Shown piece after piece: positions 1-64,000 of a stretch of 64,000 nt of DNA. The notes under the pieces are model-generated. The model was not told where the DNA came from. It searched no databases and saw only the letters and a list, made by a program, of their open reading frames with translations. The stretch's first letter is position 1. Each line of letters begins with the position of its first letter. This stretch comes from Xanthomonas sp. DAR 35659 (GTDB lineage Bacteria > Pseudomonadota > Gammaproteobacteria > Xanthomonadales > Xanthomonadaceae), in assembly GCF_041242975.1 (NCBI RefSeq), contig NZ_CP162488.1:3834001-3898000 (forward strand). The letters are read 5' to 3'. The position numbers and the translations under genes were made by a program.

Positions 1-167
1 TGCTCGCCCACGCGCACCGCGCGCGAGGACTTGGGCCGCTGCCCGGCCACGTCCACCTTGCCGGTTTCCACCGCCTGCTTGGACAGGCTGCGGGTCTTGA
101 AGAAGCGCGCGGCCCAGAGCCACACGTCCAACCGCACCGCAGCCGCTTGTACAACGGGTTCGTTCAT
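1..167 (-). CDS. hslR: Ribosome-associated heat-shock protein Hsp15 (S4 domain), partial at window edge
   Basis: This is the first 55 codons of a leftward gene that runs off the start of the window. The readable protein starts at ATG 165-167 with MNEPVVQAAAVRLDVWLWAA and continues FFKTRSLSKQAVETGKVDVAGQ, a standard S4 RNA-binding fold: RLDxWLWxARFFKTRSLA followed by a loop with GKV. Hsp15 binds free 50S subunits that carry nascent chains and helps recycle stalled ribosomes. S4 proteins of this size could also be YbcJ-like, but the RLDVWLWAARFFKTRS run is typical of Hsp15. The 3' end is not visible. Confidence 0.85.
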   Translation of the reverse strand, partial: MNEPVVQAAAVRLDVWLWAARFFKTRSLSKQAVETGKVDVAGQRPKSSRAVRVGE

Positions 168-576
168 CGCGTTCAGGACATTCACCTGCATGTTGTTCGC
201 CCGGTCGCGGTCGGCCGCGGCCTTCAGCGCCAGCCCGCCGGCGCGTCGCTCGCCGGAGCTCTATCCGCCGCGCCGGAGCCTTCCCGGCGCCGCGCCCGGC
301 TCGGCCGACCGGCCGGACCGTGTCGCCCGGCGCATGGCCACCATACGCGCCGCGCCCGTTGCATGCAGGTGGCGGCGCGGTCGCCGCATTGCAAGTCTCC
401 GTCACCGCTCGCGCCCCGCCGCGTGCGCGGCAGCCGCGCGACGCAAGGCGCCTGGTTCGCATCGACGCATCCATTCTAGGCCTTGGCCGGCCGCGCCACA
501 TCTGCCGTCGGTTGCCTCCCGGTGGCCGGGTGCCGGTGCTAGTGTGCACGCCTTTCCCGCCCCTCGCAGGCATCCG
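168..576. other. Intergenic region between hslR and the MATE gene
   Basis: This 409-bp stretch lies between two divergent genes, so it should hold the promoters of both. Open frames across it are GC-rich shadows without recognisable domains. I see no clear operator, terminator or RNA gene. Confidence 0.4.
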
Positions 577-2037
577 ATGCAAAAGCCCGCCGCGCTGACC
601 GAAGGCCCGATCGGCCGCCAGTTGCTGCTGTTCTCGCTGCCGATCCTCGCCGGCAACATCGCGCAGTCGCTGAACGGCTCGGTCAACGCGATCTGGGTGG
701 GCCGCTACCTCGGCGAGGCGGCGCTGACCGCCGCGGCCAACGCCAACAGCATCATGTTCTTCCTGATCGGCTCGGTGTTCGGCATCGGCATGGCCGCCAC
801 CATCCTGATCGGCCAGGCGATGGGCCGCGGCGACGTGGCGCAGGCGCGGCGGGTGATGGGCACCAGCGCGACCTTCTTCATCGGCATCTCGGTGCTGATC
901 GCGGCCTGCGGCTGGTGGCTGGCGCGGCACCTGCTGGCGGCAATGGGCACGCCGGCGGCGTCGCTGCCGCTGGCCGAGGCCTACCTGCGGGTGATCTTCC
1001 TGGCGATGCCGCTGCTGTACGCGTTCGCGTTCCTGTCGGCGGCGCTGCGCGGCACCGGCGACTCGCGCACGCCGTTCCGCTTCCTGCTGCTGTCGGTGGC
1101 GCTGGACATCGGCTTCAATCCGCTGCTGCTGTTCGGGCTGGGGCCGTTCCCCAGGCTGGGCATCGCCGGCGCTGCCTGGGCCACGCTGATCGCGCAGGCC
1201 ATCGCCCTGGGCGGACTGTTGCTGTACCTGCGGCACAAGCGCCATGTGCTGTGGCTGGGCCGGCAGGACGCGCGGCTGTTCCGCCTCGATGCGACGATCC
1301 TGCGCGCGCTGGTGGTCAAGGGCGTGCCGATGGGCCTGCAGATGGTGCTGATCTCGCTGGCGATGATCGTGATGATCTCGATGGTCAACGGCTACGGCAC
1401 CGACACCTCGGCCGCGTACGGCGCCGCGCTGCAGCTGTGGACCTATCTGCAGATGCCGGCGATGGCGATCGGCGCCGCCTGCTCGTCGATGGCCGCGCAG
1501 AACGTCGGCGCGCAGCGCTGGGACCGGGTCGCGGCGACCGCGCGCAAGGGCGTGCTGTTCAACTTCCTGCTGACCGGCGCGCTGATCGCGCCGCTGATCC
1601 TGCTCGACCGCTGGACCCTGGCGCTGTTCCTGCCGCCGCACAGCGCCGCGCTGGAGATCGCGCGCCACCTCAACCACATCGCGGTGTGGTCGTTCCTGTT
1701 CTTCGGCGTGACCTTCGTGATCTCCGGCGTGGTCCGCGCCACCGGCGCGGTGATCCCGCCGCTGCTGATCCTGGCGCTGTCGCTGTGGGGCGTGCGCGTG
1801 CCGTTCGCGCATTTGCTGCAACCGCAGTTGGGCGCCGACGCGGTGTGGTGGAGTTTCCCGACCAGCGCCACCTGCGCGATGCTGCTGTCGCTGGCGTATT
1901 ACCGCTGGGGCAACTGGCGCAAGGCGCGGATGCTGGCGCCCTCGCGACCGGACACGCTCGCGCACCCGGCGGAAGTGCCCGCGCAACCGCCGGCCCCGGT
2001 GGCCGACGTGGCGGCCGCGCAGGATCCGGCGCGCTGA
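577..2037 (+). CDS. MATE family multidrug/toxin efflux transporter
   Basis: Inner-membrane cation-coupled exporter of 486 aa. The protein starts MQKPAALTEGPIGRQLLLFS, directly before the first membrane segment and the MATE signature region (LPILAGNIAQSLNGSVNAIWVGRYLG). About twelve hydrophobic segments follow in two MatE halves; the second starts near residue 245 at VKGVPMGLQMVLISLAM. The open frame continues upstream to base 31, but that part has no family similarity, so ATG 577 is preferred. The C-terminal 35 residues are a Pro/Ala-rich tail. The substrate cannot be read from sequence. A REP pair separates it from the convergent rplS. Confidence 0.88.
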   Translation: MQKPAALTEGPIGRQLLLFSLPILAGNIAQSLNGSVNAIWVGRYLGEAALTAAANANSIMFFLIGSVFGIGMAATILIGQAMGRGDVAQARRVMGTSATFFIGISVLIAACGWWLARHLLAAMGTPAASLPLAEAYLRVIFLAMPLLYAFAFLSAALRGTGDSRTPFRFLLLSVALDIGFNPLLLFGLGPFPRLGIAGAAWATLIAQAIALGGLLLYLRHKRHVLWLGRQDARLFRLDATILRALVVKGVPMGLQMVLISLAMIVMISMVNGYGTDTSAAYGAALQLWTYLQMPAMAIGAACSSMAAQNVGAQRWDRVAATARKGVLFNFLLTGALIAPLILLDRWTLALFLPPHSAALEIARHLNHIAVWSFLFFGVTFVISGVVRATGAVIPPLLILALSLWGVRVPFAHLLQPQLGADAVWWSFPTSATCAMLLSLAYYRWGNWRKARMLAPSRPDTLAHPAEVPAQPPAPVADVAAAQDPAR

Positions 2038-2081
2038 TTGTTTGGGTGTGGGCGATGCCTTGCCGCCGAATCCCAGCCTTG

Positions 2082-2193
2082 TGTAGGAGCGGCTTCAGCC
2101 GCGACCGGGGATCCCCGCAAGCCATTGCCGCTCAGCGCCTGGATGCGCCTGGATTCCGGTCGGGCGTCTGTCGCGGCTGAAGCCGCTCCTACA
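2082..2193. repeat. REP-like inverted pair between convergent genes
   Basis: A copy of TGTAGGAGCGGCTTCAGCC... at 2082-2105 faces its reverse complement at 2170-2193, separated by about 64 bp. Each arm itself contains the GCGGCTTCAGCCGC palindrome. The pair sits between the convergent MATE gene and rplS. The same sequence recurs at four other places in the window. Confidence 0.85.
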
Positions 2194-2248
2194 GGGGCTT
2201 TCCGCGCGCGGCCTTGGCTGGACGAAACCGGCACCATGGCCGATCCCC

Positions 2249-2279
2249 AAAACGCGAACGGCCGCCCGAAGGCGGCCGT
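2249..2279 (-). terminator. Terminator of the rpsP-rimM-trmD-rplS operon
   Basis: Read leftward, a perfect 9-bp stem ACGGCCGCC/GGCGGCCGT closed by a TTCG loop (2258-2279) is followed by TCGCGTTTT. It lies 28 bp after the rplS stop codon. The U-tract is short and offset, so Rho-independent strength is moderate. Confidence 0.7.
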
Positions 2280-2306
2280 CGCGGCAGCGACCGAAGTCGC
2301 TGGGGA

Positions 2307-2723
2307 TTACTCGGCCTTGGCGGCGGCCGCAGCGGCCTGGCGCGCGACCTTGGCCTGCGCAGCGGCGGCCAGATCTTCCTTGATGCGGGCGGCCTTGCCT
2401 TCCAGGCCACGCAGGTAGTACAGCTTGCCGGCGCGGACCTTGCCGCGGCGCTTCACTTCGACCGAGTCGATGATGGCGCTGTGGGTCTGGAACACGCGCT
2501 CCACGCCGAAGCCGTGGGAAATCTTGCGCACGGTGAACGAGGAGTTCAGGCCGGCGTTCTTGGTGCCGATCACCACGCCTTCGTAGGCCTGCACGCGCTC
2601 GCGGTTGCCTTCCTTCACCTTGACGTTGACGACGACGGTGTCGCCCTGGTTGAACTCCGGCAGCTTGCGCTGGATCTGGGCGGCTTCGAAGTCGGCCAGG
2701 ATGGTCTTGTTGAGCTTGCTCAT
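2307..2723 (-). CDS. rplS: 50S ribosomal protein L19
   Basis: Large-subunit protein at the 30S-50S interface, 138 aa. It starts [20 protein letters not shown] and carries the L19 core ([59 protein letters not shown]). The C-terminal tail from about residue 115 is an Ala/Lys-rich extension ([20 protein letters not shown]) longer than that of E. coli L19 (115 aa), as is common in xanthomonads. It is the last gene of the ribosomal operon and is followed by a terminator. Confidence 0.97.
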
Positions 2724-2855
2724 GGTGGGCACCGCTTGTGTCTGGTGAGGTGGTCCGGCAGTCGCCGCACGGCGATTGCGCGATATCGGAATGGGCCAAG
2801 CGCGGAACGCACTGGCCGGAAAGCCGGGCATTTTAACCCAGTCGTGCCGCCGTGG

Positions 2856-3638
2856 CTAGGGCTTGGACGGATTTTCCTGCACGGGCGCCGCCTCGGCCGC
2901 CAGGCCCTGGCGAAATTCCTCCAGCAGGCGCCGGTCGGCCTTGCTCAGCCCGGCTTCGTCGAGCAGGTCCGGACGCCGCAGCCAGGTCCGCCCCAGCGCC
3001 TGCATGCGCCGCCAGCGCGCGATCGCGGCGTGGTTGCCGGAACGCAGGATCGCCGGCACCTCGCCCAGCGCGTGCTCGCGCGGGTGGGTGTAGTGCGGGC
3101 AGTCGAGCAGGCCGTCCGGGCCCTCGAAGCTGTCCTGGGCGGCGGATTCGGTGTCGTTCAGCGCGCCTTCCTGCAGCCGCGTCACCGCGTCCACCAGCAC
3201 CGCCGCGGCCAGTTCGCCGCCGGACAGCACGTAGTCGCCGATCGAGAGTTCCTCGTCCACCATCGCGGCGACGAAGCGCTCGTCCACACCCTCGTAGCGC
3301 CCGCACAGCAGCACCAGCCGCGGCAACGCGGCCAGTTCGCGCGCCCTGGCCTGGGTCAGCGGCTTGCCCTGCGGGCTCAGGTAGATCACCGGCGCCGGTT
3401 GCGGGTCGGCCTCGCGCAGCGCCTGCAGGCAGGCCTGCAGCGGCTCGATCATCATCACCATGCCCGGGCCGCCGCCGAACGGACGGTCGTCCACCTTGCG
3501 GTAGCCGCCGCTGGCGTAGTCGCGCGGGTTCCAGCCGTGCAGGTCTAGCAACGCGCGCTCCTGCGCACGCCCGACCACACCGAACGCGGCGCACTGGGCG
3601 ACGAACTCGGGGAACAGGCTGATGACGTCGATGCGCAT
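2856..3638 (-). CDS. trmD: tRNA (guanine-N1)-methyltransferase TrmD
   Basis: SPOUT-class methyltransferase that makes m1G37 in tRNAs reading CUN, CCN and CGG codons, which prevents +1 frameshifting. The protein is 260 aa, starting [13 protein letters not shown]. It has the substrate loop ([19 protein letters not shown]), the trefoil-knot AdoMet site ([12 protein letters not shown], then [14 protein letters not shown]) and the C-terminal [22 protein letters not shown] domain. The start ATG is 73 bp downstream of the rimM stop, and that gap contains GGGGATT-type heptamers. Gene order rpsP-rimM-trmD-rplS is the conserved bacterial arrangement. Confidence 0.97.
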
Positions 3639-3642
3639 GGGC

Positions 3643-3671
3643 GGGGATTGGGGAGTCGGGATTGGGGATTC
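3643..3671. repeat. Short GGGGATT-type heptamer run between rimM and trmD
   Basis: GGGGATT, GGGGAGTC, GGGATT and GGGGATT follow one another just upstream of the trmD start. This is a degenerate version of the longer array upstream of rpsP. Confidence 0.7.
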
Positions 3672-3711
3672 GCAAAAGCAACAGCGGGGCCGGCGCGCGC
3701 GCCGGCATCGC

Positions 3712-4224
3712 TCAGAACTCGGGGTCCCAGTCGACCACGACCAGGTTGGCCTCGAAATCCACCGACTTGATGTAGTCCGGTTGCACGAACGGCACCAGCC
3801 GCTCGCGGTCGCCGCGGACCACCAGCACGTCGTTGGCGCCGGTGGAGAACAGGTGCGACACCTGCCCCAGCGGCACGCCCTCGACGGTGCGCACATCCAG
3901 GCCTTCCAGGTCCACCCAGTAGTACTCGTCCGGGCGCGGCGGCGGCAGGCTGCTGCGCGCCACGTAGATCTCGGTGCCGCGCAGGGCCTCGACCGCGTCG
4001 CGGTCGGTGACGCCGGGCAAGGTGGCGATCAGGTACTTGCCGGACTCGCGGCCGCGCACGCCATCGAGGCTGCTTTCGCTGCCGTCGGGCTTGCGCACGA
4101 TCCAGGGCTGATAACGGAAAATGGCGAGGCGCGGCTCGGTCCAGGACTCGAGCTTGGCCTCGCCACGGATGCCGAACGCGCCAAGGACCCGACCGAGCAG
4201 GATGCGGCGCTGGCTGTCTTTCAT
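3712..4224 (-). CDS. rimM: 16S rRNA processing factor RimM
   Basis: Assembly factor that binds S19 and matures the 30S head, 170 aa. The N-terminal RimM barrel begins [20 protein letters not shown] and continues to about residue 90 ([20 protein letters not shown]). The C-terminal PRC-barrel follows ([21 protein letters not shown] ... [17 protein letters not shown]). It lies between rpsP and trmD on the same strand. The gap to rpsP is 43 bp. Confidence 0.96.
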
Positions 4225-4267
4225 CGGGGCAAACGCAAGGGCCGCGCGCTGGGCGCAGCCCGCAGGA

Positions 4268-4528
4268 TCAGGCCGCGGCGGCCTGGGCCTTGGTGGCTTC
4301 CTTATACAGGTTGCGCACCTTGTCGGTCAGCTGCGCGCCGTTGGAGACCCAATGGTCCACGCGCGGAAGGTCCAGCACGATGCGCGGCTCGGCGCCCTGC
4401 GCGACCGGGTTGTAGTAGCCCAGGCGCTCGATGTTGCGACCGTCGCGCGCGCTGCGCACGTCGGTGACGATGATGTGGTAGAAGGGGCGCTTCTTGGCGC
4501 CGCCACGGGTAAGGCGGATCTTGACCAT
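4268..4528 (-). CDS. rpsP: 30S ribosomal protein S16
   Basis: Small-subunit assembly protein of 86 aa, the usual size. It begins [20 protein letters not shown] and contains [16 protein letters not shown], both diagnostic of S16. It is the first gene of the leftward operon. The operon promoter should lie between here and pabC, a gap that also holds the GGGGATT array. Confidence 0.97.
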
Positions 4529-4624
4529 GGTGAGTTTCCGGTGTTGCCCAGTCGCCAGGATGGCGCGGTGAGCCGGCGATTATAGCCACCGCCCTGCCCG
4601 CTGCCAAGTCGCTGCCGCCGCACA

Positions 4625-4672
4625 GGGATTGGGGATTGGGGATTGGGGATTGGGGATTGGGGATTGGGGATT
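4625..4672. repeat. GGGGATT heptamer tandem array
   Basis: Six perfect copies of GGGGATT (4631-4672) follow one truncated copy (4625-4630). The array lies upstream of rpsP, between rpsP and pabC. Such GGGGATTG arrays are typical of xanthomonad intergenic regions. On the other strand it reads AATCCCC repeats. Confidence 0.95.
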
Positions 4673-4714
4673 CGCGAGAAGCGCCGCCAATGGCGGCGCC
4701 ATCTCCCTGGGGGC

Positions 4715-5515
4715 TCAGATCGCCTGCCAGGGCTGGGTAAGCAGCGCATCCTCCAGCAACGCCAGCAGGTCCGCGGCCGGACCCAGCGCGCGTCCGTCCA
4801 CCGCCGCGACCGCCTGCTGGCCGCGGGCGTTGCAGGTGAAGGCGGCCACGTCCGCCCCGAATGCTTGCAGCGACAGCGGCCGCTCGCGCTGCGCCACGCC
4901 CAGCGCGGCCAGGCCCGCCTGTAGCAACCGCTGCTGGGTGCCGTGCAGCGCCGGCGCCTGCGGCCAGTGCAGACAGGTGCCATCCCACAGCCCCAGATTC
5001 CAGGTCGGCCCCTCCATCACCTGCCCCTGCGCGTCCACGAACAGCGCATCGTCGCTGCCGGCCTGCTGCGCCAGGCGACGCTGGTGGAACGCGGCGAAGG
5101 TGCCGACATGCTTGAACTGCGGCGCCTCGCGCGCGAAGGCGCTGCTGCGCAGGCGCAGCGGCGCGGGGTCCGCCTGCGCCGGCTCGGCCAGCGACACCAA
5201 CAGCTCCACGGTGCAGTTGGCATCCGCCCGGCGCAGGCTGAACGCGGGCCAGAACACGGTGACGCGCAGCGCGGCGTCGGCGCGCCCGGCCGCGGCCAGC
5301 GCCGCGCGCAGTTCCTCACGCACACGCTCCGCCGCCAAGGCGCTGCCGAACAGGGCCAGGTTGGCCTGCTGCAGCCGCCGCAGATGCAGATCCAAGCCGC
5401 GCACGGCGCCGTCGCGGACCTGCATGGTGCTGAAATGGCCGTAGTTGACCAGCGCCGCGGCGGCCAGCACCTCGGCCGTGGCCGCGCGTCCGTGGTGGAA
5501 CACCTGCGCGGTCAC
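4715..5515 (-). CDS. pabC: Aminodeoxychorismate lyase-type PLP enzyme (class IV aminotransferase)
   Basis: Fold-type IV PLP enzyme of 266 aa, most likely 4-amino-4-deoxychorismate lyase, which releases p-aminobenzoate for folate. The probable Schiff-base lysine is in [12 protein letters not shown], and the family region [20 protein letters not shown] (family EGSxxNL) follows. The N-terminus [16 protein letters not shown] has lost part of the usual FETxR signature. The start is taken as GTG 5513-5515, which overlaps the nitronate monooxygenase stop (GTGA), implying translational coupling. A D-amino-acid or branched-chain aminotransferase cannot be excluded. Confidence 0.72.
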
Positions 5516-6600
5516 AGCAGGGCCTGCGCATGTTGCCACCAGCGCGTCAGCAACGCCGCCGCCGGCTCGGCCGGCGCCATCCATGCCGACTGCCCGGCCC
5601 AGGCCTGCATCGCCGCGAGGCGGTCGGCGCGCAGGGCGGCCTGGCGCATCGGCGCGGTCAGGGCGCGCTGCACCGGATACGGGCGTGGCGGCGGCGCCTC
5701 CGCGGCGGCCGCGGCGCGCACGTAGTCGGTAGCCAGCGCCCGGCCCAGGCGGCCGGAGAAGGCGCGGGTCAGCGTGGTCTGCTCCGGCTCGGCCGCGGCC
5801 AGGGCCGCGGCCCAGGTCGGCGCCAGCGCCGCCTCCGGCGTCCGCAGCAAGGCGGTGCCGATCTGCACCGCGCTCGCGCCCAGGGTCAGCGCGGCGGCGA
5901 TGCCACGGCCGTCGCCGATGCCGCCGGCGGCGATCACCGGCACCCGCAGTCGGTCGGCCAGCCGTGGCAGCAGCGCGAACAGCCCGGTCAACTGCCGCTC
6001 GGCGTTGCCGGCGTCGAAGGCGCCGCGGTGGCCGCCGGCCTCGGCCCCCTGCGCGACCACCGCGTCGGCACCGGCCGCTTCCGCGGCCAGCGCCTCGTCC
6101 AGGGTCGTGGCGCAGGCGAACCAGGCGATCCCGGCCTGGCGCAGGCGCCGCACCTGGTCCGGCCGGAACAGGCCCATGATCGACGAGGCCACCGCCGGCC
6201 GCGCCGCGAGCAAGGCGTCGAACTGGGCGTCGAAATCGGCCGGCGTCGCATCGCCGGTAGCGACATCGACCGGCGGCCCCCAGGCGCCGAGGAAGGCGCG
6301 CACCTCGGCCTCGGCGGCGGCATCGCGCCGCGGCGGCGGATCGGGCACCCACAGATTGACCTGGGTCGGCCCGCCGCCGGCGGCGCGGAACGCCTCCATC
6401 CATTGCACGATGTCCTGCGGCGACGACAGCACCGCGCCCATCGCGCCCATACCGCCGGCTGCGACCGCCGCCGCCGACAGCGGCACCGGACAGGTGCCGG
6501 CCATCGGACTGAGCAGGATCGGCAGGCGCAGGCCGACATCCCGGCAAAAGCGCGACGCCCGCGCACGCGCCGCGGATTCCCCGCCGGCCAGGCCCTCCAT
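5512..6600 (-). CDS. Nitronate monooxygenase (2-nitropropane dioxygenase family)
   Basis: FMN-dependent TIM-barrel enzyme of 362 aa that oxidises alkyl nitronates such as the plant toxin propionate-3-nitronate. Family features are the N-terminal [22 protein letters not shown], the catalytic-loop segment [17 protein letters not shown] (His of GGHRG), and the FMN-phosphate segment [33 protein letters not shown]. It starts one base after the DUF2314 gene ends and overlaps pabC by 4 bases, so the three probably form one transcript. Confidence 0.88.
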
Positions 6601-6601
6601 C

Positions 6602-7420
6602 TCAGCGCGCCTGCTGCAACAGTTGCACGATCCGCGGCCACTGCATCTGCTGCGCCAGCTCCAGCGCCGTGCGCCCCTGCGGATTGCGCAGCGACGGATC
6701 GGCCCCGTGCCGCAATAGCGTTTCCACCGGTTGATAGTTGCCGGCCAGCGCGTCGCGCTGCAGCAGCGTCCAGCCCTGCTCGTCGACCATCTGCGCCATA
6801 TCGGGGCGGTTGCGCAGATCCTCGTCCATGCGCGGCCCCGCGTTCTCGCTCATCGGGTGCTCGCGCAGCGCGAGCGCGTCGGCGTCGTCCTCGACCTTGT
6901 CGTTGCGACCGAACAGACCGCCTAGCAGCCCAGGCTTCTTCGCCGCCGGCACCAGCCTGACCTGCCCGGGCGCAGCGAAGTCCAGCCCCCACGCGCCATC
7001 GTGCTCGGCGCGCTCGGCCGCGGACATGCCGCGGCGCATCGCGTCGATGGTGTAGCCGCCGTAGGCCTTGCCATCGATGACGTACATCCAGTCCTCCAGT
7101 TCGGCGACCGGAGCGGCGACGGCGTCGCCGGCGTGCAACGAGGAGATGTAGCCCGGATCGTTGAGCAGCGTGCCGGAAACGGTGTCACCGTCGAACTGCA
7201 CCTCGCCGACCCACATGTGCTCGACCCGCGGCGCGTCGCGGTCGTCGGCGTCGGTCTCGAAGGCCAGCTTCACCGCCGCCATGTCCAGCCCCGGCACGAT
7301 GCGCCGGTACTCCCAGGACAGTTCGCGCCAAAAGAACTTGAAGGTGCGACGCGCGGCGTGGAACGCCTCCAGCATCGCGGCGTCCTCGCCGTCCACGGAA
7401 TAAGTGGAATCCTGACTCAT
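6602..7420 (-). CDS. DUF2314 protein with C-terminal ankyrin repeats
   Basis: Cytoplasmic protein of 272 aa starting [20 protein letters not shown]. Residues about 15-150 match the DUF2314 pattern: [15 protein letters not shown]..., [24 protein letters not shown], then the [16 protein letters not shown] motif. Residues about 215-270 are ankyrin-like ([46 protein letters not shown]). No catalytic residues are apparent and the function is unknown. It is the first gene of the group with the nitronate monooxygenase and pabC. Confidence 0.75.
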
Positions 7421-7577
7421 CGCGGTGGTCTCCTGTGGTTGCAACGGATCGCAGACGCGGTGGCCGCGGCGCGCGAATCCATGCGCCGCCCGCATCGGGC
7501 GCGGGCCTCGAACGCTGCGATCGGGATAGCGAGATTCCAACGCGCGCCGCGCATGCGTGCGGCGCGCCGGCCGCGGG

Positions 7578-8957
7578 TCAGCGGAACGGCAGGCCGCCGC
7601 GCCCGCCCATGCCGCCCATCATGCCCTTCATGCCGCGCATCAGGCCCTTCATGCCGCCGCCGGCCATCTTCGACATCATCTTTTCCATCTGCTGGAACTG
7701 CTTCATCAGCTTGTTGACGTCGGCCGGCTGGGTGCCGGAGCCGCGCGCGATGCGGGCGCGGCGCGAGCCGTTGAGCAGCGCCGGGTTGCGCCGCTCCTTC
7801 TTGGTCATCGAGCCGATGATGGCGATCATCCGCGGCACGTCCTTGTTGCCGGCGACCTGCTGCTTGAGGTGCTCGGGGATCTGGCCCATGCCCGGCAGCT
7901 TGTCCATCAGCCCGGACAGGCCGCCCATGTTCTGCATCTGCTCGAGCTGGTCGCGCATGTCGTTGAGGTCGAACTTCTTGCCCTTGGCGACCTTCTCGGC
8001 CAGCTTCTGCGCCTTGTCCTTGTCGACCTGGTGCTCGACCTGCTCGACCAGCGACAACACGTCGCCCATGTCCAGGATGCGGCTGGCCAGGCGGTCGGGA
8101 TGGAACACGTCCAGGCCGTCGGGCTTCTCGCCGACGCCGATGAACTTGATCGGCTTGCCGGTGATGTAGCGCACGCTCAGCGCGGCGCCGCCGCGGGCAT
8201 CGCCGTCGGTCTTGGTCAGCACCACGCCGGTCAGCGGCAGCGCCTCGCTGAACGCCTTGGCGGTGTTGGCCGCGTCCTGGCCGGTCATCGCATCGACCAC
8301 GAACAGCGTCTCGGCCGGGACGATCGCGGCGTGCAGCGCCTTGATCTCGGTCATCATCGCCGCGTCGATGGCCAGGCGGCCGGCGGTATCCACCAGCAGC
8401 ACGTCGACGAAGGACTTGCGCGCGTCGGCGATGGCGGCGCGGACGATGTCCACCGGCTGCTGCGAGGCCTCCGACGGGAAGAACAGCACCCCGACCTGCT
8501 CGGCCAGGGTCTTGAGCTGCTCGATCGCGGCCGGGCGGTACACGTCGGCCGACACCACCATCACCTTCTTCTTGCGCTTTTCCTTCAGGTGCTTGGCCAG
8601 CTTGCCGACCGTGGTGGTCTTGCCCGCGCCCTGCAGGCCGGCCATCAGCACGATCGCCGGCGCCGGCACGTTGAGGTTGAGGTCGCTGGCGGCCGAGCCC
8701 ATCACCGCGGTCAGCTCGTCGCGCACGACCTTGATCAGCGCCTGGCCGGGGGTCAGGCTCTTGAGCACCTCCTGGCCGACCGCGCGCACCTTGATGCGCT
8801 CGATCAGCGCCTGCACCACCGGCAGGGCGACGTCGGCCTCGAGCAGCGCGATGCGCACTTCGCGGGTGGCTTCGCGGATGTTCTCCTCGGTCAGGCGGCC
8901 GCGGCCGCGCAGGCGCTGCATGGTGCCGGAGAGGCGTTGGGTGAGGGATTCGAACAT
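7578..8957 (-). CDS. ffh: Signal recognition particle protein Ffh
   Basis: SRP54 GTPase that binds 4.5S RNA and signal sequences and delivers ribosomes to FtsY. Length 459 aa. It shows the N domain (1-85), the G domain with P-loop GLQGAGKTT at residues 107-115, DTAGR, TKTDGDARGGAALS and the closing GVGEKPDGLDVF region, then the methionine-rich M domain (from about 330) with GSRRARIARGSGTQPADVNKLMKQF, which binds RNA. The tail is a Gly/Met run (MMGGMGGRGGLPFR). It is transcribed away from the ypjD-like gene, a neighbour relationship also known in E. coli. Confidence 0.98.
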   Translation of the reverse strand: MFESLTQRLSGTMQRLRGRGRLTEENIREATREVRIALLEADVALPVVQALIERIKVRAVGQEVLKSLTPGQALIKVVRDELTAVMGSAASDLNLNVPAPAIVLMAGLQGAGKTTTVGKLAKHLKEKRKKKVMVVSADVYRPAAIEQLKTLAEQVGVLFFPSEASQQPVDIVRAAIADARKSFVDVLLVDTAGRLAIDAAMMTEIKALHAAIVPAETLFVVDAMTGQDAANTAKAFSEALPLTGVVLTKTDGDARGGAALSVRYITGKPIKFIGVGEKPDGLDVFHPDRLASRILDMGDVLSLVEQVEHQVDKDKAQKLAEKVAKGKKFDLNDMRDQLEQMQNMGGLSGLMDKLPGMGQIPEHLKQQVAGNKDVPRMIAIIGSMTKKERRNPALLNGSRRARIARGSGTQPADVNKLMKQFQQMEKMMSKMAGGGMKGLMRGMKGMMGGMGGRGGLPFR

Positions 8958-9251
8958 GCGGGCGGGTCGCGACGGGAAACGGCCGTCGATTATAGCCGCG
9001 CACGCCCGGCAACCCGGAGACGGCCGTACAACGGCTGCCCCAGCTGCGCCCTGCCAATCGGCGGGGCTGGCGGCGCCAGGGCGCGATGGCCGGTGCGCGG
9101 ACCGAACCGGCCGCCGCTACCGGCCAGCGTCCAGCGCGGCTTCCGGGAAAGCCCCGCAGCGGGGACTCGGCGCGGCTGCGGAGCCGACATGCGGGCTTAC
9201 GCGCCCAGCGGCGGCACCACGGGCGCAGCCCCGATATGCGAAACTGACGCG

Positions 9252-10046
9252 ATGCTCCTCGTCCTCGTCGCGACCCTGCTGTATCTGACCGCCACCGGCC
9301 TGCTGGTCGGCTCGGTGGTGCGCGACCAGGTCGAGCGCAGCCGCGGCTGGCTATGGGTGGCGCTGCCCGCGGTGGCGTTGCACGCGGCCTATCACGTCCA
9401 GGTGGCGCTGCACACCGCCGGCGGGCCGGACATGCACTTCTTCGCCGCGCTGTCGCTGGTCAGCCTGGGCATGGCGCTGATGACCACCCTGGTCGGCGCC
9501 AGCGGACGCATGGCGGCGCTGGGCGTGGTGGTGTTCCCGCTGTCGGCGGCGCTGCTGCTGGCCTATCACGGGTACGGCCACGAGCCGGCGCCGATGCTGG
9601 ACTGGCGGCTGCAGCTGCACGCCTGGATGGCGCTGCTGGCCTACGCCACCCTGGGCATCGCCGCATTGCTGGCGGTGATGCTGTGGCTGCAGGAACGCGC
9701 GCTGCGCCGTCGCGACTTCCACCCGTGGCTGCGCGCGCTGCCGCCGTTGACCGCGCTGGAGACGCTGCTGTTCCGCACCATCGTGGTCGGCTTCATCCTG
9801 CTGACCCTGACCCTGCTGACCGGCGTGCTGTTCGTGCAGGATTTCCTGGCGCAGCGGCTGGTGCACAAGACCGTGCTCAGCGTGCTGTCGTGGATCGTGT
9901 TCGGCGCGCTGCTGTTCGGCCGCTGGCGCTACGGCTGGCGCGGGATCAAGGCGGTGCACTGGACGCTGGCGGCGATGGTGTTGCTGCTGCTGGCGTTCTT
10001 CGGCAGCAAGTTCGTGATCGAACTGGTGCTCGGCTATCCGCAGTAG
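9252..10046 (+). CDS. ypjD: Cytochrome c assembly (CcsA/HemX-like) inner-membrane protein, YpjD family
   Basis: Integral membrane protein of 264 aa with about eight hydrophobic segments, beginning MLLVLVATLLYLTATGLL. The C-terminal half has the CcsA-like pattern (LQLHAWMALLAYATLGIAALLAVMLWLQERALRRR, then HKTVLSVLSWIVFGALLFGRWRYGWRG and the final helix). Its position divergent from ffh supports a YpjD assignment. An in-frame ATG lies 63 bases upstream but would add a non-hydrophobic leader, so 9252 is preferred. A role in haem or cytochrome handling is inferred from the family only. Confidence 0.8.
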   Translation: MLLVLVATLLYLTATGLLVGSVVRDQVERSRGWLWVALPAVALHAAYHVQVALHTAGGPDMHFFAALSLVSLGMALMTTLVGASGRMAALGVVVFPLSAALLLAYHGYGHEPAPMLDWRLQLHAWMALLAYATLGIAALLAVMLWLQERALRRRDFHPWLRALPPLTALETLLFRTIVVGFILLTLTLLTGVLFVQDFLAQRLVHKTVLSVLSWIVFGALLFGRWRYGWRGIKAVHWTLAAMVLLLLAFFGSKFVIELVLGYPQ

Positions 10047-10072
10047 CGGCGCTGGGGATCTCAACGCCTCCC

Positions 10073-10157
10073 TGTAGGAGCGGCTTCAGCCGCGACGGAA
10101 TGCCAGCGCACCCGGTTATCGTGCAGACGTGGCGTCGCGGCTGAAGCCGCTCCTACA
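10073..10157. repeat. REP-like inverted pair between convergent genes
   Basis: TGTAGGAGCGGCTTCAGCC... at 10073-10096 faces its reverse complement at 10134-10157. The pair lies between the ypjD-like gene and galM, which converge, and could form a bidirectional transcription or mRNA-stability barrier. Confidence 0.85.
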
Positions 10158-10195
10158 GGAGTCGCGCCGCCCGCAAGCAGCCGGAACCCGACACT

Positions 10196-11248
10196 TCACT
10201 CGGCCAATGCGGCCTCGATCGCATCCCACTCGGCATCCGCGCCGACCTCGACGAAGCGGTAGACGATGCGGTGCCGATAGACCTGGCCCGGACGCAGGAT
10301 GGTGTCCGGGAAGCCCGGCTGGTTGGGCGCATCCGGATAGCCCTGCGGCTCCAGGCAGATGCCGCGGCCCAGGCCCGGATGCTGGCGGTCCAGCCAATGC
10401 CCTTCGTACAGCTGCAGCGCGGGCATCGCGCTGGCGATGCGCATCGCCACGCCGCTGTGCGGCGAATACAGCACGGCGCTGCAGTCGCGCGCCGCGGCCA
10501 GCACCAGGCAATGGTCGTAGCCGCCGCTCAGACGCAACTGCGGATCGCCGGCGCTGTCCTTGTCGGCGATCGCGCGCGGCGTGCGGAAATCGAACGGCGT
10601 GCCGGCCACGCTGGCGATCTCGCCGCTGGGCAGCAGCGCCGCGTCGGCCACCGGCAGGTAACGGTCGGCCGGCACCCGCAGCCGCTGCGCGGCGGCCGCC
10701 ACGCGGCTGTCGCCGGCCAGATTGAAGTAGGGATGATGGGTGAGGTTGAGCGGCGTCGGCGCATCGGTCTGCGCGCCGAACTCCAGTTCCAGGGTCTGGC
10801 CGTGCACGCTGAAGTCGGCGGTGAACCGGACGTTGCCCGGGTAGCCTTCCTCGCCGGCCGGCGAGTCGTAGCGCAGTTGCAGGCTGCGTTCGGTCCGCGC
10901 CTGCAGCGTCCACACCCGGCGCCCGAAGCCGAGCGCGCCGCCATGCAGATGATTGGCGCCCTCGTTGGCGGTGACCGCGTGGCGCTGCCCGTCCACGCTG
11001 AAGGCCGATCCGGCGATGCGGTTGCCGAAGCGGCCGACCAGCACGCCCAGGTAGGCCGGATCCTGCAGGTAGGCGTCCAGCGTCGGCAGGCCGAGCACCA
11101 GGTCGGTGCGGCCGCGCGCGGTGTCCAGGCTGAGGCTGCGCAGCAGGCCGCCGTAGGTCAGCAGTTCCGCGCGCAGGCCCGCACCGCTGTCCAGCACCAG
11201 GCGATGGATGGCGGTGCCGTCGGGGAGCTGGCCGAAGATCGATGACAT
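10196..11248 (-). CDS. galM: Aldose 1-epimerase (galactose mutarotase)
   Basis: Interconverts alpha and beta anomers of free sugars. The protein is 350 aa, starting MSSIFGQLPDGTAIHRLVLD. Family landmarks are YLGVLVGRFGNRIAGSAF, ANEGANHLHGGALGFGRRVW (HGG), the catalytic-His region NLTHHPYFNLAG, SGGYDHCLVL and the final carboxylate region YEGHWLDRQHPGLGRGICLEPQGYPDAPN. Divergent from the GH51 arabinofuranosidase gene, it probably serves sugars released by that enzyme. Confidence 0.93.
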   Translation of the reverse strand: MSSIFGQLPDGTAIHRLVLDSGAGLRAELLTYGGLLRSLSLDTARGRTDLVLGLPTLDAYLQDPAYLGVLVGRFGNRIAGSAFSVDGQRHAVTANEGANHLHGGALGFGRRVWTLQARTERSLQLRYDSPAGEEGYPGNVRFTADFSVHGQTLELEFGAQTDAPTPLNLTHHPYFNLAGDSRVAAAAQRLRVPADRYLPVADAALLPSGEIASVAGTPFDFRTPRAIADKDSAGDPQLRLSGGYDHCLVLAAARDCSAVLYSPHSGVAMRIASAMPALQLYEGHWLDRQHPGLGRGICLEPQGYPDAPNQPGFPDTILRPGQVYRHRIVYRFVEVGADAEWDAIEAALAE

Positions 11249-11893
11249 GCGGGGAGTCCTGGTTGAGTGCGCGGAAGTGGATGGATTTCCGCGCGGGCCG
11301 CGCAGCATAACCAGCCCGACCGCCGGCAAGCCATCGCCGCGTCGCGCGACCGCGATGCATCCTGTAGACGCACCGCGCCTCGCATTCGCACGCCATCACT
11401 GAGAGCGTGCCATGCAACACAGAATGCCTGGATCTGCGGCATCGCATCATTGCAATCCCCGTATGGATCTCCCGATTTAAATCATTGGTCGGTCCTGCGC
11501 CGCTCCCCTATCTTCGGGTTGCGCAACGGGGAGCGCAGTCGCGGCCGGCATGCCGCATGCCGTGTGGCGCGACGTCGGCAGCACCGCACATCGGCTATCG
11601 CAACGAGGATCCACGTCATTGGTCGCATCGCACCGGCCCGCCCATGCCCGCACCACGGCCAGGCGCCCGCCATCGGGCGGCCACGCCGCCGCTGCGCCCT
11701 CCCCGCCCCCCAGGACTGCGCTGGGCACCCTCACCGCCAGCGTGTCGTATCCGGCCGCAGGCGATGTTCGTTTCCCACCACGCACGCGCCCAGGTCGCGC
11801 CATCGCGCGGCATCGTCCGCACGCCGTCCTTCCCGCACCCACCACACGCCGCGCGCCTGCGCGTCGCCGGCCCGACCCCCAGGAGACCCGCCC
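11249..11893. other. Divergent intergenic region galM / GH51
   Basis: This 645-bp non-coding stretch lies between two divergent sugar genes. The only feature I can point to is the 10-bp perfect palindrome GATTTAAATC at 11474-11483 in a locally AT-rich spot, a possible operator. The ATACGAA/AACAAATATC motifs of the arabinose cluster are not present here. Open frames inside look like shadows. Confidence 0.4.
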
Positions 11894-13486
11894 ATGCGCT
11901 CGACCCGTCCACTGAAGCACGCCGCACGAGGCTGGCGGCACCGCCTGCCGCTGGCCGCCGCCATCGTCGCGCTGGCGCTGGGCACCGGCCTGACGCAGGC
12001 CGCCGAGGTCGAGGTGCGCGGCACCCTGCGCGCCGACCAGCCCGGCGCGCAGGTCTCGCGCAACCTGTTCGGCCAGTTCGCCGAGCACCTGGGCCACGGC
12101 ATCTACGGCGGCGTGTGGGTCGGGCCGGAGTCGAAGATTCCGAACACGCGCGGCTACCGCAACGACGTGGTCGCGGCGCTGAAGGCGCTGCAGGTCCCCA
12201 ACATCCGCTGGCCCGGCGGCTGCTTCGCCGACGAATACCACTGGCGCGACGGCATCGGCCCGCGCGCCAAGCGCCCGATCAGCATCAACACGCACTGGGG
12301 TGGCGTGGAGGAACCCAACAGCTTCGGCACCCATGAGTTCATGGACTTCACCGAACTGCTCGGCACCCAGGCCTACGTGGCCGGCAATGTCGGCGACGCC
12401 GCGCCGGACGAGATGGCGCAATGGGTCGAGTACATGACCGCGCCGACCAAGTCCACGCTCGCCAACCAGCGCCGCGGCAACGGCCGCGATGCGCCGTGGA
12501 AGGTGCCCTACTTCGGCGTCGGCAACGAGCTGTGGGGCTGCGGCGGCAACATGCGCGTGGAATACGCCGCGGACGTGTATCGCCGCTACCAGACCTTCGT
12601 CAAGGCGCCGGCCGACCAGAGGATCATGAAGATCGCGCCCGGCCCCAGCGACGACGACTACCACTGGACCGAAGTGATGATGCGCGAGGCCACCAAGTTC
12701 ATGGACGGGCTGAGCATGCACTACTACACCATTCCCGGCGGCTGGCCGCCGCGCGCGTCCTCCACCGATTTCGACGAGACCGCGTGGATCCAGACGCTGT
12801 CGCGCACGCTGGTGATGGACGAACTGATCAGCAAGCACAGCGCGATCATGGACAAGTACGACCCGGACAAGAAGGTCGCGCTGGTGGTCGACGAATGGGG
12901 CACCTGGTACAGCGGCCTGCCCAACGTCAATCCCGGCTTCCTGCGCCAGCAGAACACGCTGCGCGACGCGCTGGTGGCCTCGCTCAACCTGGACATCTTC
13001 GTGCAGCACGCCGAGCGGGTGCGCATGGCCAACATCGCGCAGATGGTCAACGTGCTGCAGGCGATGATCCTCACCGACGGCGACAAGATGCTGCTGACCC
13101 CGACCTATCACGTATTCGCGCTGTACAAGCCGTACCAGGACGCGACCGCGCTGCCGCTGCAGATCAAGGCGCCCGATTACACGCACGGCGAGTACACGGT
13201 GCCGTCCGTGCACGGCTCGGCGGTCAAGGCCAAGGACGGCCACGTCTACGTGGCGCTGACCAACCTGGACCCGAACCGCGCCGCGCAGGTCGCGGTGAAG
13301 GTGGACGGCGTGCGGGCCAGCGGCGTCAGCGGGCAGATCCTCACCGCGCCGACGATCACCGCGCTCAACACCTTCGAACAGCCGCAGGCGGTGAAGCCGG
13401 CCAGCTTCGGCGGCGCCAGCCTGCGGGGCGACACGCTGCAGGTGGCGCTGCCGGCCAAGGCGATCGTGATGCTGAAACTGCAGTAA
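11894..13486 (+). CDS. Secreted GH51 alpha-L-arabinofuranosidase
   Basis: Cleaves terminal alpha-L-arabinofuranosyl residues from arabinan and arabinoxylan. The protein is 530 aa with an N-terminal signal peptide (MRSTRPLKHAARGWRHRLPLAAA ... LTQAAEV), so it is exported. The GH51 barrel shows FGQFAEHLGHGIYGGVWVG, the RWPGGCFADEYHWRDGIGP loop, the acid/base Glu about residue 212 in FGVGNELWGCGGNM, and the nucleophile Glu about residue 334 in LVVDEWGTWYSG. The C-terminal beta domain ends AKAIVMLKLQ. The long open frame extends upstream without similarity; ATG 11894 precedes the signal peptide and has GGAGA just upstream. A strong terminator follows. Confidence 0.93.
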   Translation: MRSTRPLKHAARGWRHRLPLAAAIVALALGTGLTQAAEVEVRGTLRADQPGAQVSRNLFGQFAEHLGHGIYGGVWVGPESKIPNTRGYRNDVVAALKALQVPNIRWPGGCFADEYHWRDGIGPRAKRPISINTHWGGVEEPNSFGTHEFMDFTELLGTQAYVAGNVGDAAPDEMAQWVEYMTAPTKSTLANQRRGNGRDAPWKVPYFGVGNELWGCGGNMRVEYAADVYRRYQTFVKAPADQRIMKIAPGPSDDDYHWTEVMMREATKFMDGLSMHYYTIPGGWPPRASSTDFDETAWIQTLSRTLVMDELISKHSAIMDKYDPDKKVALVVDEWGTWYSGLPNVNPGFLRQQNTLRDALVASLNLDIFVQHAERVRMANIAQMVNVLQAMILTDGDKMLLTPTYHVFALYKPYQDATALPLQIKAPDYTHGEYTVPSVHGSAVKAKDGHVYVALTNLDPNRAAQVAVKVDGVRASGVSGQILTAPTITALNTFEQPQAVKPASFGGASLRGDTLQVALPAKAIVMLKLQ

Positions 13487-13542
13487 TCGGCGGACGCCGC
13501 CGCGCCATCCCTCCCGCTGCAGGCGCGGGCGGGTCGTCCCCA

Positions 13543-13573
13543 CCACGCCGGCCCAGGCCGGCGTGGTTTTTTT
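13543..13573 (+). terminator. Rho-independent terminator after the GH51 gene
   Basis: A perfect 11-bp stem CCACGCCGGCC/GGCCGGCGTGG with a two-base CA gap is followed by seven T residues (13567-13573). It lies 56 bp after the GH51 stop codon. Confidence 0.93.
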
Positions 13574-13580
13574 ACCGGGT

Positions 13581-14054
13581 TTACTCCGACGTATCGGAGA
13601 GGCGCGCGAACAGCGACGCGCCATCGGGCGAGATCAGGTCGCTGACCGCCCAGCACCCGTTGCCGCGCCGCCGCAGTTCGATCTTCACCGCCTTGGAGGT
13701 GGGGTCCTCGTCGCCCAGCGCGAAGCGATAGTCCACGCGCACTTCCAGGACCGTGGCCTGGGGTCCGCCGGAGACCAGGGTGAAGCGCGGCTTGCCCTTG
13801 ATGTCGCCGTCCTGCGCGTTGGTCCATGGGTCGTAGTCCAGATTGCACACACCTTCGCGTTCGGCGCAGGCCAGCTCGGCCTTGATCGCCTGCGCGAAGG
13901 CCGGGGTCAGCAGGCCATCCAGCTTCTGCGGCCGCCAATAGAAATCGCGCGCCTGGTACAACTGCTCGGCCACCTGCAGCGGCGTGGCGCACGGCGGTGT
14001 CTGCGCCGCGGCGAGTGCGGGCAACAGGGCAAGGATGGCAATGGCTCGACGCAT
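13581..14054 (-). CDS. Small secreted protein of unknown function
   Basis: A 157-aa protein starting MRRAIAILALLPALAAAQTPP, a clear signal peptide with cleavage after AAA or AQ. The mature part has CATPLQVAEQLYQARDFYWR and a beta-rich second half (RFTLVSGGPQATVLEVRVDYRFAL, VKIELRRRGNGCWAVSDLISPDG). The layout resembles DUF3828-like periplasmic proteins, but I do not recognise it firmly. It converges on the GH51 terminator. Confidence 0.6.
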   Translation of the reverse strand: MRRAIAILALLPALAAAQTPPCATPLQVAEQLYQARDFYWRPQKLDGLLTPAFAQAIKAELACAEREGVCNLDYDPWTNAQDGDIKGKPRFTLVSGGPQATVLEVRVDYRFALGDEDPTSKAVKIELRRRGNGCWAVSDLISPDGASLFARLSDTSE

Positions 14055-14182
14055 GTACGGCTCCGGTATGGGGCGCCTATCAAGCCCGGATCGCGGCGCC
14101 TGCGCAAGTCCCGCGCGAGTTAGCTTCCAAGGTAGGAGATCCGGGGACGCGGCTCTCCGGACCCGGGTAGAGACCAACTGCG

Positions 14183-15304
14183 TTAATTCAGGACGGAAAA
14201 CGCGCGCACCGGTGCATGCAGGGTCACTCTCGCCAGCTGCCAGTCGATCAGGCTGAACACGGCCTGCACTATCATCCCAGAGGCGACAGGCCAGTAGTAG
14301 GAACGCAGCTCTTCGCTTTCGGAGACCTTCGCAGGCGCGTGCTTCGCCTTGGCAATCGCAACGTCAGGCCGGTCGCCGAACTGCAGGCCGAAGGGCAGCA
14401 CGCCGGAGTATCCCAAGGAACCCAGGTCGCCCCGGCGCTTGTAGGTGATGGCCGATACGATCGTATCGGATGCCGCATCCAGGTCTTCCGCCGCACCTGC
14501 CACGTCCTTTAGGTAGACCACGATGCCGTGCGATTGGGCACGCGCGTTCAGTTCCTCGGGGCAGCCATTGTCTTCATCGGCTTCATCGTCCAAGCCCAGG
14601 CTGGCAAGAAAACCGAGCACTTCCGATGAAGCGGCGGAGAGCCCCAGTTGAGCCAAGCCCGGCATGGCCGCATCGGCAGCGGGAGGAACATCCTCGATCC
14701 GCGGACTCAGCATGACGTCGTCGAACACGTTCTTTCGCCGAATATGCACATGCACCAGGCGCGCGTCCGGGCCCTCATCCTGGAAGCCGAAATTCAGTAC
14801 CCAGTCGCCTGCGACAAAAAGGTCCGTGGACGTTTCATAAACCAATCGGCTGGCCAGTGGCTGGCCCAGCGCCGCATACGTGGCATCCGACCTACGGGTG
14901 GTCATGCCTACGCCGCGAAAAACCGGCCCCTCGAAACCCTGATAGATCTGAACACCCTTGGCGAAGAAGGCAACCTGCTCCAGAACGAACGACGCCTGGA
15001 CGCCGCACGCGGCACGATGGACCAGATCGTAGTTTTCCCGCGTCTGAAAGATGAGGCAGAACCCATGGCGCTCGGACTGAACCACCATCGACTCTCGCGA
15101 CAGGCATGCCAGTTCGTACTCCACATCCGTGTCGCCGTCATCCTCGACCAGCCCTTCGCGCTCGACCTGGTCGGGAGTCATGGGACGGTCATGAATCCGC
15201 TTTTGAACGAGAAATGCCTCCAGACCGCGGTCTTCGCAAGAGCAACCCAACCATTCGACCAAGGCCAGGACATCACCAGCGAAATCATCCATCAAGATCG
15301 CCAT
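14183..15304 (-). CDS. Unknown protein with two copies of the domain found in the tandem paralogues upstream
   Basis: A 373-aa acidic cytoplasmic protein of unknown function. I chose ATG 15302-15304 (MAILMDDFAGDV) because GAGGA lies just upstream; a GTG at 15322 is also in frame. Residues about 1-185 echo the paralogues (ALVEWLGCSCEDRGLEAFLV, then VFRGVGMTTRRSDATYAALG, WVLNFGF ... LVHVHIR). Residues about 200-373 repeat the plan, ending YSGVLPFGLQFGDRPDVAIA ... YYWPVASGMIVQAVFSLIDW, which lines up with [20 protein letters not shown] ... VWTVAF of the small proteins. The layout resembles single-domain immunity proteins, but that is inference. Confidence 0.55.
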   Translation of the reverse strand: MAILMDDFAGDVLALVEWLGCSCEDRGLEAFLVQKRIHDRPMTPDQVEREGLVEDDGDTDVEYELACLSRESMVVQSERHGFCLIFQTRENYDLVHRAACGVQASFVLEQVAFFAKGVQIYQGFEGPVFRGVGMTTRRSDATYAALGQPLASRLVYETSTDLFVAGDWVLNFGFQDEGPDARLVHVHIRRKNVFDDVMLSPRIEDVPPAADAAMPGLAQLGLSAASSEVLGFLASLGLDDEADEDNGCPEELNARAQSHGIVVYLKDVAGAAEDLDAASDTIVSAITYKRRGDLGSLGYSGVLPFGLQFGDRPDVAIAKAKHAPAKVSESEELRSYYWPVASGMIVQAVFSLIDWQLARVTLHAPVRAFSVLN

Positions 15305-15314
15305 GTTTTCCTCT

Positions 15315-15788
15315 TCAGTCACACAGGCCGTGCTTGCGCTTGCCGTCGGTCGGCACGCCTATCTGGAAGAAGCGCAGCTTTTCCTCAGCGAAGGCCACCG
15401 TCCAGACAAGGCCATCCAGATAGTAGCTATCGTTGGTTGGCAGACGCCTTTTCAGGACCTTGAGCTTTCCCTCGATCTCGCTGCGCGAATCCGTGGCGAG
15501 TAGGCCATACGGCAAGGGGCCGAAATAGACCCCGTTTTCCTGACCCTTGTCCAGCAGCATGATTTCCAGTTGATAGAAGACGAACGTGCCTTCGCTTCTG
15601 GGCACGATGCCCAAGTCTTCCGCGTCGATCTGAAACGACATGGTAAGACCCGACCCAACGGCAATGAGGGTATCAAGCGACCTTCCTATTTTTGGCCGCT
15701 TCTTCACTCCCGACGCCGCCAGGTAGTCATCAAAAGGAGGATGGATGCTGCTATGGCCCAAAAACCCAATCAAAGGGGTTGCATTCAT
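15315..15788 (-). CDS. Tandem paralogue 3, unknown function (possible immunity protein)
   Basis: A 157-aa protein starting MNATPLIGFLGHSSIHPPFD. Shared features of the three paralogues are an N-terminal LGxxSxxxPFDxxLxxxGVKKRPxxGRSLD block, a central beta region ([33 protein letters not shown]), and the C-terminal PLPYGL...SRSEIEGKLKVLKRR and [22 protein letters not shown] blocks. It ends GKRKHGLCD. No signal peptide or membrane segment is seen. It follows paralogue 2 after 10 bp. Base composition is more AT-rich than the flanking genes. Confidence 0.6.
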   Translation of the reverse strand: MNATPLIGFLGHSSIHPPFDDYLAASGVKKRPKIGRSLDTLIAVGSGLTMSFQIDAEDLGIVPRSEGTFVFYQLEIMLLDKGQENGVYFGPLPYGLLATDSRSEIEGKLKVLKRRLPTNDSYYLDGLVWTVAFAEEKLRFFQIGVPTDGKRKHGLCD

Positions 15789-15798
15789 ACAAAGCAAC

Positions 15799-16269
15799 TC
15801 ACGGACAAAGGTTGTTCTTGCGGAGCAGATTGGTCGGCACGCTCAGTTGCAGATACTGAAAGTGATCCTCATCAAAAGCAGCCATGTACACCAAGCCATC
15901 CCGACAATATGTATCCACCTCAGGCGTTCGTCTTTTCAGATTCACCAGCTTTCCCTCTATCTCGAGCCTAGACGCGGAGGCCGTGAGGCCATATGGAAGA
16001 GGACCGGAGTAAATACCCCCATCGCCATCCGACAGCAGTATTTCAAGCCCCCTAAAAACGAAGGCACCATCGCTCTTTTGGCTGATTCCTTCGGCCTCCG
16101 CCTTGATAGTAAAGCGAAGGGTCAACCCCTCTTTTTCCAGTGAAATCACATTATCCAGCGACCTTCCAAGCGCTGGCCTCTTTTTCACCCCGTGCTTCAA
16201 CAGGAACTCATCGAATGGTTCATGAGTGCTGCTATAGCCAAGGAAATCCTTCAACTCGATCGCATTCAT
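15799..16269 (-). CDS. Tandem paralogue 2, unknown function (possible immunity protein)
   Basis: A 156-aa protein starting [20 protein letters not shown]. It is the most divergent of the three: [58 protein letters not shown] and [20 protein letters not shown]. The start was chosen to match the MNA start of the other two; the frame stays open for 11 more codons. It lies 59 bp downstream of paralogue 1. AT content is visibly raised. Confidence 0.6.
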
Positions 16270-16328
16270 TTCAACCTTGAACACCTTGCCAACCTCAATC
16301 AAACCTAGCCATCATGAATACTTTCCAC

Positions 16329-16805
16329 TCACTCGCAAAGGCCACGCTTGCGCTTGCCGTTGGTCGGCACGCTTATCTGGAAAAACTGCAAATCCTCGCC
16401 CTCGAAAGCCACCGTCCAGACAAGGCCGCCCAGAAAGTAGCTGTCATTGTCCGGCATGCGCCTCTTCAGGTTCTTGAGCTTCCTCTCGATCTCGCCGCGC
16501 GAATCCTTTGATAGAAGGCCATATGGCAAGGGTCCGGTATAGATTCCGTGGTCCTGACCTTCATCCAGCAGCATGATTTCCAACTGATCGAAGACAAAGG
16601 TGCCTTCGCTCTTTGGCACGATGCCCTCGCCTTCCGCGTCGATGTCAAACGACATGGCAAGCCCCTCACCCTTGATGAAAATGGTGGTATCGAGGGACCT
16701 ACCCACCTTTGGCCGCTTCTTCACACCCGACGCCATCAGAAAGTCGTCAAAGGGCGGATAAATACTCCCGTGACCCAGAAAATCAAGCAGCGCGATTGCG
16801 TTCAT
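16329..16805 (-). CDS. Tandem paralogue 1, unknown function (possible immunity protein)
   Basis: A 158-aa protein starting [20 protein letters not shown]. It is very close to paralogue 3: [60 protein letters not shown], and a GKRKRGLCE terminus against GKRKHGLCD. It is first in the leftward group, so a promoter should lie in 16806-17300. No toxin gene is visible next to it. Ancestral duplication is evident. Confidence 0.6.
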
Positions 16806-17302
16806 ACAAAACGATCCATGTAGAAATTTCCTTGAAAAGCGGACGACTCGACGATGCGAATATCGACAGTCGTCATCAACACAGGAATATACACCAACCA
16901 TGCAACCGGCATGCATGAAGCTGAAAGTGCAGCGCCGCACCGCGAGCCGCAGAAGAACGTCGGTGCTTGCTCGGCGCGGACAGGCGCCATGCGGGATTGC
17001 CCGCCATGGCGAGGTGCTTAGCCCGGCCAATGATCGCAACGCGCATCCCAGGCGCGATCCGCCGGTGTTCGTGCATGCGGTGGCGATACCCGTGCCGGTC
17101 AGCGCCTGGCTTGCCCGACCTGTGAATTGCGCGCAGACAGGCCGAATTGCCTGGACCCGCATGCCGTGCCGCGCGTCGGCTGAACGGAACGGTGCTGCGG
17201 TCTTTGCCTGGTCGCAACCATTCGCCTGCCGCGCACTGGTTCAGGCCGCAGCGGAAGCCGGTGAACGGTTCGAAGTGCAGCACCGACGGTATGGAGTTAC
17301 GC
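16806..17302. other. Intergenic region upstream of the paralogue group
   Basis: About 500 bp with no convincing gene. It is AT-richer near 16806-16890, where a promoter for the leftward paralogues is expected, and GC-rich beyond. Open frames on both strands lack domain similarity. They could be remnants of a lost gene, but I cannot show it. Confidence 0.4.
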
Positions 17303-17332
17303 AAAAAAAAGGGAGCCGGCGAACCGGCTCCC
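17303..17332 (-). terminator. Rho-independent terminator of the EF-G paralogue gene
   Basis: Read leftward, a perfect 9-bp stem GGGAGCCGG/CCGGCTCCC (17311-17332) is followed by eight T residues (17303-17310). It lies 35 bp beyond the stop codon. Confidence 0.93.
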
Positions 17333-17367
17333 CAACTTGCTACTTCAAGGTGCGACGACGGGCGGTC

Positions 17368-19422
17368 TCATGCCGCCTTGACCGCCTCATAGCGCTCGAA
17401 CGCCATGCTGGCGGACGCACGGCCCTGGGTTAGCGACCGCAGCGCGGTGGCGTAGGCCTGCAACTGCGCCAGCGGCGCGTGCGCGACCACGTCGGCGCGC
17501 GCGCCGCGCTCGGCGATCGCCACGACGCGGCCGTCGCGCCGTTGCAGGTCGCCGAGCACGTCGCCGACGCTGGCCGCCGGGGTGTCGATCGCCAGCGCCA
17601 TCACCGGCTCCAGCAAGCGCGTGCCGGCCTGCGCCAACGCCGCCTTGACCGCTTCCGACGCCGCACGCTGGAACGCCATGTCCGACGAATCCACCGCATG
17701 CGCTAGGCCGTCGACCAGGGCGACCTCCACACCGACCACCGGGTAGCCGAGCGGACCTTGCGCCAGCGCCGCGCGCACACCCTTCTCGGTCGCGGCGACG
17801 AAGGCCTTTGGCACCACGCCGCCGCGGCTGCGGTCCACGAACACGACCGCCCCGTCCGCACGTGGCACAAGGTCCAGCACCACCTGCGCGAACTGGCCAT
17901 GGCCACCGTTCTGCCTGGACAGCCGCCCGACCACGCCCGGCACCGCCGCACGCAGGGTTTCCTGGTAGGCCACGCGCGGCACGCCGGTGCGTACATCCAC
18001 ATGCCACTCGGTGCGCAGGCGCTCCACCATCACTTCCAGGTGCAGTTCGCCCATGCCCCAGACCAGGGTTTCGCCGGTCTCCGGATCGCTGTCGAGACGG
18101 AACGAGGGATCTTCCTGCGCCAGCCGCGCCAGTCCCTGCCCCATCCGCACCAGGTCCGCGGCGTTGGCCGCGGCCAGGCGCCACGCCAGCACCGGCGGCT
18201 GGGTACGGATGCTCTCCAGCACCCAACGCGCGTCGCCGCCGCTGAGCGTCTCGCCGCTGGTCGCGTCCTTCCAGCCGAGGATGGCCACGATCTCGCCGGC
18301 GAGCGCCTGCGCCACGTCGTGGGTCCGCTGCGCCTGGACCACCGCCAACCGCCCGACCCGGCGCGGGCGCCGCGTCTGCGACGCCCACACCGTGTCGCCG
18401 ACGCGCAAGGTGCCCGCGTACACGCGCACGAACGCCAGCGGCCCCTGCGCGGTATGCGCGACCTTGAACACCAGCGCCGCCAGCGGCGCGGACGGGTCCG
18501 GCGCCAGGTGCACGGTCTCCGCCACGTCGGCGTCGTCGCGCGCGCGTGTCGCAGGCACCGGCGGACGGTCCAGCGGCGACGGCAGCCAATCGACGATCGC
18601 GTCCAGCAACGGCTCGATGCCCTTGCCCTTGAACGCCGAACCGGCCAGCACCGGCACGCCGGCGCCCGCCAGGGTGGCGCGGCGCAACGCCGCGCGCAGC
18701 GCGTCGTCGTCGATCGCCTGCTCCCGCAGATAGGCATCGGCCAGGTCGTCGTCGTGGTCGGCTACCGCGGCGATGAGGCGCTCGCGCGCCGCGGCGAACG
18801 CGGCCGCGTCGTCCGCGGTCCACGCGCGCGCGGCCATGCGGTCGTCGCCGTCCCAGGCGAGCACGCGGCGGCCGACCAGGTCGACCCAGCCATCGAAGCC
18901 GGAATCGCCAGGCAGCGGCACGCCGACGGCCCATACGGTGGCGTCGAGCTTGTCGCGCAACTGGTCCAGCACACCGTCGAACGAGGCGCCGGCACGGTCC
19001 ATCTTGTTGACGAACGCGAGCAACGGCACGCCGTGGCGGCGCGCCTGGCGCCACACGGTCTCCGACTGCGGCTGCACGCCGTCGACCGCGGAAAACACCG
19101 CGACCGCGCCGTCGAGCACGCGCAAAGAGCGCTCCACCTCGATCGCGAAATCGATGTGCCCCGGCGTGTCGATCAGGGTGAGCCGATGCGCCGGTTGCCC
19201 GCGCACGGACCAGTGCGCCTGCACCGCGGCGGCGTCGATGGTGATGCCGCGGGCGCGCTCGATGTCGGAGAAGTCGGTGGTGGCGGCGCCGTCGTGGACT
19301 TCGCCGACACGATGGATCGCGCCGGTGACCCACAGCAGGCGTTCGGTGAGGGTGGTCTTGCCGGCGTCGATGTGGGCGATGATGCCGAGATTGCGCCAGC
19401 GGGAAAGGGTTTGGGTGTTCAT
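17368..19422 (-). CDS. Elongation factor G paralogue (FusA2-type translational GTPase)
   Basis: Ribosome-acting GTPase of 684 aa starting MNTQTLSRWRNLGIIAHIDA. G1 is AHIDAGKTT at residues 16-24, followed by RGITID, DTPGHIDFAIEVERSLRVLD and NKMDRAG. Domain II follows (FKVAHTAQGPLAFVRVYAGT), then domains III-V (MGELHLEVMVERLRTEW, the domain IV segment NGGHGQFAQV, and the domain V core). It is somewhat divergent from housekeeping EF-G of about 700 aa and stands alone, not with rpsL-rpsG-tuf. It could be a second EF-G or a ribosome-protection/rescue GTPase. The leader has a terminator-like hairpin, a tiny ORF and a second hairpin, suggesting regulation at the 5' end. Confidence 0.85.
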   Translation of the reverse strand: MNTQTLSRWRNLGIIAHIDAGKTTLTERLLWVTGAIHRVGEVHDGAATTDFSDIERARGITIDAAAVQAHWSVRGQPAHRLTLIDTPGHIDFAIEVERSLRVLDGAVAVFSAVDGVQPQSETVWRQARRHGVPLLAFVNKMDRAGASFDGVLDQLRDKLDATVWAVGVPLPGDSGFDGWVDLVGRRVLAWDGDDRMAARAWTADDAAAFAAARERLIAAVADHDDDLADAYLREQAIDDDALRAALRRATLAGAGVPVLAGSAFKGKGIEPLLDAIVDWLPSPLDRPPVPATRARDDADVAETVHLAPDPSAPLAALVFKVAHTAQGPLAFVRVYAGTLRVGDTVWASQTRRPRRVGRLAVVQAQRTHDVAQALAGEIVAILGWKDATSGETLSGGDARWVLESIRTQPPVLAWRLAAANAADLVRMGQGLARLAQEDPSFRLDSDPETGETLVWGMGELHLEVMVERLRTEWHVDVRTGVPRVAYQETLRAAVPGVVGRLSRQNGGHGQFAQVVLDLVPRADGAVVFVDRSRGGVVPKAFVAATEKGVRAALAQGPLGYPVVGVEVALVDGLAHAVDSSDMAFQRAASEAVKAALAQAGTRLLEPVMALAIDTPAASVGDVLGDLQRRDGRVVAIAERGARADVVAHAPLAQLQAYATALRSLTQGRASASMAFERYEAVKAA

Positions 19423-19452
19423 GAGAGGGGTTCCAGTGCCAACACGGGAAGG

Positions 19453-19484
19453 CCGCATGCCCCGGTTGGCGCGTGGGCATACGG
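19453..19484 (-). promoter_or_regulatory. Leader hairpin between the upstream ORF and the EF-G paralogue
   Basis: Read leftward, CCGTATGCCC pairs with GGGCATGCGG (10 bp with one G-U), with a 12-base loop. The hairpin begins at the base after the TAG of the upstream ORF and ends 30 bp before the EF-G start codon. A ribosome terminating on the upstream ORF would cover or open it, so it could gate translation. There is no U-tract. Confidence 0.5.
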
Positions 19485-19514
19485 CTAGGTTTCGGGTTCG
19501 GCTGCGTGGTGCAT
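19485..19514 (-). CDS. Nine-codon leader peptide candidate (upstream ORF)
   Basis: ATG 19512-19514 opens MHHAAEPET followed by TAG. A good ribosome binding site, AAGGAG, stands eight bases upstream (GAAGGAGAACGTGCC before ATG). The ORF is far too short for a gene but well placed as a regulatory leader for the EF-G paralogue, whose ATG is 62 bp downstream. The stop codon directly abuts a hairpin. Expression is not proven. Confidence 0.5.
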   Translation of the reverse strand: MHHAAEPET

Positions 19515-19563
19515 GGCACGTTCTCCTTCGCGTCTCGGAAGTGGGATGGCTGAAAAAAGGCAA

Positions 19564-19586
19564 TAAAAAAGCACCCATCGGGTGCT
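19564..19586 (-). terminator. Terminator-like hairpin upstream of the EF-G paralogue
   Basis: Read leftward, AGCACCC/GGGTGCT with a GAT loop (7 bp) is followed by TTTTTTATTG. It stands 50 bp upstream of the leader ORF and no leftward gene precedes it nearby. It may therefore be an attenuator for the EF-G paralogue rather than the end of another transcript. Confidence 0.65.
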
Positions 19587-20036
19587 CGTCTGCGGCGGAT
19601 CGGCGGCGGCGGAGCGCTACGGCTCGGCTCGGTCCATCCCGTCAGGCAGGCGCACCCGGCCCGCGCTGATGCGCAGGGCGGCGGTCGGCAATATCAGTAG
19701 CGGCGCGTGCGACATGGCAGGACGGGCGATACGGTGGACGAGGGCGCAAGTCTGGACCTGTGGCGTTGCCGGGTCAATGCGTTGGGGGCGGCGCAGTTGG
19801 AACAGATCGGGGCGACCCATGCAACGACGCCGCGCCAGTGCGCCGCTCGCGCATCTGGCAGCCCCCGACTGCGACAAGGCGGGCTGCGGCGACTGGCACG
19901 AGGAGCAACCGAAGTGGACGCGAACGCGCCCGCGGACCCGCGCTTTCCTTGTTGGCAGGAAATGAAGGAAGATCGACCTTTAAGCCAAGCGTGAATCCCG
20001 GAACAGTGGGAGGCCGACCACACCCCGGATTTCGCC
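19587..20036. other. Intergenic region EF-G leader / DJ-1 gene
   Basis: About 450 bp between divergent genes with no convincing coding sequence. It should hold the promoters of both. I see no other clear signal. Confidence 0.4.
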
Positions 20037-21173
20037 ATGTCTGATGTTTCCCGTCACCGCGCCTGCATCGCCCTGCTCGCCTTCGCCGGTCTCTTCGCAG
20101 GCGGCGCAGCGGCAGCCGCCGCCGATTCCCCGGCACCACCGCAGCTAGCGGACACCCCGACGAAGGCCTTGCCGATCGTCCACCGCCGAACGGATCCGGA
20201 CGCCCGTCCCGTGGTGGTCGTCATCGCCCAGGACAAGACCGTGTTGTCGGACTTCGTCGTGCCCTACGGCGTGCTCGCGCAATCCGGCGTGGCGCACGTG
20301 ATCGCCTTGAACATGAAGGATGGCCCGCTGAAGGCTGGCCCGCTCACGCTGTTGCCCGACATGTCCGTTGCCGACTTCGACAAGGCCTATCCCGCGGGTG
20401 CCGACTACGTGATCGTGCCGGCGACGGAAAACAAGCACGTGGAGGAAACGGACTGGTTGCGAACGCAACGCGCGCGCGGCGCGGCGCTGGTGTCGATCTG
20501 CGACGGGGTCGAACTGCTGGCGGAGATCGGCGCGCTCGACGATCGCCGCGCCACGGGCCACTGGGCCTCGTTGCGCGATCGTCGCAAGCACTACCCGCAG
20601 GTCACCTGGCTGACGAACCTGCGCTATGTGGCCGATGGCGATGTCGCCTCGAGCGCTGGCGTCTCCGCCGCGCTGCCGATCAGCCTGGCGCTGGTCGAGA
20701 CCATCGCCGGACCGCAAGCGGCGCGTGCGACCGCCGGCCGCCTGGGCGTCGCGGAATGGGATGCCGCGCATGACAGCGACGTGTTCCGGGTACGTCCAAC
20801 GGATGTGGCGACGCACCGCGCCAACATGCGCCTCAAGCGCGAAGACGTGGTGGCGCTGGAGGTACGCGACGGTGACGACGAAGTGGCGCTGTCGCTGCAT
20901 GCGGAAGCATGGTCGCGCACGATGCGCAATGATGTCCGGCTTGTCTCCGAGACCGCCGGCCCGGTCCGGCTGCGCGGCGGCCTGCGCATGCTGGCACAGT
21001 GCACGTCGTCCTCGACGCCGGACGTAAGCATCGCATTGGCCACGGCCGCCCCCGCCGGCGCGGCACTCTCTGCCGCGTTGGATCTGATCGCCCAGCGCTA
21101 TGGCGGCGGCACCGCGCGCCTGTCCGCGCTCGCCATGGAATACCCATGGGGCGATCTGCAGGGCGCGCGCTGA
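20037..21173 (+). CDS. Exported DJ-1/PfpI-family protein
   Basis: A 378-aa protein with a signal peptide (HRACIALLAFAGLFAGGAAA, cleavage near AAA-DSP). Residues about 58-235 form a class I glutamine amidotransferase-like fold. The nucleophile-elbow cysteine sits in ALVSICDGVELLAEIGALDD, and the family ASSAGVSAALPISLALVETI segment follows. The C-terminal 120 residues are not recognised. Similar proteins are annotated as transcriptional regulators lacking the DNA-binding part. The gene ends one base before a possible start of the DJ-1/AraC regulator, so the pair is probably co-transcribed. Confidence 0.75.
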   Translation: MSDVSRHRACIALLAFAGLFAGGAAAAAADSPAPPQLADTPTKALPIVHRRTDPDARPVVVVIAQDKTVLSDFVVPYGVLAQSGVAHVIALNMKDGPLKAGPLTLLPDMSVADFDKAYPAGADYVIVPATENKHVEETDWLRTQRARGAALVSICDGVELLAEIGALDDRRATGHWASLRDRRKHYPQVTWLTNLRYVADGDVASSAGVSAALPISLALVETIAGPQAARATAGRLGVAEWDAAHDSDVFRVRPTDVATHRANMRLKREDVVALEVRDGDDEVALSLHAEAWSRTMRNDVRLVSETAGPVRLRGGLRMLAQCTSSSTPDVSIALATAAPAGAALSAALDLIAQRYGGGTARLSALAMEYPWGDLQGAR

Positions 21174-21252
21174 CATGCGCAGCCCGCGCGCCCCGCATTC
21201 TCCCGTCCAGCGCCCACGGCGGCGTTCCCTCGCCGTGAACGGACAGCAGCCC

Positions 21253-22344
21253 ATGACATCTGGACCAGCGCCCGGCATTCCAGCGTCCCGGGACGAAATG
21301 CCGATCCGCGTCAAGCGCGCGCGACAGCCGCAAGCCCCCTTGCGCGTAGTGCTTCTGGCCTACGACGGGATGAACCTGCTTGACCTCGCCGGTCCATTGC
21401 AGGCGCTGACCACGGCCAACCGCAGCGCGCAAGCCGGTGTACCCGCGCGTTACGACACCATCGTGGCATCGGAGCATGGCGGCCCCATCGTCACCGGATC
21501 GGGCTTGCCCGTGGTCACCGTCCCGATTTCCTCGCTGACCGACGCAGCGATCGACACGCTGATCGCCGCAGGCGGCTGCCCGGGCGAGGAATTCGAGGTC
21601 ACGCCCGCGCTGCGCGACTTCATCGCCGTGCGTGCCGCGTCGGTACGCAGGCTCTGCTCCGTCTGTACGGGCGCGTTCCTACTGGCCGCCGCTGGCCAGC
21701 TCGATGGCCGGCGTGTGGCGACGCACTGGGCCTGGCTCGACAAGTTGAAGCGCCGGCATCCACAACTGGAGGTCGATCCGGACAGCATCTTCATCCGCGA
21801 CGGCAAGCTCTGGACCTCGGCCGGGGTGAGTTCAGGCATCGATCTCACCTTGGCGCTGATCGAGCAGGACTATGGTCCGCGCGTCGCGATCGAGGTCGCC
21901 AGACACTTGGTGGTGTTCGTGAAGCGCGCGGGCGGGCAAGCGCAGTTCAGTGTGCCCCTGGCGGCACAGACGCGGGATCACGCCTTTGTCGAGCTGCACG
22001 CGTGGATCGCGGCGAACCTGGGCGCGGACCTGTCGGTCCCGCGGCTCGCCGAGCGTGCCAACATGGCGCCGCGCACCTTCGCCCGCCTCTACGCGGCGAA
22101 GGTGGGGCGCACGCCGGCCAAGACGGTCGAGCTGATGCGCCTGGAGGCGGCGTGCCACGCTCTGGAGGACACCGCGCTGCCCTTGAAGCGCGTCGCCCTG
22201 CATGCGGGCTATGCCGACGAGCAGCAGTTGCGGCGCGCGTTTCGACGCCAGTTCGGCACCAATCCGGGCACGCATCGCGCACGCTTCTCGACGCAACCTG
22301 AAGGCATCGAAGCGGCGGAGCGTGGCGGCGTCGAGGAACGATGA
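21253..22344 (+). CDS. GlxA/FtrA-type transcription regulator (DJ-1 domain plus AraC HTH)
   Basis: Cytoplasmic regulator of about 363 aa. The N-terminal DJ-1/PfpI sensor (VVLLAYDGMNLLDLAGPLQA, then CSVCTGAFLLAAAGQLDGRR with the elbow Cys and WTSAGVSSGIDLTLALIEQD) is followed by an AraC/XylS double HTH in the last 110 residues (LSVPRLAERANMAPRTFARL, LKRVALHAGYADEQQLRRAF, FGTNPGTHRARF). The start is uncertain: ATG 21175, 21253 and 21298 are all in frame. It probably regulates the preceding DJ-1 gene or itself. Confidence 0.85.
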   Translation: MTSGPAPGIPASRDEMPIRVKRARQPQAPLRVVLLAYDGMNLLDLAGPLQALTTANRSAQAGVPARYDTIVASEHGGPIVTGSGLPVVTVPISSLTDAAIDTLIAAGGCPGEEFEVTPALRDFIAVRAASVRRLCSVCTGAFLLAAAGQLDGRRVATHWAWLDKLKRRHPQLEVDPDSIFIRDGKLWTSAGVSSGIDLTLALIEQDYGPRVAIEVARHLVVFVKRAGGQAQFSVPLAAQTRDHAFVELHAWIAANLGADLSVPRLAERANMAPRTFARLYAAKVGRTPAKTVELMRLEAACHALEDTALPLKRVALHAGYADEQQLRRAFRRQFGTNPGTHRARFSTQPEGIEAAERGGVEER

Positions 22345-22389
22345 GCGCAGGTACCTGCCTGCAAGGCGACGCACGCCGACCGATGCGCC

Positions 22390-23553
22390 TCAGGCCGCCC
22401 AGATCTCGCCGAACACCCGGTCGAAGTTCAGCCCCAGTACCTTCTCGGTCACCCGTGCGCTGTAACCATGGCGCAGCAGGCCATCGGCGACGCGCTCGAG
22501 CTTGCGCACGCTGTTGACGTCGGGCAGGTACGGGGGCCGGTTCTCGCCGGGCGCGCCGATGCCGTCGCGGCGGCGCTGCTGCATCAGCGCGTCCATCTCG
22601 CGGATGTCCTGCTCGGCGACCGGGAAGAACATCGAATCGGTGCCGATGCCGACGTGGTCCTCTCCGCACACGTCCAGCGCATGCAGCATGTGCCGCAGGT
22701 AGTCGGCCAGTTGCGGCTGGCGGCTGTCCTCGGTCAGGAACGGCAGCATGTAGATGCCCATCACCCCACCCTTGTCGGCCAGCGCGCGCATGTCGCGGTC
22801 GCGCTTGTTGCGCGGATGCGCGAACACCGCGTTGCAGCCGGCATGGGTGACGACCGGCGGACGCCGCGACAGCGCGATGCCATCGCGCGTGGTCTGCGCG
22901 TTGGCATGGCTCAGGTCCAGCGCCACGCCGAGCCGGTTCATGCGCGCGATCGCCTCGCGCCCGAGCGCGGTGACGCCGCCGGTATCGCCGTCCAGGCAAC
23001 CGCTGCCGAACGGCGAGGCACGGTTGTAGGACAGTTGCATCACGCGCACGCCGAGCTGGCGGAACAGGTCGATGCGCTCGGGCTTGTCCTCCAGCATCGC
23101 GGCCGATTCGAAGGAGAAGATCAGTGCGATCCGGCCTTCGCGCTTGGCGCGCTGCAGGTCGGCGTGCTGCAGCACTTTCAGGAACTGCTGCGGATACGCC
23201 TCGACCAGCGCCTGCGCGGCGGCGATGTCCTTCACCGCCGCCTCGAAGTCGCCGTCGGCGCCGCCCAGCGTGGTCTTCAGCGCGTTCACGCCGGACTCGC
23301 GCAACTGGCGCAGTTGCGTGGCGCTGTCGCCGTCGCTGGCCAGTTGGCCGATCGAGGCCAGGGTGTTGGCATCGAGCACCAGCGCGCGCCGGTACAGCGC
23401 CTCGGCGTCGGTCGCGCCGGCGCCGCTGCTGTCCACCTCCTTCGCTGCAGCGGCGCTGGCGCCGCTCGCCGTGGCCGTGGCAGGCAATGCCCCCGCCAGT
23501 AGCGCACTGCCGGAGAGGCCCAACCATTGCCGTCGCGTCCATGTCTGCTTCAT
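22390..23553 (-). CDS. Exported membrane dipeptidase (renal dipeptidase, M19)
   Basis: Zinc peptidase-family protein of 387 aa that would cleave dipeptides, including those with D-residues. The N-terminus MKQTWTRRQWLGLSGSALLA is a Tat-type leader (RRQWLGLSG), so export is folded via Tat. The M19 core shows LIFSFESAAMLEDKPERIDL, VRVMQLSYNRASPFGSGCLD, GVALDLSHANAQTTRDGIAL, PPVVTHAGCNAV and EDHVGIGTDSMFF. The usual N-terminal metal motif DGHND is replaced by VLDANTL, so activity needs checking. It is divergent from the antiporter gene. Confidence 0.83.
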   Translation of the reverse strand: MKQTWTRRQWLGLSGSALLAGALPATATASGASAAAAKEVDSSGAGATDAEALYRRALVLDANTLASIGQLASDGDSATQLRQLRESGVNALKTTLGGADGDFEAAVKDIAAAQALVEAYPQQFLKVLQHADLQRAKREGRIALIFSFESAAMLEDKPERIDLFRQLGVRVMQLSYNRASPFGSGCLDGDTGGVTALGREAIARMNRLGVALDLSHANAQTTRDGIALSRRPPVVTHAGCNAVFAHPRNKRDRDMRALADKGGVMGIYMLPFLTEDSRQPQLADYLRHMLHALDVCGEDHVGIGTDSMFFPVAEQDIREMDALMQQRRRDGIGAPGENRPPYLPDVNSVRKLERVADGLLRHGYSARVTEKVLGLNFDRVFGEIWAA

Positions 23554-23737
23554 CGTCGTCTCCTTCCATCGAGGTGGTGCGCCACCGGCGTCGCGACGCC
23601 CGCGCATCGGCGCGCAAGGCAGTGTAGCGGTGGCGTGGCGCCCGGAACGCATGCCGCGATGCCAGGCCGGCGTGCGGATGCGTGGATTTATGCGCGCCGC
23701 ACTCCTATCATCCGCCGATCCATCAAGGACGTGCCCC

Positions 23738-25003
23738 ATGACCACCCCTCAGATGTCCGTGTATTTCTTTCTGCAGGCGGCGGTGATCCTACTGGTGTGC
23801 CGGCTGGTCGGGCTGTTGGCCAAGCGCCTGGGCCAGCCGCAGGTGGTGGGCGAGATGATCGCCGGCGTCGCGCTGGGTCCCTCGCTGTTCGGGCTGGTGC
23901 TGCCGGACCTGCAGCAGGCCCTGTTTCCCAAGCCGACCCTGGACATGCTGTACGTGGCCGCGCAGTTCGGCGTCGGCCTGTACATGTTCCTGGTCGGCAC
24001 CGACTTCCGCGGCGACCATTTCCGCGCCCGCTACCGCAGCGCGATGACCGTGTCGCTGGCCGGCATCGCGGTGCCGTTCGTGCTCGCGTTCGCGCTGGTG
24101 CCGTGGCTGCTGCACACCCCGGGCCTGTTCTCGGCCAAAGCCAAGACCCTGGAAGCCTCGCTGTTCCTGGGCGCGGCCATCGCCATCACCGCATTCCCGA
24201 TGCTGGCGCGGATCATCCACGAGCGCGGCCTCACCGGCAGTTCGCTGGGCACGCTGGCGCTCACCGCCGGCGCGGTGGACGATGCCGCGGCCTGGTGCAT
24301 CCTGGCCATCGTGCTGGCCAGTTTCGGCGGCAGCTGGGGCAGCGCCTATCTGGCGATCGGCGGCGGCGTGGGCTACGCGCTGTTCATGATGCTGATCGGC
24401 CGCCACTGGCTGCGCCGCCTGGCCGACCACGTGCGTACCGACCAGCCGCTCGGCGCCAGCGTGCTGGCGGTGGTGCTGATGCTGTTCTGCCTCAGCGCCT
24501 GGGCGATGGACGCGATCGGCATCCACGCCGTGTTCGGCGGCTTCCTGCTCGGCGCCTGCCTGCCCAAGGGCGCGCTGACCGAGAAGCTGCGCGAGCAGTT
24601 GCAACCGTTCGTGGTGGTGTTCCTGCTGCCGATGTTCTTCACCTTTTCCGGACTCAAGACCCAGCTCAGCGTGCTGCTGGACCCGCAGATCCTGCTGGCG
24701 GGCGGAGCGATCCTGCTGGCCTCGTTCCTGGGCAAGGGCATCGCCTGCTGGGCCGCGGCCCGCGCCAGCGGCGAGAACAACCGCGACGCGATGGCGATCG
24801 GCGCGCTGATGAACGCACGCGGGCTGATGGAGCTGATCATCATCAACATCGGCCTGCAGGCCGGGGTCATCGAACAGGGCCTGTTCTCGATCCTGGTGCT
24901 GATGGCGATCGTCTCCACGCTGATGGCCACGCCGCTGTTCAACTGGGTGATGCGCCGCGCCGCCATGCGCGATGTGACGCCCGCTGCAGCAGGGCCAGGC
25001 TGA
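23738..25003 (+). CDS. CPA2-family monovalent cation:proton antiporter
   Basis: Inner-membrane Na+/H+ or K+/H+ exchanger of 421 aa with about 12-13 hydrophobic segments. CPA2 signatures are GQPQVVGEMIAGVALGPSLF, the paired acidic residues in LTLALTAGAVDDAAAWCILA, AVFGGFLLGACLPKG, and NARGLMELIIINIGLQAGVI near the end. It lacks the cytosolic RCK/TrkA-N domain of KefB/KefC. No partner gene is adjacent. A hairpin without a U-tract follows at 25042-25067. Confidence 0.88.
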   Translation: MTTPQMSVYFFLQAAVILLVCRLVGLLAKRLGQPQVVGEMIAGVALGPSLFGLVLPDLQQALFPKPTLDMLYVAAQFGVGLYMFLVGTDFRGDHFRARYRSAMTVSLAGIAVPFVLAFALVPWLLHTPGLFSAKAKTLEASLFLGAAIAITAFPMLARIIHERGLTGSSLGTLALTAGAVDDAAAWCILAIVLASFGGSWGSAYLAIGGGVGYALFMMLIGRHWLRRLADHVRTDQPLGASVLAVVLMLFCLSAWAMDAIGIHAVFGGFLLGACLPKGALTEKLREQLQPFVVVFLLPMFFTFSGLKTQLSVLLDPQILLAGGAILLASFLGKGIACWAAARASGENNRDAMAIGALMNARGLMELIIINIGLQAGVIEQGLFSILVLMAIVSTLMATPLFNWVMRRAAMRDVTPAAAGPG

Positions 25004-25041
25004 GCGGCGCCCGCTCGCGTCTTCGGCGACTCAACCGTATC

Positions 25042-25067
25042 GGCAGGGCCTGCTCCGAGGCCCTGCC
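25042..25067 (+). terminator. Hairpin after the antiporter gene (weak terminator candidate)
   Basis: A perfect 10-bp stem GGCAGGGCCT/AGGCCCTGCC with a six-base loop stands 38 bp after the stop codon. No T-run follows on either strand, so termination is only a possibility. Confidence 0.35.
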
Positions 25068-25167
25068 AGGACGCCGGACGCGGCGGGTCCGAACATGCGT
25101 GCCGAGCCACCCAAGCCCAGGCGGCCCGCTGCGCGAACGCTGACGGACATCGCCACGCGCACCTCAA

Positions 25168-25848
25168 TTACCTGCGTATGAACACCGAGAGGTAGATCGT
25201 GCCATTGGCGTCGCCTCCGAGCACCGTGTGGGCGTCGGAAAAGCTGTCCCTGAACCAGGGCTCGCCATATGCGGAAGTGACAAGCGTCTGCCAGTCGGCA
25301 TTCGCAGCCCTGGGCGATACGCCGGGTTTCACCACGGCGCTCATGTAGCACAAGGTCCTGCTGCAGTTCGGCGCCGACACTTCCAGTCCGCCATACGCAA
25401 CTGCCTTCGACCGCACATGGGTATCGAGATAGGCTTCGACGCGGGACGACCAGTCCTCGTCCCGTCCCTCCATGTCGTGGAGCGCTTGGAGATCCCGGAA
25501 CAGCGACTCGCCCTGGCCCAGGTCAGCCTGCATCGCGCGGACGCGCTTCATGTTCGCCTCGCTGATGGGCGACAAGCTCGCAGCCCCGGGCGCTGTCGAT
25601 GCCCCTCCCCCCGCCGGTGCTTGCCGAGCGCCTTCGGATGTCGCACTCGGTACGGCATCGCGCCCGGGGTCCGACGCGTCACCGGCGCCTGGGGCACCCG
25701 CGCGATCAACCGCCGATACGGCATTCGCCTCGGACCGGGCGACCGCAGCGCGAACCCCAGCCTGCGGCTCCTGGCGAAAATGGAGATAGCCGCCGGCCAA
25801 GGCCGCAACCACCAGAACTGCAGTCAGCACCAGCAATGACCTGCGCAT
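25168..25848 (-). CDS. Membrane-anchored or secreted protein of unknown function
   Basis: A 226-aa protein starting MRRSLLVLTAVLVVAALAGG, a signal anchor or signal peptide. GGAGG stands five bases upstream of this ATG. A Ser/Ala/Gly-rich linker (about 30-90) leads to a globular part with MKRVRAMQADLGQGESLFRD, LEVSAPNCSRTLCYMSAVVK (two cysteines six apart, possibly a disulfide) and a C-terminus ending IYLSVFIRR. Similar small xanthomonad envelope proteins are known only as hypothetical. I do not recognise the family. Confidence 0.6.
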   Translation of the reverse strand: MRRSLLVLTAVLVVAALAGGYLHFRQEPQAGVRAAVARSEANAVSAVDRAGAPGAGDASDPGRDAVPSATSEGARQAPAGGGASTAPGAASLSPISEANMKRVRAMQADLGQGESLFRDLQALHDMEGRDEDWSSRVEAYLDTHVRSKAVAYGGLEVSAPNCSRTLCYMSAVVKPGVSPRAANADWQTLVTSAYGEPWFRDSFSDAHTVLGGDANGTIYLSVFIRR

Positions 25849-26082
25849 GGAAACCTCCATCGCGACGGCGCCGCGCATTCGACGCCTGTCGGCCCAACGC
25901 GAAACGGCTACCCGGAACCCGGCAACGACACCGAGGGTCACGCAGCCTGCCGTGCATCTCCTTCGGCGAAGCTGCATGCATCGGGTGCCATCGTAGCGAC
26001 TTTGCGCCGAGGGCGAAAACCGCGTCCTCCGGCGCGGTCACGGCGATGGCGGCCGCGCAGGAACACGTCGGCGCCGTGGCGT

Positions 26083-26502
26083 TCACACCAGGCGACCGCG
26101 CTTGTACAGATACAGCGCATAGGCGAGGAAACCGACCGCCGGCAGCAGCGTGAGCGGCGAGGTGCCGTAGTCGTTGTGCATGCGCAGCAGCACGACGCCC
26201 GCCAGATAAACGCCGAATCCATAGAGGGCGAGCTTGCGCTGGAACAGCAGCAGGATGCCGGAGACGAACAGCAGCAACGGCAAGGTCAGCTTGGCGCCAA
26301 GCGCCAGCAGCGGGACGGTGCCGTCCTGCATCAGCGCGCCGAAATTGCGGATCAGCAGGAACAGGACGCCCCACATCTGCAAGGTGCAGAAGATCGCGAT
26401 CAACAACGACAGGGCCAACTGCACGTAGCCCTGCGCCTTGTTCGACGGCTTGCTCGGGGGGGAGACGGCCGGCGTCACCGGCGGCTCGTAGGGGTTGTGC
26501 AT
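26083..26502 (-). CDS. Small four-helix inner-membrane protein, unknown function
   Basis: A 139-aa protein starting MHNPYEPPVTPAVSPPSKPS, a proline-rich cytosolic N-terminus. About four hydrophobic segments follow (VQLALSLLIAIFCTLQMWGV, LTLPLLLFVSGILLLFQ, LALYGFGVYLAGVVLLRMH, PLTLLPAVGFLAYALYLYKR). No conserved polar motif is evident. The MxNPYxPP start is shared by several small xanthomonad membrane proteins. Confidence 0.65.
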   Translation of the reverse strand: MHNPYEPPVTPAVSPPSKPSNKAQGYVQLALSLLIAIFCTLQMWGVLFLLIRNFGALMQDGTVPLLALGAKLTLPLLLFVSGILLLFQRKLALYGFGVYLAGVVLLRMHNDYGTSPLTLLPAVGFLAYALYLYKRGRLV

Positions 26503-26604
26503 GGGGAGGTCCTGGCTGATCGAGGTACTAACGTCGCACGCCAGATCATGGCGTGTCATGGCGATCCGCCTGCGCAGCGGACAGGCCACGCAGGGACCAG
26601 GTGT

Positions 26605-27225
26605 TCAGGTCAACGCCGTCATCACCGCCTTGCGGAACGCCGGACGCTGCTGCAAGCGCTGGTACCAGGCGTGCAGATGCGGCAGCGCCGGCCGCTCGAT
26701 CGGCATCTCGAACCAGGCGTAGGCGAAGCTGCCCAACGGGATGTCGCCCATCGCGAACTGCGCGCCGGACAGCCACGGCTGCTGCACCAGCGCTGCCTCG
26801 GCGGTACGCAGCAATTCGCCGCAACGCGCCAGCGCGGCGGCAATCTTGGCCTCGTCGCGCGCTTCGGGCGCGGTGCGCAGCGTGCCCCAGAACAGGTCGC
26901 GGAACGGAACGGCGAATGTCGAAGTGGTCCAGTCCATCCACTTGTCGCCGCGCGCGCGTTCGGCGGGATCCTCCAGGTAAAGCGTCCCCGGCGCATAGCG
27001 CGCGGCCAGGTAGCGCACGATGCTGTTGGATTCCCACAACGCCAGGCCGTCGTCCTCGATCGCCGGCACCAGGCCGTTGGGGTTCATCGCGCGGTAGTGC
27101 GCATCGTCGGTCCCGCCGAAGGCGCCGCCGACCTGGATCGAGTCGTACGGTACCCTGACTTCCTCGGCGCACCACAGCACCTTGCGCACGTTGCTCGAAT
27201 TGTGTCGGCCCCAGATCTTCAGCAT
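26605..27225 (-). CDS. Glutathione S-transferase family protein
   Basis: Cytosolic protein of 206 aa. The N-terminal thioredoxin-like domain (MLKIWGRHNSSNVRKVLWCA, with the SSN serine as the likely glutathione-activating residue, then NPNGLVPAIEDDGLALWESN giving the cis-Pro and the ES glutathione-binding pair) is followed by the all-helical domain (ARYAPGTLYLEDPAERARGD ... FAMGDIPLGSFAYAWFEMPI). The substrate cannot be inferred. Confidence 0.9.
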   Translation of the reverse strand: MLKIWGRHNSSNVRKVLWCAEEVRVPYDSIQVGGAFGGTDDAHYRAMNPNGLVPAIEDDGLALWESNSIVRYLAARYAPGTLYLEDPAERARGDKWMDWTTSTFAVPFRDLFWGTLRTAPEARDEAKIAAALARCGELLRTAEAALVQQPWLSGAQFAMGDIPLGSFAYAWFEMPIERPALPHLHAWYQRLQQRPAFRKAVMTALT

Positions 27226-27444
27226 GGCAGCGCTCCTGTCGCGAGCGCCAATTCTATGCCGCCGCACGCGCGACGGCGACGCCGACACGGGCGCTGGGCA
27301 GTGCGATGGAGCCCGCGCGACGGCCTGACGCGCGGACGCCGGCACCCTCTTGCGTCGCGCGCGACCAAGCACTCGCGCCGTCGCGTCTCTGCCACCACCG
27401 CCCCGCGAACGATGGCGCCGCCCTGCGCGGCGGCGGCACGCCGC

Positions 27445-29439
27445 TCAGTCGAACTGCAGCACGAAGCCGCCGCGCGCGGGCAACGGCACCTCGACGGTCT
27501 GCGCCGGGGTGACCTCGAGACGGCGGCTGGCCAGGCCCAACGGGCCATCGCCATCGGCGATCAGGCGTGCGCCACGACCGGCCACGCCCAGCTCCGCCAG
27601 ATCCAGCCGCAGCGTGCGCGGCTGCGGATCGGCGTTGATGCCGGCCACGTACCAGCGTCCGCCGCCGCGCCGCGCGAACACCGCGAAGCGCCCCGGATAA
27701 CCGTCCACGAAGCGGCTGTCGTCCCACACCGCGGGCAGGTCGCGCAGCAACGCGCGCACCTCCGGCGGCGCCTGTTCCACCGCCTCCGGGGTCTCGGCGT
27801 AATGCTGGATGCCGGACACGAACAGCACCGTCTCGGCCAGCTCGAAGCCGGGCGTGGTCCGGCGCTGCACCTTGTCGTTGAGCTTGACCATGGCCAGCGG
27901 GGTGAAGTCCATGGGATCGAACACGTTGCGCGCGAACGGCAGCATCGCCGCATGCGCCGGCACCTGGTCGGCGTTGGCCTGCTCGAAGGTGGCGAACTCC
28001 AGCCCGCGCACCGCCTCCATCGTCATCAGGTCCGGCCAGGTGCGCTGCCAGCCGCGCGGCAGGGTGGCGCCATGGAAGTTGAGCATCAGCCCGTACGGCG
28101 CGGCGTCCTGCAGGATGTCCAGGTAGTAGCCGATCATCGACTGGCCATCGCCGCCGAAGAAATCGATCTTCACCCCGGCCACGCCCAGCGCCTTGAGCCG
28201 CGCGAACTCGCGCACGCGGCTGGCGTGGGTCAGCATGCGGTCGCGCGGGGTCTGCGGCGCCTGGTTCCAGCTGCCGGCCGAGTTGTACCAGAGCAGGATC
28301 GCGACCCGCTTGGCGCGCGCGTAGGCGATCAGCTCGCGCAGCTTGTCCTCGCCGATCTGCGTGTCCCACAGCGCGTCGATCAAGGTATAGCGCCAGCCCA
28401 TGCGCGCGGCGAAATCGATGTAGCGCTTCTGCACCTCGAACGTGGTGGCGCCGTCGCCGAGCAGCGGCCAGCTCCACGATGCCTTGCCCGGCTGCGGCGG
28501 CGCGACCGGCGGCGTGGCGGGCGGATCGGCCACGTCGGTGCCCAGGGTGGACTCGGCGATGGTCTTCAGGCTGCCGACCGCGACGATGCGCCAGGGCGAA
28601 CGCCACGGCAGCGCGAAGCGTGGGTTGGCGGCGCCGCCGGGCAACACCTCGCGCGGGTCGGGCATGCCGATCGCATACGCGCCGGGCTGGTCGGCGACAT
28701 CGCGCAGGCGGCTGCCGGCATGGCCGCGGCCGAGCGTGCCTTCGCTGAGCAGCACCCAGTCCGCCTCGTGGCGGAACAGAGCCGGATACACCCAGCCGGC
28801 GGCCAGCGGCGACGGCGTGCCCACCGCGACGTCCTGCAGGTAATACTCCTCGTAGGACGGATTGGTATTGCCGAATCCGGTCTTGGCCGGCGACATCGGC
28901 TGCAGCCAGGCGCGCGCGGCCGCGGCGAAGCGGAACGTGGTGGCGTCCTCGCGCAGTTCGCGGATTGCCGGGTCGCGGCGCGGGAAGGCGTAACGGAACA
29001 CGACGCCGTCGTCGGAGACCTGGAACTCGATCTGCAGGCGCTCGCCGTTGGCCCCGCGCCAGGAGAACACGCGCCGGTTGGCGCGGTAGTCGTTGACCCG
29101 GCGCTTGCCGGTCAGCAGTTCGTAGCGATCGTGCACCGCCTCCACCGGCGACACCGCGAGCAGGCGCAGGCCCTTGGAGAAATCGGCATCGTCGCGGACC
29201 AGGCCCAGGCGCGAGCGCATCAGCACCTCGCGCCCGTCGCGCAGCACGCGGTAGTACGCGCTACCGCCGTCCTCGTCCACGCTCACCTGCGCTTGCAGCG
29301 TGGCATCGGGACTGACGACCGCGCCGACCAGGCGCTCGGCGGCCAGCGCCGGCAGCGCGCACAGCACCAGCAGGCAGGCCACCAGGCGCACGGCACGGGT
29401 CCGCTGCGGGCGGCTCAGAACTGCGGCTTCTTTTCCCAT
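27445..29439 (-). CDS. Glycoside hydrolase family 97 (alpha-galactosidase / beta-L-arabinopyranosidase type)
   Basis: Exported enzyme of 664 aa; signal peptide RLVACLLVLCALPALAAERL. The GH97 N-terminal beta-supersandwich is followed by the barrel (DYRANRRVFSWRG, SYEEYYLQ, WSWPLLGDG, YIDFAARMGWRYTLIDALWD, ILLWYNSAGSWN). The Asp at residue 426 in AGVKIDFFGGDGQSMIGYYL is placed like the nucleophile of retaining GH97 members, which favours alpha-galactosidase or beta-L-arabinopyranosidase over inverting glucosidase. It overlaps the GH127 gene by 25 bases in another frame, so they are translationally coupled. It is the last gene of the arabinose operon. Confidence 0.87.
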   Translation of the reverse strand: MGKEAAVLSRPQRTRAVRLVACLLVLCALPALAAERLVGAVVSPDATLQAQVSVDEDGGSAYYRVLRDGREVLMRSRLGLVRDDADFSKGLRLLAVSPVEAVHDRYELLTGKRRVNDYRANRRVFSWRGANGERLQIEFQVSDDGVVFRYAFPRRDPAIRELREDATTFRFAAAARAWLQPMSPAKTGFGNTNPSYEEYYLQDVAVGTPSPLAAGWVYPALFRHEADWVLLSEGTLGRGHAGSRLRDVADQPGAYAIGMPDPREVLPGGAANPRFALPWRSPWRIVAVGSLKTIAESTLGTDVADPPATPPVAPPQPGKASWSWPLLGDGATTFEVQKRYIDFAARMGWRYTLIDALWDTQIGEDKLRELIAYARAKRVAILLWYNSAGSWNQAPQTPRDRMLTHASRVREFARLKALGVAGVKIDFFGGDGQSMIGYYLDILQDAAPYGLMLNFHGATLPRGWQRTWPDLMTMEAVRGLEFATFEQANADQVPAHAAMLPFARNVFDPMDFTPLAMVKLNDKVQRRTTPGFELAETVLFVSGIQHYAETPEAVEQAPPEVRALLRDLPAVWDDSRFVDGYPGRFAVFARRGGGRWYVAGINADPQPRTLRLDLAELGVAGRGARLIADGDGPLGLASRRLEVTPAQTVEVPLPARGGFVLQFD

Positions 29440-31367
29440 ACCGGCCTCGCGCGACAGTAGACCGCATAGCGCTCGTGGGCGATGCGGTAGAACGGGATCA
29501 GGGTGATCGGGCCCTGAATGCCATCGGCCTCGAACACCTGCGTCTGGCCCTCGCGCTTGCGCGCCCACAACGCGTTCGGCGCGAAATACACCGCCGGCAA
29601 CTGGCGGCCGACGATCCCGTTCAACGACGGGCGCTGGTCGGACACATGCAACTGCGCCGGATCGATGCCATCGCTGCCGAGCTGCGCGGCCAGCACCAGC
29701 GGGCCGTACATCATCGCCTGCAGACTGGGTTCGTCGGGCAACGGCGCGGCGTGCAGCGCCATCGGCAGGTCCAGTTCGATCCGGTCGCCGTCGGCGAAGC
29801 GGCGCTCCAGCGCCAGGTAGCTGCCCGGCGTCGCCTGCACCGCCTGCGCCTTGCCGTTGATGCGCACGTGCACGCCCTGGGTGGCCCAGTACGGGATGCG
29901 CAGGCGCAGCGTCATCTGCTGCGGGCGCTTGCACTGGAACTCCAACGCGGTGCCTTCCTGCTGCGGGAACCGCGTGCGCTGGACCACGCGCAGGCCGCGC
30001 TCGGCCCAGTCCAGCTGCGAGGCGATGAACAGGTTGACGGTGAGGCCGGCGGCGTCGCGGAAGTAGATGCTGTCGTTGCTCTTGGCGAACTCCTCCGCGC
30101 CGGTGCCGGTGCAGCACCAGAACGAGGCGAAGGGGGTGTTGTAGACCTTCCAGTAGCCGGCATCCATCGGCACGAAGTACATCATCATGCCGGCTTCGTC
30201 CTGGGTGCCCAGGCGCGCGTTGAACAGCACGCGCTCGTAGTAGTCCATCAGCGCCGCGTCCGGCTGCCAGGTGTACAGGTGCCGGGTCAGCTTGAGCATG
30301 TTGTAGCTGCAGCAGCACTCGTGGCTGTGCCCGCTCAGGCGGCCGGCGAAGTGGTCCGGCTTGCCGAACAGTTCGTAGTCGCTGGTGCCGCCGGTGCAGT
30401 AGGCATGGTGGCCGCTGACCGTGCGCCAGAAGAATTCGGCGATCTGGCGCTGGTGCGGCGCGCCGTCGATCTCGTAGGCGCGCGCGGCGGCGACGATCTT
30501 CGGAATCTGGGTATTGGCGTGCAGGCCGGCCAGTGCGTCGCGCTGCTGCGCCAGCGGTTCGAGCAGCGAGGGCTGCGCGTAGCGCGCGGCCCAGCGCTGA
30601 TAGTGTGCGTCGCCAGTGAGCAGGGACAGTTCCAGCAGCGACTCCTGCATGCCGCCGAACTCCACGCCGAGGATGCGCTGCCACTGCGCGTCGTCGAAGC
30701 CGTCCATCCACGCCCCCAGCCAGTCGGCGAAGCGCTGCGCGGTGCGCAGCGCCTGCGCGTTGCCGGCGTGGCGGGCCATGTCCAGGTGCCCGGCCAGGAG
30801 CTTGTGCGCGGTGTAGAGCGGCACCCACACTTCCTCGCCACGGCCGAGCCGGTCGTAGAACGACGATGGATACGCGCTCAGGTAGCCATCGGCGCGCTGG
30901 CAGCGCGCCAGTTCGGCGACCAGCGCATCGGCCTTGTCCTGCAGCGCGGCGTCGCCGGTGGCCGCGATCAGCAGCGCGCACGCGGACAGGTAATGGCCAC
31001 CGGCGAAGTGCCCGCGGATCTCGCTATGCGGCGATTCCCAGCCACCCAGCGGCTCGGCCCGCGACTCCAGGCCCGCGGTCAGCCGGAACGTATGCAGCAA
31101 GCGGTCGTTCGGAATCGACATCAGGTAGCGGCGGTCGCGCTCGCGCGCCTGCAGGAACGGGCCGTCGAGCAATTGCACCTGGTTCAGCGCGAACGGCTGC
31201 TCGCGCAGTTGCACGATTGGCTGTCGTTTCGCGGCTACGGGCAGCGCCGCCGCCGCGCCCAGCGCCTCGCCTTGCGCCAGCACGCCCAGCGCGGCCAGCG
31301 AGGCGCCGCCATAGTGCAGGAAGTCGCGCCGTGTGCAGGCCAGGCCCGGATCTTCATGTTCGGTCAT
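29415..31367 (-). CDS. GH127 beta-L-arabinofuranosidase, Tat-exported
   Basis: Releases L-arabinose from beta-linked arabinofuranosides such as the hydroxyproline-linked arabinans of plant extensins. The protein is 650 aa. The leader CTRRDFLHYGGASLAALG has a twin-arginine motif, consistent with export after cofactor loading. In HypBA1 a zinc-bound cysteine is the nucleophile and one Glu plus three Cys bind zinc. The equivalents here are E350 and C352 in SHECCCSYN and C418 and C419 in FWCCTGTG. The fold continues to VWEKKPQF. The start overlaps the upstream permease stop (ATGA). The same operon carries the importer and the arabinose-oxidation enzymes. Confidence 0.92.
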   Translation of the reverse strand: MTEHEDPGLACTRRDFLHYGGASLAALGVLAQGEALGAAAALPVAAKRQPIVQLREQPFALNQVQLLDGPFLQARERDRRYLMSIPNDRLLHTFRLTAGLESRAEPLGGWESPHSEIRGHFAGGHYLSACALLIAATGDAALQDKADALVAELARCQRADGYLSAYPSSFYDRLGRGEEVWVPLYTAHKLLAGHLDMARHAGNAQALRTAQRFADWLGAWMDGFDDAQWQRILGVEFGGMQESLLELSLLTGDAHYQRWAARYAQPSLLEPLAQQRDALAGLHANTQIPKIVAAARAYEIDGAPHQRQIAEFFWRTVSGHHAYCTGGTSDYELFGKPDHFAGRLSGHSHECCCSYNMLKLTRHLYTWQPDAALMDYYERVLFNARLGTQDEAGMMMYFVPMDAGYWKVYNTPFASFWCCTGTGAEEFAKSNDSIYFRDAAGLTVNLFIASQLDWAERGLRVVQRTRFPQQEGTALEFQCKRPQQMTLRLRIPYWATQGVHVRINGKAQAVQATPGSYLALERRFADGDRIELDLPMALHAAPLPDEPSLQAMMYGPLVLAAQLGSDGIDPAQLHVSDQRPSLNGIVGRQLPAVYFAPNALWARKREGQTQVFEADGIQGPITLIPFYRIAHERYAVYCRARPVWEKKPQF

Positions 31368-32392
31368 GCGTCCGCTCCCGCATCCGGCAGGCGCCGGGTC
31401 AACAGCCGCTGCAACAGGCAGAACACCAGCAGCAGCGCGCCGATCACGATGCGCGTCCACCACGAGCTGAGCGTGCCGTCGAACACGATCAGGGTCTGGA
31501 TCACGCCCAGGATCAGCACGCCGAACAGCGTGCCGATCACGTAGCCGCTGCCGCCGGCCAGCAAGGTGCCGCCGATCACCACCGCGGCGATCGCGTCCAG
31601 CTCCAGGCCCAGCGCATGCAGGCTGTAGCCGGACAGCATGTAGAACGTGCACACCACGCCGGCCAACGCCGAACAGAACCCGCTGAAGGCGTAGACCTTG
31701 ACCTGGGTGGCGGCCACCGGCAAACCCATCAACCGCGCCGAGGCCTCGCTGCCGCCCAGCGCGTAGACGCAGCGGCCGAAGCGCGTGCAGTGCGCCAGCC
31801 ACATGCCCAGCGCCACCGTGGCCAGCGCGATCAGCGCGCCGATCGACAGCGAGGCGCCGCCACCGATCGGCACGCGGAACTGAGCGATGGCCACGTACAG
31901 CGCATCGTCGATCGGAATCGAATCGACGCTGATCAGATAGCTGGCGCCGCGCGCCAGGAACATGCCGGCCAGGGTCACCACGAACGGCTGCAGCCGGTAG
32001 CGCTGGATCAGCGTGCCCATGAAGGCGCCGAACAGCGTGCCGAGCAGCAGCACCAGCGGAATCGCCGCCAGCGGCGACCAGCCATGGCGTTGCAGCAGCG
32101 ACGCCGACAGCACCGTGGTGAAGGCGATCACCGCGCCCACCGACAGGTCGATGCCGCCGCTGAGGATCACCAGGCTCATGCCGACCGCGGCGATGCACAG
32201 GAACGCGTTGTCGATCAGCAGATTGGCGAACACCTGCGGCGACAGGAAGCCGTCGTAGAGCACGCCGCCGGCACCGACCATCGCCACGAACAGGACCACG
32301 GTGATCGCCAGCGGCAGCCGCGCGCCGTGCAGCAACGTGCCGGCGCGGCGCAGGCCGCGCGCGTTCTGGATCGGTACGCCGACCGTGCTCAT
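31364..32392 (-). CDS. yjfF: Sugar ABC transporter permease, YjfF type
   Basis: Inner-membrane permease of 342 aa of the BPD_transp_2 (ribose/galactofuranose) class, starting MSTVGVPIQNARGLRRAGTL. It has about nine membrane segments, with GMSLVILSGGIDLSVGAVIA, FVVTLAGMFLARGASYLIS and LDAIAAVVIGGTLLAGGSGY, the coupling-loop region of the family. It pairs with the preceding YtfT-type permease. Its ATG overlaps that gene's stop, and its stop overlaps the GH127 start. Confidence 0.9.
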   Translation of the reverse strand: MSTVGVPIQNARGLRRAGTLLHGARLPLAITVVLFVAMVGAGGVLYDGFLSPQVFANLLIDNAFLCIAAVGMSLVILSGGIDLSVGAVIAFTTVLSASLLQRHGWSPLAAIPLVLLLGTLFGAFMGTLIQRYRLQPFVVTLAGMFLARGASYLISVDSIPIDDALYVAIAQFRVPIGGGASLSIGALIALATVALGMWLAHCTRFGRCVYALGGSEASARLMGLPVAATQVKVYAFSGFCSALAGVVCTFYMLSGYSLHALGLELDAIAAVVIGGTLLAGGSGYVIGTLFGVLILGVIQTLIVFDGTLSSWWTRIVIGALLLVFCLLQRLLTRRLPDAGADA

Positions 32393-33444
32393 CGCCCCGC
32401 TCCCGGCTCGGCACGCCGCACCCAGCCGCGCACGCTGGCGCGGAACTGCGGCGATTGCAGCAGCATCACTGCGAACACCAGCAATGCCTTGATCAGCATG
32501 TTGACCTGCGCCGGCACGCCGAGCGCATAGATCGTCGCGGTCAGGGTCTGGATGATGAGCGCGCCGATCAGGCTGCCGGCCAGGCTGAAGCGGCCGCCGT
32601 CGAGCAAGGTGCCGCCCAGAGTCACCGCCAGGATCGCGTCCAGCTCCATCAGCTGGCCGGCGTTGTTGGCGTCCGCGCTCTTGACGTTGGAGCTGATCAG
32701 CAGCCCGGCCAGGCCGGCGCTGAACGCGCAGAACACGTACAGCAGCACCGCGATCAACCGCGCCTTGACCCCGGCCACGCGCGCCGCGCGCGGGTTGTGC
32801 CCGATCGCGCGCACGAACAGGCCCAACGCGGTGCGCCCGAGCAACAGCTGCAGCGCCACGAACACCGCGGCGACCACGAACAGCGCGAACGGCAGGCCGA
32901 GCAGGAAACCGTTGCCCAGATAGAAATACGGCGGGTAGTAGATGGTCAGGATCTGGCCGTCGCCGATCAGCTGCGCCACGCCGCGCCCGGCCACCATCAG
33001 GATCAGCGTGGCGATGATCGGCTGCATGCCGACCTTGACCACCAGCAGCCCGTTCCACAACCCGCATGCCGCGGCGACCAGCAACGGCGCCACGATCACC
33101 GCCCACAGCGGGAAGCGACTGTGTTCGCCGCCGCCGATCATCCACGCCGCCACCGTCGCGGCGATCGCCACCACCGCGCCGACCGAGATGTCTAGGCCAC
33201 GCACCGCGATCACCAGGGTCATGCCCATCGCCACCAGCGCCAGCGGCGCGGCGCGGTTGCCGATGTCCACCAGGTTGCCGTACAGGTGCCCGTCGCGCCA
33301 TTGCAGCGCCAGGAAGCCGGGATTCCACAGGCCGTTGCCGAGCAGCAGCAGCGCCAGCGTGGCCAGCGGCCAGAACAGCGGATGGGCCAGGACGCGCGCC
33401 GACAAGCGCGGCGCCGCGGTGGACGGCGAGGCCGCCGCGCTCAT
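32389..33444 (-). CDS. ytfT: Sugar ABC transporter permease, YtfT type
   Basis: Inner-membrane permease of 351 aa, the second half of the channel. It starts MSAAASPSTAAPRLSARVLA and shows VAMGMTLVIAVRGLDISVGA, QPIIATLILMVAGRGVAQLI and LDAILAVTLGGTLLDGGRFS. The YtfT-YjfF pairing is diagnostic: most ribose-type importers have a single permease gene. It overlaps both neighbours by four bases. Confidence 0.9.
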   Translation of the reverse strand: MSAAASPSTAAPRLSARVLAHPLFWPLATLALLLLGNGLWNPGFLALQWRDGHLYGNLVDIGNRAAPLALVAMGMTLVIAVRGLDISVGAVVAIAATVAAWMIGGGEHSRFPLWAVIVAPLLVAAACGLWNGLLVVKVGMQPIIATLILMVAGRGVAQLIGDGQILTIYYPPYFYLGNGFLLGLPFALFVVAAVFVALQLLLGRTALGLFVRAIGHNPRAARVAGVKARLIAVLLYVFCAFSAGLAGLLISSNVKSADANNAGQLMELDAILAVTLGGTLLDGGRFSLAGSLIGALIIQTLTATIYALGVPAQVNMLIKALLVFAVMLLQSPQFRASVRGWVRRAEPGAGR

Positions 33445-34952
33445 GCCGCGCTCCCGGCGATCAGTTCGAACACCGCGCGCTCGCCGCAGCCACCCGCCAG
33501 TTCGCCGACCAGGCGGCGTTCGCGCAGCACCGCGATGCGGTCGGCGATGCGTTCGATCTCGGCGACCTCGGCGGAAATGAACAACACCGCCATGCCCTCG
33601 CGGGCCAGCGCCAGGATGCGGGTCATGATGTCCTGCTTGGCGGCGATGTCGATGCCGCGGGTGGGTTCGTCGAGGATCAACAGCCGCGGCCGCGTCGCCA
33701 GCCAGCGCGCCAGCACCACTTTCTGCTGGTTGCCGCCGGACAGCAGCCCGACCGGCGTTTCCACGCTGGCGGTCTTGATGCCCAGCGCGTCCACGTAGCC
33801 CTGCGCGATGCGCACCTGCTCGGCCAACGGCAGGAAGCGGCGCAGGCCCATGCGCGCCTGCAGCGCCAGCACGATGTTCTCGCGCACCGACAGCGCGGCG
33901 ACGATGCCGTCGGTCTTGCGCTCTTCCGGGCACAGCGCCAGGCCATGGGCGATCGCGTCGGGCGGGCCGCGCAGCGCCACCGCCTGGCCGTCGATGGTCA
34001 CGCGGCCGCAATCGGCGCGGTCCAGGCCGAACAGCAGCCGTGCCAGTTCGGTACGGCCGGCGCCGAGCAGGCCGGCCAGGCCCAGCACCTGGCCGCGGCG
34101 CAGTTGCAGGTCGATCGGATGCAGCTGGCCGCGCCGGCCCAGGCCCTGCGCCTGCAGCAACACCGGCGCGTCCGCGGGCGGCGCAGCGTCCACCGCCGCG
34201 GCGGCCGCGGCGGCCACGTCCAGCTCGCGCCCGACCATCGCCGCGATCAGCCGCGGCGCCGGCAGGTCCGCCGCCAGGTATTCGCCGACCAGGCGGCCGT
34301 TGCGCAGCACGCTGATGCGATCGGACACCGCATACACCTGGTCGAGGAAATGGGTGACGAACAGGATCGCCATGCCCTGTTCGCGCAGGCCGCGCATCAC
34401 CCGGAACAGCTCGGCGACCTCGCCTTCGTCGAGGCTGGAGGTGGGTTCGTCGAGGATCAGCACCCGCGCCGACACGCTCAGCGCGCGCGCGATCGCCACC
34501 ATCTGCTGCACCGCCACCGGATAGGCGGACAGCGTGCGGCGCACGTCGATGTCCACGCCCAGCCTCTGCAGGCATTCACGCGCCTCGCGCTCGACCCGGC
34601 GCCAGTCGATGCGCCGCGGCCAGCCCTTCAGCGGGTAGCGGCCGGCGAAGATGTTCTCGGCCACCGACAGGTTCGGACACAGGTTCACTTCCTGGTACAC
34701 GGTACTGATGCCCAGCTGCTGCGCCTGCAGCGGCGAGCGCGGCGCGATCGCGTCGCCGCCCAGCGCCATGCGCCCGGCATCGGCCGCGACCGCGCCGGTC
34801 AGCAGCTTGATCAGGGTCGATTTGCCGGCGCCGTTCTGGCCCATCAGCGCGTGGATCTCGCCGCCGCGCAGGCACAGCGCCACGTCGTCCAGCGCGGCGA
34901 CGCCGGCGTAGGCCTTGCTCAGTCCCTGCGCGTGCAGCACCACCGGCTTCAT
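33441..34952 (-). CDS. ytfR: Sugar ABC transporter ATP-binding protein, YtfR type
   Basis: Duplicated ATPase of 503 aa that powers sugar import. The first NBD has Walker A GQNGAGKST, a degenerate LSAYPVAVQQ signature and Walker B VLILDEPTSSLD. The second has the modified P-loop GAGRTELARLLFGLDRA, the LSGGNQQKVVLARWL signature and LLILDEPTRGID. This two-domain pattern is that of RbsA/AraG/MglA/YtfR. The gene starts 13 bp after the binding-protein stop. Confidence 0.93.
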   Translation of the reverse strand: MKPVVLHAQGLSKAYAGVAALDDVALCLRGGEIHALMGQNGAGKSTLIKLLTGAVAADAGRMALGGDAIAPRSPLQAQQLGISTVYQEVNLCPNLSVAENIFAGRYPLKGWPRRIDWRRVEREARECLQRLGVDIDVRRTLSAYPVAVQQMVAIARALSVSARVLILDEPTSSLDEGEVAELFRVMRGLREQGMAILFVTHFLDQVYAVSDRISVLRNGRLVGEYLAADLPAPRLIAAMVGRELDVAAAAAAAVDAAPPADAPVLLQAQGLGRRGQLHPIDLQLRRGQVLGLAGLLGAGRTELARLLFGLDRADCGRVTIDGQAVALRGPPDAIAHGLALCPEERKTDGIVAALSVRENIVLALQARMGLRRFLPLAEQVRIAQGYVDALGIKTASVETPVGLLSGGNQQKVVLARWLATRPRLLILDEPTRGIDIAAKQDIMTRILALAREGMAVLFISAEVAEIERIADRIAVLRERRLVGELAGGCGERAVFELIAGSAA

Positions 34953-34964
34953 CGGCGGGCCCCG

Positions 34965-35957
34965 TCAGTACTTGCGCTTGGGCAGCTCGGCGGCGGCCTG
35001 CTCCTGCGTATACACCGATTCCTCGACCACGATGCGTTTGGGCAGCGGCTTGCCGGCCTTGACGTCGCGAATCGCCTGCACCAGCTGTGGGCCGAGCAGG
35101 GGATTGCATTCCACGGTGACGTTGAGCTTGCCGGCCTGCATCGCCTCGAACGCGCCCTTCACCCCGTCGATGGAAATCACCAGGATGTCCTTGCCCGGCT
35201 TCAGCCCGGCTTCCTCGATCGCCTGGATCGCGCCGATCGCCATGTCGTCGTTGTGCGCGTACAGCACGTCGATGTTGCGCCCTTCCGCTTTCAGGAACGC
35301 CTCCATCACTTCCTTGCCCTTGGCGCGGGTGAAGTCGCCGCTCTGCGAGCGCACGATCTGGAAGCGCGGGTTGGCCGCGATGATTTCCTTGAAACCTTTC
35401 ATGCGGTCGATCGCCGGCGCCGAGCCGACCGTGCCCTGCAGCTCGACGATGCGCACCGGCTTGTCGCCGTCCTTCAACGGCGACTGCTCCAGCAGCCAGC
35501 GCCCGGCCTTGCGCCCTTCCTCGACGAAGTCCGAGCCGATCAGCGTGGTGTACAGGCTGTCGTCGGAGACCTTGACCGCGCGGTCGGTCAGCACTACCGG
35601 GATGTTGGCCGCCTTGGCCTCGCGCAGCACGGTTTCCCAGCCGGATTCGACCACCGGCGAGAACGCGATCACGTCCACGCGCTGGGCGATGAACGAGCGC
35701 AGCGCCTTGATCTGGTTCTCCTGCTTCTGCTGCGCGTCGGAGAACTTGAGCTTCATGCCGGCCTGCTCGATCGCCTGCTTCACCGACGCGGTGTTGGCGG
35801 TACGCCACTCGCTCTCGGCGCCGACCTGGCTGAAGCCGACCGTGAGCTGGCCCTGTTTGCCGCCCGCTTCCTTGCCGCCGCCGGAACACGCGCTCAGCGC
35901 CGCGCCCAACAGCACCGCCATTCCCAGTACCGCCGCCCGCACTGCCGACTTGCGCAT
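34965..35957 (-). CDS. ytfQ: Sugar-binding lipoprotein, YtfQ type (galactofuranose/arabinofuranose)
   Basis: Periplasmic binding protein of 330 aa. The leader MRKSAVRAAVLGMAVLLGAA ends in a lipobox (LSAC, Cys24), so it is likely lipid-anchored. The mature part closely follows E. coli YtfQ: LTVGFSQVGAESEWRTANTA, QQKQENQIKALRSFIAQRVD, VELQGTVGSAPAIDRMKGF, IVRSQSGDFTRAKGKEVMEA, YAHNDDMAIGAIQAIEEAGL. YtfQ binds D-galactofuranose. L-arabinofuranose is the five-carbon analogue, which fits the operon. A strong GAGGAGG ribosome binding site stands just upstream. Confidence 0.92.
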   Translation of the reverse strand: MRKSAVRAAVLGMAVLLGAALSACSGGGKEAGGKQGQLTVGFSQVGAESEWRTANTASVKQAIEQAGMKLKFSDAQQKQENQIKALRSFIAQRVDVIAFSPVVESGWETVLREAKAANIPVVLTDRAVKVSDDSLYTTLIGSDFVEEGRKAGRWLLEQSPLKDGDKPVRIVELQGTVGSAPAIDRMKGFKEIIAANPRFQIVRSQSGDFTRAKGKEVMEAFLKAEGRNIDVLYAHNDDMAIGAIQAIEEAGLKPGKDILVISIDGVKGAFEAMQAGKLNVTVECNPLLGPQLVQAIRDVKAGKPLPKRIVVEESVYTQEQAAAELPKRKY

Positions 35958-36054
35958 AACCCCTCCTCGTTCGTTGCACGCTGGCGGTCGCGCGGCGCGA
36001 GTGCCGCGGCGGCCGCCCACCCTCCCAGGCCGGCGCGCGAGTGGATCGATCAGT

Positions 36055-37494
36055 TCATCCCGCGAATGTATAGGCCGTCTTCACCGTCGTATAGAACTCC
36101 ACCGCATAGCGGCCCTGCTCGCGCGGGCCGTAGCTGGAGGCCTTGCGCCCGCCGAACGGCACGTGCGGATCGACCCCGGCCGTCGGCAGGTTGACCATCA
36201 CCATGCCGGCCTGCGCGTGCCGCTTGAAATGCGTGGCGTGCTTGAGCGAGCGCGTGGCGATGCCGGCGCACAGGCCGAACTCGGTATCGTTGGCCAGCGC
36301 CAGCGCGTGTTCGTAGTCGTCGGCCGGCATCACCGCCGCGACCGGGCCGAACACTTCCTCGCGCGCGATGCGGTGCTGCGGTTGCGCGGCGAGCAGCGCC
36401 GGGCGCATGTAGTGGCCCTGATGTTCGCATTCCAGCGCGTCGCCGCCGTAAAGCAGCTCGGCGCCTTCGTCCTGGGCGATGCGCACGTAGTCGCGGTCCT
36501 GCGCGAACTGGCTGGCGCTGGCGACCGGACCGATGTCGATACCGGGGGTCAACGCATGGCCGATCTTCAGCGTGGCCAGGCGCGCGCTCACCCGCGCGAC
36601 GAACTCGTCGTACACCGCACGCTCCACGATCAGGCGGCTCGACGCGGTGCAGCGCTGGCCAGTGGAGAAATACGCACCGTTGACCGCGATTTCCACCGCC
36701 AGTTCCAGGTCCGCATCGGCCAGCACCACCAGCGGATTCTTGCCGCCCATTTCCAGCTGGATCTTCAATCCGCGCGCGGCCGCCTGCTTGAGCAGATGAT
36801 TGCCGGTGGGCACCGAGCCGGTGAAGCTCAGCGCATCGATGCCGCGCTCGGCCACCAGCGCCTGGCCCACGGTGCGGCCGCTGCCGAGCACCAGGTTGAA
36901 CGCGCCGCTGGGCAGGCCGGCGCGGCTGAGGATCTCGGCCAGCGCCCAGGCGCAGCCGGGCACGATCTCGGCCGGCTTGAACACCACGGTGTTGCCGTAG
37001 GCCAGCGCAGGGGCGATCTTCCACGCCGGGATCGCCAGCGGGAAATTCCACGGCGCGATGATGCCGACCGTGCCGACCGGCTCGCGGGTGATCTCCACCT
37101 CCACGCCGGGACGGGTGGAGGCGAGTTTCTCGCCGGGAATGCGCAGCGCTTCGCCGGCGAAGAACTTGAAGATCTGCCCGGCGCGCGCAGCCTCGCCGAT
37201 GCTCTCGGCCAGGGTCTTGCCTTCCTCTGACGCCAGCAGCGTGCCCAGTTCCTGCTTGCGCGCCAGGATCTCGCTGCCGACGAAGTCCAGCGCGTCGGCG
37301 CGCTGCTGCGGCGTGCTCGCCGCCCACGTCGCCTGCGCCGCATTGGCCGCGGCGATCGCGCCGCGCACCGCATCGGCATCGACGCTGCCGACCTCGCCGA
37401 CCGGCGCGGACAGATCCGACGGATTCTCGTCGGCGGCGAGGTCGCCGCCTTCCACCCACTGGCCGTCGATGTAGCTCTGGAAACGCTGGCGCAT
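36055..37494 (-). CDS. Alpha-ketoglutaric semialdehyde dehydrogenase (aldehyde dehydrogenase family)
   Basis: NAD(P)-dependent aldehyde dehydrogenase of 479 aa. It has the Rossmann segments (IIAPWNFPLAIPAWKIAPAL, FTGSVPTGNHLLKQAA), the general base E248 in QLEMGGKNP and the catalytic C282 in FSTGQRCTASSR. In the non-phosphorylative pentose pathway this step oxidises 2,5-dioxopentanoate to 2-oxoglutarate. The specific assignment rests on context (AraD1 upstream, arabinose importer downstream) and on similarity to KGSADH sequences. It lies 22 bp downstream of AraD1. Confidence 0.87.
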   Translation of the reverse strand: MRQRFQSYIDGQWVEGGDLAADENPSDLSAPVGEVGSVDADAVRGAIAAANAAQATWAASTPQQRADALDFVGSEILARKQELGTLLASEEGKTLAESIGEAARAGQIFKFFAGEALRIPGEKLASTRPGVEVEITREPVGTVGIIAPWNFPLAIPAWKIAPALAYGNTVVFKPAEIVPGCAWALAEILSRAGLPSGAFNLVLGSGRTVGQALVAERGIDALSFTGSVPTGNHLLKQAAARGLKIQLEMGGKNPLVVLADADLELAVEIAVNGAYFSTGQRCTASSRLIVERAVYDEFVARVSARLATLKIGHALTPGIDIGPVASASQFAQDRDYVRIAQDEGAELLYGGDALECEHQGHYMRPALLAAQPQHRIAREEVFGPVAAVMPADDYEHALALANDTEFGLCAGIATRSLKHATHFKRHAQAGMVMVNLPTAGVDPHVPFGGRKASSYGPREQGRYAVEFYTTVKTAYTFAG

Positions 37495-37516
37495 GCCCTC
37501 CTCCCTTGCTCGATGA

Positions 37517-38524
37517 CTACAGCGCGCGCACGCCGCCCAGGTCGAACCCTGCCGACACCCGCTGCAGCGGATTGACCAATGCCGCGCCCAGCTCCGGCAG
37601 TTCGATCTCGAAGCGGTCGCCCGGTTCGGCCCGCACGCCGTCGGCGAAGCTCAGCGTGGCGGTGCCGAAGAAGTGCAGGTGCACATCGCCGGGCACGCGG
37701 TGCGCCGCGTACTTGAAGTGGTGGTATTCCAGGTTGGCCAGCGAGTGGCACATGTTGGCCTCGCCGGTGACGAAGGGCTTCTCCCAGATCACCGCCTCGC
37801 CGCGGCGGATGCGGCTGCTGCCGCGCAGGTCGCGCGGCAATTCGCCGCTGCGCAGCTCCGGGCCCACCGCGCAGGCGCGCAGCTTGGAATGGGCCAGGTA
37901 CAGATAGTTCTGGCGTTCGGTGACGTGGTCGGAGAACTCGTTGCCGAGCGCGAAGCCGAGCCGGTACGGCACGCCGTCGGCGCCGATCACGTACAGCCCG
38001 ACCAGCTCCGGCTCCTCGCCGCCGTCCAGGGCGAAGTCCGGCGACGGCAGCGGCGCGCCGGGCGCGACCAGGATGCTGCCATCGCCCTTGTAGAACCACT
38101 CCGGCTGCGCGCCGGGCTGGCCATCGCGCGGGATGCCGCCTTCCACGCCGAGCTGGAAGATCTTCATCGAATCGGTGAGCGTGCCCTGGCTGGCCTGCTG
38201 CTGCAGGTTCTGGTGCATCGCGTCGCGGGTGGCGGCGCTGCCCAGGTGGGTCAGGCCGGTGCCGGTGACGCGGCAGTGGGCGGGATCGGGGTGGGTCAGC
38301 GGCGGCAGCACGCGCTGGTCGGCCAGCAGTTCGGCGTAGTCGAGCACGATGTCGCCAAGCTGATGCGTGGCGTAATCGTCCAGGCCCATGCCGGCGGCAA
38401 GCGCGGCGTTGGCCAGCGCATACATCGAACCGACTTCGCGCAGCAGGCGCACCTGGACGCCGTCCGCCGCCACCGCGCCCACGCTGGGCACACCGGACGC
38501 GTCGAGCAGTTGGATCAATCGCAT
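37517..38524 (-). CDS. AraD1/GguC-family FAH-fold protein, probable 2-keto-3-deoxy-L-arabinonate dehydratase
   Basis: A 335-aa protein starting MRLIQLLDASGVPSVGAVAA. It matches the fumarylacetoacetase-like family called AraD1 or GguC: THLGSAATRDAMHQ, QPEWFYKGDGSILVAPGAPL, GGEEPELVGLYVIGADGVPY, LGFALGNEFSDHVTE and LHFFGTATLSFADGVRAEPGD. FAH-fold dehydratases convert 2-keto-3-deoxypentonates to 2,5-dioxopentanoate. It is the first gene of the leftward arabinose operon, directly behind the divergent LysR promoter region. Confidence 0.8.
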   Translation of the reverse strand: MRLIQLLDASGVPSVGAVAADGVQVRLLREVGSMYALANAALAAGMGLDDYATHQLGDIVLDYAELLADQRVLPPLTHPDPAHCRVTGTGLTHLGSAATRDAMHQNLQQQASQGTLTDSMKIFQLGVEGGIPRDGQPGAQPEWFYKGDGSILVAPGAPLPSPDFALDGGEEPELVGLYVIGADGVPYRLGFALGNEFSDHVTERQNYLYLAHSKLRACAVGPELRSGELPRDLRGSSRIRRGEAVIWEKPFVTGEANMCHSLANLEYHHFKYAAHRVPGDVHLHFFGTATLSFADGVRAEPGDRFEIELPELGAALVNPLQRVSAGFDLGGVRAL

Positions 38525-38610
38525 GAATCGGTCGCCTGTCGTCGAGACGGAACAGCGGCGCGGCAGCCGGTCGTCGGCGCCGCGGATGCGACCCTATTCT
38601 GGCCGGATGA

Positions 38611-38668
38611 CCTATATGCAACAAATATCGTTTTTGGCTTAATGTATACGAACATTCATATGCATAGG
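38611..38668. promoter_or_regulatory. Divergent operator region of the LysR gene and the arabinose operon
   Basis: An AT-rich block in an otherwise GC-rich region. CCTATATGCA (38611-38620) and TGCATAGG (38661-38668) form imperfect outer arms. Inside are AACAAATATCG (38620-38630) and ATACGAA (38646-38652). AACAAATATC and ATACGAA recur in the SDR/IlvD intergenic region, so both are candidate sites for the adjacent LysR protein. Confidence 0.6.
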
Positions 38669-38673
38669 CCCGC

Positions 38674-39681
38674 ATGCCTGCCGCCACGCCCTGGTTCGTC
38701 CGCGCCCGCCTGAAGACCCGGCAATTGATGCTGCTGCTGGCGATCGAGGAGGAAGGCAACATCCACCGCGCCGCCGAGACGTTGAACATGTCGCAGCCGG
38801 CCGCGTCGAAGCTGCTCAAGGACCTGGAGGACATGCTGGCGGTGCCGCTGTTCGAGCGCCTGCCGCGCGGCATGCGCGCGACCTGGTACGGCGAGGCGAT
38901 GATCCGCCACGCGCGCATCGCCCTGTCCAGCCTGGGCGAGGCCGGCGCCGAGATCGAGGCGCTGAAGGCCGGCTACTTCGGCAGCGTCAGCGTCGGCGCC
39001 ATCGCCGGGCCGGCAATGACCCTGCTGCCGGCCGCCCTGGCCCGTGTCACCGAACAGCACCCGCTGTTGCGCGTGGCGCTGCGCGTGGACGGCAGCGACG
39101 TGCTGCTGGAGCAGTTGGCGCAGAACAGGCTCGACATCGTGGTGGCGCGGCTGTTCGCCCGCCACGACAAGCGCAACCTGCACTACCAGGCGCTGGCCGA
39201 GGAAGAGGTGTGCGCGATCGCCCGCCCCGGCCATCCGCTGCTGACCACGCCGCAGCCGTCGCTGCGCGAACTGGCCGACGCCGGCTGGATCGTGCCGCCG
39301 GACGGCAGCGTGCTGCGCCACCGCTTCGAACTGATGTTCCAGAACGCGGGGCTGGAGCCGCCCCGGCGCGTGGTCGAGACCTCCGCACTGGTGGTGGTGC
39401 CGCAGTTGCTGCGGCATGGCGACTACCTGGCGGTGGTGCCGGTGGACGTGGCCCGGCATTTCGCCGACCACGGCAGCGTGGCGATCGTGCCGGTGGAACT
39501 GTCGTGCCGGATGGACGCGTTCGGCATCATCACCCGAACCGACTGGCTGCTGTCGCCAGGCGCGCGGATCATGCTGCAGGCGCTGCAGGCCGCGGCCGGA
39601 CCGGTGTACGGCTACGTCGCGCCGGCGGAGGACGCGCTGGCGCCGGCGGCTGCGCGGCCCGAAGGATCAGGTCGGGGCTGA
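38674..39681 (+). CDS. LysR-family regulator (GbpR-like) of the arabinose genes
   Basis: A 335-aa LysR regulator starting MPAATPWFVRARLKTRQLML. The winged HTH is GNIHRAAETLNMSQPAASKL LKDLEDMLAVPLFER, residues about 29-64. The effector domain follows (GSVSVGAIAGPAMTLLPAAL ... VVVPQLLRHGDYLAVVPVDV). The sequence resembles GbpR-type regulators of sugar-binding-protein operons in alphaproteobacteria and pseudomonads. It is divergent from the AraD1-to-GH97 operon. The last codons and the stop lie inside a REP-like repeat array. The ligand is likely L-arabinose or a pathway intermediate. Confidence 0.85.
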   Translation: MPAATPWFVRARLKTRQLMLLLAIEEEGNIHRAAETLNMSQPAASKLLKDLEDMLAVPLFERLPRGMRATWYGEAMIRHARIALSSLGEAGAEIEALKAGYFGSVSVGAIAGPAMTLLPAALARVTEQHPLLRVALRVDGSDVLLEQLAQNRLDIVVARLFARHDKRNLHYQALAEEEVCAIARPGHPLLTTPQPSLRELADAGWIVPPDGSVLRHRFELMFQNAGLEPPRRVVETSALVVVPQLLRHGDYLAVVPVDVARHFADHGSVAIVPVELSCRMDAFGIITRTDWLLSPGARIMLQALQAAAGPVYGYVAPAEDALAPAAARPEGSGRG

Positions 39682-40083
39682 AGCCCCTCCTACAGTGCCC
39701 CCATCCGGCCAACCGCAAGCCCCTGCAGGAGCGGCTGCAGCCGCGACCGAACCAAGCGGCGACGCATAGGCACCGCCAAAGCCTCGGGGCCGAAGCCCCT
39801 CCCACAATGCACCCAGCCAATTCGCCGCAAGTCACTGTAGGAGCGGCTTCAGCCGCGACCGAACGAAGCGGCGACGCATAGGCGCCGCCAAAGCCTCGGG
39901 GCCGAAGCCCCTCCCACAGTGCACCCAGCGAATTCGCCGCAAATCACTGTAGGAGCGGCTTCAGCCGCGACCGAATGAAGCAGCGGCGCATAGGCCCCGC
40001 CAAAGCGTCGAGGCCGAAGCCCCTCCCACAGTGCACCCAGCGTGCGTGCCGCAAGTCCCTGTGGGAGCGACTTCAGTCGCGAC
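39672..40083. repeat. 112-bp tandem array of composite REP-like units
   Basis: Four units repeat with an exact 112-bp period: the GCYGAAGC core of each first palindrome starts at 39677, 39789, 39901 and 40013. Each unit has an outward palindrome (GGGGCCGAAGCCCCTCCCACA-like) and, about 60 bp later, the REP TGTAGGAGCGGCTTCAGCC... . The last copy is the variant TGTGGGAGCGACTTCAGTC. The array lies between the convergent LysR and SDR genes and includes the LysR stop codon. No other gene is seen in 39682-40164. Confidence 0.9.
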
Positions 40084-40164
40084 GCGCGGAGCCTGGAATC
40101 GCGATCGTTTCAGCGATCGGCCGGACCGAAGCCCCTCCTGTCCATCGGCGATGCATTCGCTCGC

Positions 40165-40962
40165 TCAGGTCCAGCCCGCATCCACCACGAACTCCTGCGC
40201 CGTGATCGCGCGCGCTTCGTCCGAGGCCAGGAACAAGGCCATGCGCGCGATGTCCTCCGGCATCACCTTGTCCGCCAGGCACTGGTTGCGCGCCAGCTCG
40301 CGCTCGCCCGCCTCGTCCAGCCACAGCGCGACCTGGCGTTCGGTCATCACCCAGCCGGGGGTCAGCACGTTGATGCGGATCCGCGCCGCGCCCAGTTCGC
40401 GCGCCAGGCCGCGGGTCAACCCGTTCACCGACGACTTGGCGGTGGCATACACCGCATAGCCGCCGGTCTTGCACTGCCAGCCGGTGGAACCGACATTGAC
40501 GATCGAGCCGCCGCCGAGCCGCTGCATGCCCGGCACCGCCGCCTGGATGGCGAAGAACGCGGCGCGCTGGTTGATCGCCACGCAGCGCTCCCAGTACTCC
40601 GGCGTCACCGCCTCCAGCGCATGCCGGTCGTCGCTGCCGACGTTGTTGAGCAGCACATGGAAATCGCCCAGTTCGGCAGCCGCCTCGCGCAGCGCCAGCT
40701 GCAGCGCGGCCACGTCGGTGACGTCGCAGTGGCGCCACCACGGCCTGGGCAGACCCTCCGCGGCCAGCCGCTCGGCCAGCGCCGCGCTGGCCTCGGCGGC
40801 CACGTCGACGAAGGCGACCTGCGCGCCCTGCCCGGCGAAGGCCTCGACCAGCGCCGCACCGATGCCCGAGCCGCCGCCGGTGATGAAGACCCGCCGCCCG
40901 CGCAGGCTGCCGTAGGTCGCGTTGCCGATCGCGGAGGGCGCCGCGCTTGCCGAGTTGTCCAT
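40165..40962 (-). CDS. Pentose 1-dehydrogenase (SDR family; D-xylose/L-arabinose type)
   Basis: Short-chain dehydrogenase of 265 aa. It has TGGGSGIG (residues 28-35), NNVG, the catalytic S159 in VNVGSTGWQ, and Y172xxxK176 in YATAK. The sequence tracks Caulobacter xylose dehydrogenase XylB closely (GSLRGRRVFITGGGSGIGAAL, NDD-like GSDDRH, LFLASDEARAITAQEFVVDAGW). Here it most likely oxidises L-arabinose to the 1,4-lactone, the first step of the oxidative pathway. It is divergent from the IlvD-type dehydratase. Confidence 0.82.
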   Translation of the reverse strand: MDNSASAAPSAIGNATYGSLRGRRVFITGGGSGIGAALVEAFAGQGAQVAFVDVAAEASAALAERLAAEGLPRPWWRHCDVTDVAALQLALREAAAELGDFHVLLNNVGSDDRHALEAVTPEYWERCVAINQRAAFFAIQAAVPGMQRLGGGSIVNVGSTGWQCKTGGYAVYATAKSSVNGLTRGLARELGAARIRINVLTPGWVMTERQVALWLDEAGERELARNQCLADKVMPEDIARMALFLASDEARAITAQEFVVDAGWT

Positions 40963-40989
40963 GCCGTTTCGCTCTAGGTGGATAGGATT

Positions 40990-41045
40990 TTGATATACGA
41001 AAACAAATATCCTAATACAGATATTTGTTATTTTTCATGTATCAA
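40990..41045. promoter_or_regulatory. Divergent operator region of the SDR and IlvD genes
   Basis: A 10-bp perfect inverted repeat AACAAATATC (41002-41011) / GATATTTGTT (41020-41029) is flanked by imperfect outer arms TTGATATACGAAAA (from 40990) and TTTTTCATGTATCAA (41031-41045). The AACAAATATC and ATACGAA motifs match those in front of the LysR gene. The symmetry and 8-bp spacing suit a LysR-type dimer site. Confidence 0.65.
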
Positions 41046-41136
41046 TATGCCCGCTAGCATCGCCGACGTAAAGCACCCGGCGCGCGCCGCTCAGGCCTCC
41101 GATCCGGACCGATCACGACGCGAGGATTCCGCCAGC

Positions 41137-42861
41137 ATGGGCTCACCCACCAAACCGCTCCGCCGCAGCCAGGCGTGGTTCGGGCGCGAAGGCAAGCAGG
41201 GGTTCTACTACCGCAGCTGGCTCAAGAGCGCCGGCCATCCGCACGACATGTTCGACGGGCGCCCGGTGATCGGCATCTGCAACACCTGGTCGGAACTGAC
41301 CCCGTGCAATGGCCACCTGCGCGAACTGGCCGAACACGTCAAACGCGGCGTGTACGAGGCCGGCGGCTTCCCGCTGGAATTCCCGGTGATGTCGCTGGGC
41401 GAGACGCAGATGCTGCCCACCGCGATGCTGTTCCGCAACCTGGCCAGCATGGACGTGGAGGAATCGATCCGCGCCAATCCGCTGGACGGCGTGGTGCTGC
41501 TGATGGGCTGCGACAAGACCACCCCGTCGCTGCTGATGGGCGCGGCCAGCGTGGACCTGCCGACCATCGGCCTGTCCGGCGGCCCGTCGCTGTCGGGCAA
41601 TTGGCGCGGACAGCCGCTGGGCTCGGGCACGGGGGTGATCCAGATGTCGGAGATGGTCCGCGCCGGCACCCTGGCGCAGGAGGAATTCGTCGAGGCCGAG
41701 GCCTGCATGCAGCGCTCCAAGGGCAGCTGCATGACCATGGGCACCGCCTCGACCATGGCCAGCATGGTCGAGGCGCTGGGCATCTCGCTGCCGGAGAACG
41801 CCGCGATCCCCGCGGTCGACGCGCGCCGCGCGCGGCTGGCGCGGCTCAGCGGGCGGCGCATCGTGCAGATGGTCGAGGAGGACCTGCGCATGTCGCGGGT
41901 GCTGACCCGGCACGCGTTCGAGAACGCGATCAAGGTCAACGCCGCGATCGGCGGTTCCACCAATGCGGTGATCCATTTGCTCGCCATCGCCGGGCGCCTG
42001 GGCGTGCCGCTGAGCCTGGACGACTGGGACCAGTTGGGGTCGCGGCTGCCGTGCCTGGTCAACCTCAAGCCGTCCGGCCAGTACCTGATGGAAGATTTCT
42101 ACTACGCCGGCGGGCTGCCGGCGGTGATGCGCGAACTCGGCGACGCCCTGCACCTGGACGCGCTCACCGTCAACGGCCGCACCCTCGGCGAGAACGTGGC
42201 CGACGCGCCGTGCTGGAACCGCGAGGTGATCCACGCGCTGGACACGCCGTTCCGCGAGCATGCCGGCATCGCCGTGCTGCGCGGCAACCTGTCCCCGGAC
42301 GGCGCGGTGATCAAGCCTTCGGCCGCTTCGCCGCACCTGCTGCGGCACCGCGGCCGCGCGGTGGTGTTCGAGAGCATCGAGGACATGAAGGCGCGCATCG
42401 ACGACGAGGCGCTGGACATCGACGCCGACTGCATCATGGTGCTGAAGAACTGCGGCCCGCGCGGCTACCCGGGCATGGCCGAGGTCGGCAACATGCCGCT
42501 GCCGCCCAAGCTGCTGCGCGCCGGCGTCACCGACATGGTGCGCATCTCCGACGCGCGCATGAGCGGCACCGCCTACGGCACCGTGGTTCTGCACGCCTCG
42601 CCGGAGGCCGCCACCGGCGGCACCCTGGCACTGGTGCGCGACGGCGACATCATCGAACTGGACGTGCCCGGGCGCTCGCTGCACCTGGAAGTCAGCGACG
42701 AGGAACTGCTGCGCCGGCGCGCCGAATGGACCCCGCTGCCGACGCCACTGCGCGGCTGGAGCAAGCTGTACGTGGAACACGTGCAGCAGGCGCACCTGGG
42801 CGCGGACCTGGACTTCCTGGTTGGCGGCAGCGGCGCCGACGTGGCGCGCGATTCGCACTAG
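41137..42861 (+). CDS. L-arabinonate (pentonate) dehydratase, IlvD/Edd family
   Basis: Iron-sulfur dehydratase of 574 aa that converts L-arabinonate to 2-keto-3-deoxy-L-arabinonate. Likely [2Fe-2S] ligands are C57 (TPCN), C125 (LMGCDKTTP) and C198 (GSCMTMGTAST). NLKPSGQYLMEDFYYAGG, KNCGPRGYPGMAE and SDARMSGTAYGTV follow. Length and spacing match the L-arabinonate dehydratase of Rhizobium (about 579 aa) better than dihydroxyacid dehydratase IlvD (about 610 aa). I chose ATG 41137, which has GAGGA about 11 bases upstream; ATG 41047 is an in-frame alternative. Confidence 0.87.
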   Translation: MGSPTKPLRRSQAWFGREGKQGFYYRSWLKSAGHPHDMFDGRPVIGICNTWSELTPCNGHLRELAEHVKRGVYEAGGFPLEFPVMSLGETQMLPTAMLFRNLASMDVEESIRANPLDGVVLLMGCDKTTPSLLMGAASVDLPTIGLSGGPSLSGNWRGQPLGSGTGVIQMSEMVRAGTLAQEEFVEAEACMQRSKGSCMTMGTASTMASMVEALGISLPENAAIPAVDARRARLARLSGRRIVQMVEEDLRMSRVLTRHAFENAIKVNAAIGGSTNAVIHLLAIAGRLGVPLSLDDWDQLGSRLPCLVNLKPSGQYLMEDFYYAGGLPAVMRELGDALHLDALTVNGRTLGENVADAPCWNREVIHALDTPFREHAGIAVLRGNLSPDGAVIKPSAASPHLLRHRGRAVVFESIEDMKARIDDEALDIDADCIMVLKNCGPRGYPGMAEVGNMPLPPKLLRAGVTDMVRISDARMSGTAYGTVVLHASPEAATGGTLALVRDGDIIELDVPGRSLHLEVSDEELLRRRAEWTPLPTPLRGWSKLYVEHVQQAHLGADLDFLVGGSGADVARDSH

Positions 42862-42884
42862 CGACGCGCTGTTGCTTACGCCGT

Positions 42885-42952
42885 TGTAGGAGCGGCTTCA
42901 GCCGCGACAAGATCTCTCGGTAACGCCCGTCGCGGCTGAAGCCGCTCCTACA
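42885..42952. repeat. REP-like inverted pair after the dehydratase gene
   Basis: TGTAGGAGCGGCTTCAGCC... at 42885-42908 faces its reverse complement at 42929-42952 with a 20-bp loop. Unlike the other pairs, it lies between two genes on the same strand and could act as a transcription-end or mRNA-stabilising hairpin after the dehydratase. Confidence 0.85.
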
Positions 42953-43093
42953 GACAGGCGGGCAACGCGATCATGGCCGCATGCAAACGGGTTCTGCATT
43001 GAAGCCCTGCACGGTGACAGGGCACCTTCCCCGTCACCGAAACGTCATCCACCGCCTCTAGCCTGCGCCGCATCCAAGGGGCAAGGCAGGTCG

Positions 43094-43618
43094 GTGACGG
43101 CACATCCCAAGCGCGCGTGGGCGCGCATGTTCGCGGAACATGGTCCGGTGCTGCGCGGCTTCTTCGTGCGTCGCGGCGCCAACGAGGACGCCGAGGACAT
43201 GGTGCAGGAGACCTATCTGCGCCTGCTGCGCGCGCAACAGCAACAGGGCGAGGCGATCGCCAATCCCGAGGCCTACCTGTACACCGTGGCGCTGAACCTG
43301 GCACGCGAACAGGCCGCGCGGCGCAAGCAGGCGCCGCTGCGCATCGACGAGATGGAGCAGTTTTCGCAATTGCTGGCCGCAGGGGACAACGTGGAAGACA
43401 CCGCACAGCGACAGCAGCGGCAACAACGCCTGCAGGCGTTGCTGGCCGACCTGCCCGCACGCACCCGCGCGGTGCTGGTGATGCAGTACCGCGACGGCCT
43501 CAGCTACAAGCAGATCGCCGAACGCATGGGCGTGTCCGCGCACATGGTCAAGAAGCATGTCGTGCGTGGGCTCTCGGCGTGCCGGCGGGCGCTGGCCGAG
43601 AGCGGAGACAGTTGGTGA
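43094..43618 (+). CDS. FecI-like ECF sigma factor
   Basis: Extracytoplasmic-function sigma factor of 174 aa. Region 2 (VLRGFFVRRGANEDAEDMVQ ETYLRLLRA, then NPEAYLYTVALNLAREQAARR) and region 4 (LPARTRAVLVMQYRDGLSYK QIAERMGVSAHMVKKHVVRG) are intact. The start is taken as GTG 43094 with AGGCAGG upstream; ATG 43127 is an alternative. It is followed, with a four-base overlap, by a FecR gene and then a TonB receptor with a signalling domain, the classic cell-surface signalling order. Confidence 0.9.
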   Translation: MTAHPKRAWARMFAEHGPVLRGFFVRRGANEDAEDMVQETYLRLLRAQQQQGEAIANPEAYLYTVALNLAREQAARRKQAPLRIDEMEQFSQLLAAGDNVEDTAQRQQRQQRLQALLADLPARTRAVLVMQYRDGLSYKQIAERMGVSAHMVKKHVVRGLSACRRALAESGDSW

Positions 43619-44697
43619 GCGACACCGCCTTCCCGACCCGCACCCCCACCGCCGAGGCCACGCACTGGCATGCCCTGCAGCGCATGCAGGCGCTGGACGC
43701 GACCCAGCAGGCGCAACTGATGGACTGGCTGACCGCCTCGCCGCTGCATCTGCGCGAGTACATGGCGGTGCTGCGGGTGGCCGGCGAACTGGGCGAGGCG
43801 CTGCGCGGCATGGACCTGGACGTGGACGCGCTGCTCGACGCCGACCGCCACGCCGATGCCGACGCCGCGCCGCGCAACGTGATCGCCCTGCCGTTGCAGC
43901 CGCGCACAGCGCCGCCGGCCGCGCCGCCGTCGCGCGGCGCAGGCGCACGCCGAGCGCGCGTGCGCGGCTGGGGTCTGAGCCTGGCCGCGGCCCTGTGCGG
44001 CGCGGCGGTGCTGGCGGGATGGGCGTGGCCGCGCACCGAAACCTACAGCACCGCGCACGCCGAGCAGCGCAGCGTGCGGCTGGCCGATCGCAGCACCGTG
44101 CACCTCAACGCGCAAAGCAGCGTGCGCGCGACCATGACCCCATGGAGCCGGCATGTGCAGTTGCTGAAGGGCCAGGCCAGCTTCGTCGTCGCGCCGGATC
44201 GGCGCCCGCTGCAGGTCGTGGCAGGCGCGCTGCGGGTCGAGGACATCGGCACCACCTTCGATATCGCCCTGTACCGGCAGCAGGCGCGCGTCGAGGTGGC
44301 CGAGGGCCGCGTGCACGTCTGGCGCGCCGATCGCCCGGCGCAGCCGATGCTGGCCGACCTGGGCGCCGGGCAGCGCGCGCGCATCGACACCGCCACCGGC
44401 CGGATCGAACTGGCCAGCGAAGACGTCGCCGCGATGCATGCCTGGTGGCAACGCCGCATCGTGTTCCGCGACGAGCCGCTGACCAACGTGGCCGAGGACT
44501 TCAACCGGCTCAACCGCACGCGCCTGCTGATCGACGATACCGCCGCCGGCGCGATGCGCCTGACCGGCAACCTGCGCGGCGACGACGTCGCCTCGCTGCG
44601 CGCCTTCCTCGCCGACCAACCGACGCTGCGGGTCAGCGCCAGCGGCGACACGATCCGCGTCGGTAGCCGCACGGCACCGCCGCCGAGCGAGCAATAG
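43615..44697 (+). CDS. FecR-type anti-sigma regulator
   Basis: Inner-membrane protein of 360 aa. The cytoplasmic N-terminus (LQRMQALDATQQAQLMDWLT ASPLHLREYMAVLRV, the FecR_N helix pair) is followed by a single membrane span (LSLAAALCGAAVLAGWAW, about residues 120-138), the periplasmic FecR domain (STAHAEQRSVRLADRSTVHL NAQSSV, EDIGTTFDIALYRQQARVEV AEGRV) and a C-terminal STN-like part (NVAEDFNRLNRTRLLIDDTA, MRLTGNLRGDDVASLRAFL). GTG 43615 overlaps the sigma stop (GTGA). It should relay receptor occupancy to the sigma factor. Confidence 0.9.
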   Translation: MSDTAFPTRTPTAEATHWHALQRMQALDATQQAQLMDWLTASPLHLREYMAVLRVAGELGEALRGMDLDVDALLDADRHADADAAPRNVIALPLQPRTAPPAAPPSRGAGARRARVRGWGLSLAAALCGAAVLAGWAWPRTETYSTAHAEQRSVRLADRSTVHLNAQSSVRATMTPWSRHVQLLKGQASFVVAPDRRPLQVVAGALRVEDIGTTFDIALYRQQARVEVAEGRVHVWRADRPAQPMLADLGAGQRARIDTATGRIELASEDVAAMHAWWQRRIVFRDEPLTNVAEDFNRLNRTRLLIDDTAAGAMRLTGNLRGDDVASLRAFLADQPTLRVSASGDTIRVGSRTAPPPSEQ

Positions 44698-45008
44698 CCA
44701 TCCAGCCGGTCGCCGTACCCAGCGCACCCGCTCGCACGGCGTGCGCATGCTGCATTTGCGGAGATGCCGATCCCATTGCCGCAACACGCCATGCGCTACG
44801 CCAGCGCGCGTCGCACTGCACCTGTCGATCGAGGAATGTGGCCCGCAGCGAACGACATCCGGCCGCCCTCACTGCACGTGTCACAGAAAATTCATCGAAA
44901 AACGGTGCCCGATCGCCGCGGTCGATCCTCGTAGTCCAGGCACAACGCAGCAATGCGCCCTTCGCGGCGGCGCTGCGTCCTCCCTTCGCTCCCCACTGGA
45001 CAACGACG
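44698..45008. other. Intergenic region FecR / TonB receptor
   Basis: About 310 bp with no recognisable gene. It should carry the receptor promoter that the adjacent sigma factor drives. I cannot point to a specific -35/-10 pair. Confidence 0.4.
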
Positions 45009-47909
45009 ATGCGCCGCACCCTGTTTCTTTCCATCGCCCTCGCCCTGCATGCCGGCACCGCCGGCGCCCAGACCGCGCCCGTCGCGGTCGACGCGATTCC
45101 CGCGCAACCCTTGGCGCGCGCGCTCAACAGCCTGTCGCGGCAGACCGGACTGCAGTTCGTCTATGCCGCGAGCGTCGCCGGCAATCCGCAGACCCGCGGC
45201 ACCCGCGCCGGCGCGGCGCCGGAACAGGCGCTGCAGCAATTGCTCGATGGCACCGGCCTGCGCTACCGCTATCTCAACGCGACCACGGTGACCATCGAAG
45301 CCGCCAGCGCCGCGAGCGAGACGCCGCCGGATGGCGCCGGCGCGGGCGCGACCTCGGCCAGGAAGCCTGTCGCAGCGCCCGCAGCGGACGCGCCGGTGAA
45401 GGAACTGGACAGCATCCAGGTGCTGGGCAGCTATGCCGGCAGCCTCAGCGCCGCCTTGCGCGAGAAGCGCTACGCCGACAGCGTGGTCGACGTGATCGCC
45501 GCCGAGGACATCGGCAAGCTGCCGGCGCAGAACGTGGCCGAAGCGCTGCAGCGCGTGCCCGGCGTATCGATCGTGCGCGACCGCGGCGAAGGCGTGTACG
45601 TGCGCGTGCGCGGCCTCGGCCCGAATTTCCAGGTGACCACGCTCAATGGCCAGACCATGGCGGTCAACGAGAACGTGCGCACCTCGGGGCAGACCGGCCG
45701 CCAGTTCCGCTACGACACGCTGCCGGCGGAACTGGTCGCCGGCCTGGACGTGATCAAGAGCCCCACCGCCGACCTGGACGAAGGCGCGATCGGCGGCATC
45801 GTCAACGTGCGTACCTTTCGTCCGCTGGAACTGGGCAAGACCCTGACCAATGTGTCGCTGGAGTCGAGCCAGGCGCAGCGCACCCACGCCAACGACCCGC
45901 GCGTGTCCGGCCTGTTCAACTGGGTCAATGCCGATGGGACGTTCGGCCTGCTGCTGTCCGGCGCCTACGCGCAGCGCAGCCTGCGCCAGGACCGCGTCAA
46001 CGAGGTGAGCTGGGACTACTACCCCAACGGCGTGCCAGGCGCACCGGGCGCCTATTACGCGCCGACCGGCCTGCGCCCGACGCTGGAACTGGAGCAACGC
46101 GAGCGCACCGGCGTGGCCGCCTCGCTGCAATGGAAACCCAGCGCGGCGTGGGAAACCAACCTGGACCTGCTCTACGCCAAGCAGACCGTGCACTACGACG
46201 AGTACAGCCTGGGCGTGGGCTTCGACAGCCTGGCCAAGCTGAGCAACCTGCGCGTCGAACACGGCGGCATCGCCGGCTTCGATTACCGCAACGGCCAGGT
46301 GCAGATCTCGCGCGAGACCTCCGGCATCACCGACGACAACCGCAGCGCGCGCCTGTCCAGCACCTGGAGCGGCGATCGCTGGACGCTGGGCGCGGTGGCG
46401 TTCCACTCGCAGGCGCACAGCTACGATTCGGATCCGATCCGGCGCACCCGCCTGCGCAGCGGCACGAATCTGTCGATGCACGTGGACATGCCGCAGGCCG
46501 ATGGCGACAACGTGCCGAACTGGACCTTCAGCAACGGCTTCGATCCGAACAACCCGGCGACCATGGCCGGGCGCCGCCTGGAATGGCGCGAGATCGATGC
46601 GCGCGACAAGGAGGACGCGTTGCAGGTGGACGCCAAGCGCATGTTCGACGACGGCTTCCTTCGCGACATCAAATTCGGCGCCAAGTACCGCGAGCGCTCG
46701 CGCCGCTACGACCGCGCCGACCTGCTGCTCAACAGCATCGCCGGCGTGCGCTTCCCCGCGGGCAACTTCACCGCGCTGCCGGCGGACGACATGCTCGCCG
46801 ACGCCAACGGCACCCTGCCGCGGCACTGGCTGGCGCCGGTCGAGTCGACCTTCTTCGGCAACTGGCCGACCGCCGCGGACCTGGTCAACACGCCCAACAG
46901 CGCCGACCTGCAGAACTCCTACGAAGTGAAGGAGAAGATCGGCTCGGCCTATGCGCTGGCCGATTTCGGCGGCACGCTGGCCGGGCGCGACCTGCGCGGC
47001 AATCTCGGTGTGCGCCTGGTGCGCACCGAGCAGACCACCGATGGCCACGCCGACGTCGACGGCAGCGCGCAGCCGGTGCATTTCGAACGCAGCTACAACA
47101 GCGTGCTGCCCTCGTTCAACGCCGCCTGGGACGTGCGCGAGGACATGGTGCTGCGCACGTCCGCGGCCAAGGTCATCACCCGCCCCGACCTCACCGACCT
47201 GTCGTCCAAGCTCACCTTCAACTCCAGCGGCGAGATCCTCACCGCCAGCGGCGGCAATCCCGCGCTCAAGCCGTTCGAGGCCTGGCAGTACGACCTGACC
47301 TTCGAGTGGTACATCGACGGCACCTCGGCGCTGACCGGAGGCGTGTTCTACAAGGACATCTCCAGCTTCATCCAGACCCAGATGTCGAACCTGACCTACC
47401 AGGGCCAGACCTATCTGCTGTCGTCCAAGACCAACGGCAGCGAGGCCAAGGTCAAGGGCGCCGAGGTGGCCTACCAGCAGGTGTTCGCCAGCCTGCCGGC
47501 GCCGCTGGACGGGCTGGGCATGCAGCTCAACTACACCTGGACCGACAGCGAGGCCACCTACCGCAACGGCACCGGCACCTTCACCGACAGCCTGGAAGGC
47601 GTGGCCAGGAACACCTACAACGCGGTGCTGTTCTACGAGAAGGGACCGCTGATGGCGCGGGTCAGCTACAGCTGGAGCGACGACATCCTCAACGCGGTCG
47701 GCACCGCCAACGTCGCCACGCTCAACAGCGACAAGTTCGGCAGCCTGGACGCGAACGTGGCCTGGCAGGTCAACGACACCCTGTCGGTGTTCGTCAACGC
47801 GATCAACCTCACCGGCGAGGTGCAGCGCCAGTACGTCGGCGACCACCTGTTCGGCGGTTATACCGACTACGGCCGCACCTGGTCGGTCGGCCTGCGCGCG
47901 CGTTTCTGA
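45009..47909 (+). CDS. TonB-dependent receptor with N-terminal signalling (STN) domain
   Basis: Outer-membrane transporter of 966 aa. Signal peptide MRRTLFLSIALALHAGTAGA; STN domain at about 25-105 (IPAQPLARALNSLSRQTGLQ FVYAAS ... ALQQLLDGTGLRYRYLNATT). The plug follows (SVVDVIAAEDIGKLPAQNVA EALQRVPGVSIVRDRGEGVY VRVRGLGPNFQVTTLNGQ), with the TonB-dep-Xan-type pattern of IAxEDIGKLPxxNVAEAL. The 22-strand barrel ends in Phe (VGLRARF). The STN domain implies signalling to the adjacent FecR and sigma factor. The xanthomonad plug type is often used for plant-derived substrates rather than siderophores; the ligand is unknown. Confidence 0.9.
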   Translation: MRRTLFLSIALALHAGTAGAQTAPVAVDAIPAQPLARALNSLSRQTGLQFVYAASVAGNPQTRGTRAGAAPEQALQQLLDGTGLRYRYLNATTVTIEAASAASETPPDGAGAGATSARKPVAAPAADAPVKELDSIQVLGSYAGSLSAALREKRYADSVVDVIAAEDIGKLPAQNVAEALQRVPGVSIVRDRGEGVYVRVRGLGPNFQVTTLNGQTMAVNENVRTSGQTGRQFRYDTLPAELVAGLDVIKSPTADLDEGAIGGIVNVRTFRPLELGKTLTNVSLESSQAQRTHANDPRVSGLFNWVNADGTFGLLLSGAYAQRSLRQDRVNEVSWDYYPNGVPGAPGAYYAPTGLRPTLELEQRERTGVAASLQWKPSAAWETNLDLLYAKQTVHYDEYSLGVGFDSLAKLSNLRVEHGGIAGFDYRNGQVQISRETSGITDDNRSARLSSTWSGDRWTLGAVAFHSQAHSYDSDPIRRTRLRSGTNLSMHVDMPQADGDNVPNWTFSNGFDPNNPATMAGRRLEWREIDARDKEDALQVDAKRMFDDGFLRDIKFGAKYRERSRRYDRADLLLNSIAGVRFPAGNFTALPADDMLADANGTLPRHWLAPVESTFFGNWPTAADLVNTPNSADLQNSYEVKEKIGSAYALADFGGTLAGRDLRGNLGVRLVRTEQTTDGHADVDGSAQPVHFERSYNSVLPSFNAAWDVREDMVLRTSAAKVITRPDLTDLSSKLTFNSSGEILTASGGNPALKPFEAWQYDLTFEWYIDGTSALTGGVFYKDISSFIQTQMSNLTYQGQTYLLSSKTNGSEAKVKGAEVAYQQVFASLPAPLDGLGMQLNYTWTDSEATYRNGTGTFTDSLEGVARNTYNAVLFYEKGPLMARVSYSWSDDILNAVGTANVATLNSDKFGSLDANVAWQVNDTLSVFVNAINLTGEVQRQYVGDHLFGGYTDYGRTWSVGLRARF

Positions 47910-48058
47910 GCCGCGCCGGCGCGGTCGCCGCCACCGTGCGGCACCGCGTGCGATGGCGACGGCGCCCATCCGGCGCTGTCGCCAAACCTTTCTCTTCCAG
48001 CGGTGCCGCAGCCAGCGGCCTGTCGCGCTTAGCGCTTGCGCACCGCCGCTTCCGGACC

Positions 48059-49366
48059 ATGCCGATGCCGTCGATTGCTCGCCTCGCCGCTGCCCTTCTC
48101 TTCGTCGCCCTGCTGCCATTCGCAGCGGCGCGCGCCGCGGTCGCGGCGCCGCAGGACACCCTCGAAAAAGTGCTGATCCTCAAGCGCCACGGCGTGCGCT
48201 CGGCGATGTCCAGCCCGGAACAGTTGGGCCGCTATTCGGCGCGCCCGTGGCCGCGCTTCGACGTGCCGGCCGGGCACCTCACCGAACATGGCGCGCAGTT
48301 GGAGCAGGTGTTCGGCGCCTACTACCGCGCGCTGTATGCGCCGCAGGGGCTGTTCGCCGGCGACGCATGCGCCAGCGCCTACTACTGGGCCAACCGGACC
48401 CAGCGCACCATCGCCTCGGCGCAGGCTTTGGCCAGCAGCCTGACGCCCGGTTGCGCGAACGTGGTGCACAGCGTTGCCGATGGCACCTCCGATCCGCTCT
48501 TCGACGGCGCGCCGGCCTTGCGCACGCCTGAGGCGATCGCGCTGATGCGCGCCGCCATCGCCGGCCGTATCGGCGGCGACGCCGTGGCCTGGAATGCGGC
48601 ACAGCGCGATGCGATCGACACGTTGCAGCAGTTGCTGTTGCAGTGCGCACAGCGGCCGTGCCCGGCCGACGCAGGTGCCGACAAGCAACGCCTGGACGCG
48701 GTACCCGCGCGCGTGGGCGATGCCGAAGACGGGATTCCCGGCATCGAAGGTCCGGCCGCCACGGCCTCGGGCATCAGCGAAAGCCTGCTGATGGGCTGGG
48801 CCGACTGCCAGGACTTCGCCGCACTGGGCTGGCGCGGCGTCGACGAGGCCAGCCTGCTGCGCGCGTTCGCCCCGCACCAGGCCGAGTTCGCGTTGCGCCT
48901 GCGTGCGCCGGCGGTGGCGCGCATGGCCGCCTCGCCGCTGGCGGCGCGGCTGCTGGCGACGCTGCTGGACGGCAGCGGCCAGGCCACACACGCCGACCCC
49001 ATCGGCGGCGCGGCGCGGCTGGTGGTGCTGTCCGGCCACGACGGCACCCTGACCCTACTGGCCGGCATGCTCGACCTGCACTGGCAGTTGCCCGGCTACC
49101 AGCCCGACCAGACCGTGCCCGGCGGCGCGCTGGTGTTCGAGCGCTGGCGCCGCGCCGACGGCGAGCGCGTGATCCGCCTGCGCTACACCGCGCAGAGCCT
49201 GGCGCAGCTGCGCGAACGCCACCCGCTGACGTTGCAGGCGCCGCCGCTGGCGTCGGCGGTGTTCATCCCGCAGTGCAGCCGCGCCGACGCCGCCTACGAG
49301 TGCCCGCTGCCGGCCTTCGCCGCTGCGGTCGAGGCCGCGCTCGATCCGCGATTCCTGACCCCATGA
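48059..49366 (+). CDS. Periplasmic histidine acid phosphatase (AppA/Agp family, phytase-like)
   Basis: A 435-aa exported phosphomonoesterase. Signal peptide PSIARLAAALLFVALLPFAA ARA. The catalytic His is in LILKRHGVRSAMSS; the usual RHGxRxP is RHGVRSA here. The segment PWPRFDVPAGHLTEHGAQLE matches the AppA WP...LTPRG region. The HD proton-donor motif is LSGHDGTLTLLAG. Such enzymes act on phytate, glucose-1-phosphate or other phosphomonoesters. It follows the TonB receptor by 149 bp and may be in the same regulon. ATG 48065 is an alternative start. Confidence 0.85.
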   Translation: MPMPSIARLAAALLFVALLPFAAARAAVAAPQDTLEKVLILKRHGVRSAMSSPEQLGRYSARPWPRFDVPAGHLTEHGAQLEQVFGAYYRALYAPQGLFAGDACASAYYWANRTQRTIASAQALASSLTPGCANVVHSVADGTSDPLFDGAPALRTPEAIALMRAAIAGRIGGDAVAWNAAQRDAIDTLQQLLLQCAQRPCPADAGADKQRLDAVPARVGDAEDGIPGIEGPAATASGISESLLMGWADCQDFAALGWRGVDEASLLRAFAPHQAEFALRLRAPAVARMAASPLAARLLATLLDGSGQATHADPIGGAARLVVLSGHDGTLTLLAGMLDLHWQLPGYQPDQTVPGGALVFERWRRADGERVIRLRYTAQSLAQLRERHPLTLQAPPLASAVFIPQCSRADAAYECPLPAFAAAVEAALDPRFLTP

Positions 49367-49476
49367 CGCCACGTGCGCCGGCCCCGGCCGGTCGCGCGGC
49401 GGCATCGGTGCCTTCCGGCACCGCCCCCTGGCGCTCGCGCCACCCGCTGTTCCTCCCAACCCGCAAGAGGCGATTC

Positions 49477-50781
49477 ATGATCCAGCATCTACGCACCCTC
49501 GTGAGCTACGGCATCGGATTGAGCCTGGCCTGCGCCGGCGTGGTCCACGCGCAATCGGACGTCGGCGTGCTCGACGTCCTCACCTACAACGTCGCCGGCC
49601 TGCCGCAAGGCATTTCCAGCAGCAACCCGGCCGCCAACACCGCCCAGATCGCACCGAAACTGGCGCCCTACGGCCTGATCAACGTGCAGGAGGATTTCAA
49701 CTACCACGCCACCCTGTACGCGGGCGACAAGCACCCCTACCGCACCCCCACCAGCGGCGGCGCGGCGATCGGCGACGGCCTCAACACGCTGAGCAACTAC
49801 CGCTTCGACGACTTCACCCGCGTCAAATGGGACAAGTGCAACGGCACCGACTGCCTCACCCCCAAGGGCTTCAGCTACATGCGCGTGCGCCTGGACGACG
49901 GCGTGCTGCTGGACGTGTACAACGCGCATCCCAACGCCGGCACCGAGAGCGGCGACCTGGCCGCGCGGCGCGCCAACATCAGCCAGCTCTCGCAGTTCAT
50001 CCAGACCTGGTCGGCCGGCAACGCGGTGCTGGTGATGATGGACTCCAACACCCGCTACACCCGCGCCGACGACAACATCCGCGCGCTGATCGCCGCCAAC
50101 GGCCTGACCGATCCGTGGGTGGAACTGGTCAAGGGCAGCGCGCCGGCCGCCGGCGCCGCGCCGCTGCTGTGCGGCACCCCGCCGACCAATGCCTGCGAAG
50201 TGGTGGACAAGATCCTGTACCGCGACGCGCCGCAGCTGACCCTGGTCGCCAACCGCTACCAGCTCGACGACGGCCGCTTCTACGACAGCGATGGCAAGCC
50301 GCTGTCCGACCATTACCCGCTGGCCGCGCAGTTCGGTTGGGCGGTCGGTACGAACGTGCGCACCAGCGACCAGTACGGCGGCCCGCACGGCACCCCGTTC
50401 AACGACATCGCCAAGGGTGCCGAGCAACGCACCATCGCCAGCGTGTCGCTGCGCGGCGCCGCGCGCCTGGACGGCATCGCGCTGGGCCTGGACAACGGCA
50501 GCACCCTGGCCCACGGCGGCAGCGGCGGCGATGCGGTCACGCTGGGCCTGGGTGCCAACGAGCGGCTGACCTCGGCCACGCTGAGCGTGGGCCAGTACAA
50601 CGGCCGCACCCGGCTGTTCTCGCTGAGCCTGCGCACCAACCAGGGCCGCAGCCTCAGCGCCGGCACGCCGACCAGCGACAGCTACACGCTCACCGCGCCC
50701 AGCGGCTGGCACATCGCCGGCTTCACCGGTCGCGACGGCGACGAGATCGACAAGCTCGGCGTGGTGTATCGGAAGGACTGA
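49477..50781 (+). CDS. Secreted EEP-family phosphodiesterase with C-terminal jacalin-like lectin domain
   Basis: A 434-aa protein with a signal peptide (YGIGLSLACAGVVHAQSD). Residues about 28-295 form an endonuclease/exonuclease/phosphatase (neutral-sphingomyelinase-like) fold: DVLTYNVAGLPQG, the metal Glu in INVQEDFNYHA, NAHPNAGTESG, MMDSNTRYT and the terminal SDHYPLAAQF. Residues about 300-434 look like a jacalin domain (YGGPHGTPFNDIAKGAEQRT, ASVSLRGAARLDGIALGLDN, HGGSGGDAVTLGLGANERLT) ending in the GRDGDEIDKLGVVY strand. The lectin part suggests binding to glycans. The substrate (phospholipid, nucleic acid or inositol phosphate) is not determined. Confidence 0.85.
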   Translation: MIQHLRTLVSYGIGLSLACAGVVHAQSDVGVLDVLTYNVAGLPQGISSSNPAANTAQIAPKLAPYGLINVQEDFNYHATLYAGDKHPYRTPTSGGAAIGDGLNTLSNYRFDDFTRVKWDKCNGTDCLTPKGFSYMRVRLDDGVLLDVYNAHPNAGTESGDLAARRANISQLSQFIQTWSAGNAVLVMMDSNTRYTRADDNIRALIAANGLTDPWVELVKGSAPAAGAAPLLCGTPPTNACEVVDKILYRDAPQLTLVANRYQLDDGRFYDSDGKPLSDHYPLAAQFGWAVGTNVRTSDQYGGPHGTPFNDIAKGAEQRTIASVSLRGAARLDGIALGLDNGSTLAHGGSGGDAVTLGLGANERLTSATLSVGQYNGRTRLFSLSLRTNQGRSLSAGTPTSDSYTLTAPSGWHIAGFTGRDGDEIDKLGVVYRKD

Positions 50782-50899
50782 CGCGCGTCCCGCGTTTCCG
50801 TGCAAGCGGCACGGCGCCCGTCACCAGACGGGCGCCGTCACCAGGCCGATGCGGCGCGTGCGTGGGCGCGCGCAGGTGACACCTGCGCCACGCCGCCGC

Positions 50900-51514
50900 T
50901 CAGGGCGACGCGGCCTGCAGCCGCAGCGCGGGCACCGGCATCTTCGCAAACGCCTCGATGTCGCGCGTGCGCGCCGTCTTGAGCTGGGCGAAGAACGCCC
51001 GGGCATCGGCATCGCCGTAGGCGCGGCGACTCAGGCCCATCATCAGCACGCCGCTACCGGCCGGGCTGCGCACGTAGCGGTAGACGTTCCATTCGACGAT
51101 GATGTTGCCCTCGGCATCGGGCGCCGACACCACGAAGTCGAGCACGGCCTGGTCCTTGGAGTCGCTCAGCAGGGCCTGGTAGTTCGTCACCGGATCGGTC
51201 GCCTTGCGCTTCTCGAGGTCGGCGACCTTGTTGCGCAACATCTCCTCCGGGGTGGCCGCATCGGCGTCCAGCAGGTCCAGCATCAGCATCGACTGGAAAT
51301 GCTCGACGTTCTGGCCCCGCGGCACATACTCGTGCTTGTAGAAGTTCGGCTGTGGATGGCTGCTCCAGGCCAGGCGATACGTCTCCCCCGCCACCTGCAA
51401 CGGTCCGGGGACACCCAGGTAATCCTCGACCTTCTCGGCGGCGGAAGCGACGGAGGCGACGCACAACAAGGCGTACAGGCCCATCCGCAACAGCGAGCGC
51501 ATGATGTTTTGCAT
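50900..51514 (-). CDS. Small exported protein of unknown function
   Basis: A 204-aa protein starting MQNIMRSLLRMGLYALLCVA with a signal peptide ending VASAAEK. The mature part has DYLGVPGPLQVAGETYRLAW SSHPQPNFYKHEYVP, an acidic segment (DLLDADAATPEEMLRNKVAD LEKRK) and IIVEWNVYRYVRSPAGSGVL MMGLSRRAYGD. No membrane span apart from the leader. I do not recognise the family. It is convergent with the EEP/jacalin gene. Confidence 0.65.
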   Translation of the reverse strand: MQNIMRSLLRMGLYALLCVASVASAAEKVEDYLGVPGPLQVAGETYRLAWSSHPQPNFYKHEYVPRGQNVEHFQSMLMLDLLDADAATPEEMLRNKVADLEKRKATDPVTNYQALLSDSKDQAVLDFVVSAPDAEGNIIVEWNVYRYVRSPAGSGVLMMGLSRRAYGDADARAFFAQLKTARTRDIEAFAKMPVPALRLQAASP

Positions 51515-51800
51515 GTTCCAGTCCTTTAGAAAATAGGTTCCAGCGTTTCGTCGGCGCACTGCCTCCGGCCGCGGGGCGACGGCAGCCTTGCGTTGCCGCC
51601 GCGACACGATAACGCGTTACGCGCATCGACGCACTGATCGCACCGTCGTCCCGCGTACCGCTGCGGTTGCCGTCGTTGCCGCCGGCCAGCCTGGGACCGC
51701 CACCGGGCGCTCTGCGCAGGCGGTAAACACCACCGCTGGCGCCCGCCACGCGTCCAGCGACGAACGGACCGCACGCTGGTTCCCGCAGAGGCCCCTCGCC

Positions 51801-52175
51801 TCAGCGCGGCTTAGGATCCGGGCCGTAGCGATTGCGGCCTTCGACGCCGTCCATGCACATGAAGATCAGCACGACCACGGAGCCGACGTACGGGATCAAG
51901 CCAAGCAACACATAGAAGCCGGACCGGCTCTGATCGTGGAAGCGGCGGACCTGCAGCGCGAGCGAGGGCACCAGTACCGCGAGCAGATACAGCCACATCA
52001 GACACATCGCGACCATCGGCAGCAGCTCGATGCCGCTACGATCGCCGACGAACGCCACGGCGAACAGCACGGCCAGCACCAGGATGTGCAACAGCATGAA
52101 CATCCAGTATTCCTTGCGCCGCGAACGCCCGGAGAACTCCGCGTAGCGCTTGAACGGCAGCAGCATCCATTCCAT
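51801..52175 (-). CDS. DUF805 inner-membrane protein
   Basis: A 124-aa protein starting MEWMLLPFKRYAEFSGRSRR. The DUF805 pattern is clear: FSGRSRRKEYWMFMLLHIL, two or three further hydrophobic helices, ALQVRRFHDQSRSGFYVLLG LIPYVGSVVVLI and the final DGVEGRNRYGPDPKPR. The function of the family is unknown. The gene starts 85 bp from the MITE-like element. Confidence 0.88.
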   Translation of the reverse strand: MEWMLLPFKRYAEFSGRSRRKEYWMFMLLHILVLAVLFAVAFVGDRSGIELLPMVAMCLMWLYLLAVLVPSLALQVRRFHDQSRSGFYVLLGLIPYVGSVVVLIFMCMDGVEGRNRYGPDPKPR

Positions 52176-52260
52176 CCTGCCTCCTTCTTTCGTCCCCTGC
52201 CCCACTCGGCGGGGTGGCGGCGCCAATGTAGCATCGGCATCGCGACCTCGGAGCGCCCGC

Positions 52261-52521
52261 CCTAGGGCGTGTCCCCATTCCCCGAGCATGCCGCGCCGCG
52301 GTTGCGCGCGCCTGTGGCAAGGAAGAACGAGGGCGTGGACGTCCGTCCACGCCCGATAGATGACGCGGCCACGGGCGCGCGCAACCGCGACCCTTCGGGG
52401 TGGGCCTGGCCGGCGCCACACTGACGCCACGCACCTTGACCTGACGGCCAGTCGGACGCGGCGCCGTGCAACGCCGGCCAGACCCAACGCGGCATCCTCG
52501 GGGAATGGGACACGCCCTAGG
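52261..52521. mobile_element. 261-bp MITE-like element with terminal inverted repeats
   Basis: The ends are near-perfect inverted repeats of about 25 bp (CCTAGGGCGTGTCCC... at 52261, its complement ending at 52521), extending to about 33 bp with mismatches. Inside, GGTTGCGCGCGCCTGTGG (52300-52317) pairs with 52369-52386, nesting the perfect hairpin GGGCGTGGAC/GTCCACGCCC (52331-52354). A second weaker stem (TGGCCGGCG near 52405 with CGCCGGCCA near 52483) completes a cruciform-like plan. It encodes no protein. The right end contains the stop codon of radA (TAG at 52517-52519). No clear target duplication is visible beyond the palindromic CCTAGG ends. Confidence 0.75.
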
Positions 52522-53902
52522 CGCTGGCCGCCTCCAGCGCCTGCGACAAGCGCTCCACCGCGATCACCTCCATGCCCTTGACCGTGCCGGTCTTGGGCGC
52601 ATTGGCCTTGGGCACGATGGCGCGCTTGAAGCCGTGCGTGGCGGCCTCGCGCAGCCGGTCCTCGCCATTGGGCACCGGGCGGATCTCGCCGGACAGGCCG
52701 ACCTCGCCGAAGGCGATGGTCTTCTCCGCCAGCGGCCGGTCGCGCAGCGAGGACAGCACGGCCAGCAGCACCGGCAGGTCGGCGGCGGTCTCCTGCACGC
52801 GGATGCCGCCGACCACATTGACGAACACGTCCTGGTCGCCAACCACGATGCCGCCATGGCGGTGCAGCACCGCCAGCAGCATCGCCAGCCGATTCTGCTC
52901 CAGGCCCACCGCCACGCGCCGCGGATTGGACAGCGGCGAAGCATCCACCAGCGCCTGCACTTCCACCATCAGCGGCCGCGTGCCCTCGCGGGTGACCATC
53001 ACGCAACTGCCGGGCTGATGCGCGCTGCCGCCGGAGAGGAAGATCGCCGACGGATTGGAGACTTCCTTCAGCCCCTTCTCGCCCATCGCGAACACGCCCA
53101 GTTCGTTGACCGCGCCGAAGCGGTTCTTGAACGCGCGCAGCAGGCGGAAGCGGCTGCCGCTCTCGCCCTCGAAGTACAGCACCGCATCGACCATGTGCTC
53201 GAGCACGCGCGGGCCGGCGATGCCGCCTTCCTTGGTCACATGGCCGACCAGGAACACCGCGGTACCGGTCTCCTTGGCGTAGCGCACCAGCCGCGCCGCG
53301 CTCTCGCGCACCTGGCTAACCGAGCCCGGCGCGGCGGTCAATGCCTCGGTCCACAGCGTCTGCACCGAGTCGGCGACGATCAGCTTGGGCCGCGCCGCGC
53401 TGGCGTGCTGCAGGATGTGTTCGATGCCGGTCTCGGCCAGCGCGTTGAGGCCGTCCAGCGGCAGGTCCAGGCGCACCGCGCGCCCGGCGACCTGGGCCAG
53501 CGATTCCTCGCCGGTCACGTACAGCACCGGCAAGGTGCCGGCCATCTTCGCCAGCGCCTGCAGCAGCAGGGTCGACTTGCCGATACCCGGATCGCCGCCG
53601 ATCAGCACCACCGCACCCTCGACCAGGCCGCCGCCGAGCACCCGATCGAACTCGCCGATGCCGGTGGACACGCGCGCCTGATCGCGATGCTCCACGTCCT
53701 TGAGTGCGGTGATCTTCGGCGCCTCGGCCTTGCCGGCCCAGCCGCTGCGCCGCGCCGCGGCCGGCGCCTTGGCCGCCGTCGCGCTTTCCAGCACGATCTC
53801 GCTCAACGAATTCCAGGCACCACACTCGGTGCACTGGCCCTGCCACTTGGTGTACTCGGCGCCGCATTCGCCGCACACATAGGCCGTCTTCGCCTTCGCC
53901 AT
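52517..53902 (-). CDS. radA: DNA repair protein RadA
   Basis: RecA-related ATPase/helicase that extends heteroduplex during recombinational repair, 461 aa. It has a C4 zinc motif (C10, C13, C24, C27), Walker A GDPGIGKST at residues 103-111, VTGEES, the RadA-specific KNRFG motif (LLRAFKNRFGAVNELGVF) and the Lon-protease-like C-terminal domain (NVVGGIRVQETAADLPVLLA, IAFGEVGLSGEIRPV). The stop codon lies inside the terminal repeat of the MITE-like element, so the last residues may have been altered by insertion, although total length is normal. Confidence 0.97.
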   Translation of the reverse strand: MAKAKTAYVCGECGAEYTKWQGQCTECGAWNSLSEIVLESATAAKAPAAARRSGWAGKAEAPKITALKDVEHRDQARVSTGIGEFDRVLGGGLVEGAVVLIGGDPGIGKSTLLLQALAKMAGTLPVLYVTGEESLAQVAGRAVRLDLPLDGLNALAETGIEHILQHASAARPKLIVADSVQTLWTEALTAAPGSVSQVRESAARLVRYAKETGTAVFLVGHVTKEGGIAGPRVLEHMVDAVLYFEGESGSRFRLLRAFKNRFGAVNELGVFAMGEKGLKEVSNPSAIFLSGGSAHQPGSCVMVTREGTRPLMVEVQALVDASPLSNPRRVAVGLEQNRLAMLLAVLHRHGGIVVGDQDVFVNVVGGIRVQETAADLPVLLAVLSSLRDRPLAEKTIAFGEVGLSGEIRPVPNGEDRLREAATHGFKRAIVPKANAPKTGTVKGMEVIAVERLSQALEAASA

Positions 53903-54218
53903 CTCGCTTGCCCGTTGAACCGACAGAATGCGCCAGCATAGTGGCTGGCGGTCTCAGGATGCGCGACCGGGCGCGGGATTGCCGCTGCGGCGCCGAAGCA
54001 GCGCCTCACTTCGTCCGCATCGTCATGGCGGCACAAGGTCTTCACGCCATGCGCCCTTTCACGCCATCCTGCCCATGCAGCGATAGGATCGATGCCAGGA
54101 TCGGCCACGATGGACGTCCTGTTTCGTCCAGCATTCGCAGCCCCGGACATCGCCGATCCGCCCAGGCTCCAGCGGCACACGACGCTGGATTGCATGCAAC
54201 CGAACGGATGAGGTCACT
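53903..54218. other. Intergenic region radA / small secreted protein
   Basis: About 316 bp between divergent genes. It should hold both promoters. I see no repeats, RNA genes or convincing ORFs. Confidence 0.4.
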
Positions 54219-54644
54219 ATGCGCTCTCTCGCTCTCGCACTGCTCGCCCTGTTCGCCCTGGGCCATGCCGGCACGGCGCGTGCCGATGGCTGCGGCGGCA
54301 ATCTGATCGACTACAAGCCCGTGCGCATCGGCGGCGAAAAGGTCGGCGAACTGCAGCTGTACTACAACAACGGCAACGGCAAGAACTGCGCGGTGTTCTC
54401 GCACGCCGGCCCGACCTGGGGCAAGCCCCTGATCACCAGCGTCGAGGTGTTCGTCTGCAAGCCCAACAAGAACAACTGCGGCGTGTGGCAGGAAAAGCCG
54501 TGGTGGGATCGCGACGACGGCACATACTCCTACCAGGCCGGCCCGGTACGTATCGACGGCGAAAACAAATGCGTGCGGGCGATCGGCTATCTCGACTACA
54601 AGGGCCAGACCGGCGTCGCCGTCTCGGACGTGCACTGCCGCTAG
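54219..54644 (+). CDS. Small secreted cysteine-rich protein of unknown function
   Basis: A 141-aa protein starting MRSLALALLALFALGHAGTA, a signal peptide cleaved near ARADG. The mature protein of about 118 residues has six cysteines (DGCGG, KNCAVF, FVCKP, NNCGVW, NKCVRA, VHCR), suggesting three disulfides and an extracytoplasmic location. GAGG precedes the ATG at good distance. No family was recognised. Confidence 0.7.
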   Translation: MRSLALALLALFALGHAGTARADGCGGNLIDYKPVRIGGEKVGELQLYYNNGNGKNCAVFSHAGPTWGKPLITSVEVFVCKPNKNNCGVWQEKPWWDRDDGTYSYQAGPVRIDGENKCVRAIGYLDYKGQTGVAVSDVHCR

Positions 54645-54684
54645 TCGTTCTCGACGCCGCCCCCTGTAGATACCGTCTTCCCCC

Positions 54685-55656
54685 CTAACAGGCAAGGGCC
54701 TTTTGAGGGTCGAAGGGCGTGCGCGATTTGAGCACGCCGTAGGCGATATGCAGCAGCTTGCGCATGGCGGCGCAGATGATCTGCTTGTTGGCCTTGCCGC
54801 GTTCGCGCAGGCGTTGTTTCAGCGCACGCACGACCGGGTTGTGGGTCATGGCGACCAAGGCCGGCAGGAACAGGCCGGCGCGCAGGCGTGGGGAGCCGGT
54901 ACGGGAGATGCAGACCTGCCCCTTGCGCTTGCCGGACTCCTGCAGCCGTGGATTCAACCCGGCGAAGGCGGTCACCGCCGAGGCCTGGGAGAAGCGCTCC
55001 ACGTCGCCGAGCTCGGCCAGCAACAGCGCCGCGCTCCTCTCGGCGATGCCGTCGATGCTGACCAGCAGCTCGCGCTGCCCGCGCAGGGTAGGATCCTTGT
55101 CGATCTGGTCGTCGATGGCCCGTTCGATCTGGGCGATGTTCGCTTGCAACTGGCCGATGATCTCCAGCAGCGAGTCGCGCACCACCGGCGCGGCGACGTC
55201 CAGGCGGTTGCGCTCCATCTGCAGCATCTGCAGCAGGTCCTCGCGCCGACGCACCAGCGCCTTGAGGTGCTTGAGCGCCGGCGGATCGGACTGCCACGGC
55301 CGCAATTGCGACGCATGGCGCAGGCCGTAGCTGGCGATCAGCTTGGCATCGCTCCGGTCGGTCTTGACCCGGGTCAGCTGGCTGCGCGCATACAGCGCCG
55401 TCTGCGCCGGGTTGAGGACGCATACGCGGTAGCCCAAGGCGTGCACGAACTCAGCCAGGGCCTCGTGGTAGGTGCCGGTGGCTTCCATCACGATCCAGCT
55501 GTCCGCCTGCGCATGGCTCTGCAGCCACGTCCGTAGGGCCTGGAACCCCTTCGGATCGTTGGAAAGCTTGGCCTTGGTGCGGTACTTGCCGTTGGCCAGG
55601 TCGATGGCCAGGTCGAAACGGTGTTTGGCGACGTCGATACCGACGACTGGGGACAT
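54685..55656 (-). CDS. IS110-family transposase/recombinase
   Basis: A 323-aa recombinase. The RuvC-like DEDD half has D8 (VVGIDVAKHRFD), E58 (IVMEATGTYHEAL), D100 and D103 (VKTDRSDAKLIASYG). A helical linker follows. The C-terminal Tnp20 half has SIDGIAERSAALLLAELGDV, FAGLNPRLQESGKRKG with the conserved serine at about 241, and ISRTGSPRLRAGLFLPALVA. No frameshift or stop interrupts it, so it looks functional. The start at 55656 is supported by GGAGGAA eight bases upstream; ATG 55671 is also in frame. Confidence 0.93.
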   Translation of the reverse strand: MSPVVGIDVAKHRFDLAIDLANGKYRTKAKLSNDPKGFQALRTWLQSHAQADSWIVMEATGTYHEALAEFVHALGYRVCVLNPAQTALYARSQLTRVKTDRSDAKLIASYGLRHASQLRPWQSDPPALKHLKALVRRREDLLQMLQMERNRLDVAAPVVRDSLLEIIGQLQANIAQIERAIDDQIDKDPTLRGQRELLVSIDGIAERSAALLLAELGDVERFSQASAVTAFAGLNPRLQESGKRKGQVCISRTGSPRLRAGLFLPALVAMTHNPVVRALKQRLRERGKANKQIICAAMRKLLHIAYGVLKSRTPFDPQKALAC

Positions 55657-55697
55657 GGGGAATTCCTCCATCGTAGGGTGAACACGATCACCGCTGC

Positions 55698-55888
55698 GCC
55701 CGGTCCTGCCTTGTGGATGCGAGTTCACGCCTGCGGCGGACTCTGGATACCGTACGGACACCGATGGGCCAGCATATGCAATGCGGGAGCCAATCTACAA
55801 TGCAAGCTCGTGGCTTTAGGAGCGACTGGGCTTCCCGCACTGCTCCGATGATCAGTCGGAAGACATAAGGCCACGTGGGCCTCATGTC
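55698..55888 (-). ncRNA. Predicted IS110 bridge RNA
   Basis: The non-coding end upstream of the transposase folds into three parts, read leftward. First, an 11-bp 5' hairpin (55862-55888, stem GACATGAGGCC/GGCCTTATGTC). Second, a loop closed by 55829-55843 and 55778-55791, holding GTCGCTCCT (55818-55826) and CATTGTAG (55795-55802). Third, a loop closed by 55756-55769 and 55698-55706, holding ACGGTATCC (55745-55753) and CACAAG (55710-55715). The first two guide segments match the REP target on each side of the CT core, and the last two match the element ends. Ends of the transcript are approximate. Confidence 0.75.
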
Positions 55889-55898
55889 CAGATACAAG

Positions 55899-55963
55899 GA
55901 GCGGCTTTAGCCGCGACCGAGCCTTACCGGGAAGGCCCGGTCGCGGCTGAAGCCGCTCCTACA
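55899..55963. repeat. REP-like inverted pair split by the IS110 element
   Basis: GAGCGGCTTTAGCCGCGACC (55899-55918) is the remainder of a REP arm whose first bases CTGTAG are at 54664-54669, on the other side of the insertion. The complementary arm is intact at 55940-55963. Before insertion this was an ordinary REP pair downstream of the M61 peptidase gene. Confidence 0.88.
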
Positions 55964-56038
55964 GGGGCGATCACGGGCGATGGCGCGCAAGCGGCGCAAC
56001 GCCGCCCGCGGCCGCACCGCCTTGCCAGCGCCGCGCGC

Positions 56039-57928
56039 TCAGCGCGCCTTGTACAACTCGCTCAACCGATCCGGCTTGCCGGCGATGCGTTCCAGGTGCG
56101 GATACATCAGGCCGCCGTGATAGGCGATGCGCAGCGTGTCGTAGCGGTTGCCGCGCTTGACCAGCAGTTCGATCGGCGTGCTGCCGCCCTTGGCCGCGGT
56201 GATCGCCTCCTTGAGCGTGTCGGCACTGTACTCGCGGCCATTCACCGCCACCACGCTGTTGCCGGCGATGATGCCGGCATCGAAGGCCGGGCCGTCCCAT
56301 AGCACCTCCTGCACCCCGCCCCGCTCGTCCAGGCTCAGGCCCAGCGAATAGGTCAGAGCCACGGTCTTCCTGGTCGCCTCGTAGGCCTTGGTTGCCTCGT
56401 TCGGCTGGTCGCTGTAGACCAGCTTCCAGCCGCTGGCCTCGATGCCGCCGACCAGCGAGCCGTGGCCATCGACGCGGCTGCGCAGGAACGTCGCCCAGTC
56501 GTACCTGGCGACGCCGTCGAGGGTGGCGACGATGTCGTCGAAGGTGTACGGATTCACGTCCCAGGCGCCGTCGTGCATGCCGAAGAAGGCCTTGGCGAAA
56601 TCGTCGATCGAGCGCTTGTTGCCGCTGAGCTCGCGCAGTTTGGCGTCCACTTCCAGCCACATCATCTGCCCGCCGGAATAGTAGTCCTCGCTCATCTGGT
56701 AGCTGCGGTAAGCGCGCGGCCGGCGCATCGACATGGTCGGATCGTTGGTGGTGTCCTGCAGCGTGCGCCAGGCCAAGCCGGGACGGCCGCGCTGGTAGGT
56801 CGCGGCGACCTCGGCGAGCATGTCGCGCGCCTGGGTCTGCGTCCACAGGCCCGAGCGCGCGGCCAGCACTTCGCCGAAGAACTGGGTCTGGCCCTCGTAC
56901 AGCCACAGCAGGCTGTCGCCCATCGGCACGTTGAAGTTCGGCGTGGCCAGGTCGGCGCCGCGGCGGTACTTGCCGTTCCAGGAGTGGTTGAACTCGTGCG
57001 CGAGCAGGTCGCGCCCCGCCCAGCTCTTGTCCCACTCGGTGAAATAGTTGAGCGGGCCGCTGTTCTCGCTGGACCGGTGGTGCTCCAGGCCGATGCCGCC
57101 CAGCTTCTCGGTCAGCGCCAGCAGGAACTCGTAGTGATCGAAATGGCGCGCGCCGTACAGCTTGTCCATCTGCTGCACCAGCGCCGCATGCGCCTTGAGT
57201 TGCTCGGGCTTGGCCTCCAGCGACTTGGCCTCGTCGGCGAACACGTTCAGGTACACCGGCGCCTTGCCGCTCCCGTCCAGCGCGACGCGCTTGTAGTACT
57301 TGCCGGCGAACATCGGCGAATCGACCAGGTCGTCGAAATCGATCGGCTTGAAGGTCACCGTGTCGCCGACCCGCGCGGCGGTCTCCAGCGCGGTGGCGTA
57401 GCTCCAGCCGGCCGGCAGGGTCACGCTGGCCTGCGCCTTGATGTTGCGCGCGTACACCCCGGCCGGGTACAGCGCGGTGGTGTTCCACTGCAGGTTGAGC
57501 ATCTCCGGGGTCATCATCACCCGACCCTGGCCCTCGCCCTGCGAGGACAGGAACTGGTATTCGGCGACGATCTCGCCGACGCCCTGCGGCACCTCGACCT
57601 TGAACGCGTACACGTCGAACTGGTCGCGCTTCCACGGCAGCACCTGGCCGTTGGCCTTGACCACCAGCCCGGCCAGCTTGTCGATCGGCCCGGTCGGCGA
57701 ATGGTTGCCGGGGATCCACTGCGGGTACAGCAGGGTCATCGTCCCGGGCGTGGCCGGGATGGTGGTGCGCACGCGGAAGATCCGATGCGTCACATCGGTG
57801 GCGTCGACATCGATCTTCAGCGTGCCGGCGAACGGCACGTCCTGCGGCGGGGCGGTCTGCGCCGAGGCCTGGAACGCCGCGGTGGCGGCCAGCAGCAACG
57901 GCGTCATCCAGGCGGTGGACTTGATCAT
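56039..57928 (-). CDS. M61 family peptidase with PDZ domain
   Basis: Exported zinc metallopeptidase of 629 aa (glycyl-aminopeptidase class). Signal peptide MIKSTAWMTPLLLAATAAFQ ASAQ. The beta-sandwich N-terminal domain (TLLYPQWIPGNHSPTGPIDK LAGL) precedes the catalytic domain, whose zinc motif HEFNH lies in LLAHEFNHSWNGKYRRGADL at about residue 310, with the downstream Glu in LWLYEGQTQFFGEV. A PDZ domain occupies about 520-600 (LGLSLDERGGVQEVLWDGPA FDAGI, GNSVVAVNG). It acts in the periplasm. Stand-alone gene after a REP pair. Confidence 0.92.
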   Translation of the reverse strand: MIKSTAWMTPLLLAATAAFQASAQTAPPQDVPFAGTLKIDVDATDVTHRIFRVRTTIPATPGTMTLLYPQWIPGNHSPTGPIDKLAGLVVKANGQVLPWKRDQFDVYAFKVEVPQGVGEIVAEYQFLSSQGEGQGRVMMTPEMLNLQWNTTALYPAGVYARNIKAQASVTLPAGWSYATALETAARVGDTVTFKPIDFDDLVDSPMFAGKYYKRVALDGSGKAPVYLNVFADEAKSLEAKPEQLKAHAALVQQMDKLYGARHFDHYEFLLALTEKLGGIGLEHHRSSENSGPLNYFTEWDKSWAGRDLLAHEFNHSWNGKYRRGADLATPNFNVPMGDSLLWLYEGQTQFFGEVLAARSGLWTQTQARDMLAEVAATYQRGRPGLAWRTLQDTTNDPTMSMRRPRAYRSYQMSEDYYSGGQMMWLEVDAKLRELSGNKRSIDDFAKAFFGMHDGAWDVNPYTFDDIVATLDGVARYDWATFLRSRVDGHGSLVGGIEASGWKLVYSDQPNEATKAYEATRKTVALTYSLGLSLDERGGVQEVLWDGPAFDAGIIAGNSVVAVNGREYSADTLKEAITAAKGGSTPIELLVKRGNRYDTLRIAYHGGLMYPHLERIAGKPDRLSELYKAR

Positions 57929-58167
57929 GGGGTCTCCAGTGGGGGATGCGGCGAACGGGCGACCCACGATCCTATGCTCACCCTCTGCTGGCGCTCTATG
58001 CCATTGGTCATACCCACCCGACGGCAGTGCCGCAGGCGGGCGCCAGACCGTGCCGGGGCAACCCGGCCACGCGCCTGCGAAGCCACCGCGCGGCGCGGCC
58101 CTCGGCGTTGAAGCCGCTAGCGCAAGCGCCTATGCTCGGGTCACGCGCGTCGCCGGGGACCACCGCC

Positions 58168-58626
58168 ATGCCTTGCTGCCGTCTGTTTGGGATGCTCCTG
58201 CTGGGCGCGGCGCTCGCACCGGCCACGCTGCATGCGCAGCCGAAAGGCCATGTCACCGGCATCGGCGGCATCTTCGTCAAGAGCGACCATCCGAAGGCCT
58301 TGATGGCCTGGTATCGCGACGTTCTAGGAATCACGCTCGAACCCTGGGGCGGCGCGGCGCTGGCCTACGATGCGCCCGCGCATCCGCCGGTGCTGACGTT
58401 GAATGCGTTCGCCCGCGACAGCGACTACATGGCGCCCTCGCAGCGGGAATTCATGCTCAATTTCGCGGTGGACGACCTCGATGCCATCCTGAAGAAAGTG
58501 CAAGCCAGCGGTGTGGCCGTGCTCAAGCGCGACGACACCGATCCCAGCGGCCGCTTCGCCTGGATCGTCGACCCGGACGGAACGAAGATCGAACTGTGGC
58601 AGCCAGCCGGCCCGAGCTCCCCCTAG
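58168..58626 (+). CDS. Exported VOC (glyoxalase/bleomycin-resistance fold) protein
   Basis: A 152-aa protein with a signal peptide (MPCCRLFGMLLLGAALAPAT LHAQ), unusual for this mostly cytosolic fold. The VOC domain spans about residues 30-148: GHVTGIGGIFVKSDHPKALM AWYRDVLGITLE, FMLNFAVDDLDAILKKVQAS GV, FAWIVDPDGTKIELWQP. Metal-ligand candidates are few, so enzymatic activity is open. The ATG was chosen because it opens the signal peptide. Confidence 0.8.
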   Translation: MPCCRLFGMLLLGAALAPATLHAQPKGHVTGIGGIFVKSDHPKALMAWYRDVLGITLEPWGGAALAYDAPAHPPVLTLNAFARDSDYMAPSQREFMLNFAVDDLDAILKKVQASGVAVLKRDDTDPSGRFAWIVDPDGTKIELWQPAGPSSP

Positions 58627-58751
58627 CCATCCGGCCAACACTCACGCGATGACCGCATCGTGCGCACGCCGAGGCGGCGCGCGCTTCGGCAACCGCGCCG
58701 CGGCACGCGCTCCGCGGCCAACGCGTGCGCGTGCGTGGTCGCGCGACGCCG

Positions 58752-59438
58752 TCAGGCCGGCACGCTGGCGACCCAGCCGCGAAACGAGAACGCGGCGTAG
58801 AACAGCGCGACGTCGACGAAGCCGGCCTCCTCCAGCAACGCCTCTTCCTCGGCCGGCGCAAGCAGCGGCAGCCGCGCGGCCAGCGATCCGCCGCTGTCCA
58901 TCGCCTTGCCCCAGTCGACGCCGCGGCGCTCGCCGAACGCCGCCGAGCGCGCCAGCCACTGCCGCGGGTCGCGACCGGCGGCAGCGTGGTGCGCGATCAC
59001 GAGACGCGCAGAGGGCGCGAGGCGGCGACGGATCGCCTGCAGCGTGCGTAGCCGCTCGGCGCGATCCAGAAAGTGCAAGGTGAGCAGGCAGGTGGCGCCA
59101 GCGAATGGACCGTCCGGCGCCTCATCGACCGTCCCCTCGAGTAGCGCGATGCGACCCGCATAGGACGAAGCGACCTGGCGCGCGAGCGCGAGCATCGCCG
59201 GCGACGGATCGACACCGGTGAAGCGCCACCCCGGCTGCGCCTGGGCCAGTGCCGCCAACTCCAACCCGCCGCCGGCACCGACCACGAGGACCTGGGCGGC
59301 GGCGGCGGCGTGCTCGGCGAGCAGCAGCATCGCCATGCGATGCAGGTCGGCCAGGCCGGGCACCTTGCGTGGCGCCTCCGCCGCGTAGCAGGCGAAGGCA
59401 GCCGGATCGGCGAACGGGAATGGCGTGCGCTGGCTCAT
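58752..59438 (-). CDS. Class I SAM-dependent methyltransferase
   Basis: A 228-aa cytosolic protein starting MSQRTPFPFADPAAFACYAA. The Rossmann core shows motif I VLVVGAGGGLELAALAQ, the acidic ribose ligand in FTGVDPSPAMLALARQ, TCLLTLHFLDRAERLRTLQA and ARLVIAHHA. It resembles small-molecule methyltransferases of the type-12 group. The target is unknown. GGGAG stands upstream of the ATG, and an inverted repeat at 59599-59615 may be its operator. Confidence 0.85.
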   Translation of the reverse strand: MSQRTPFPFADPAAFACYAAEAPRKVPGLADLHRMAMLLLAEHAAAAAQVLVVGAGGGLELAALAQAQPGWRFTGVDPSPAMLALARQVASSYAGRIALLEGTVDEAPDGPFAGATCLLTLHFLDRAERLRTLQAIRRRLAPSARLVIAHHAAAGRDPRQWLARSAAFGERRGVDWGKAMDSGGSLAARLPLLAPAEEEALLEEAGFVDVALFYAAFSFRGWVASVPA

Positions 59439-59771
59439 GTGTGTGCTCCCAATAGCCGCTGTGCACGGCGATCAATGCCTCGCGCCAGCCCGACGGTACG
59501 TACAGCCTGCCCGCTTCGTCAGCGCCAGCGGAGAACGGCATGCGCGTCTCGCGCCCGCGCAGCGAACGCTTGGGCCCTGAACTGCAGCCCCCAATCAAGT
59601 AACGATTGAAGTTACAAACTAAGGCGCAATCTGTCAATGATGCGACGCGATGCCATGGCGGAACGCACACCGCCACGGTCGCCACGCCGCAGCGGCAGCC
59701 GCGCGGCCAGCATACGAAGCGCCTCGCGCGCGCCCACGGCGACGCCGCAGTGACCTCGCAACGCGAGAACG
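59439..59771. other. Intergenic region methyltransferase / cyo terminator
   Basis: About 330 bp. Part of it (59440-59541, leftward) could encode MPFSAGADEAGRLYVPSGWR and some further residues running into the methyltransferase start. I cannot assign this, and it may be chance. The rest holds the operator-like inverted repeat at 59599-59615. Confidence 0.4.
59599..59615. promoter_or_regulatory. Inverted repeat upstream of the methyltransferase
   Basis: GTAAC-GATTGAA-GTTAC is a perfect 5-bp inverted repeat, with further partial symmetry outside (AATCAAGTAAC / GTTACAAACT). It lies about 160 bp upstream of the start in an AT-rich patch. The GTAAC half-site resembles those of HxlR-type regulators. 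No such regulator is seen nearby. Confidence 0.4.
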
Positions 59772-59794
59772 AAAAAGGCCGCCCGGAGGCGGCC
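59772..59794 (-). terminator. Rho-independent terminator of cyoABCD
   Basis: Read leftward, GGCCGCC/GGCGGCC with a TCCG loop is followed by TTTTTC. It lies 30 bp beyond the cyoD stop codon. Confidence 0.9.
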
Positions 59795-59823
59795 GTCTTC
59801 GACGCGGCGACTGCGCGCCGGCC

Positions 59824-60162
59824 TCAATGCATCATGTTGACGTTGAGGTTGTGCATGACCCACAGCGAGCCGACCACCACGATGCCGATGATCAGCAGCG
59901 AGAACAGGCCCACGTGCACGTTGGAACGCTGTTCGGCCGACCGGTCCATGTGCAGGAAGTAGATCAGGTGCACCAGCATCTGCACCGCGGCCAGCACCGA
60001 GATGACGATGACGGTCACGCCCTTCGGGAAGGCGCCGCTCATGACCATGCCGAACGGGATCACGGTCAGGATCACCGCCATCACGAAACCGACCAGGTAG
60101 GACTTCAGGCTGACGCCATGCGACGACTCCGCATGGGCATCGGAGGAATGATGGTTGGCCAT
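59824..60162 (-). CDS. cyoD: Cytochrome o ubiquinol oxidase subunit IV
   Basis: Small accessory subunit of the bo3 quinol oxidase, 112 aa, starting [20 protein letters not shown]. Three membrane helices are visible (SYLVGFVMAVILTVIPFGMV, VTVIVISVLAAVQMLVHLIY FLHMD, VGLFSLLIIGIVVVGSLWVM). The QMLVHLIYFLHMD segment is typical of CyoD. The ATG overlaps the cyoC stop (TAATG). CyoE, the haem O synthase, is not in the window. Confidence 0.95.
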   Translation of the reverse strand: MANHHSSDAHAESSHGVSLKSYLVGFVMAVILTVIPFGMVMSGAFPKGVTVIVISVLAAVQMLVHLIYFLHMDRSAEQRSNVHVGLFSLLIIGIVVVGSLWVMHNLNVNMMH

Positions 60163-60785
60163 TACAGCGCTCCCAGCAGGTAGACGATGGTGAACACGCC
60201 GATCCAGATCACGTCCAGGAAGTGCCAGAACAGGCTCAGGCACGCCAGGCGGGTGCTGTTACGCGGAGTCAGCCCGTTCTTGGCGATCTGAATCACCAGC
60301 ACCGCCATCCACAGCAGACCCGAGGCCACGTGCAGGCCGTGGGTGCCGACCAGCGTGAAGAACGCGGACAGGAACGCACTGCGGCCGGGGCCGGCGCCCT
60401 CCTCGATCAGGTGATGGAACTCGTAGATTTCCATGCCCAGGAAGCCCAGGCCCAGCAACGCGGTGACCGCCAGCCAGCCGTACAGGCCGCCCATGCTGCG
60501 CTTGTGCGCGGAGATCATCGCCAGGCCGAAGCTCAGGCTGCTGAACAGCAGCAGGAAGGTTTCCACCAGCACGAACTTGAGGTCGAACAGTTCCTTGGCG
60601 GTCGGGCCGTCCACGGTCGCGCCGGCCAGCACCGCGTAGGTCGCGAACAGGCCGGCGAAGATGAGGCAGTCGCTCATCAGGTAGACCCAGAACCCGAACA
60701 CGGTGTTGCCGCCGCTGTCGTGGTGGGCATGGTCGTCGTGGCCGTCGGCGTGGACGGCGTGAGGATCGAGCGTCGTGGTGGACAT
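60162..60785 (-). CDS. cyoC: Cytochrome o ubiquinol oxidase subunit III
   Basis: Inner-membrane subunit of 207 aa with five membrane helices. The His/Asp-rich start ([26 protein letters not shown]) precedes [24 protein letters not shown], a COX3 signature, then [49 protein letters not shown] and [20 protein letters not shown]. It starts three bases after cyoB ends. Confidence 0.96.
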
Positions 60786-60788
60786 GGT

Positions 60789-62789
60789 TCAGACCGCCTT
60801 TGCGGCTTGCGCCGCCTGTTGCTGTTCCAGCAGGGCGAAACGCGCGTTCTCGATGCGCTCCACCTCTTCCGCCGGGACCCAGTAGTCGACGTCGTCGTCG
60901 AACGTGCGTGCGATGAAGCTGCCGATCATGCCGACCAGGCCGATGATCGCCATCCACCAGATGTGCCAGATCAAGCCGAAGCCCAGGACCACGCTGAACG
61001 CGCCGATCCAGACACCCGCCGCCGTGTTGCGCGGCATGTGGATGGGCTCGTACTTGGCCGGACGCGTCCAGCCCTTGCCCTTGAGCTTGTCTTCCCAGAA
61101 CTGGTCGCGGTCGTCGATCTGCGGCAGCACCGCGAAGTTGTAGAACGGCGGCGGCGAGGAGGTGGCCCATTCCAGGGTGCGGCCATCCCAGGGATCGCCG
61201 GTCAGGTCCAGGTTGTCCTTGCGCTTCCACACGCTGTAGCCGATCTGCACCAGGTTCAGGAAGATGCCGACGCCGATGATCGCCGCACCCACCGCGGCCA
61301 CCATCAGCCACGGCGCCCATTCCGGGTGGTTGTAGCTGTTCATGCGCCGGGTCATGCCCATGAAGCCGAGCACGTACAGCGGCATGAAGGCGATGAAGAA
61401 GCCGATGATCCAGCACCAGAACGAGGCCTTGCCCAGCTTCTCGTTGAGCTTGAAGCCGAACGCCTTGGGGAACCAGTAGGTCAGGCCGGCCAGGTAGCCG
61501 AACACCACGCCGCCGATGATCACGTTATGGAAGTGCGCGATCAGGAACAGGCTGTTGTGCAGCACGAAGTCCACCGCCGGGATCGCCAGCATCACGCCGG
61601 TCATGCCGCCGATGGTGAAGGTGATGATGAAGCCGATCGTCCACAGCACTGGCGCGGTCATGTGCACGCGGCCGCGGAACATGGTGAACAGCCAGTTGAA
61701 GATCTTCACGCCGGTGGGGATCGAGATGATCATCGTGGTGATGCCGAAGAAGGCATTCACGTTGGCGCCCGAGCCCATCGTGAAGAAGTGGTGCAGCCAC
61801 ACGATGAACGACAGCACGCCGATGCACGAGGTCGCGTACACCATCGAGGTGTAGCCGAACAGGCGCTTGCGGCTATACGTGGCGATCAGTTCGGAGAAGA
61901 TGCCGAACGCCGGCAGGATCAGGATGTAGACCTCCGGGTGGCCCCAGATCCAGATCAGGTTGACGTACATCATGGCGTTGCCGCCACCGTCGTTGGTGAA
62001 GAAGTGCGTGCCCAGGTAGCGGTCCGCACCCAGCAGCGCCAGCGCCACGGTCAGGATCGGGAACGCGGCGATGATCAGGATGTTGGTGATCAGCGCGGTC
62101 CAGGTGAAGATCGGCATGCGCATCAGGGTCATGCCCGGCGTGCGCATGCGCATGATCGTCACGAAGAAGTTGATGCCGGTCAGCAAGGTGCCCAGGCCCG
62201 AGATCTGCAGGGCCCAGATGTAGTAGTCGACACCCACTCCAGGACTGTATTCCAGCCCCGACAGCGGCGGGTACGCCAGCCAGCCGGTCTGGGCGAACTC
62301 GCCCACGCCCAGCGAGATGTTGATCAGCGCCGCGCCGGCCACGAACAGCCAGAAGCTCAGCGAGTTCAGGAACGGGAACGCCACGTCGCGCGCGCCGATC
62401 TGCAGCGGCACGATCAGGTTCAGCAGGCCGGTCATGAACGGCATGGCCATGAAGAAGATCATGATCACGCCGTGCGCGGTGAAGATCTGGTCGTAGTGGT
62501 GCGGCGGGAAGATGCCTTCGTTGCCGCCGTGCGCCATCGCCTGCTGGGTGCGCATCATCGCCGCGTCGGCGAAGCCGCGCAGCAGCATGACCAGCGCCAC
62601 CACGATGTACATGACGCCGATGCGCTTGTGGTCCACCGAGGTGAACCACTCCTTCCAGAGATAGCCCCACAACTTGTACTTGGTGATCGCCGCCGCCACC
62701 AGCAGGCCGAGGACGCCGGCGCCGCCGAGGGCCGCCATGATGATCGGCTCGTGGTACGGAACCGCCTCGAGCGTGAGTTTGCCTAGCAT
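60789..62789 (-). CDS. cyoB: Cytochrome o ubiquinol oxidase subunit I
   Basis: Catalytic subunit of 666 aa holding haem b, haem o3 and CuB. It starts [20 protein letters not shown]. Visible landmarks are [34 protein letters not shown] (haem b His), the CuB/crosslink region [20 protein letters not shown] (His-Pro-Glu-Val-Tyr) and WLHHFFTMG (His pair), and [15 protein letters not shown] with the haem His ligands. It couples ubiquinol oxidation and O2 reduction to proton pumping. The start overlaps the cyoA stop (TGATG); an upstream ATG at 62810 is less likely. Confidence 0.97.
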
Positions 62790-63730
62790 CACTTGTCTCC
62801 AGAAGTGCACATGGCGACCGGCTCAGCAGCCGATGCCGGATGGGCGTCGTGGCCTTCCATCTTGTGGCCCTTGCCCATCATGTATTTGTCGATCAGCGAC
62901 TTGAACATGCCGCTCTGCACCGACGAGTAATAGGTCACCGGGTACTGCGCCTTGTCGTTGCGGTTCGCCGCCAGCACCTGGAACTCGGCCTGGTCCAGCG
63001 CCTTCGGCGAGGCCTTGACCTTGGTCACCCAGGCATCGAACCCGGCCTGGTCGGTGGCATGCGCGGCGAAGCCCATCTTCGAGAAGCCGTGGCCGCTGTA
63101 GTTGGCCGACAGGCCGAAGTACTCGCCCGGCTCGTTGGCGATCAGGTGCAGCTTGGTCTCCATGCCGGCCATCGCGTAGATCTGCGTGCCCAGGTGCGGG
63201 ATGAAGAACGAGTTCATCACCGTGTCGGAGGTGATCCTGAAGTTCAGCGGGGTGTCGACCGGGAACGCGATCTCGTTGACCGTGGCGATACCCTGCTCCG
63301 GGTAGATGAACATCCACTTCCAGTCCAGCGCCACCGCCTCGATGGTGATCGGCTTCACGTCCGACTCCAGCGGCTTGTACGGGTCCAGCGCATGCGAGGA
63401 ACGCCAGGTCAGCACCGCCAGCACCAGGATGATCATGCATGGGATCGACCACACCACCACCTCGATCGCGGTGGAGTGCGACCAGTTCGGCTCGTAGCGG
63501 GCCTTGGTGTTGGACGCGCGGTAGCGCCAGGCGAAGAGCAGGGTCATCACGATGACCGGGATCACCACCAGCAGCATCAGCACCACCGAGGTGATCAGCA
63601 ACGTCTTCTCGTCGTGGCCGATCTGCCCCTTGGGGTTGAGGATGGCGGCATCGCACCCGGCCAGCAGCAGCGCGGACAGGAGCAACAGGCCGGAGCGCAG
63701 CGAGCGCCGGAGTTGTTTCAACGGAATCAT
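62789..63730 (-). CDS. cyoA: Cytochrome o ubiquinol oxidase subunit II (lipoprotein)
   Basis: A 313-aa subunit with a lipobox (LLLAGC) at the end of the leader, two membrane helices ([25 protein letters not shown] and [24 protein letters not shown]) and a periplasmic cupredoxin fold ([64 protein letters not shown]). It lacks the CuA Cys pair, as expected for a quinol oxidase rather than a cytochrome c oxidase. First gene of cyoABCD; its promoter should lie in 63731-64000, where I see no other gene. Confidence 0.96.
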
Positions 63731-64000
63731 CGAACGATCCAATTGCGTAGGGGATGCGGACCGCGCAGTGGCGAACGGGAGCGGCGCAGACGGCCGTTTC
63801 CACGCGTCCCTAGGCATCCTGGCCATCGTGCGCGGTCAACGACGCATTTTATGCTGCCGTGCGGCATCTCCGAAAGCCATTGACAAGGCCGAGCGTGCGC
63901 GCAGCCGCGGTTTTGCGTGCGACACATTGCCGCACCTGCGTGCGACAGATCGCCGCATCCGCGCAGGAGCAGGCTCGGCGGTTGCGTCATGTGCCTGCAT

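What the first reader, a model, noticed from the sequence alone, without database searches (positions are those of the whole stretch)
55698..55888. IS110 bridge RNA whose four guides match the observed target and donor ends
Seen: the non-coding end upstream of the transposase folds into a 5' hairpin and two internal loops. On the transposase strand, loop 1 carries GTCGCTCCT, which equals the left target plus core (GCCGCTCCT) except for one U-for-C that still allows G-U pairing. It also carries CATTGTAG, complementary to the right target CTACAGGG over the core and next three bases, plus one wobble. Loop 2 carries ACGGTATC, identical to the last bases of the short end plus C of the core, and CACAAG, complementary to the first bases of the long end (CTTGT). 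Known: IS110 (IS621) bridge RNAs have left then right target guides in the first loop and left then right donor guides in the second, with a CT core. The order and logic agree here. Inference: this element encodes a REP-programmed bridge RNA.
Basis: partly seen in the sequence, partly recalled or inferred. Interest (0 to 1): 0.88.

Follow-up and report, generated by a model that had tools for sequence, protein, structure and literature searches.

The report
RNA-guided jumping gene targeting genome palindromes
This is an IS110-type jumping gene whose non-coding end appears to encode a guide RNA that spells out both its own ends and the repeated palindrome it inserts into; it is a well-supported new example of a recently discovered kind of system, not a new kind.

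Summary
The window holds an IS110-group element (54670-55896, minus strand, CT core on both sides) with a 323-aa recombinase related to IS621 and ISCro4. All 5 full copies in the genome sit at the predicted REP site. In 86 insertions of the family, 84 left targets pair with their own guide at all seven non-core positions. Over 15 guide lineages 105 of 105 positions pair; permuted pairings average 63 and reach at most 88. Donor ends co-vary with donor guides in distant relatives. Sixteen copies of a second IS110 lineage are in the genome; 13 of 14 examined lie in the same REP, core shifted 3 bp. Transcription, RNA binding and recombination were not tested. Novelty: new member of a known kind. 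Leads: how guide DNA avoids being its own target, and whether ISPpu9's small RNAs belong to a bridge-RNA system.

The parts
54670..55896 (-). IS110-group element without its cores (1,227 bp; 1,229 bp with one core)
   Evidence: Ends fixed by five copies at different sites
54668..54669 (-). CT core at the right end of the element
55897..55898 (-). CT core at the left end of the element
54685..55656 (-). Recombinase, 323 aa (stop codon included); D8, E58, D100, D103 and S251 at the DEDD and Ser positions
   Evidence: PF01548 and PF02371; aligned to IS621 8wt6, E 4.7e-63, and ISCro4 9t56, E 3.9e-64; residues
54670..54684 (-). Right end, 15 nt
55657..55896 (-). Left end, 240 nt, containing the bridge RNA
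   Evidence: model R1 finds it once in the window, 188.7 bits (the window is one of the 24 sequences the model was built from)
55698..55888 (-). Predicted bridge RNA, approximate limits
   Evidence: ends of the RNA not measured
55862..55888 (-). 5' stem-loop
   Evidence: at least 9 pairs in the first 40 nt in 60 of 60 distinct left ends
55844..55860 (-). Small conserved hairpin
55778..55843 (-). Target-binding loop with its stem
   Evidence: basal stem of 5 or more pairs in 50 of 60 relatives folded as a cut segment, absent in 10
55818..55826 (-). Left target guide GUCGCUCCU
55795..55802 (-). Right target guide: GUAG, extended by U (pair) and U (wobble); then one mismatch and one pair
55793..55794 (-). 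Handshake bases AU; fit donor T7 and A6
   Evidence: compared with passages
55693..55773 (-). Donor-binding loop with its stem
   Evidence: 4 or more basal pairs in 60 of 60 relatives
55746..55753 (-). Left donor guide ACGGUAUC
55710..55718 (-). Right donor guide AU-CC-ACAAG
55708..55709 (-). Handshake bases GC; G fits target C7, C does not fit T6
   Evidence: compared with passages
55897..55905 (-). Left target GCCGCTC plus core CT, in a REP
54662..54669 (-). Core CT plus right target ACAGGG
54690..54695 (-). -35-like TTGCCT; with -10-like TATCTT formed across the core in the circle, spacing 17
   Evidence: weak (8 of 12 bases), and no promoter-like site in the integrated sequence

Best explanation
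The element is an IS110-group insertion sequence, probably of the ISPpu9-like kind. Proposed cycle: the recombinase excises the element as a circle; joining of its ends creates a promoter and the left end is transcribed into a bridge RNA of about 190 nt. The first internal loop of the RNA pairs with the REP target (left guide with the bottom strand, right guide with the top strand); the second loop pairs with the joined element ends. The recombinase exchanges strands at the CT core shared by REP and circle. Shown here by sequence: ends, targets, guide complementarity, conserved fold, guide-target co-variation, recombinase homology. Inferred from IS621: transcription, RNA binding, circle formation, guided recombination.
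For: Four guides in IS621 order and register. 0 of 20,000 shuffles have them in order. 5 of 5 copies at the predicted REP site; uninterrupted REP at the orthologous place in G016 and G017. 84 of 86 left targets fully paired, 117 of 118 in the enlarged set; 15 lineages 105/105, permuted mean 63.2, sd 6.1, maximum 88, 0 of 100,000; full match only at the guide offset (1.00, next best 0.63). Donor guide and donor end changed together in G046, G215 and the second lineage. 33 consensus pairs, 14 with changes on both sides. Recombinase close to IS621 and ISCro4.
Against: No transcript or activity data. L074 and L134 have left targets that do not fully pair. Right target bases beyond CTAC pair poorly: position 12 fits in 66 of 81, position 14 in 10 of 81 by Watson-Crick. 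The junction promoter is weak and part of its -10 is built into the search motif. 10 of 60 relatives do not form the target-loop stem when the cut segment is folded. Rfam has no matching bridge-RNA family.
Confidence: 0.92

Rival explanations
1. The left end is only a structured 5'-UTR controlling recombinase translation (the 2021 model for ISPpu9), and the target is chosen by protein-DNA contacts; the guide matches are captured remnants of REP sequence.
For: The ISPpu9 tnp mRNA has a 244-nt 5'-UTR whose structure limits translation (PMC8450116, abstract, passages and section 16). Left end and 5'-UTR have about the same length.
Against: Guides in 15 lineages each match their own target, also where hosts use different repeats; donor guides change with donor ends; the same positions are the guides in IS621. 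The two roles can coexist.
Confidence: 0.04
2. The match of guide and target is a by-product of where copies land (common descent of element and host REP), with no base-pairing in action.
For: Elements and hosts are related within genera, so the permutation test overstates independence.
Against: Match is exact at one offset only. It holds in lineages with unlike repeats, such as GCAGCGG, GACCGCC, ACCCATC and TTCGCCC, and the second lineage in the same genome has guides fitting a site 3 bp away.
Confidence: 0.02
3. The bridge RNA is real but this element is no longer active.
For: No activity data; two of five copies differ from the window copy at 13 and 14 places and one recombinase fragment exists.
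Against: Three full copies identical over 54668-55898 and open frames in all five suggest recent movement.
Confidence: 0.15

Closest known systems
ISPpu9 of Pseudomonas putida KT2440
   Same: REP target, AG direct repeat (CT on the other strand), long leader before tnp (PMC8450116); relatives from P. putida W15Oct28 and P. shirazensis with 57-58% recombinase identity sit at GCCGCTCCT.
   Different: ISPpu9's own sequence was not compared. It has two small RNAs, antisense Asr9 and sense Ssr9; neither was looked for at transcript level here, and no solo bridge RNA was found in 7 Xanthomonas-like genomes.
IS621 of Escherichia coli
   Same: Recombinase E 4.7e-63; left-end bridge RNA with the same guide order and lengths, CT core, REP target.
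   Different: Other REP and other guide sequences; the pair that is non-canonical in IS621's right donor guide is A-T here; a further conserved hairpin follows the 5' stem-loop.
ISCro4
   Same: Best match among solved structures, E 3.9e-64. That ISCro4 is used as a bridge recombinase is recalled and agrees with a search listing.
   Different: Only protein sequences were compared.

Membership tests
IS110 family, IS110 group | DEDD RuvC-like domain plus C-terminal domain with conserved serine | tested here: met
   PF01548 and PF02371; residues aligned to IS621
IS110 family, IS110 group | Left end much longer than right end, RNA in the left end | tested here: met
   240 nt against 15 nt
IS110 family, IS110 group | CT core at both ends and in the unoccupied target | tested here: met
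IS110 family, IS110 group | Promoter rebuilt across the core in the circle | tested here: inconclusive
   TTG hexamer 17 bp before TATCTT in 35 of 41 modelled junctions, 8 of 12 bases in the window element
[quoted passage not shown]
   (target-loop stem not formed in 10 of 60 cut segments)
IS621-type bridge RNA | Loop 1 pairs with left and right target, core included | tested here: met
IS621-type bridge RNA | Loop 2 pairs with left and right donor, right donor guide bipartite | tested here: met
   co-variation
IS621-type bridge RNA | RNA is transcribed and bound by the recombinase | not testable with these tools
   no transcript or binding data
IS621-type bridge RNA | Recombination depends on and follows the RNA | not testable with these tools
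   needs an experiment
IS1111 group | Right end longer than left end, bridge RNA in the right end (PMC11208160 section 12) | tested here: not met
   right end is 15 nt
IS1111 group | Sub-terminal inverted repeats of 7-17 bp | not tested
   -

The most novel reading that the evidence does not exclude
In this family the DNA encoding the left target guide is a ready-made self-target, and the element protects itself through the right half-site: targets continue CT-AC, the guide DNA never does (0 of 48 distinct left ends). The protection leaks: in L119 the element's start is joined exactly behind its own guide. In the same family ISPpu9's antisense RNA Asr9 would be an antisense regulator of a bridge RNA, and the orphan Ssr9 units flanked by element ends would be mini-elements carrying a bridge RNA alone.
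Probability: 0.25. Interest if true: 0.65.

Novelty: new member of a known kind. Interest (0 to 1): 0.42.

Why it matters
It is a clean natural record of bridge-RNA reprogramming: relatives in Xanthomonas-like and Pseudomonas genomes carry left guides that follow the palindrome of each host, and one right-guide base follows the host's commoner REP variant. It also puts two distantly related bridge-RNA lineages in one palindrome, three bases apart, in one genome, and suggests that small RNAs already measured for ISPpu9 in Pseudomonas putida should be re-read as parts of a bridge-RNA system.

Tried and rejected
Rfam: no bridge-RNA match; sX14 at 26.6 bits (gathering score 80) on the plus strand and two microRNA models below gathering, taken as chance or REP structure. 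Plasmids: no near-identical copy of the element; a 79.6% identical recombinase on a Xanthomonas sacchari plasmid. Promoter/terminator scan of 54600-56000: none found.

Solo bridge RNAs: in 7 genomes searched with model R1 (E up to 0.01, 150 candidates scored per genome) each strong match has a recombinase match beside it; G017 has one with the recombinase in two pieces and one weak match (30.6 bits) belonging to a distant IS110 element. In Pseudomonas-type genomes many short matches lie at contig ends and were not counted as solo units. KT2440 was not reached, so the Ssr9 idea is untested.

L119: an 83-bp repeat at the guide. Insertion at its own guide fits; replication slippage between the two CGCTCCT repeats fits as well. 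Unresolved.

Right-guide base 12 and site preference: 23 of 32 insertions in G008 and G009 at CTACG, which REP availability alone nearly explains (P = 0.07); not claimed.

Rows left out: 94 element calls became 86 after 6 duplicate loci and 2 partial or double structures were dropped. In the enlarged set 17 of 135 insertions had no automatic guide call, 16 of these 17 match and L074 does not. Eighteen loci without a recognised left end (L189, L191-L193, L204, L239, L241-L243, L245-L251, L261, L262) are not in the counts; of them L189, L192, L193, L204, L241 and L243 were read one by one, together with L190, L168 and L175.

'Not in print' rests on open full-text searches of PubMed Central. Apart from one sentence in PMC11208160 on ISPpu9's small RNAs, no paper was found that links ISPpu9 or a Xanthomonas element to bridge RNA. 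Most hits were seen as listings only; in PMC12765450 (passages) 'self-insertion' concerns CRISPR-associated transposons, not IS110.

Full report
What is there. On the minus strand of 54670-55896 lies an IS110-group element. Five full copies are in the genome: three identical over 54668-55898, and two (L003, L005) that differ from the window copy at the same 13 sites, L005 at one more; there is also one recombinase fragment. The 323-aa recombinase matches PF01548 and PF02371 and is closest among solved structures to ISCro4 (E = 3.9e-64) and IS621 (E = 4.7e-63). Named protein neighbours include Xanthomonas graminis (91% identity) and X. sacchari (79%), so the genome is probably a Xanthomonas; it is unnamed here.

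Target. All five copies are flanked by GCCGCTC-CT on one side and CT-ACAGG on the other. GCCGCTCCTACAGG occurs uninterrupted 198 times in the genome, the reversed control 0 times. The orthologous place in two relatives, G016 and G017, carries a REP without the element (80% identity across the joined flanks; alignments). The fragment's right flank also starts CTACA.

Guides. The left end (240 nt) holds a 5' stem-loop, a small hairpin, and two stems with internal loops. Loop 1: GUCGCUCCU and GUAG, the latter extended by one pair and one wobble. Loop 2: ACGGUAUC and AU-CC-ACAAG. This is the IS621 register: PMC11208158 (passages only) gives a 9-nt left target guide, a 4-nt right target guide, an 8-nt left donor guide, and a right donor guide of two plus four pairs with two flipped-out bases and one non-canonical pair. 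Here that last pair is a normal A-T. The handshake bases of loop 1 (AU) fit donor T7 and A6; those of loop 2 (GC) fit target C7 but not T6.

Not chance. None of 20,000 dinucleotide shuffles has the four guides in order. Better, the guides follow the targets. In 86 distinct insertions (5 of the window's genome, 32 loci from named genomes, mostly Pseudomonas and Stutzerimonas plus one Rhodoferax MAG, and 49 from six congeneric genomes) 33 left targets equal the guide at 7 of 7 non-core positions, 51 have six plus one wobble, and two fall short (L134, L074). In the enlarged set 117 of 118 insertions with an automatic guide call pair fully; 17 of 135 had no call. Fifteen guide lineages, each with its commonest target, give 105 of 105 paired positions; permuting targets among guides gives 63.2 on average, 88 at most, in 100,000 trials. 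Related guides are not independent, so this is not a strict probability. The match is complete at the guide offset and 63% at the next best.

Right guide. Of 81 insertions with enough flank, the core CT pairs in 81 and 81, A10 in 80 plus one wobble, C11 in 80, position 12 in 66 plus one wobble, position 13 in 32 plus 25 wobbles, position 14 in 10 plus 5. Guide base 12 is U in G000, G017 and G018, whose REPs read TACA:TACG 433:13, 357:2 and 565:11, and C in G008, G009, G010 and G011, with 155:151, 131:237, 96:153 and 16:18. The TACG counts of G000, G017, G018 and G011 are at or below the reversed-pattern control, and G011's TACA count is near it, so G011 says little. All 19 insertions in the three U genomes (5, 6 and 8) are at CTACA. 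In G008 and G009 23 of 32 are at CTACG, not clearly more than availability predicts (P = 0.07). So the guide follows the host's REP; site preference at that base is not shown.

Donor. In the 25 related loci printed both donor ends are the same as each other (25 of 25), and in the 24-sequence alignment the left donor guide and the paired bases of the right donor guide, apart from one, are invariant, so co-variation cannot be tested there. Distant relatives differ and mostly stay complementary: G046 has donor ACAGTATC with guide ACAGUAUC; G215 has donor ACGATATC with guide ACGAUAUC; G017's distant element (L175) has donor ACAGTTGA-CT-TGTGT with guide ACAGUUG and C for the changed right-end base, with a mismatch at position 7. 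In second-lineage copies of the window's genome that C pairs only if three bases rather than two are looped out.

Second lineage. Sixteen further IS110 recombinases, 26-30% identical, lie in the genome. Fourteen were fetched; in 13 both ends could be read, and all 13 sit in the same REP with the core three bases upstream: AAGCCG-CT (12) or AAACCG-CT (1) on the left, CT-CCTACA on the right, with a right guide GUAGGAG.

Promoter. Joining the ends gives TTGCCT, 17 bp, TATCTT. A TTG hexamer at that spacing is kept in 35 of 41 distinct modelled junctions. The match is weak (8 of 12 bases) and the -10 part is built into the search motif. PMC11208160 (abstract, sections 5, 6, 7, 12, passages) reports such a junction promoter and an RNA of about 177 nt for IS621.

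ISPpu9. PMC8450116 (abstract, passages, section 16) found a 244-nt 5'-UTR, an antisense RNA Asr9 over it, and a sense RNA Ssr9 flanked by copies of the element ends, with three orphan copies not at REPs; overproducing Asr9 raised transposition about 3.8-fold. Given the relatives here, that 5'-UTR should contain the bridge RNA; Asr9 would then act on a bridge RNA, and Ssr9 may be a second one. This is inference: KT2440's sequence was not in the material read.

Self-target. The guide DNA is by nature a perfect left target. Targets continue with AC; the guide DNA continues TA, GA, AA, AG or CA in 17, 14, 10, 6 and 1 of 48 distinct left ends, never AC. In L119 an 83-bp repeat places the element's start exactly behind its guide. 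Slippage between CGCTCCT repeats explains it as well as recombinase action.

Verdict. A convincingly predicted bridge-RNA element: a new member of a known kind, with good side leads.

Noticed in passing
G000: L012-L025 and two more places: A second IS110 lineage (16 copies, 26-30% recombinase identity) with its own bridge-RNA-like left end; 13 of 14 fetched copies sit in the same REP as the window element, core shifted 3 bp.
   Followed up: partly
L119 (G009:C1:3586807-3588975): 83-bp tandem repeat that joins the element's start exactly behind its own left target guide: self-targeting or replication slippage.
   Followed up: partly
PMC8450116, ISPpu9: Asr9 is antisense to the region that should hold the bridge RNA; Ssr9 lies between copies of the element ends and has orphan copies not at REPs: possible solo bridge-RNA units.
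   Followed up: no
window 55843-55950, plus strand: Weak Rfam match to Xanthomonas sRNA sX14 (26.6 bits, gathering 80), resting on the conserved small hairpin and the REP.
   Followed up: partly
L176 (G025:C18:1-7500): Left-end fragment with target loop repeated at 502 and 2576 before the full copy at 4650, spacing 2,074 bp; tandem duplication or assembly artefact.
   Followed up: no
G017:C1:830788-831755; L091: One recombinase copy split in two pieces (G017) and one with an in-frame TAG (L091, G009).
   Followed up: no
L168-L172 (G024): A second, distant bridge-RNA family in Pseudomonas sp. BN417 (8 matches of 78.7 bits); in L168, the one read, the left guide carries CCCATCCT like the left flank.
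   Followed up: partly
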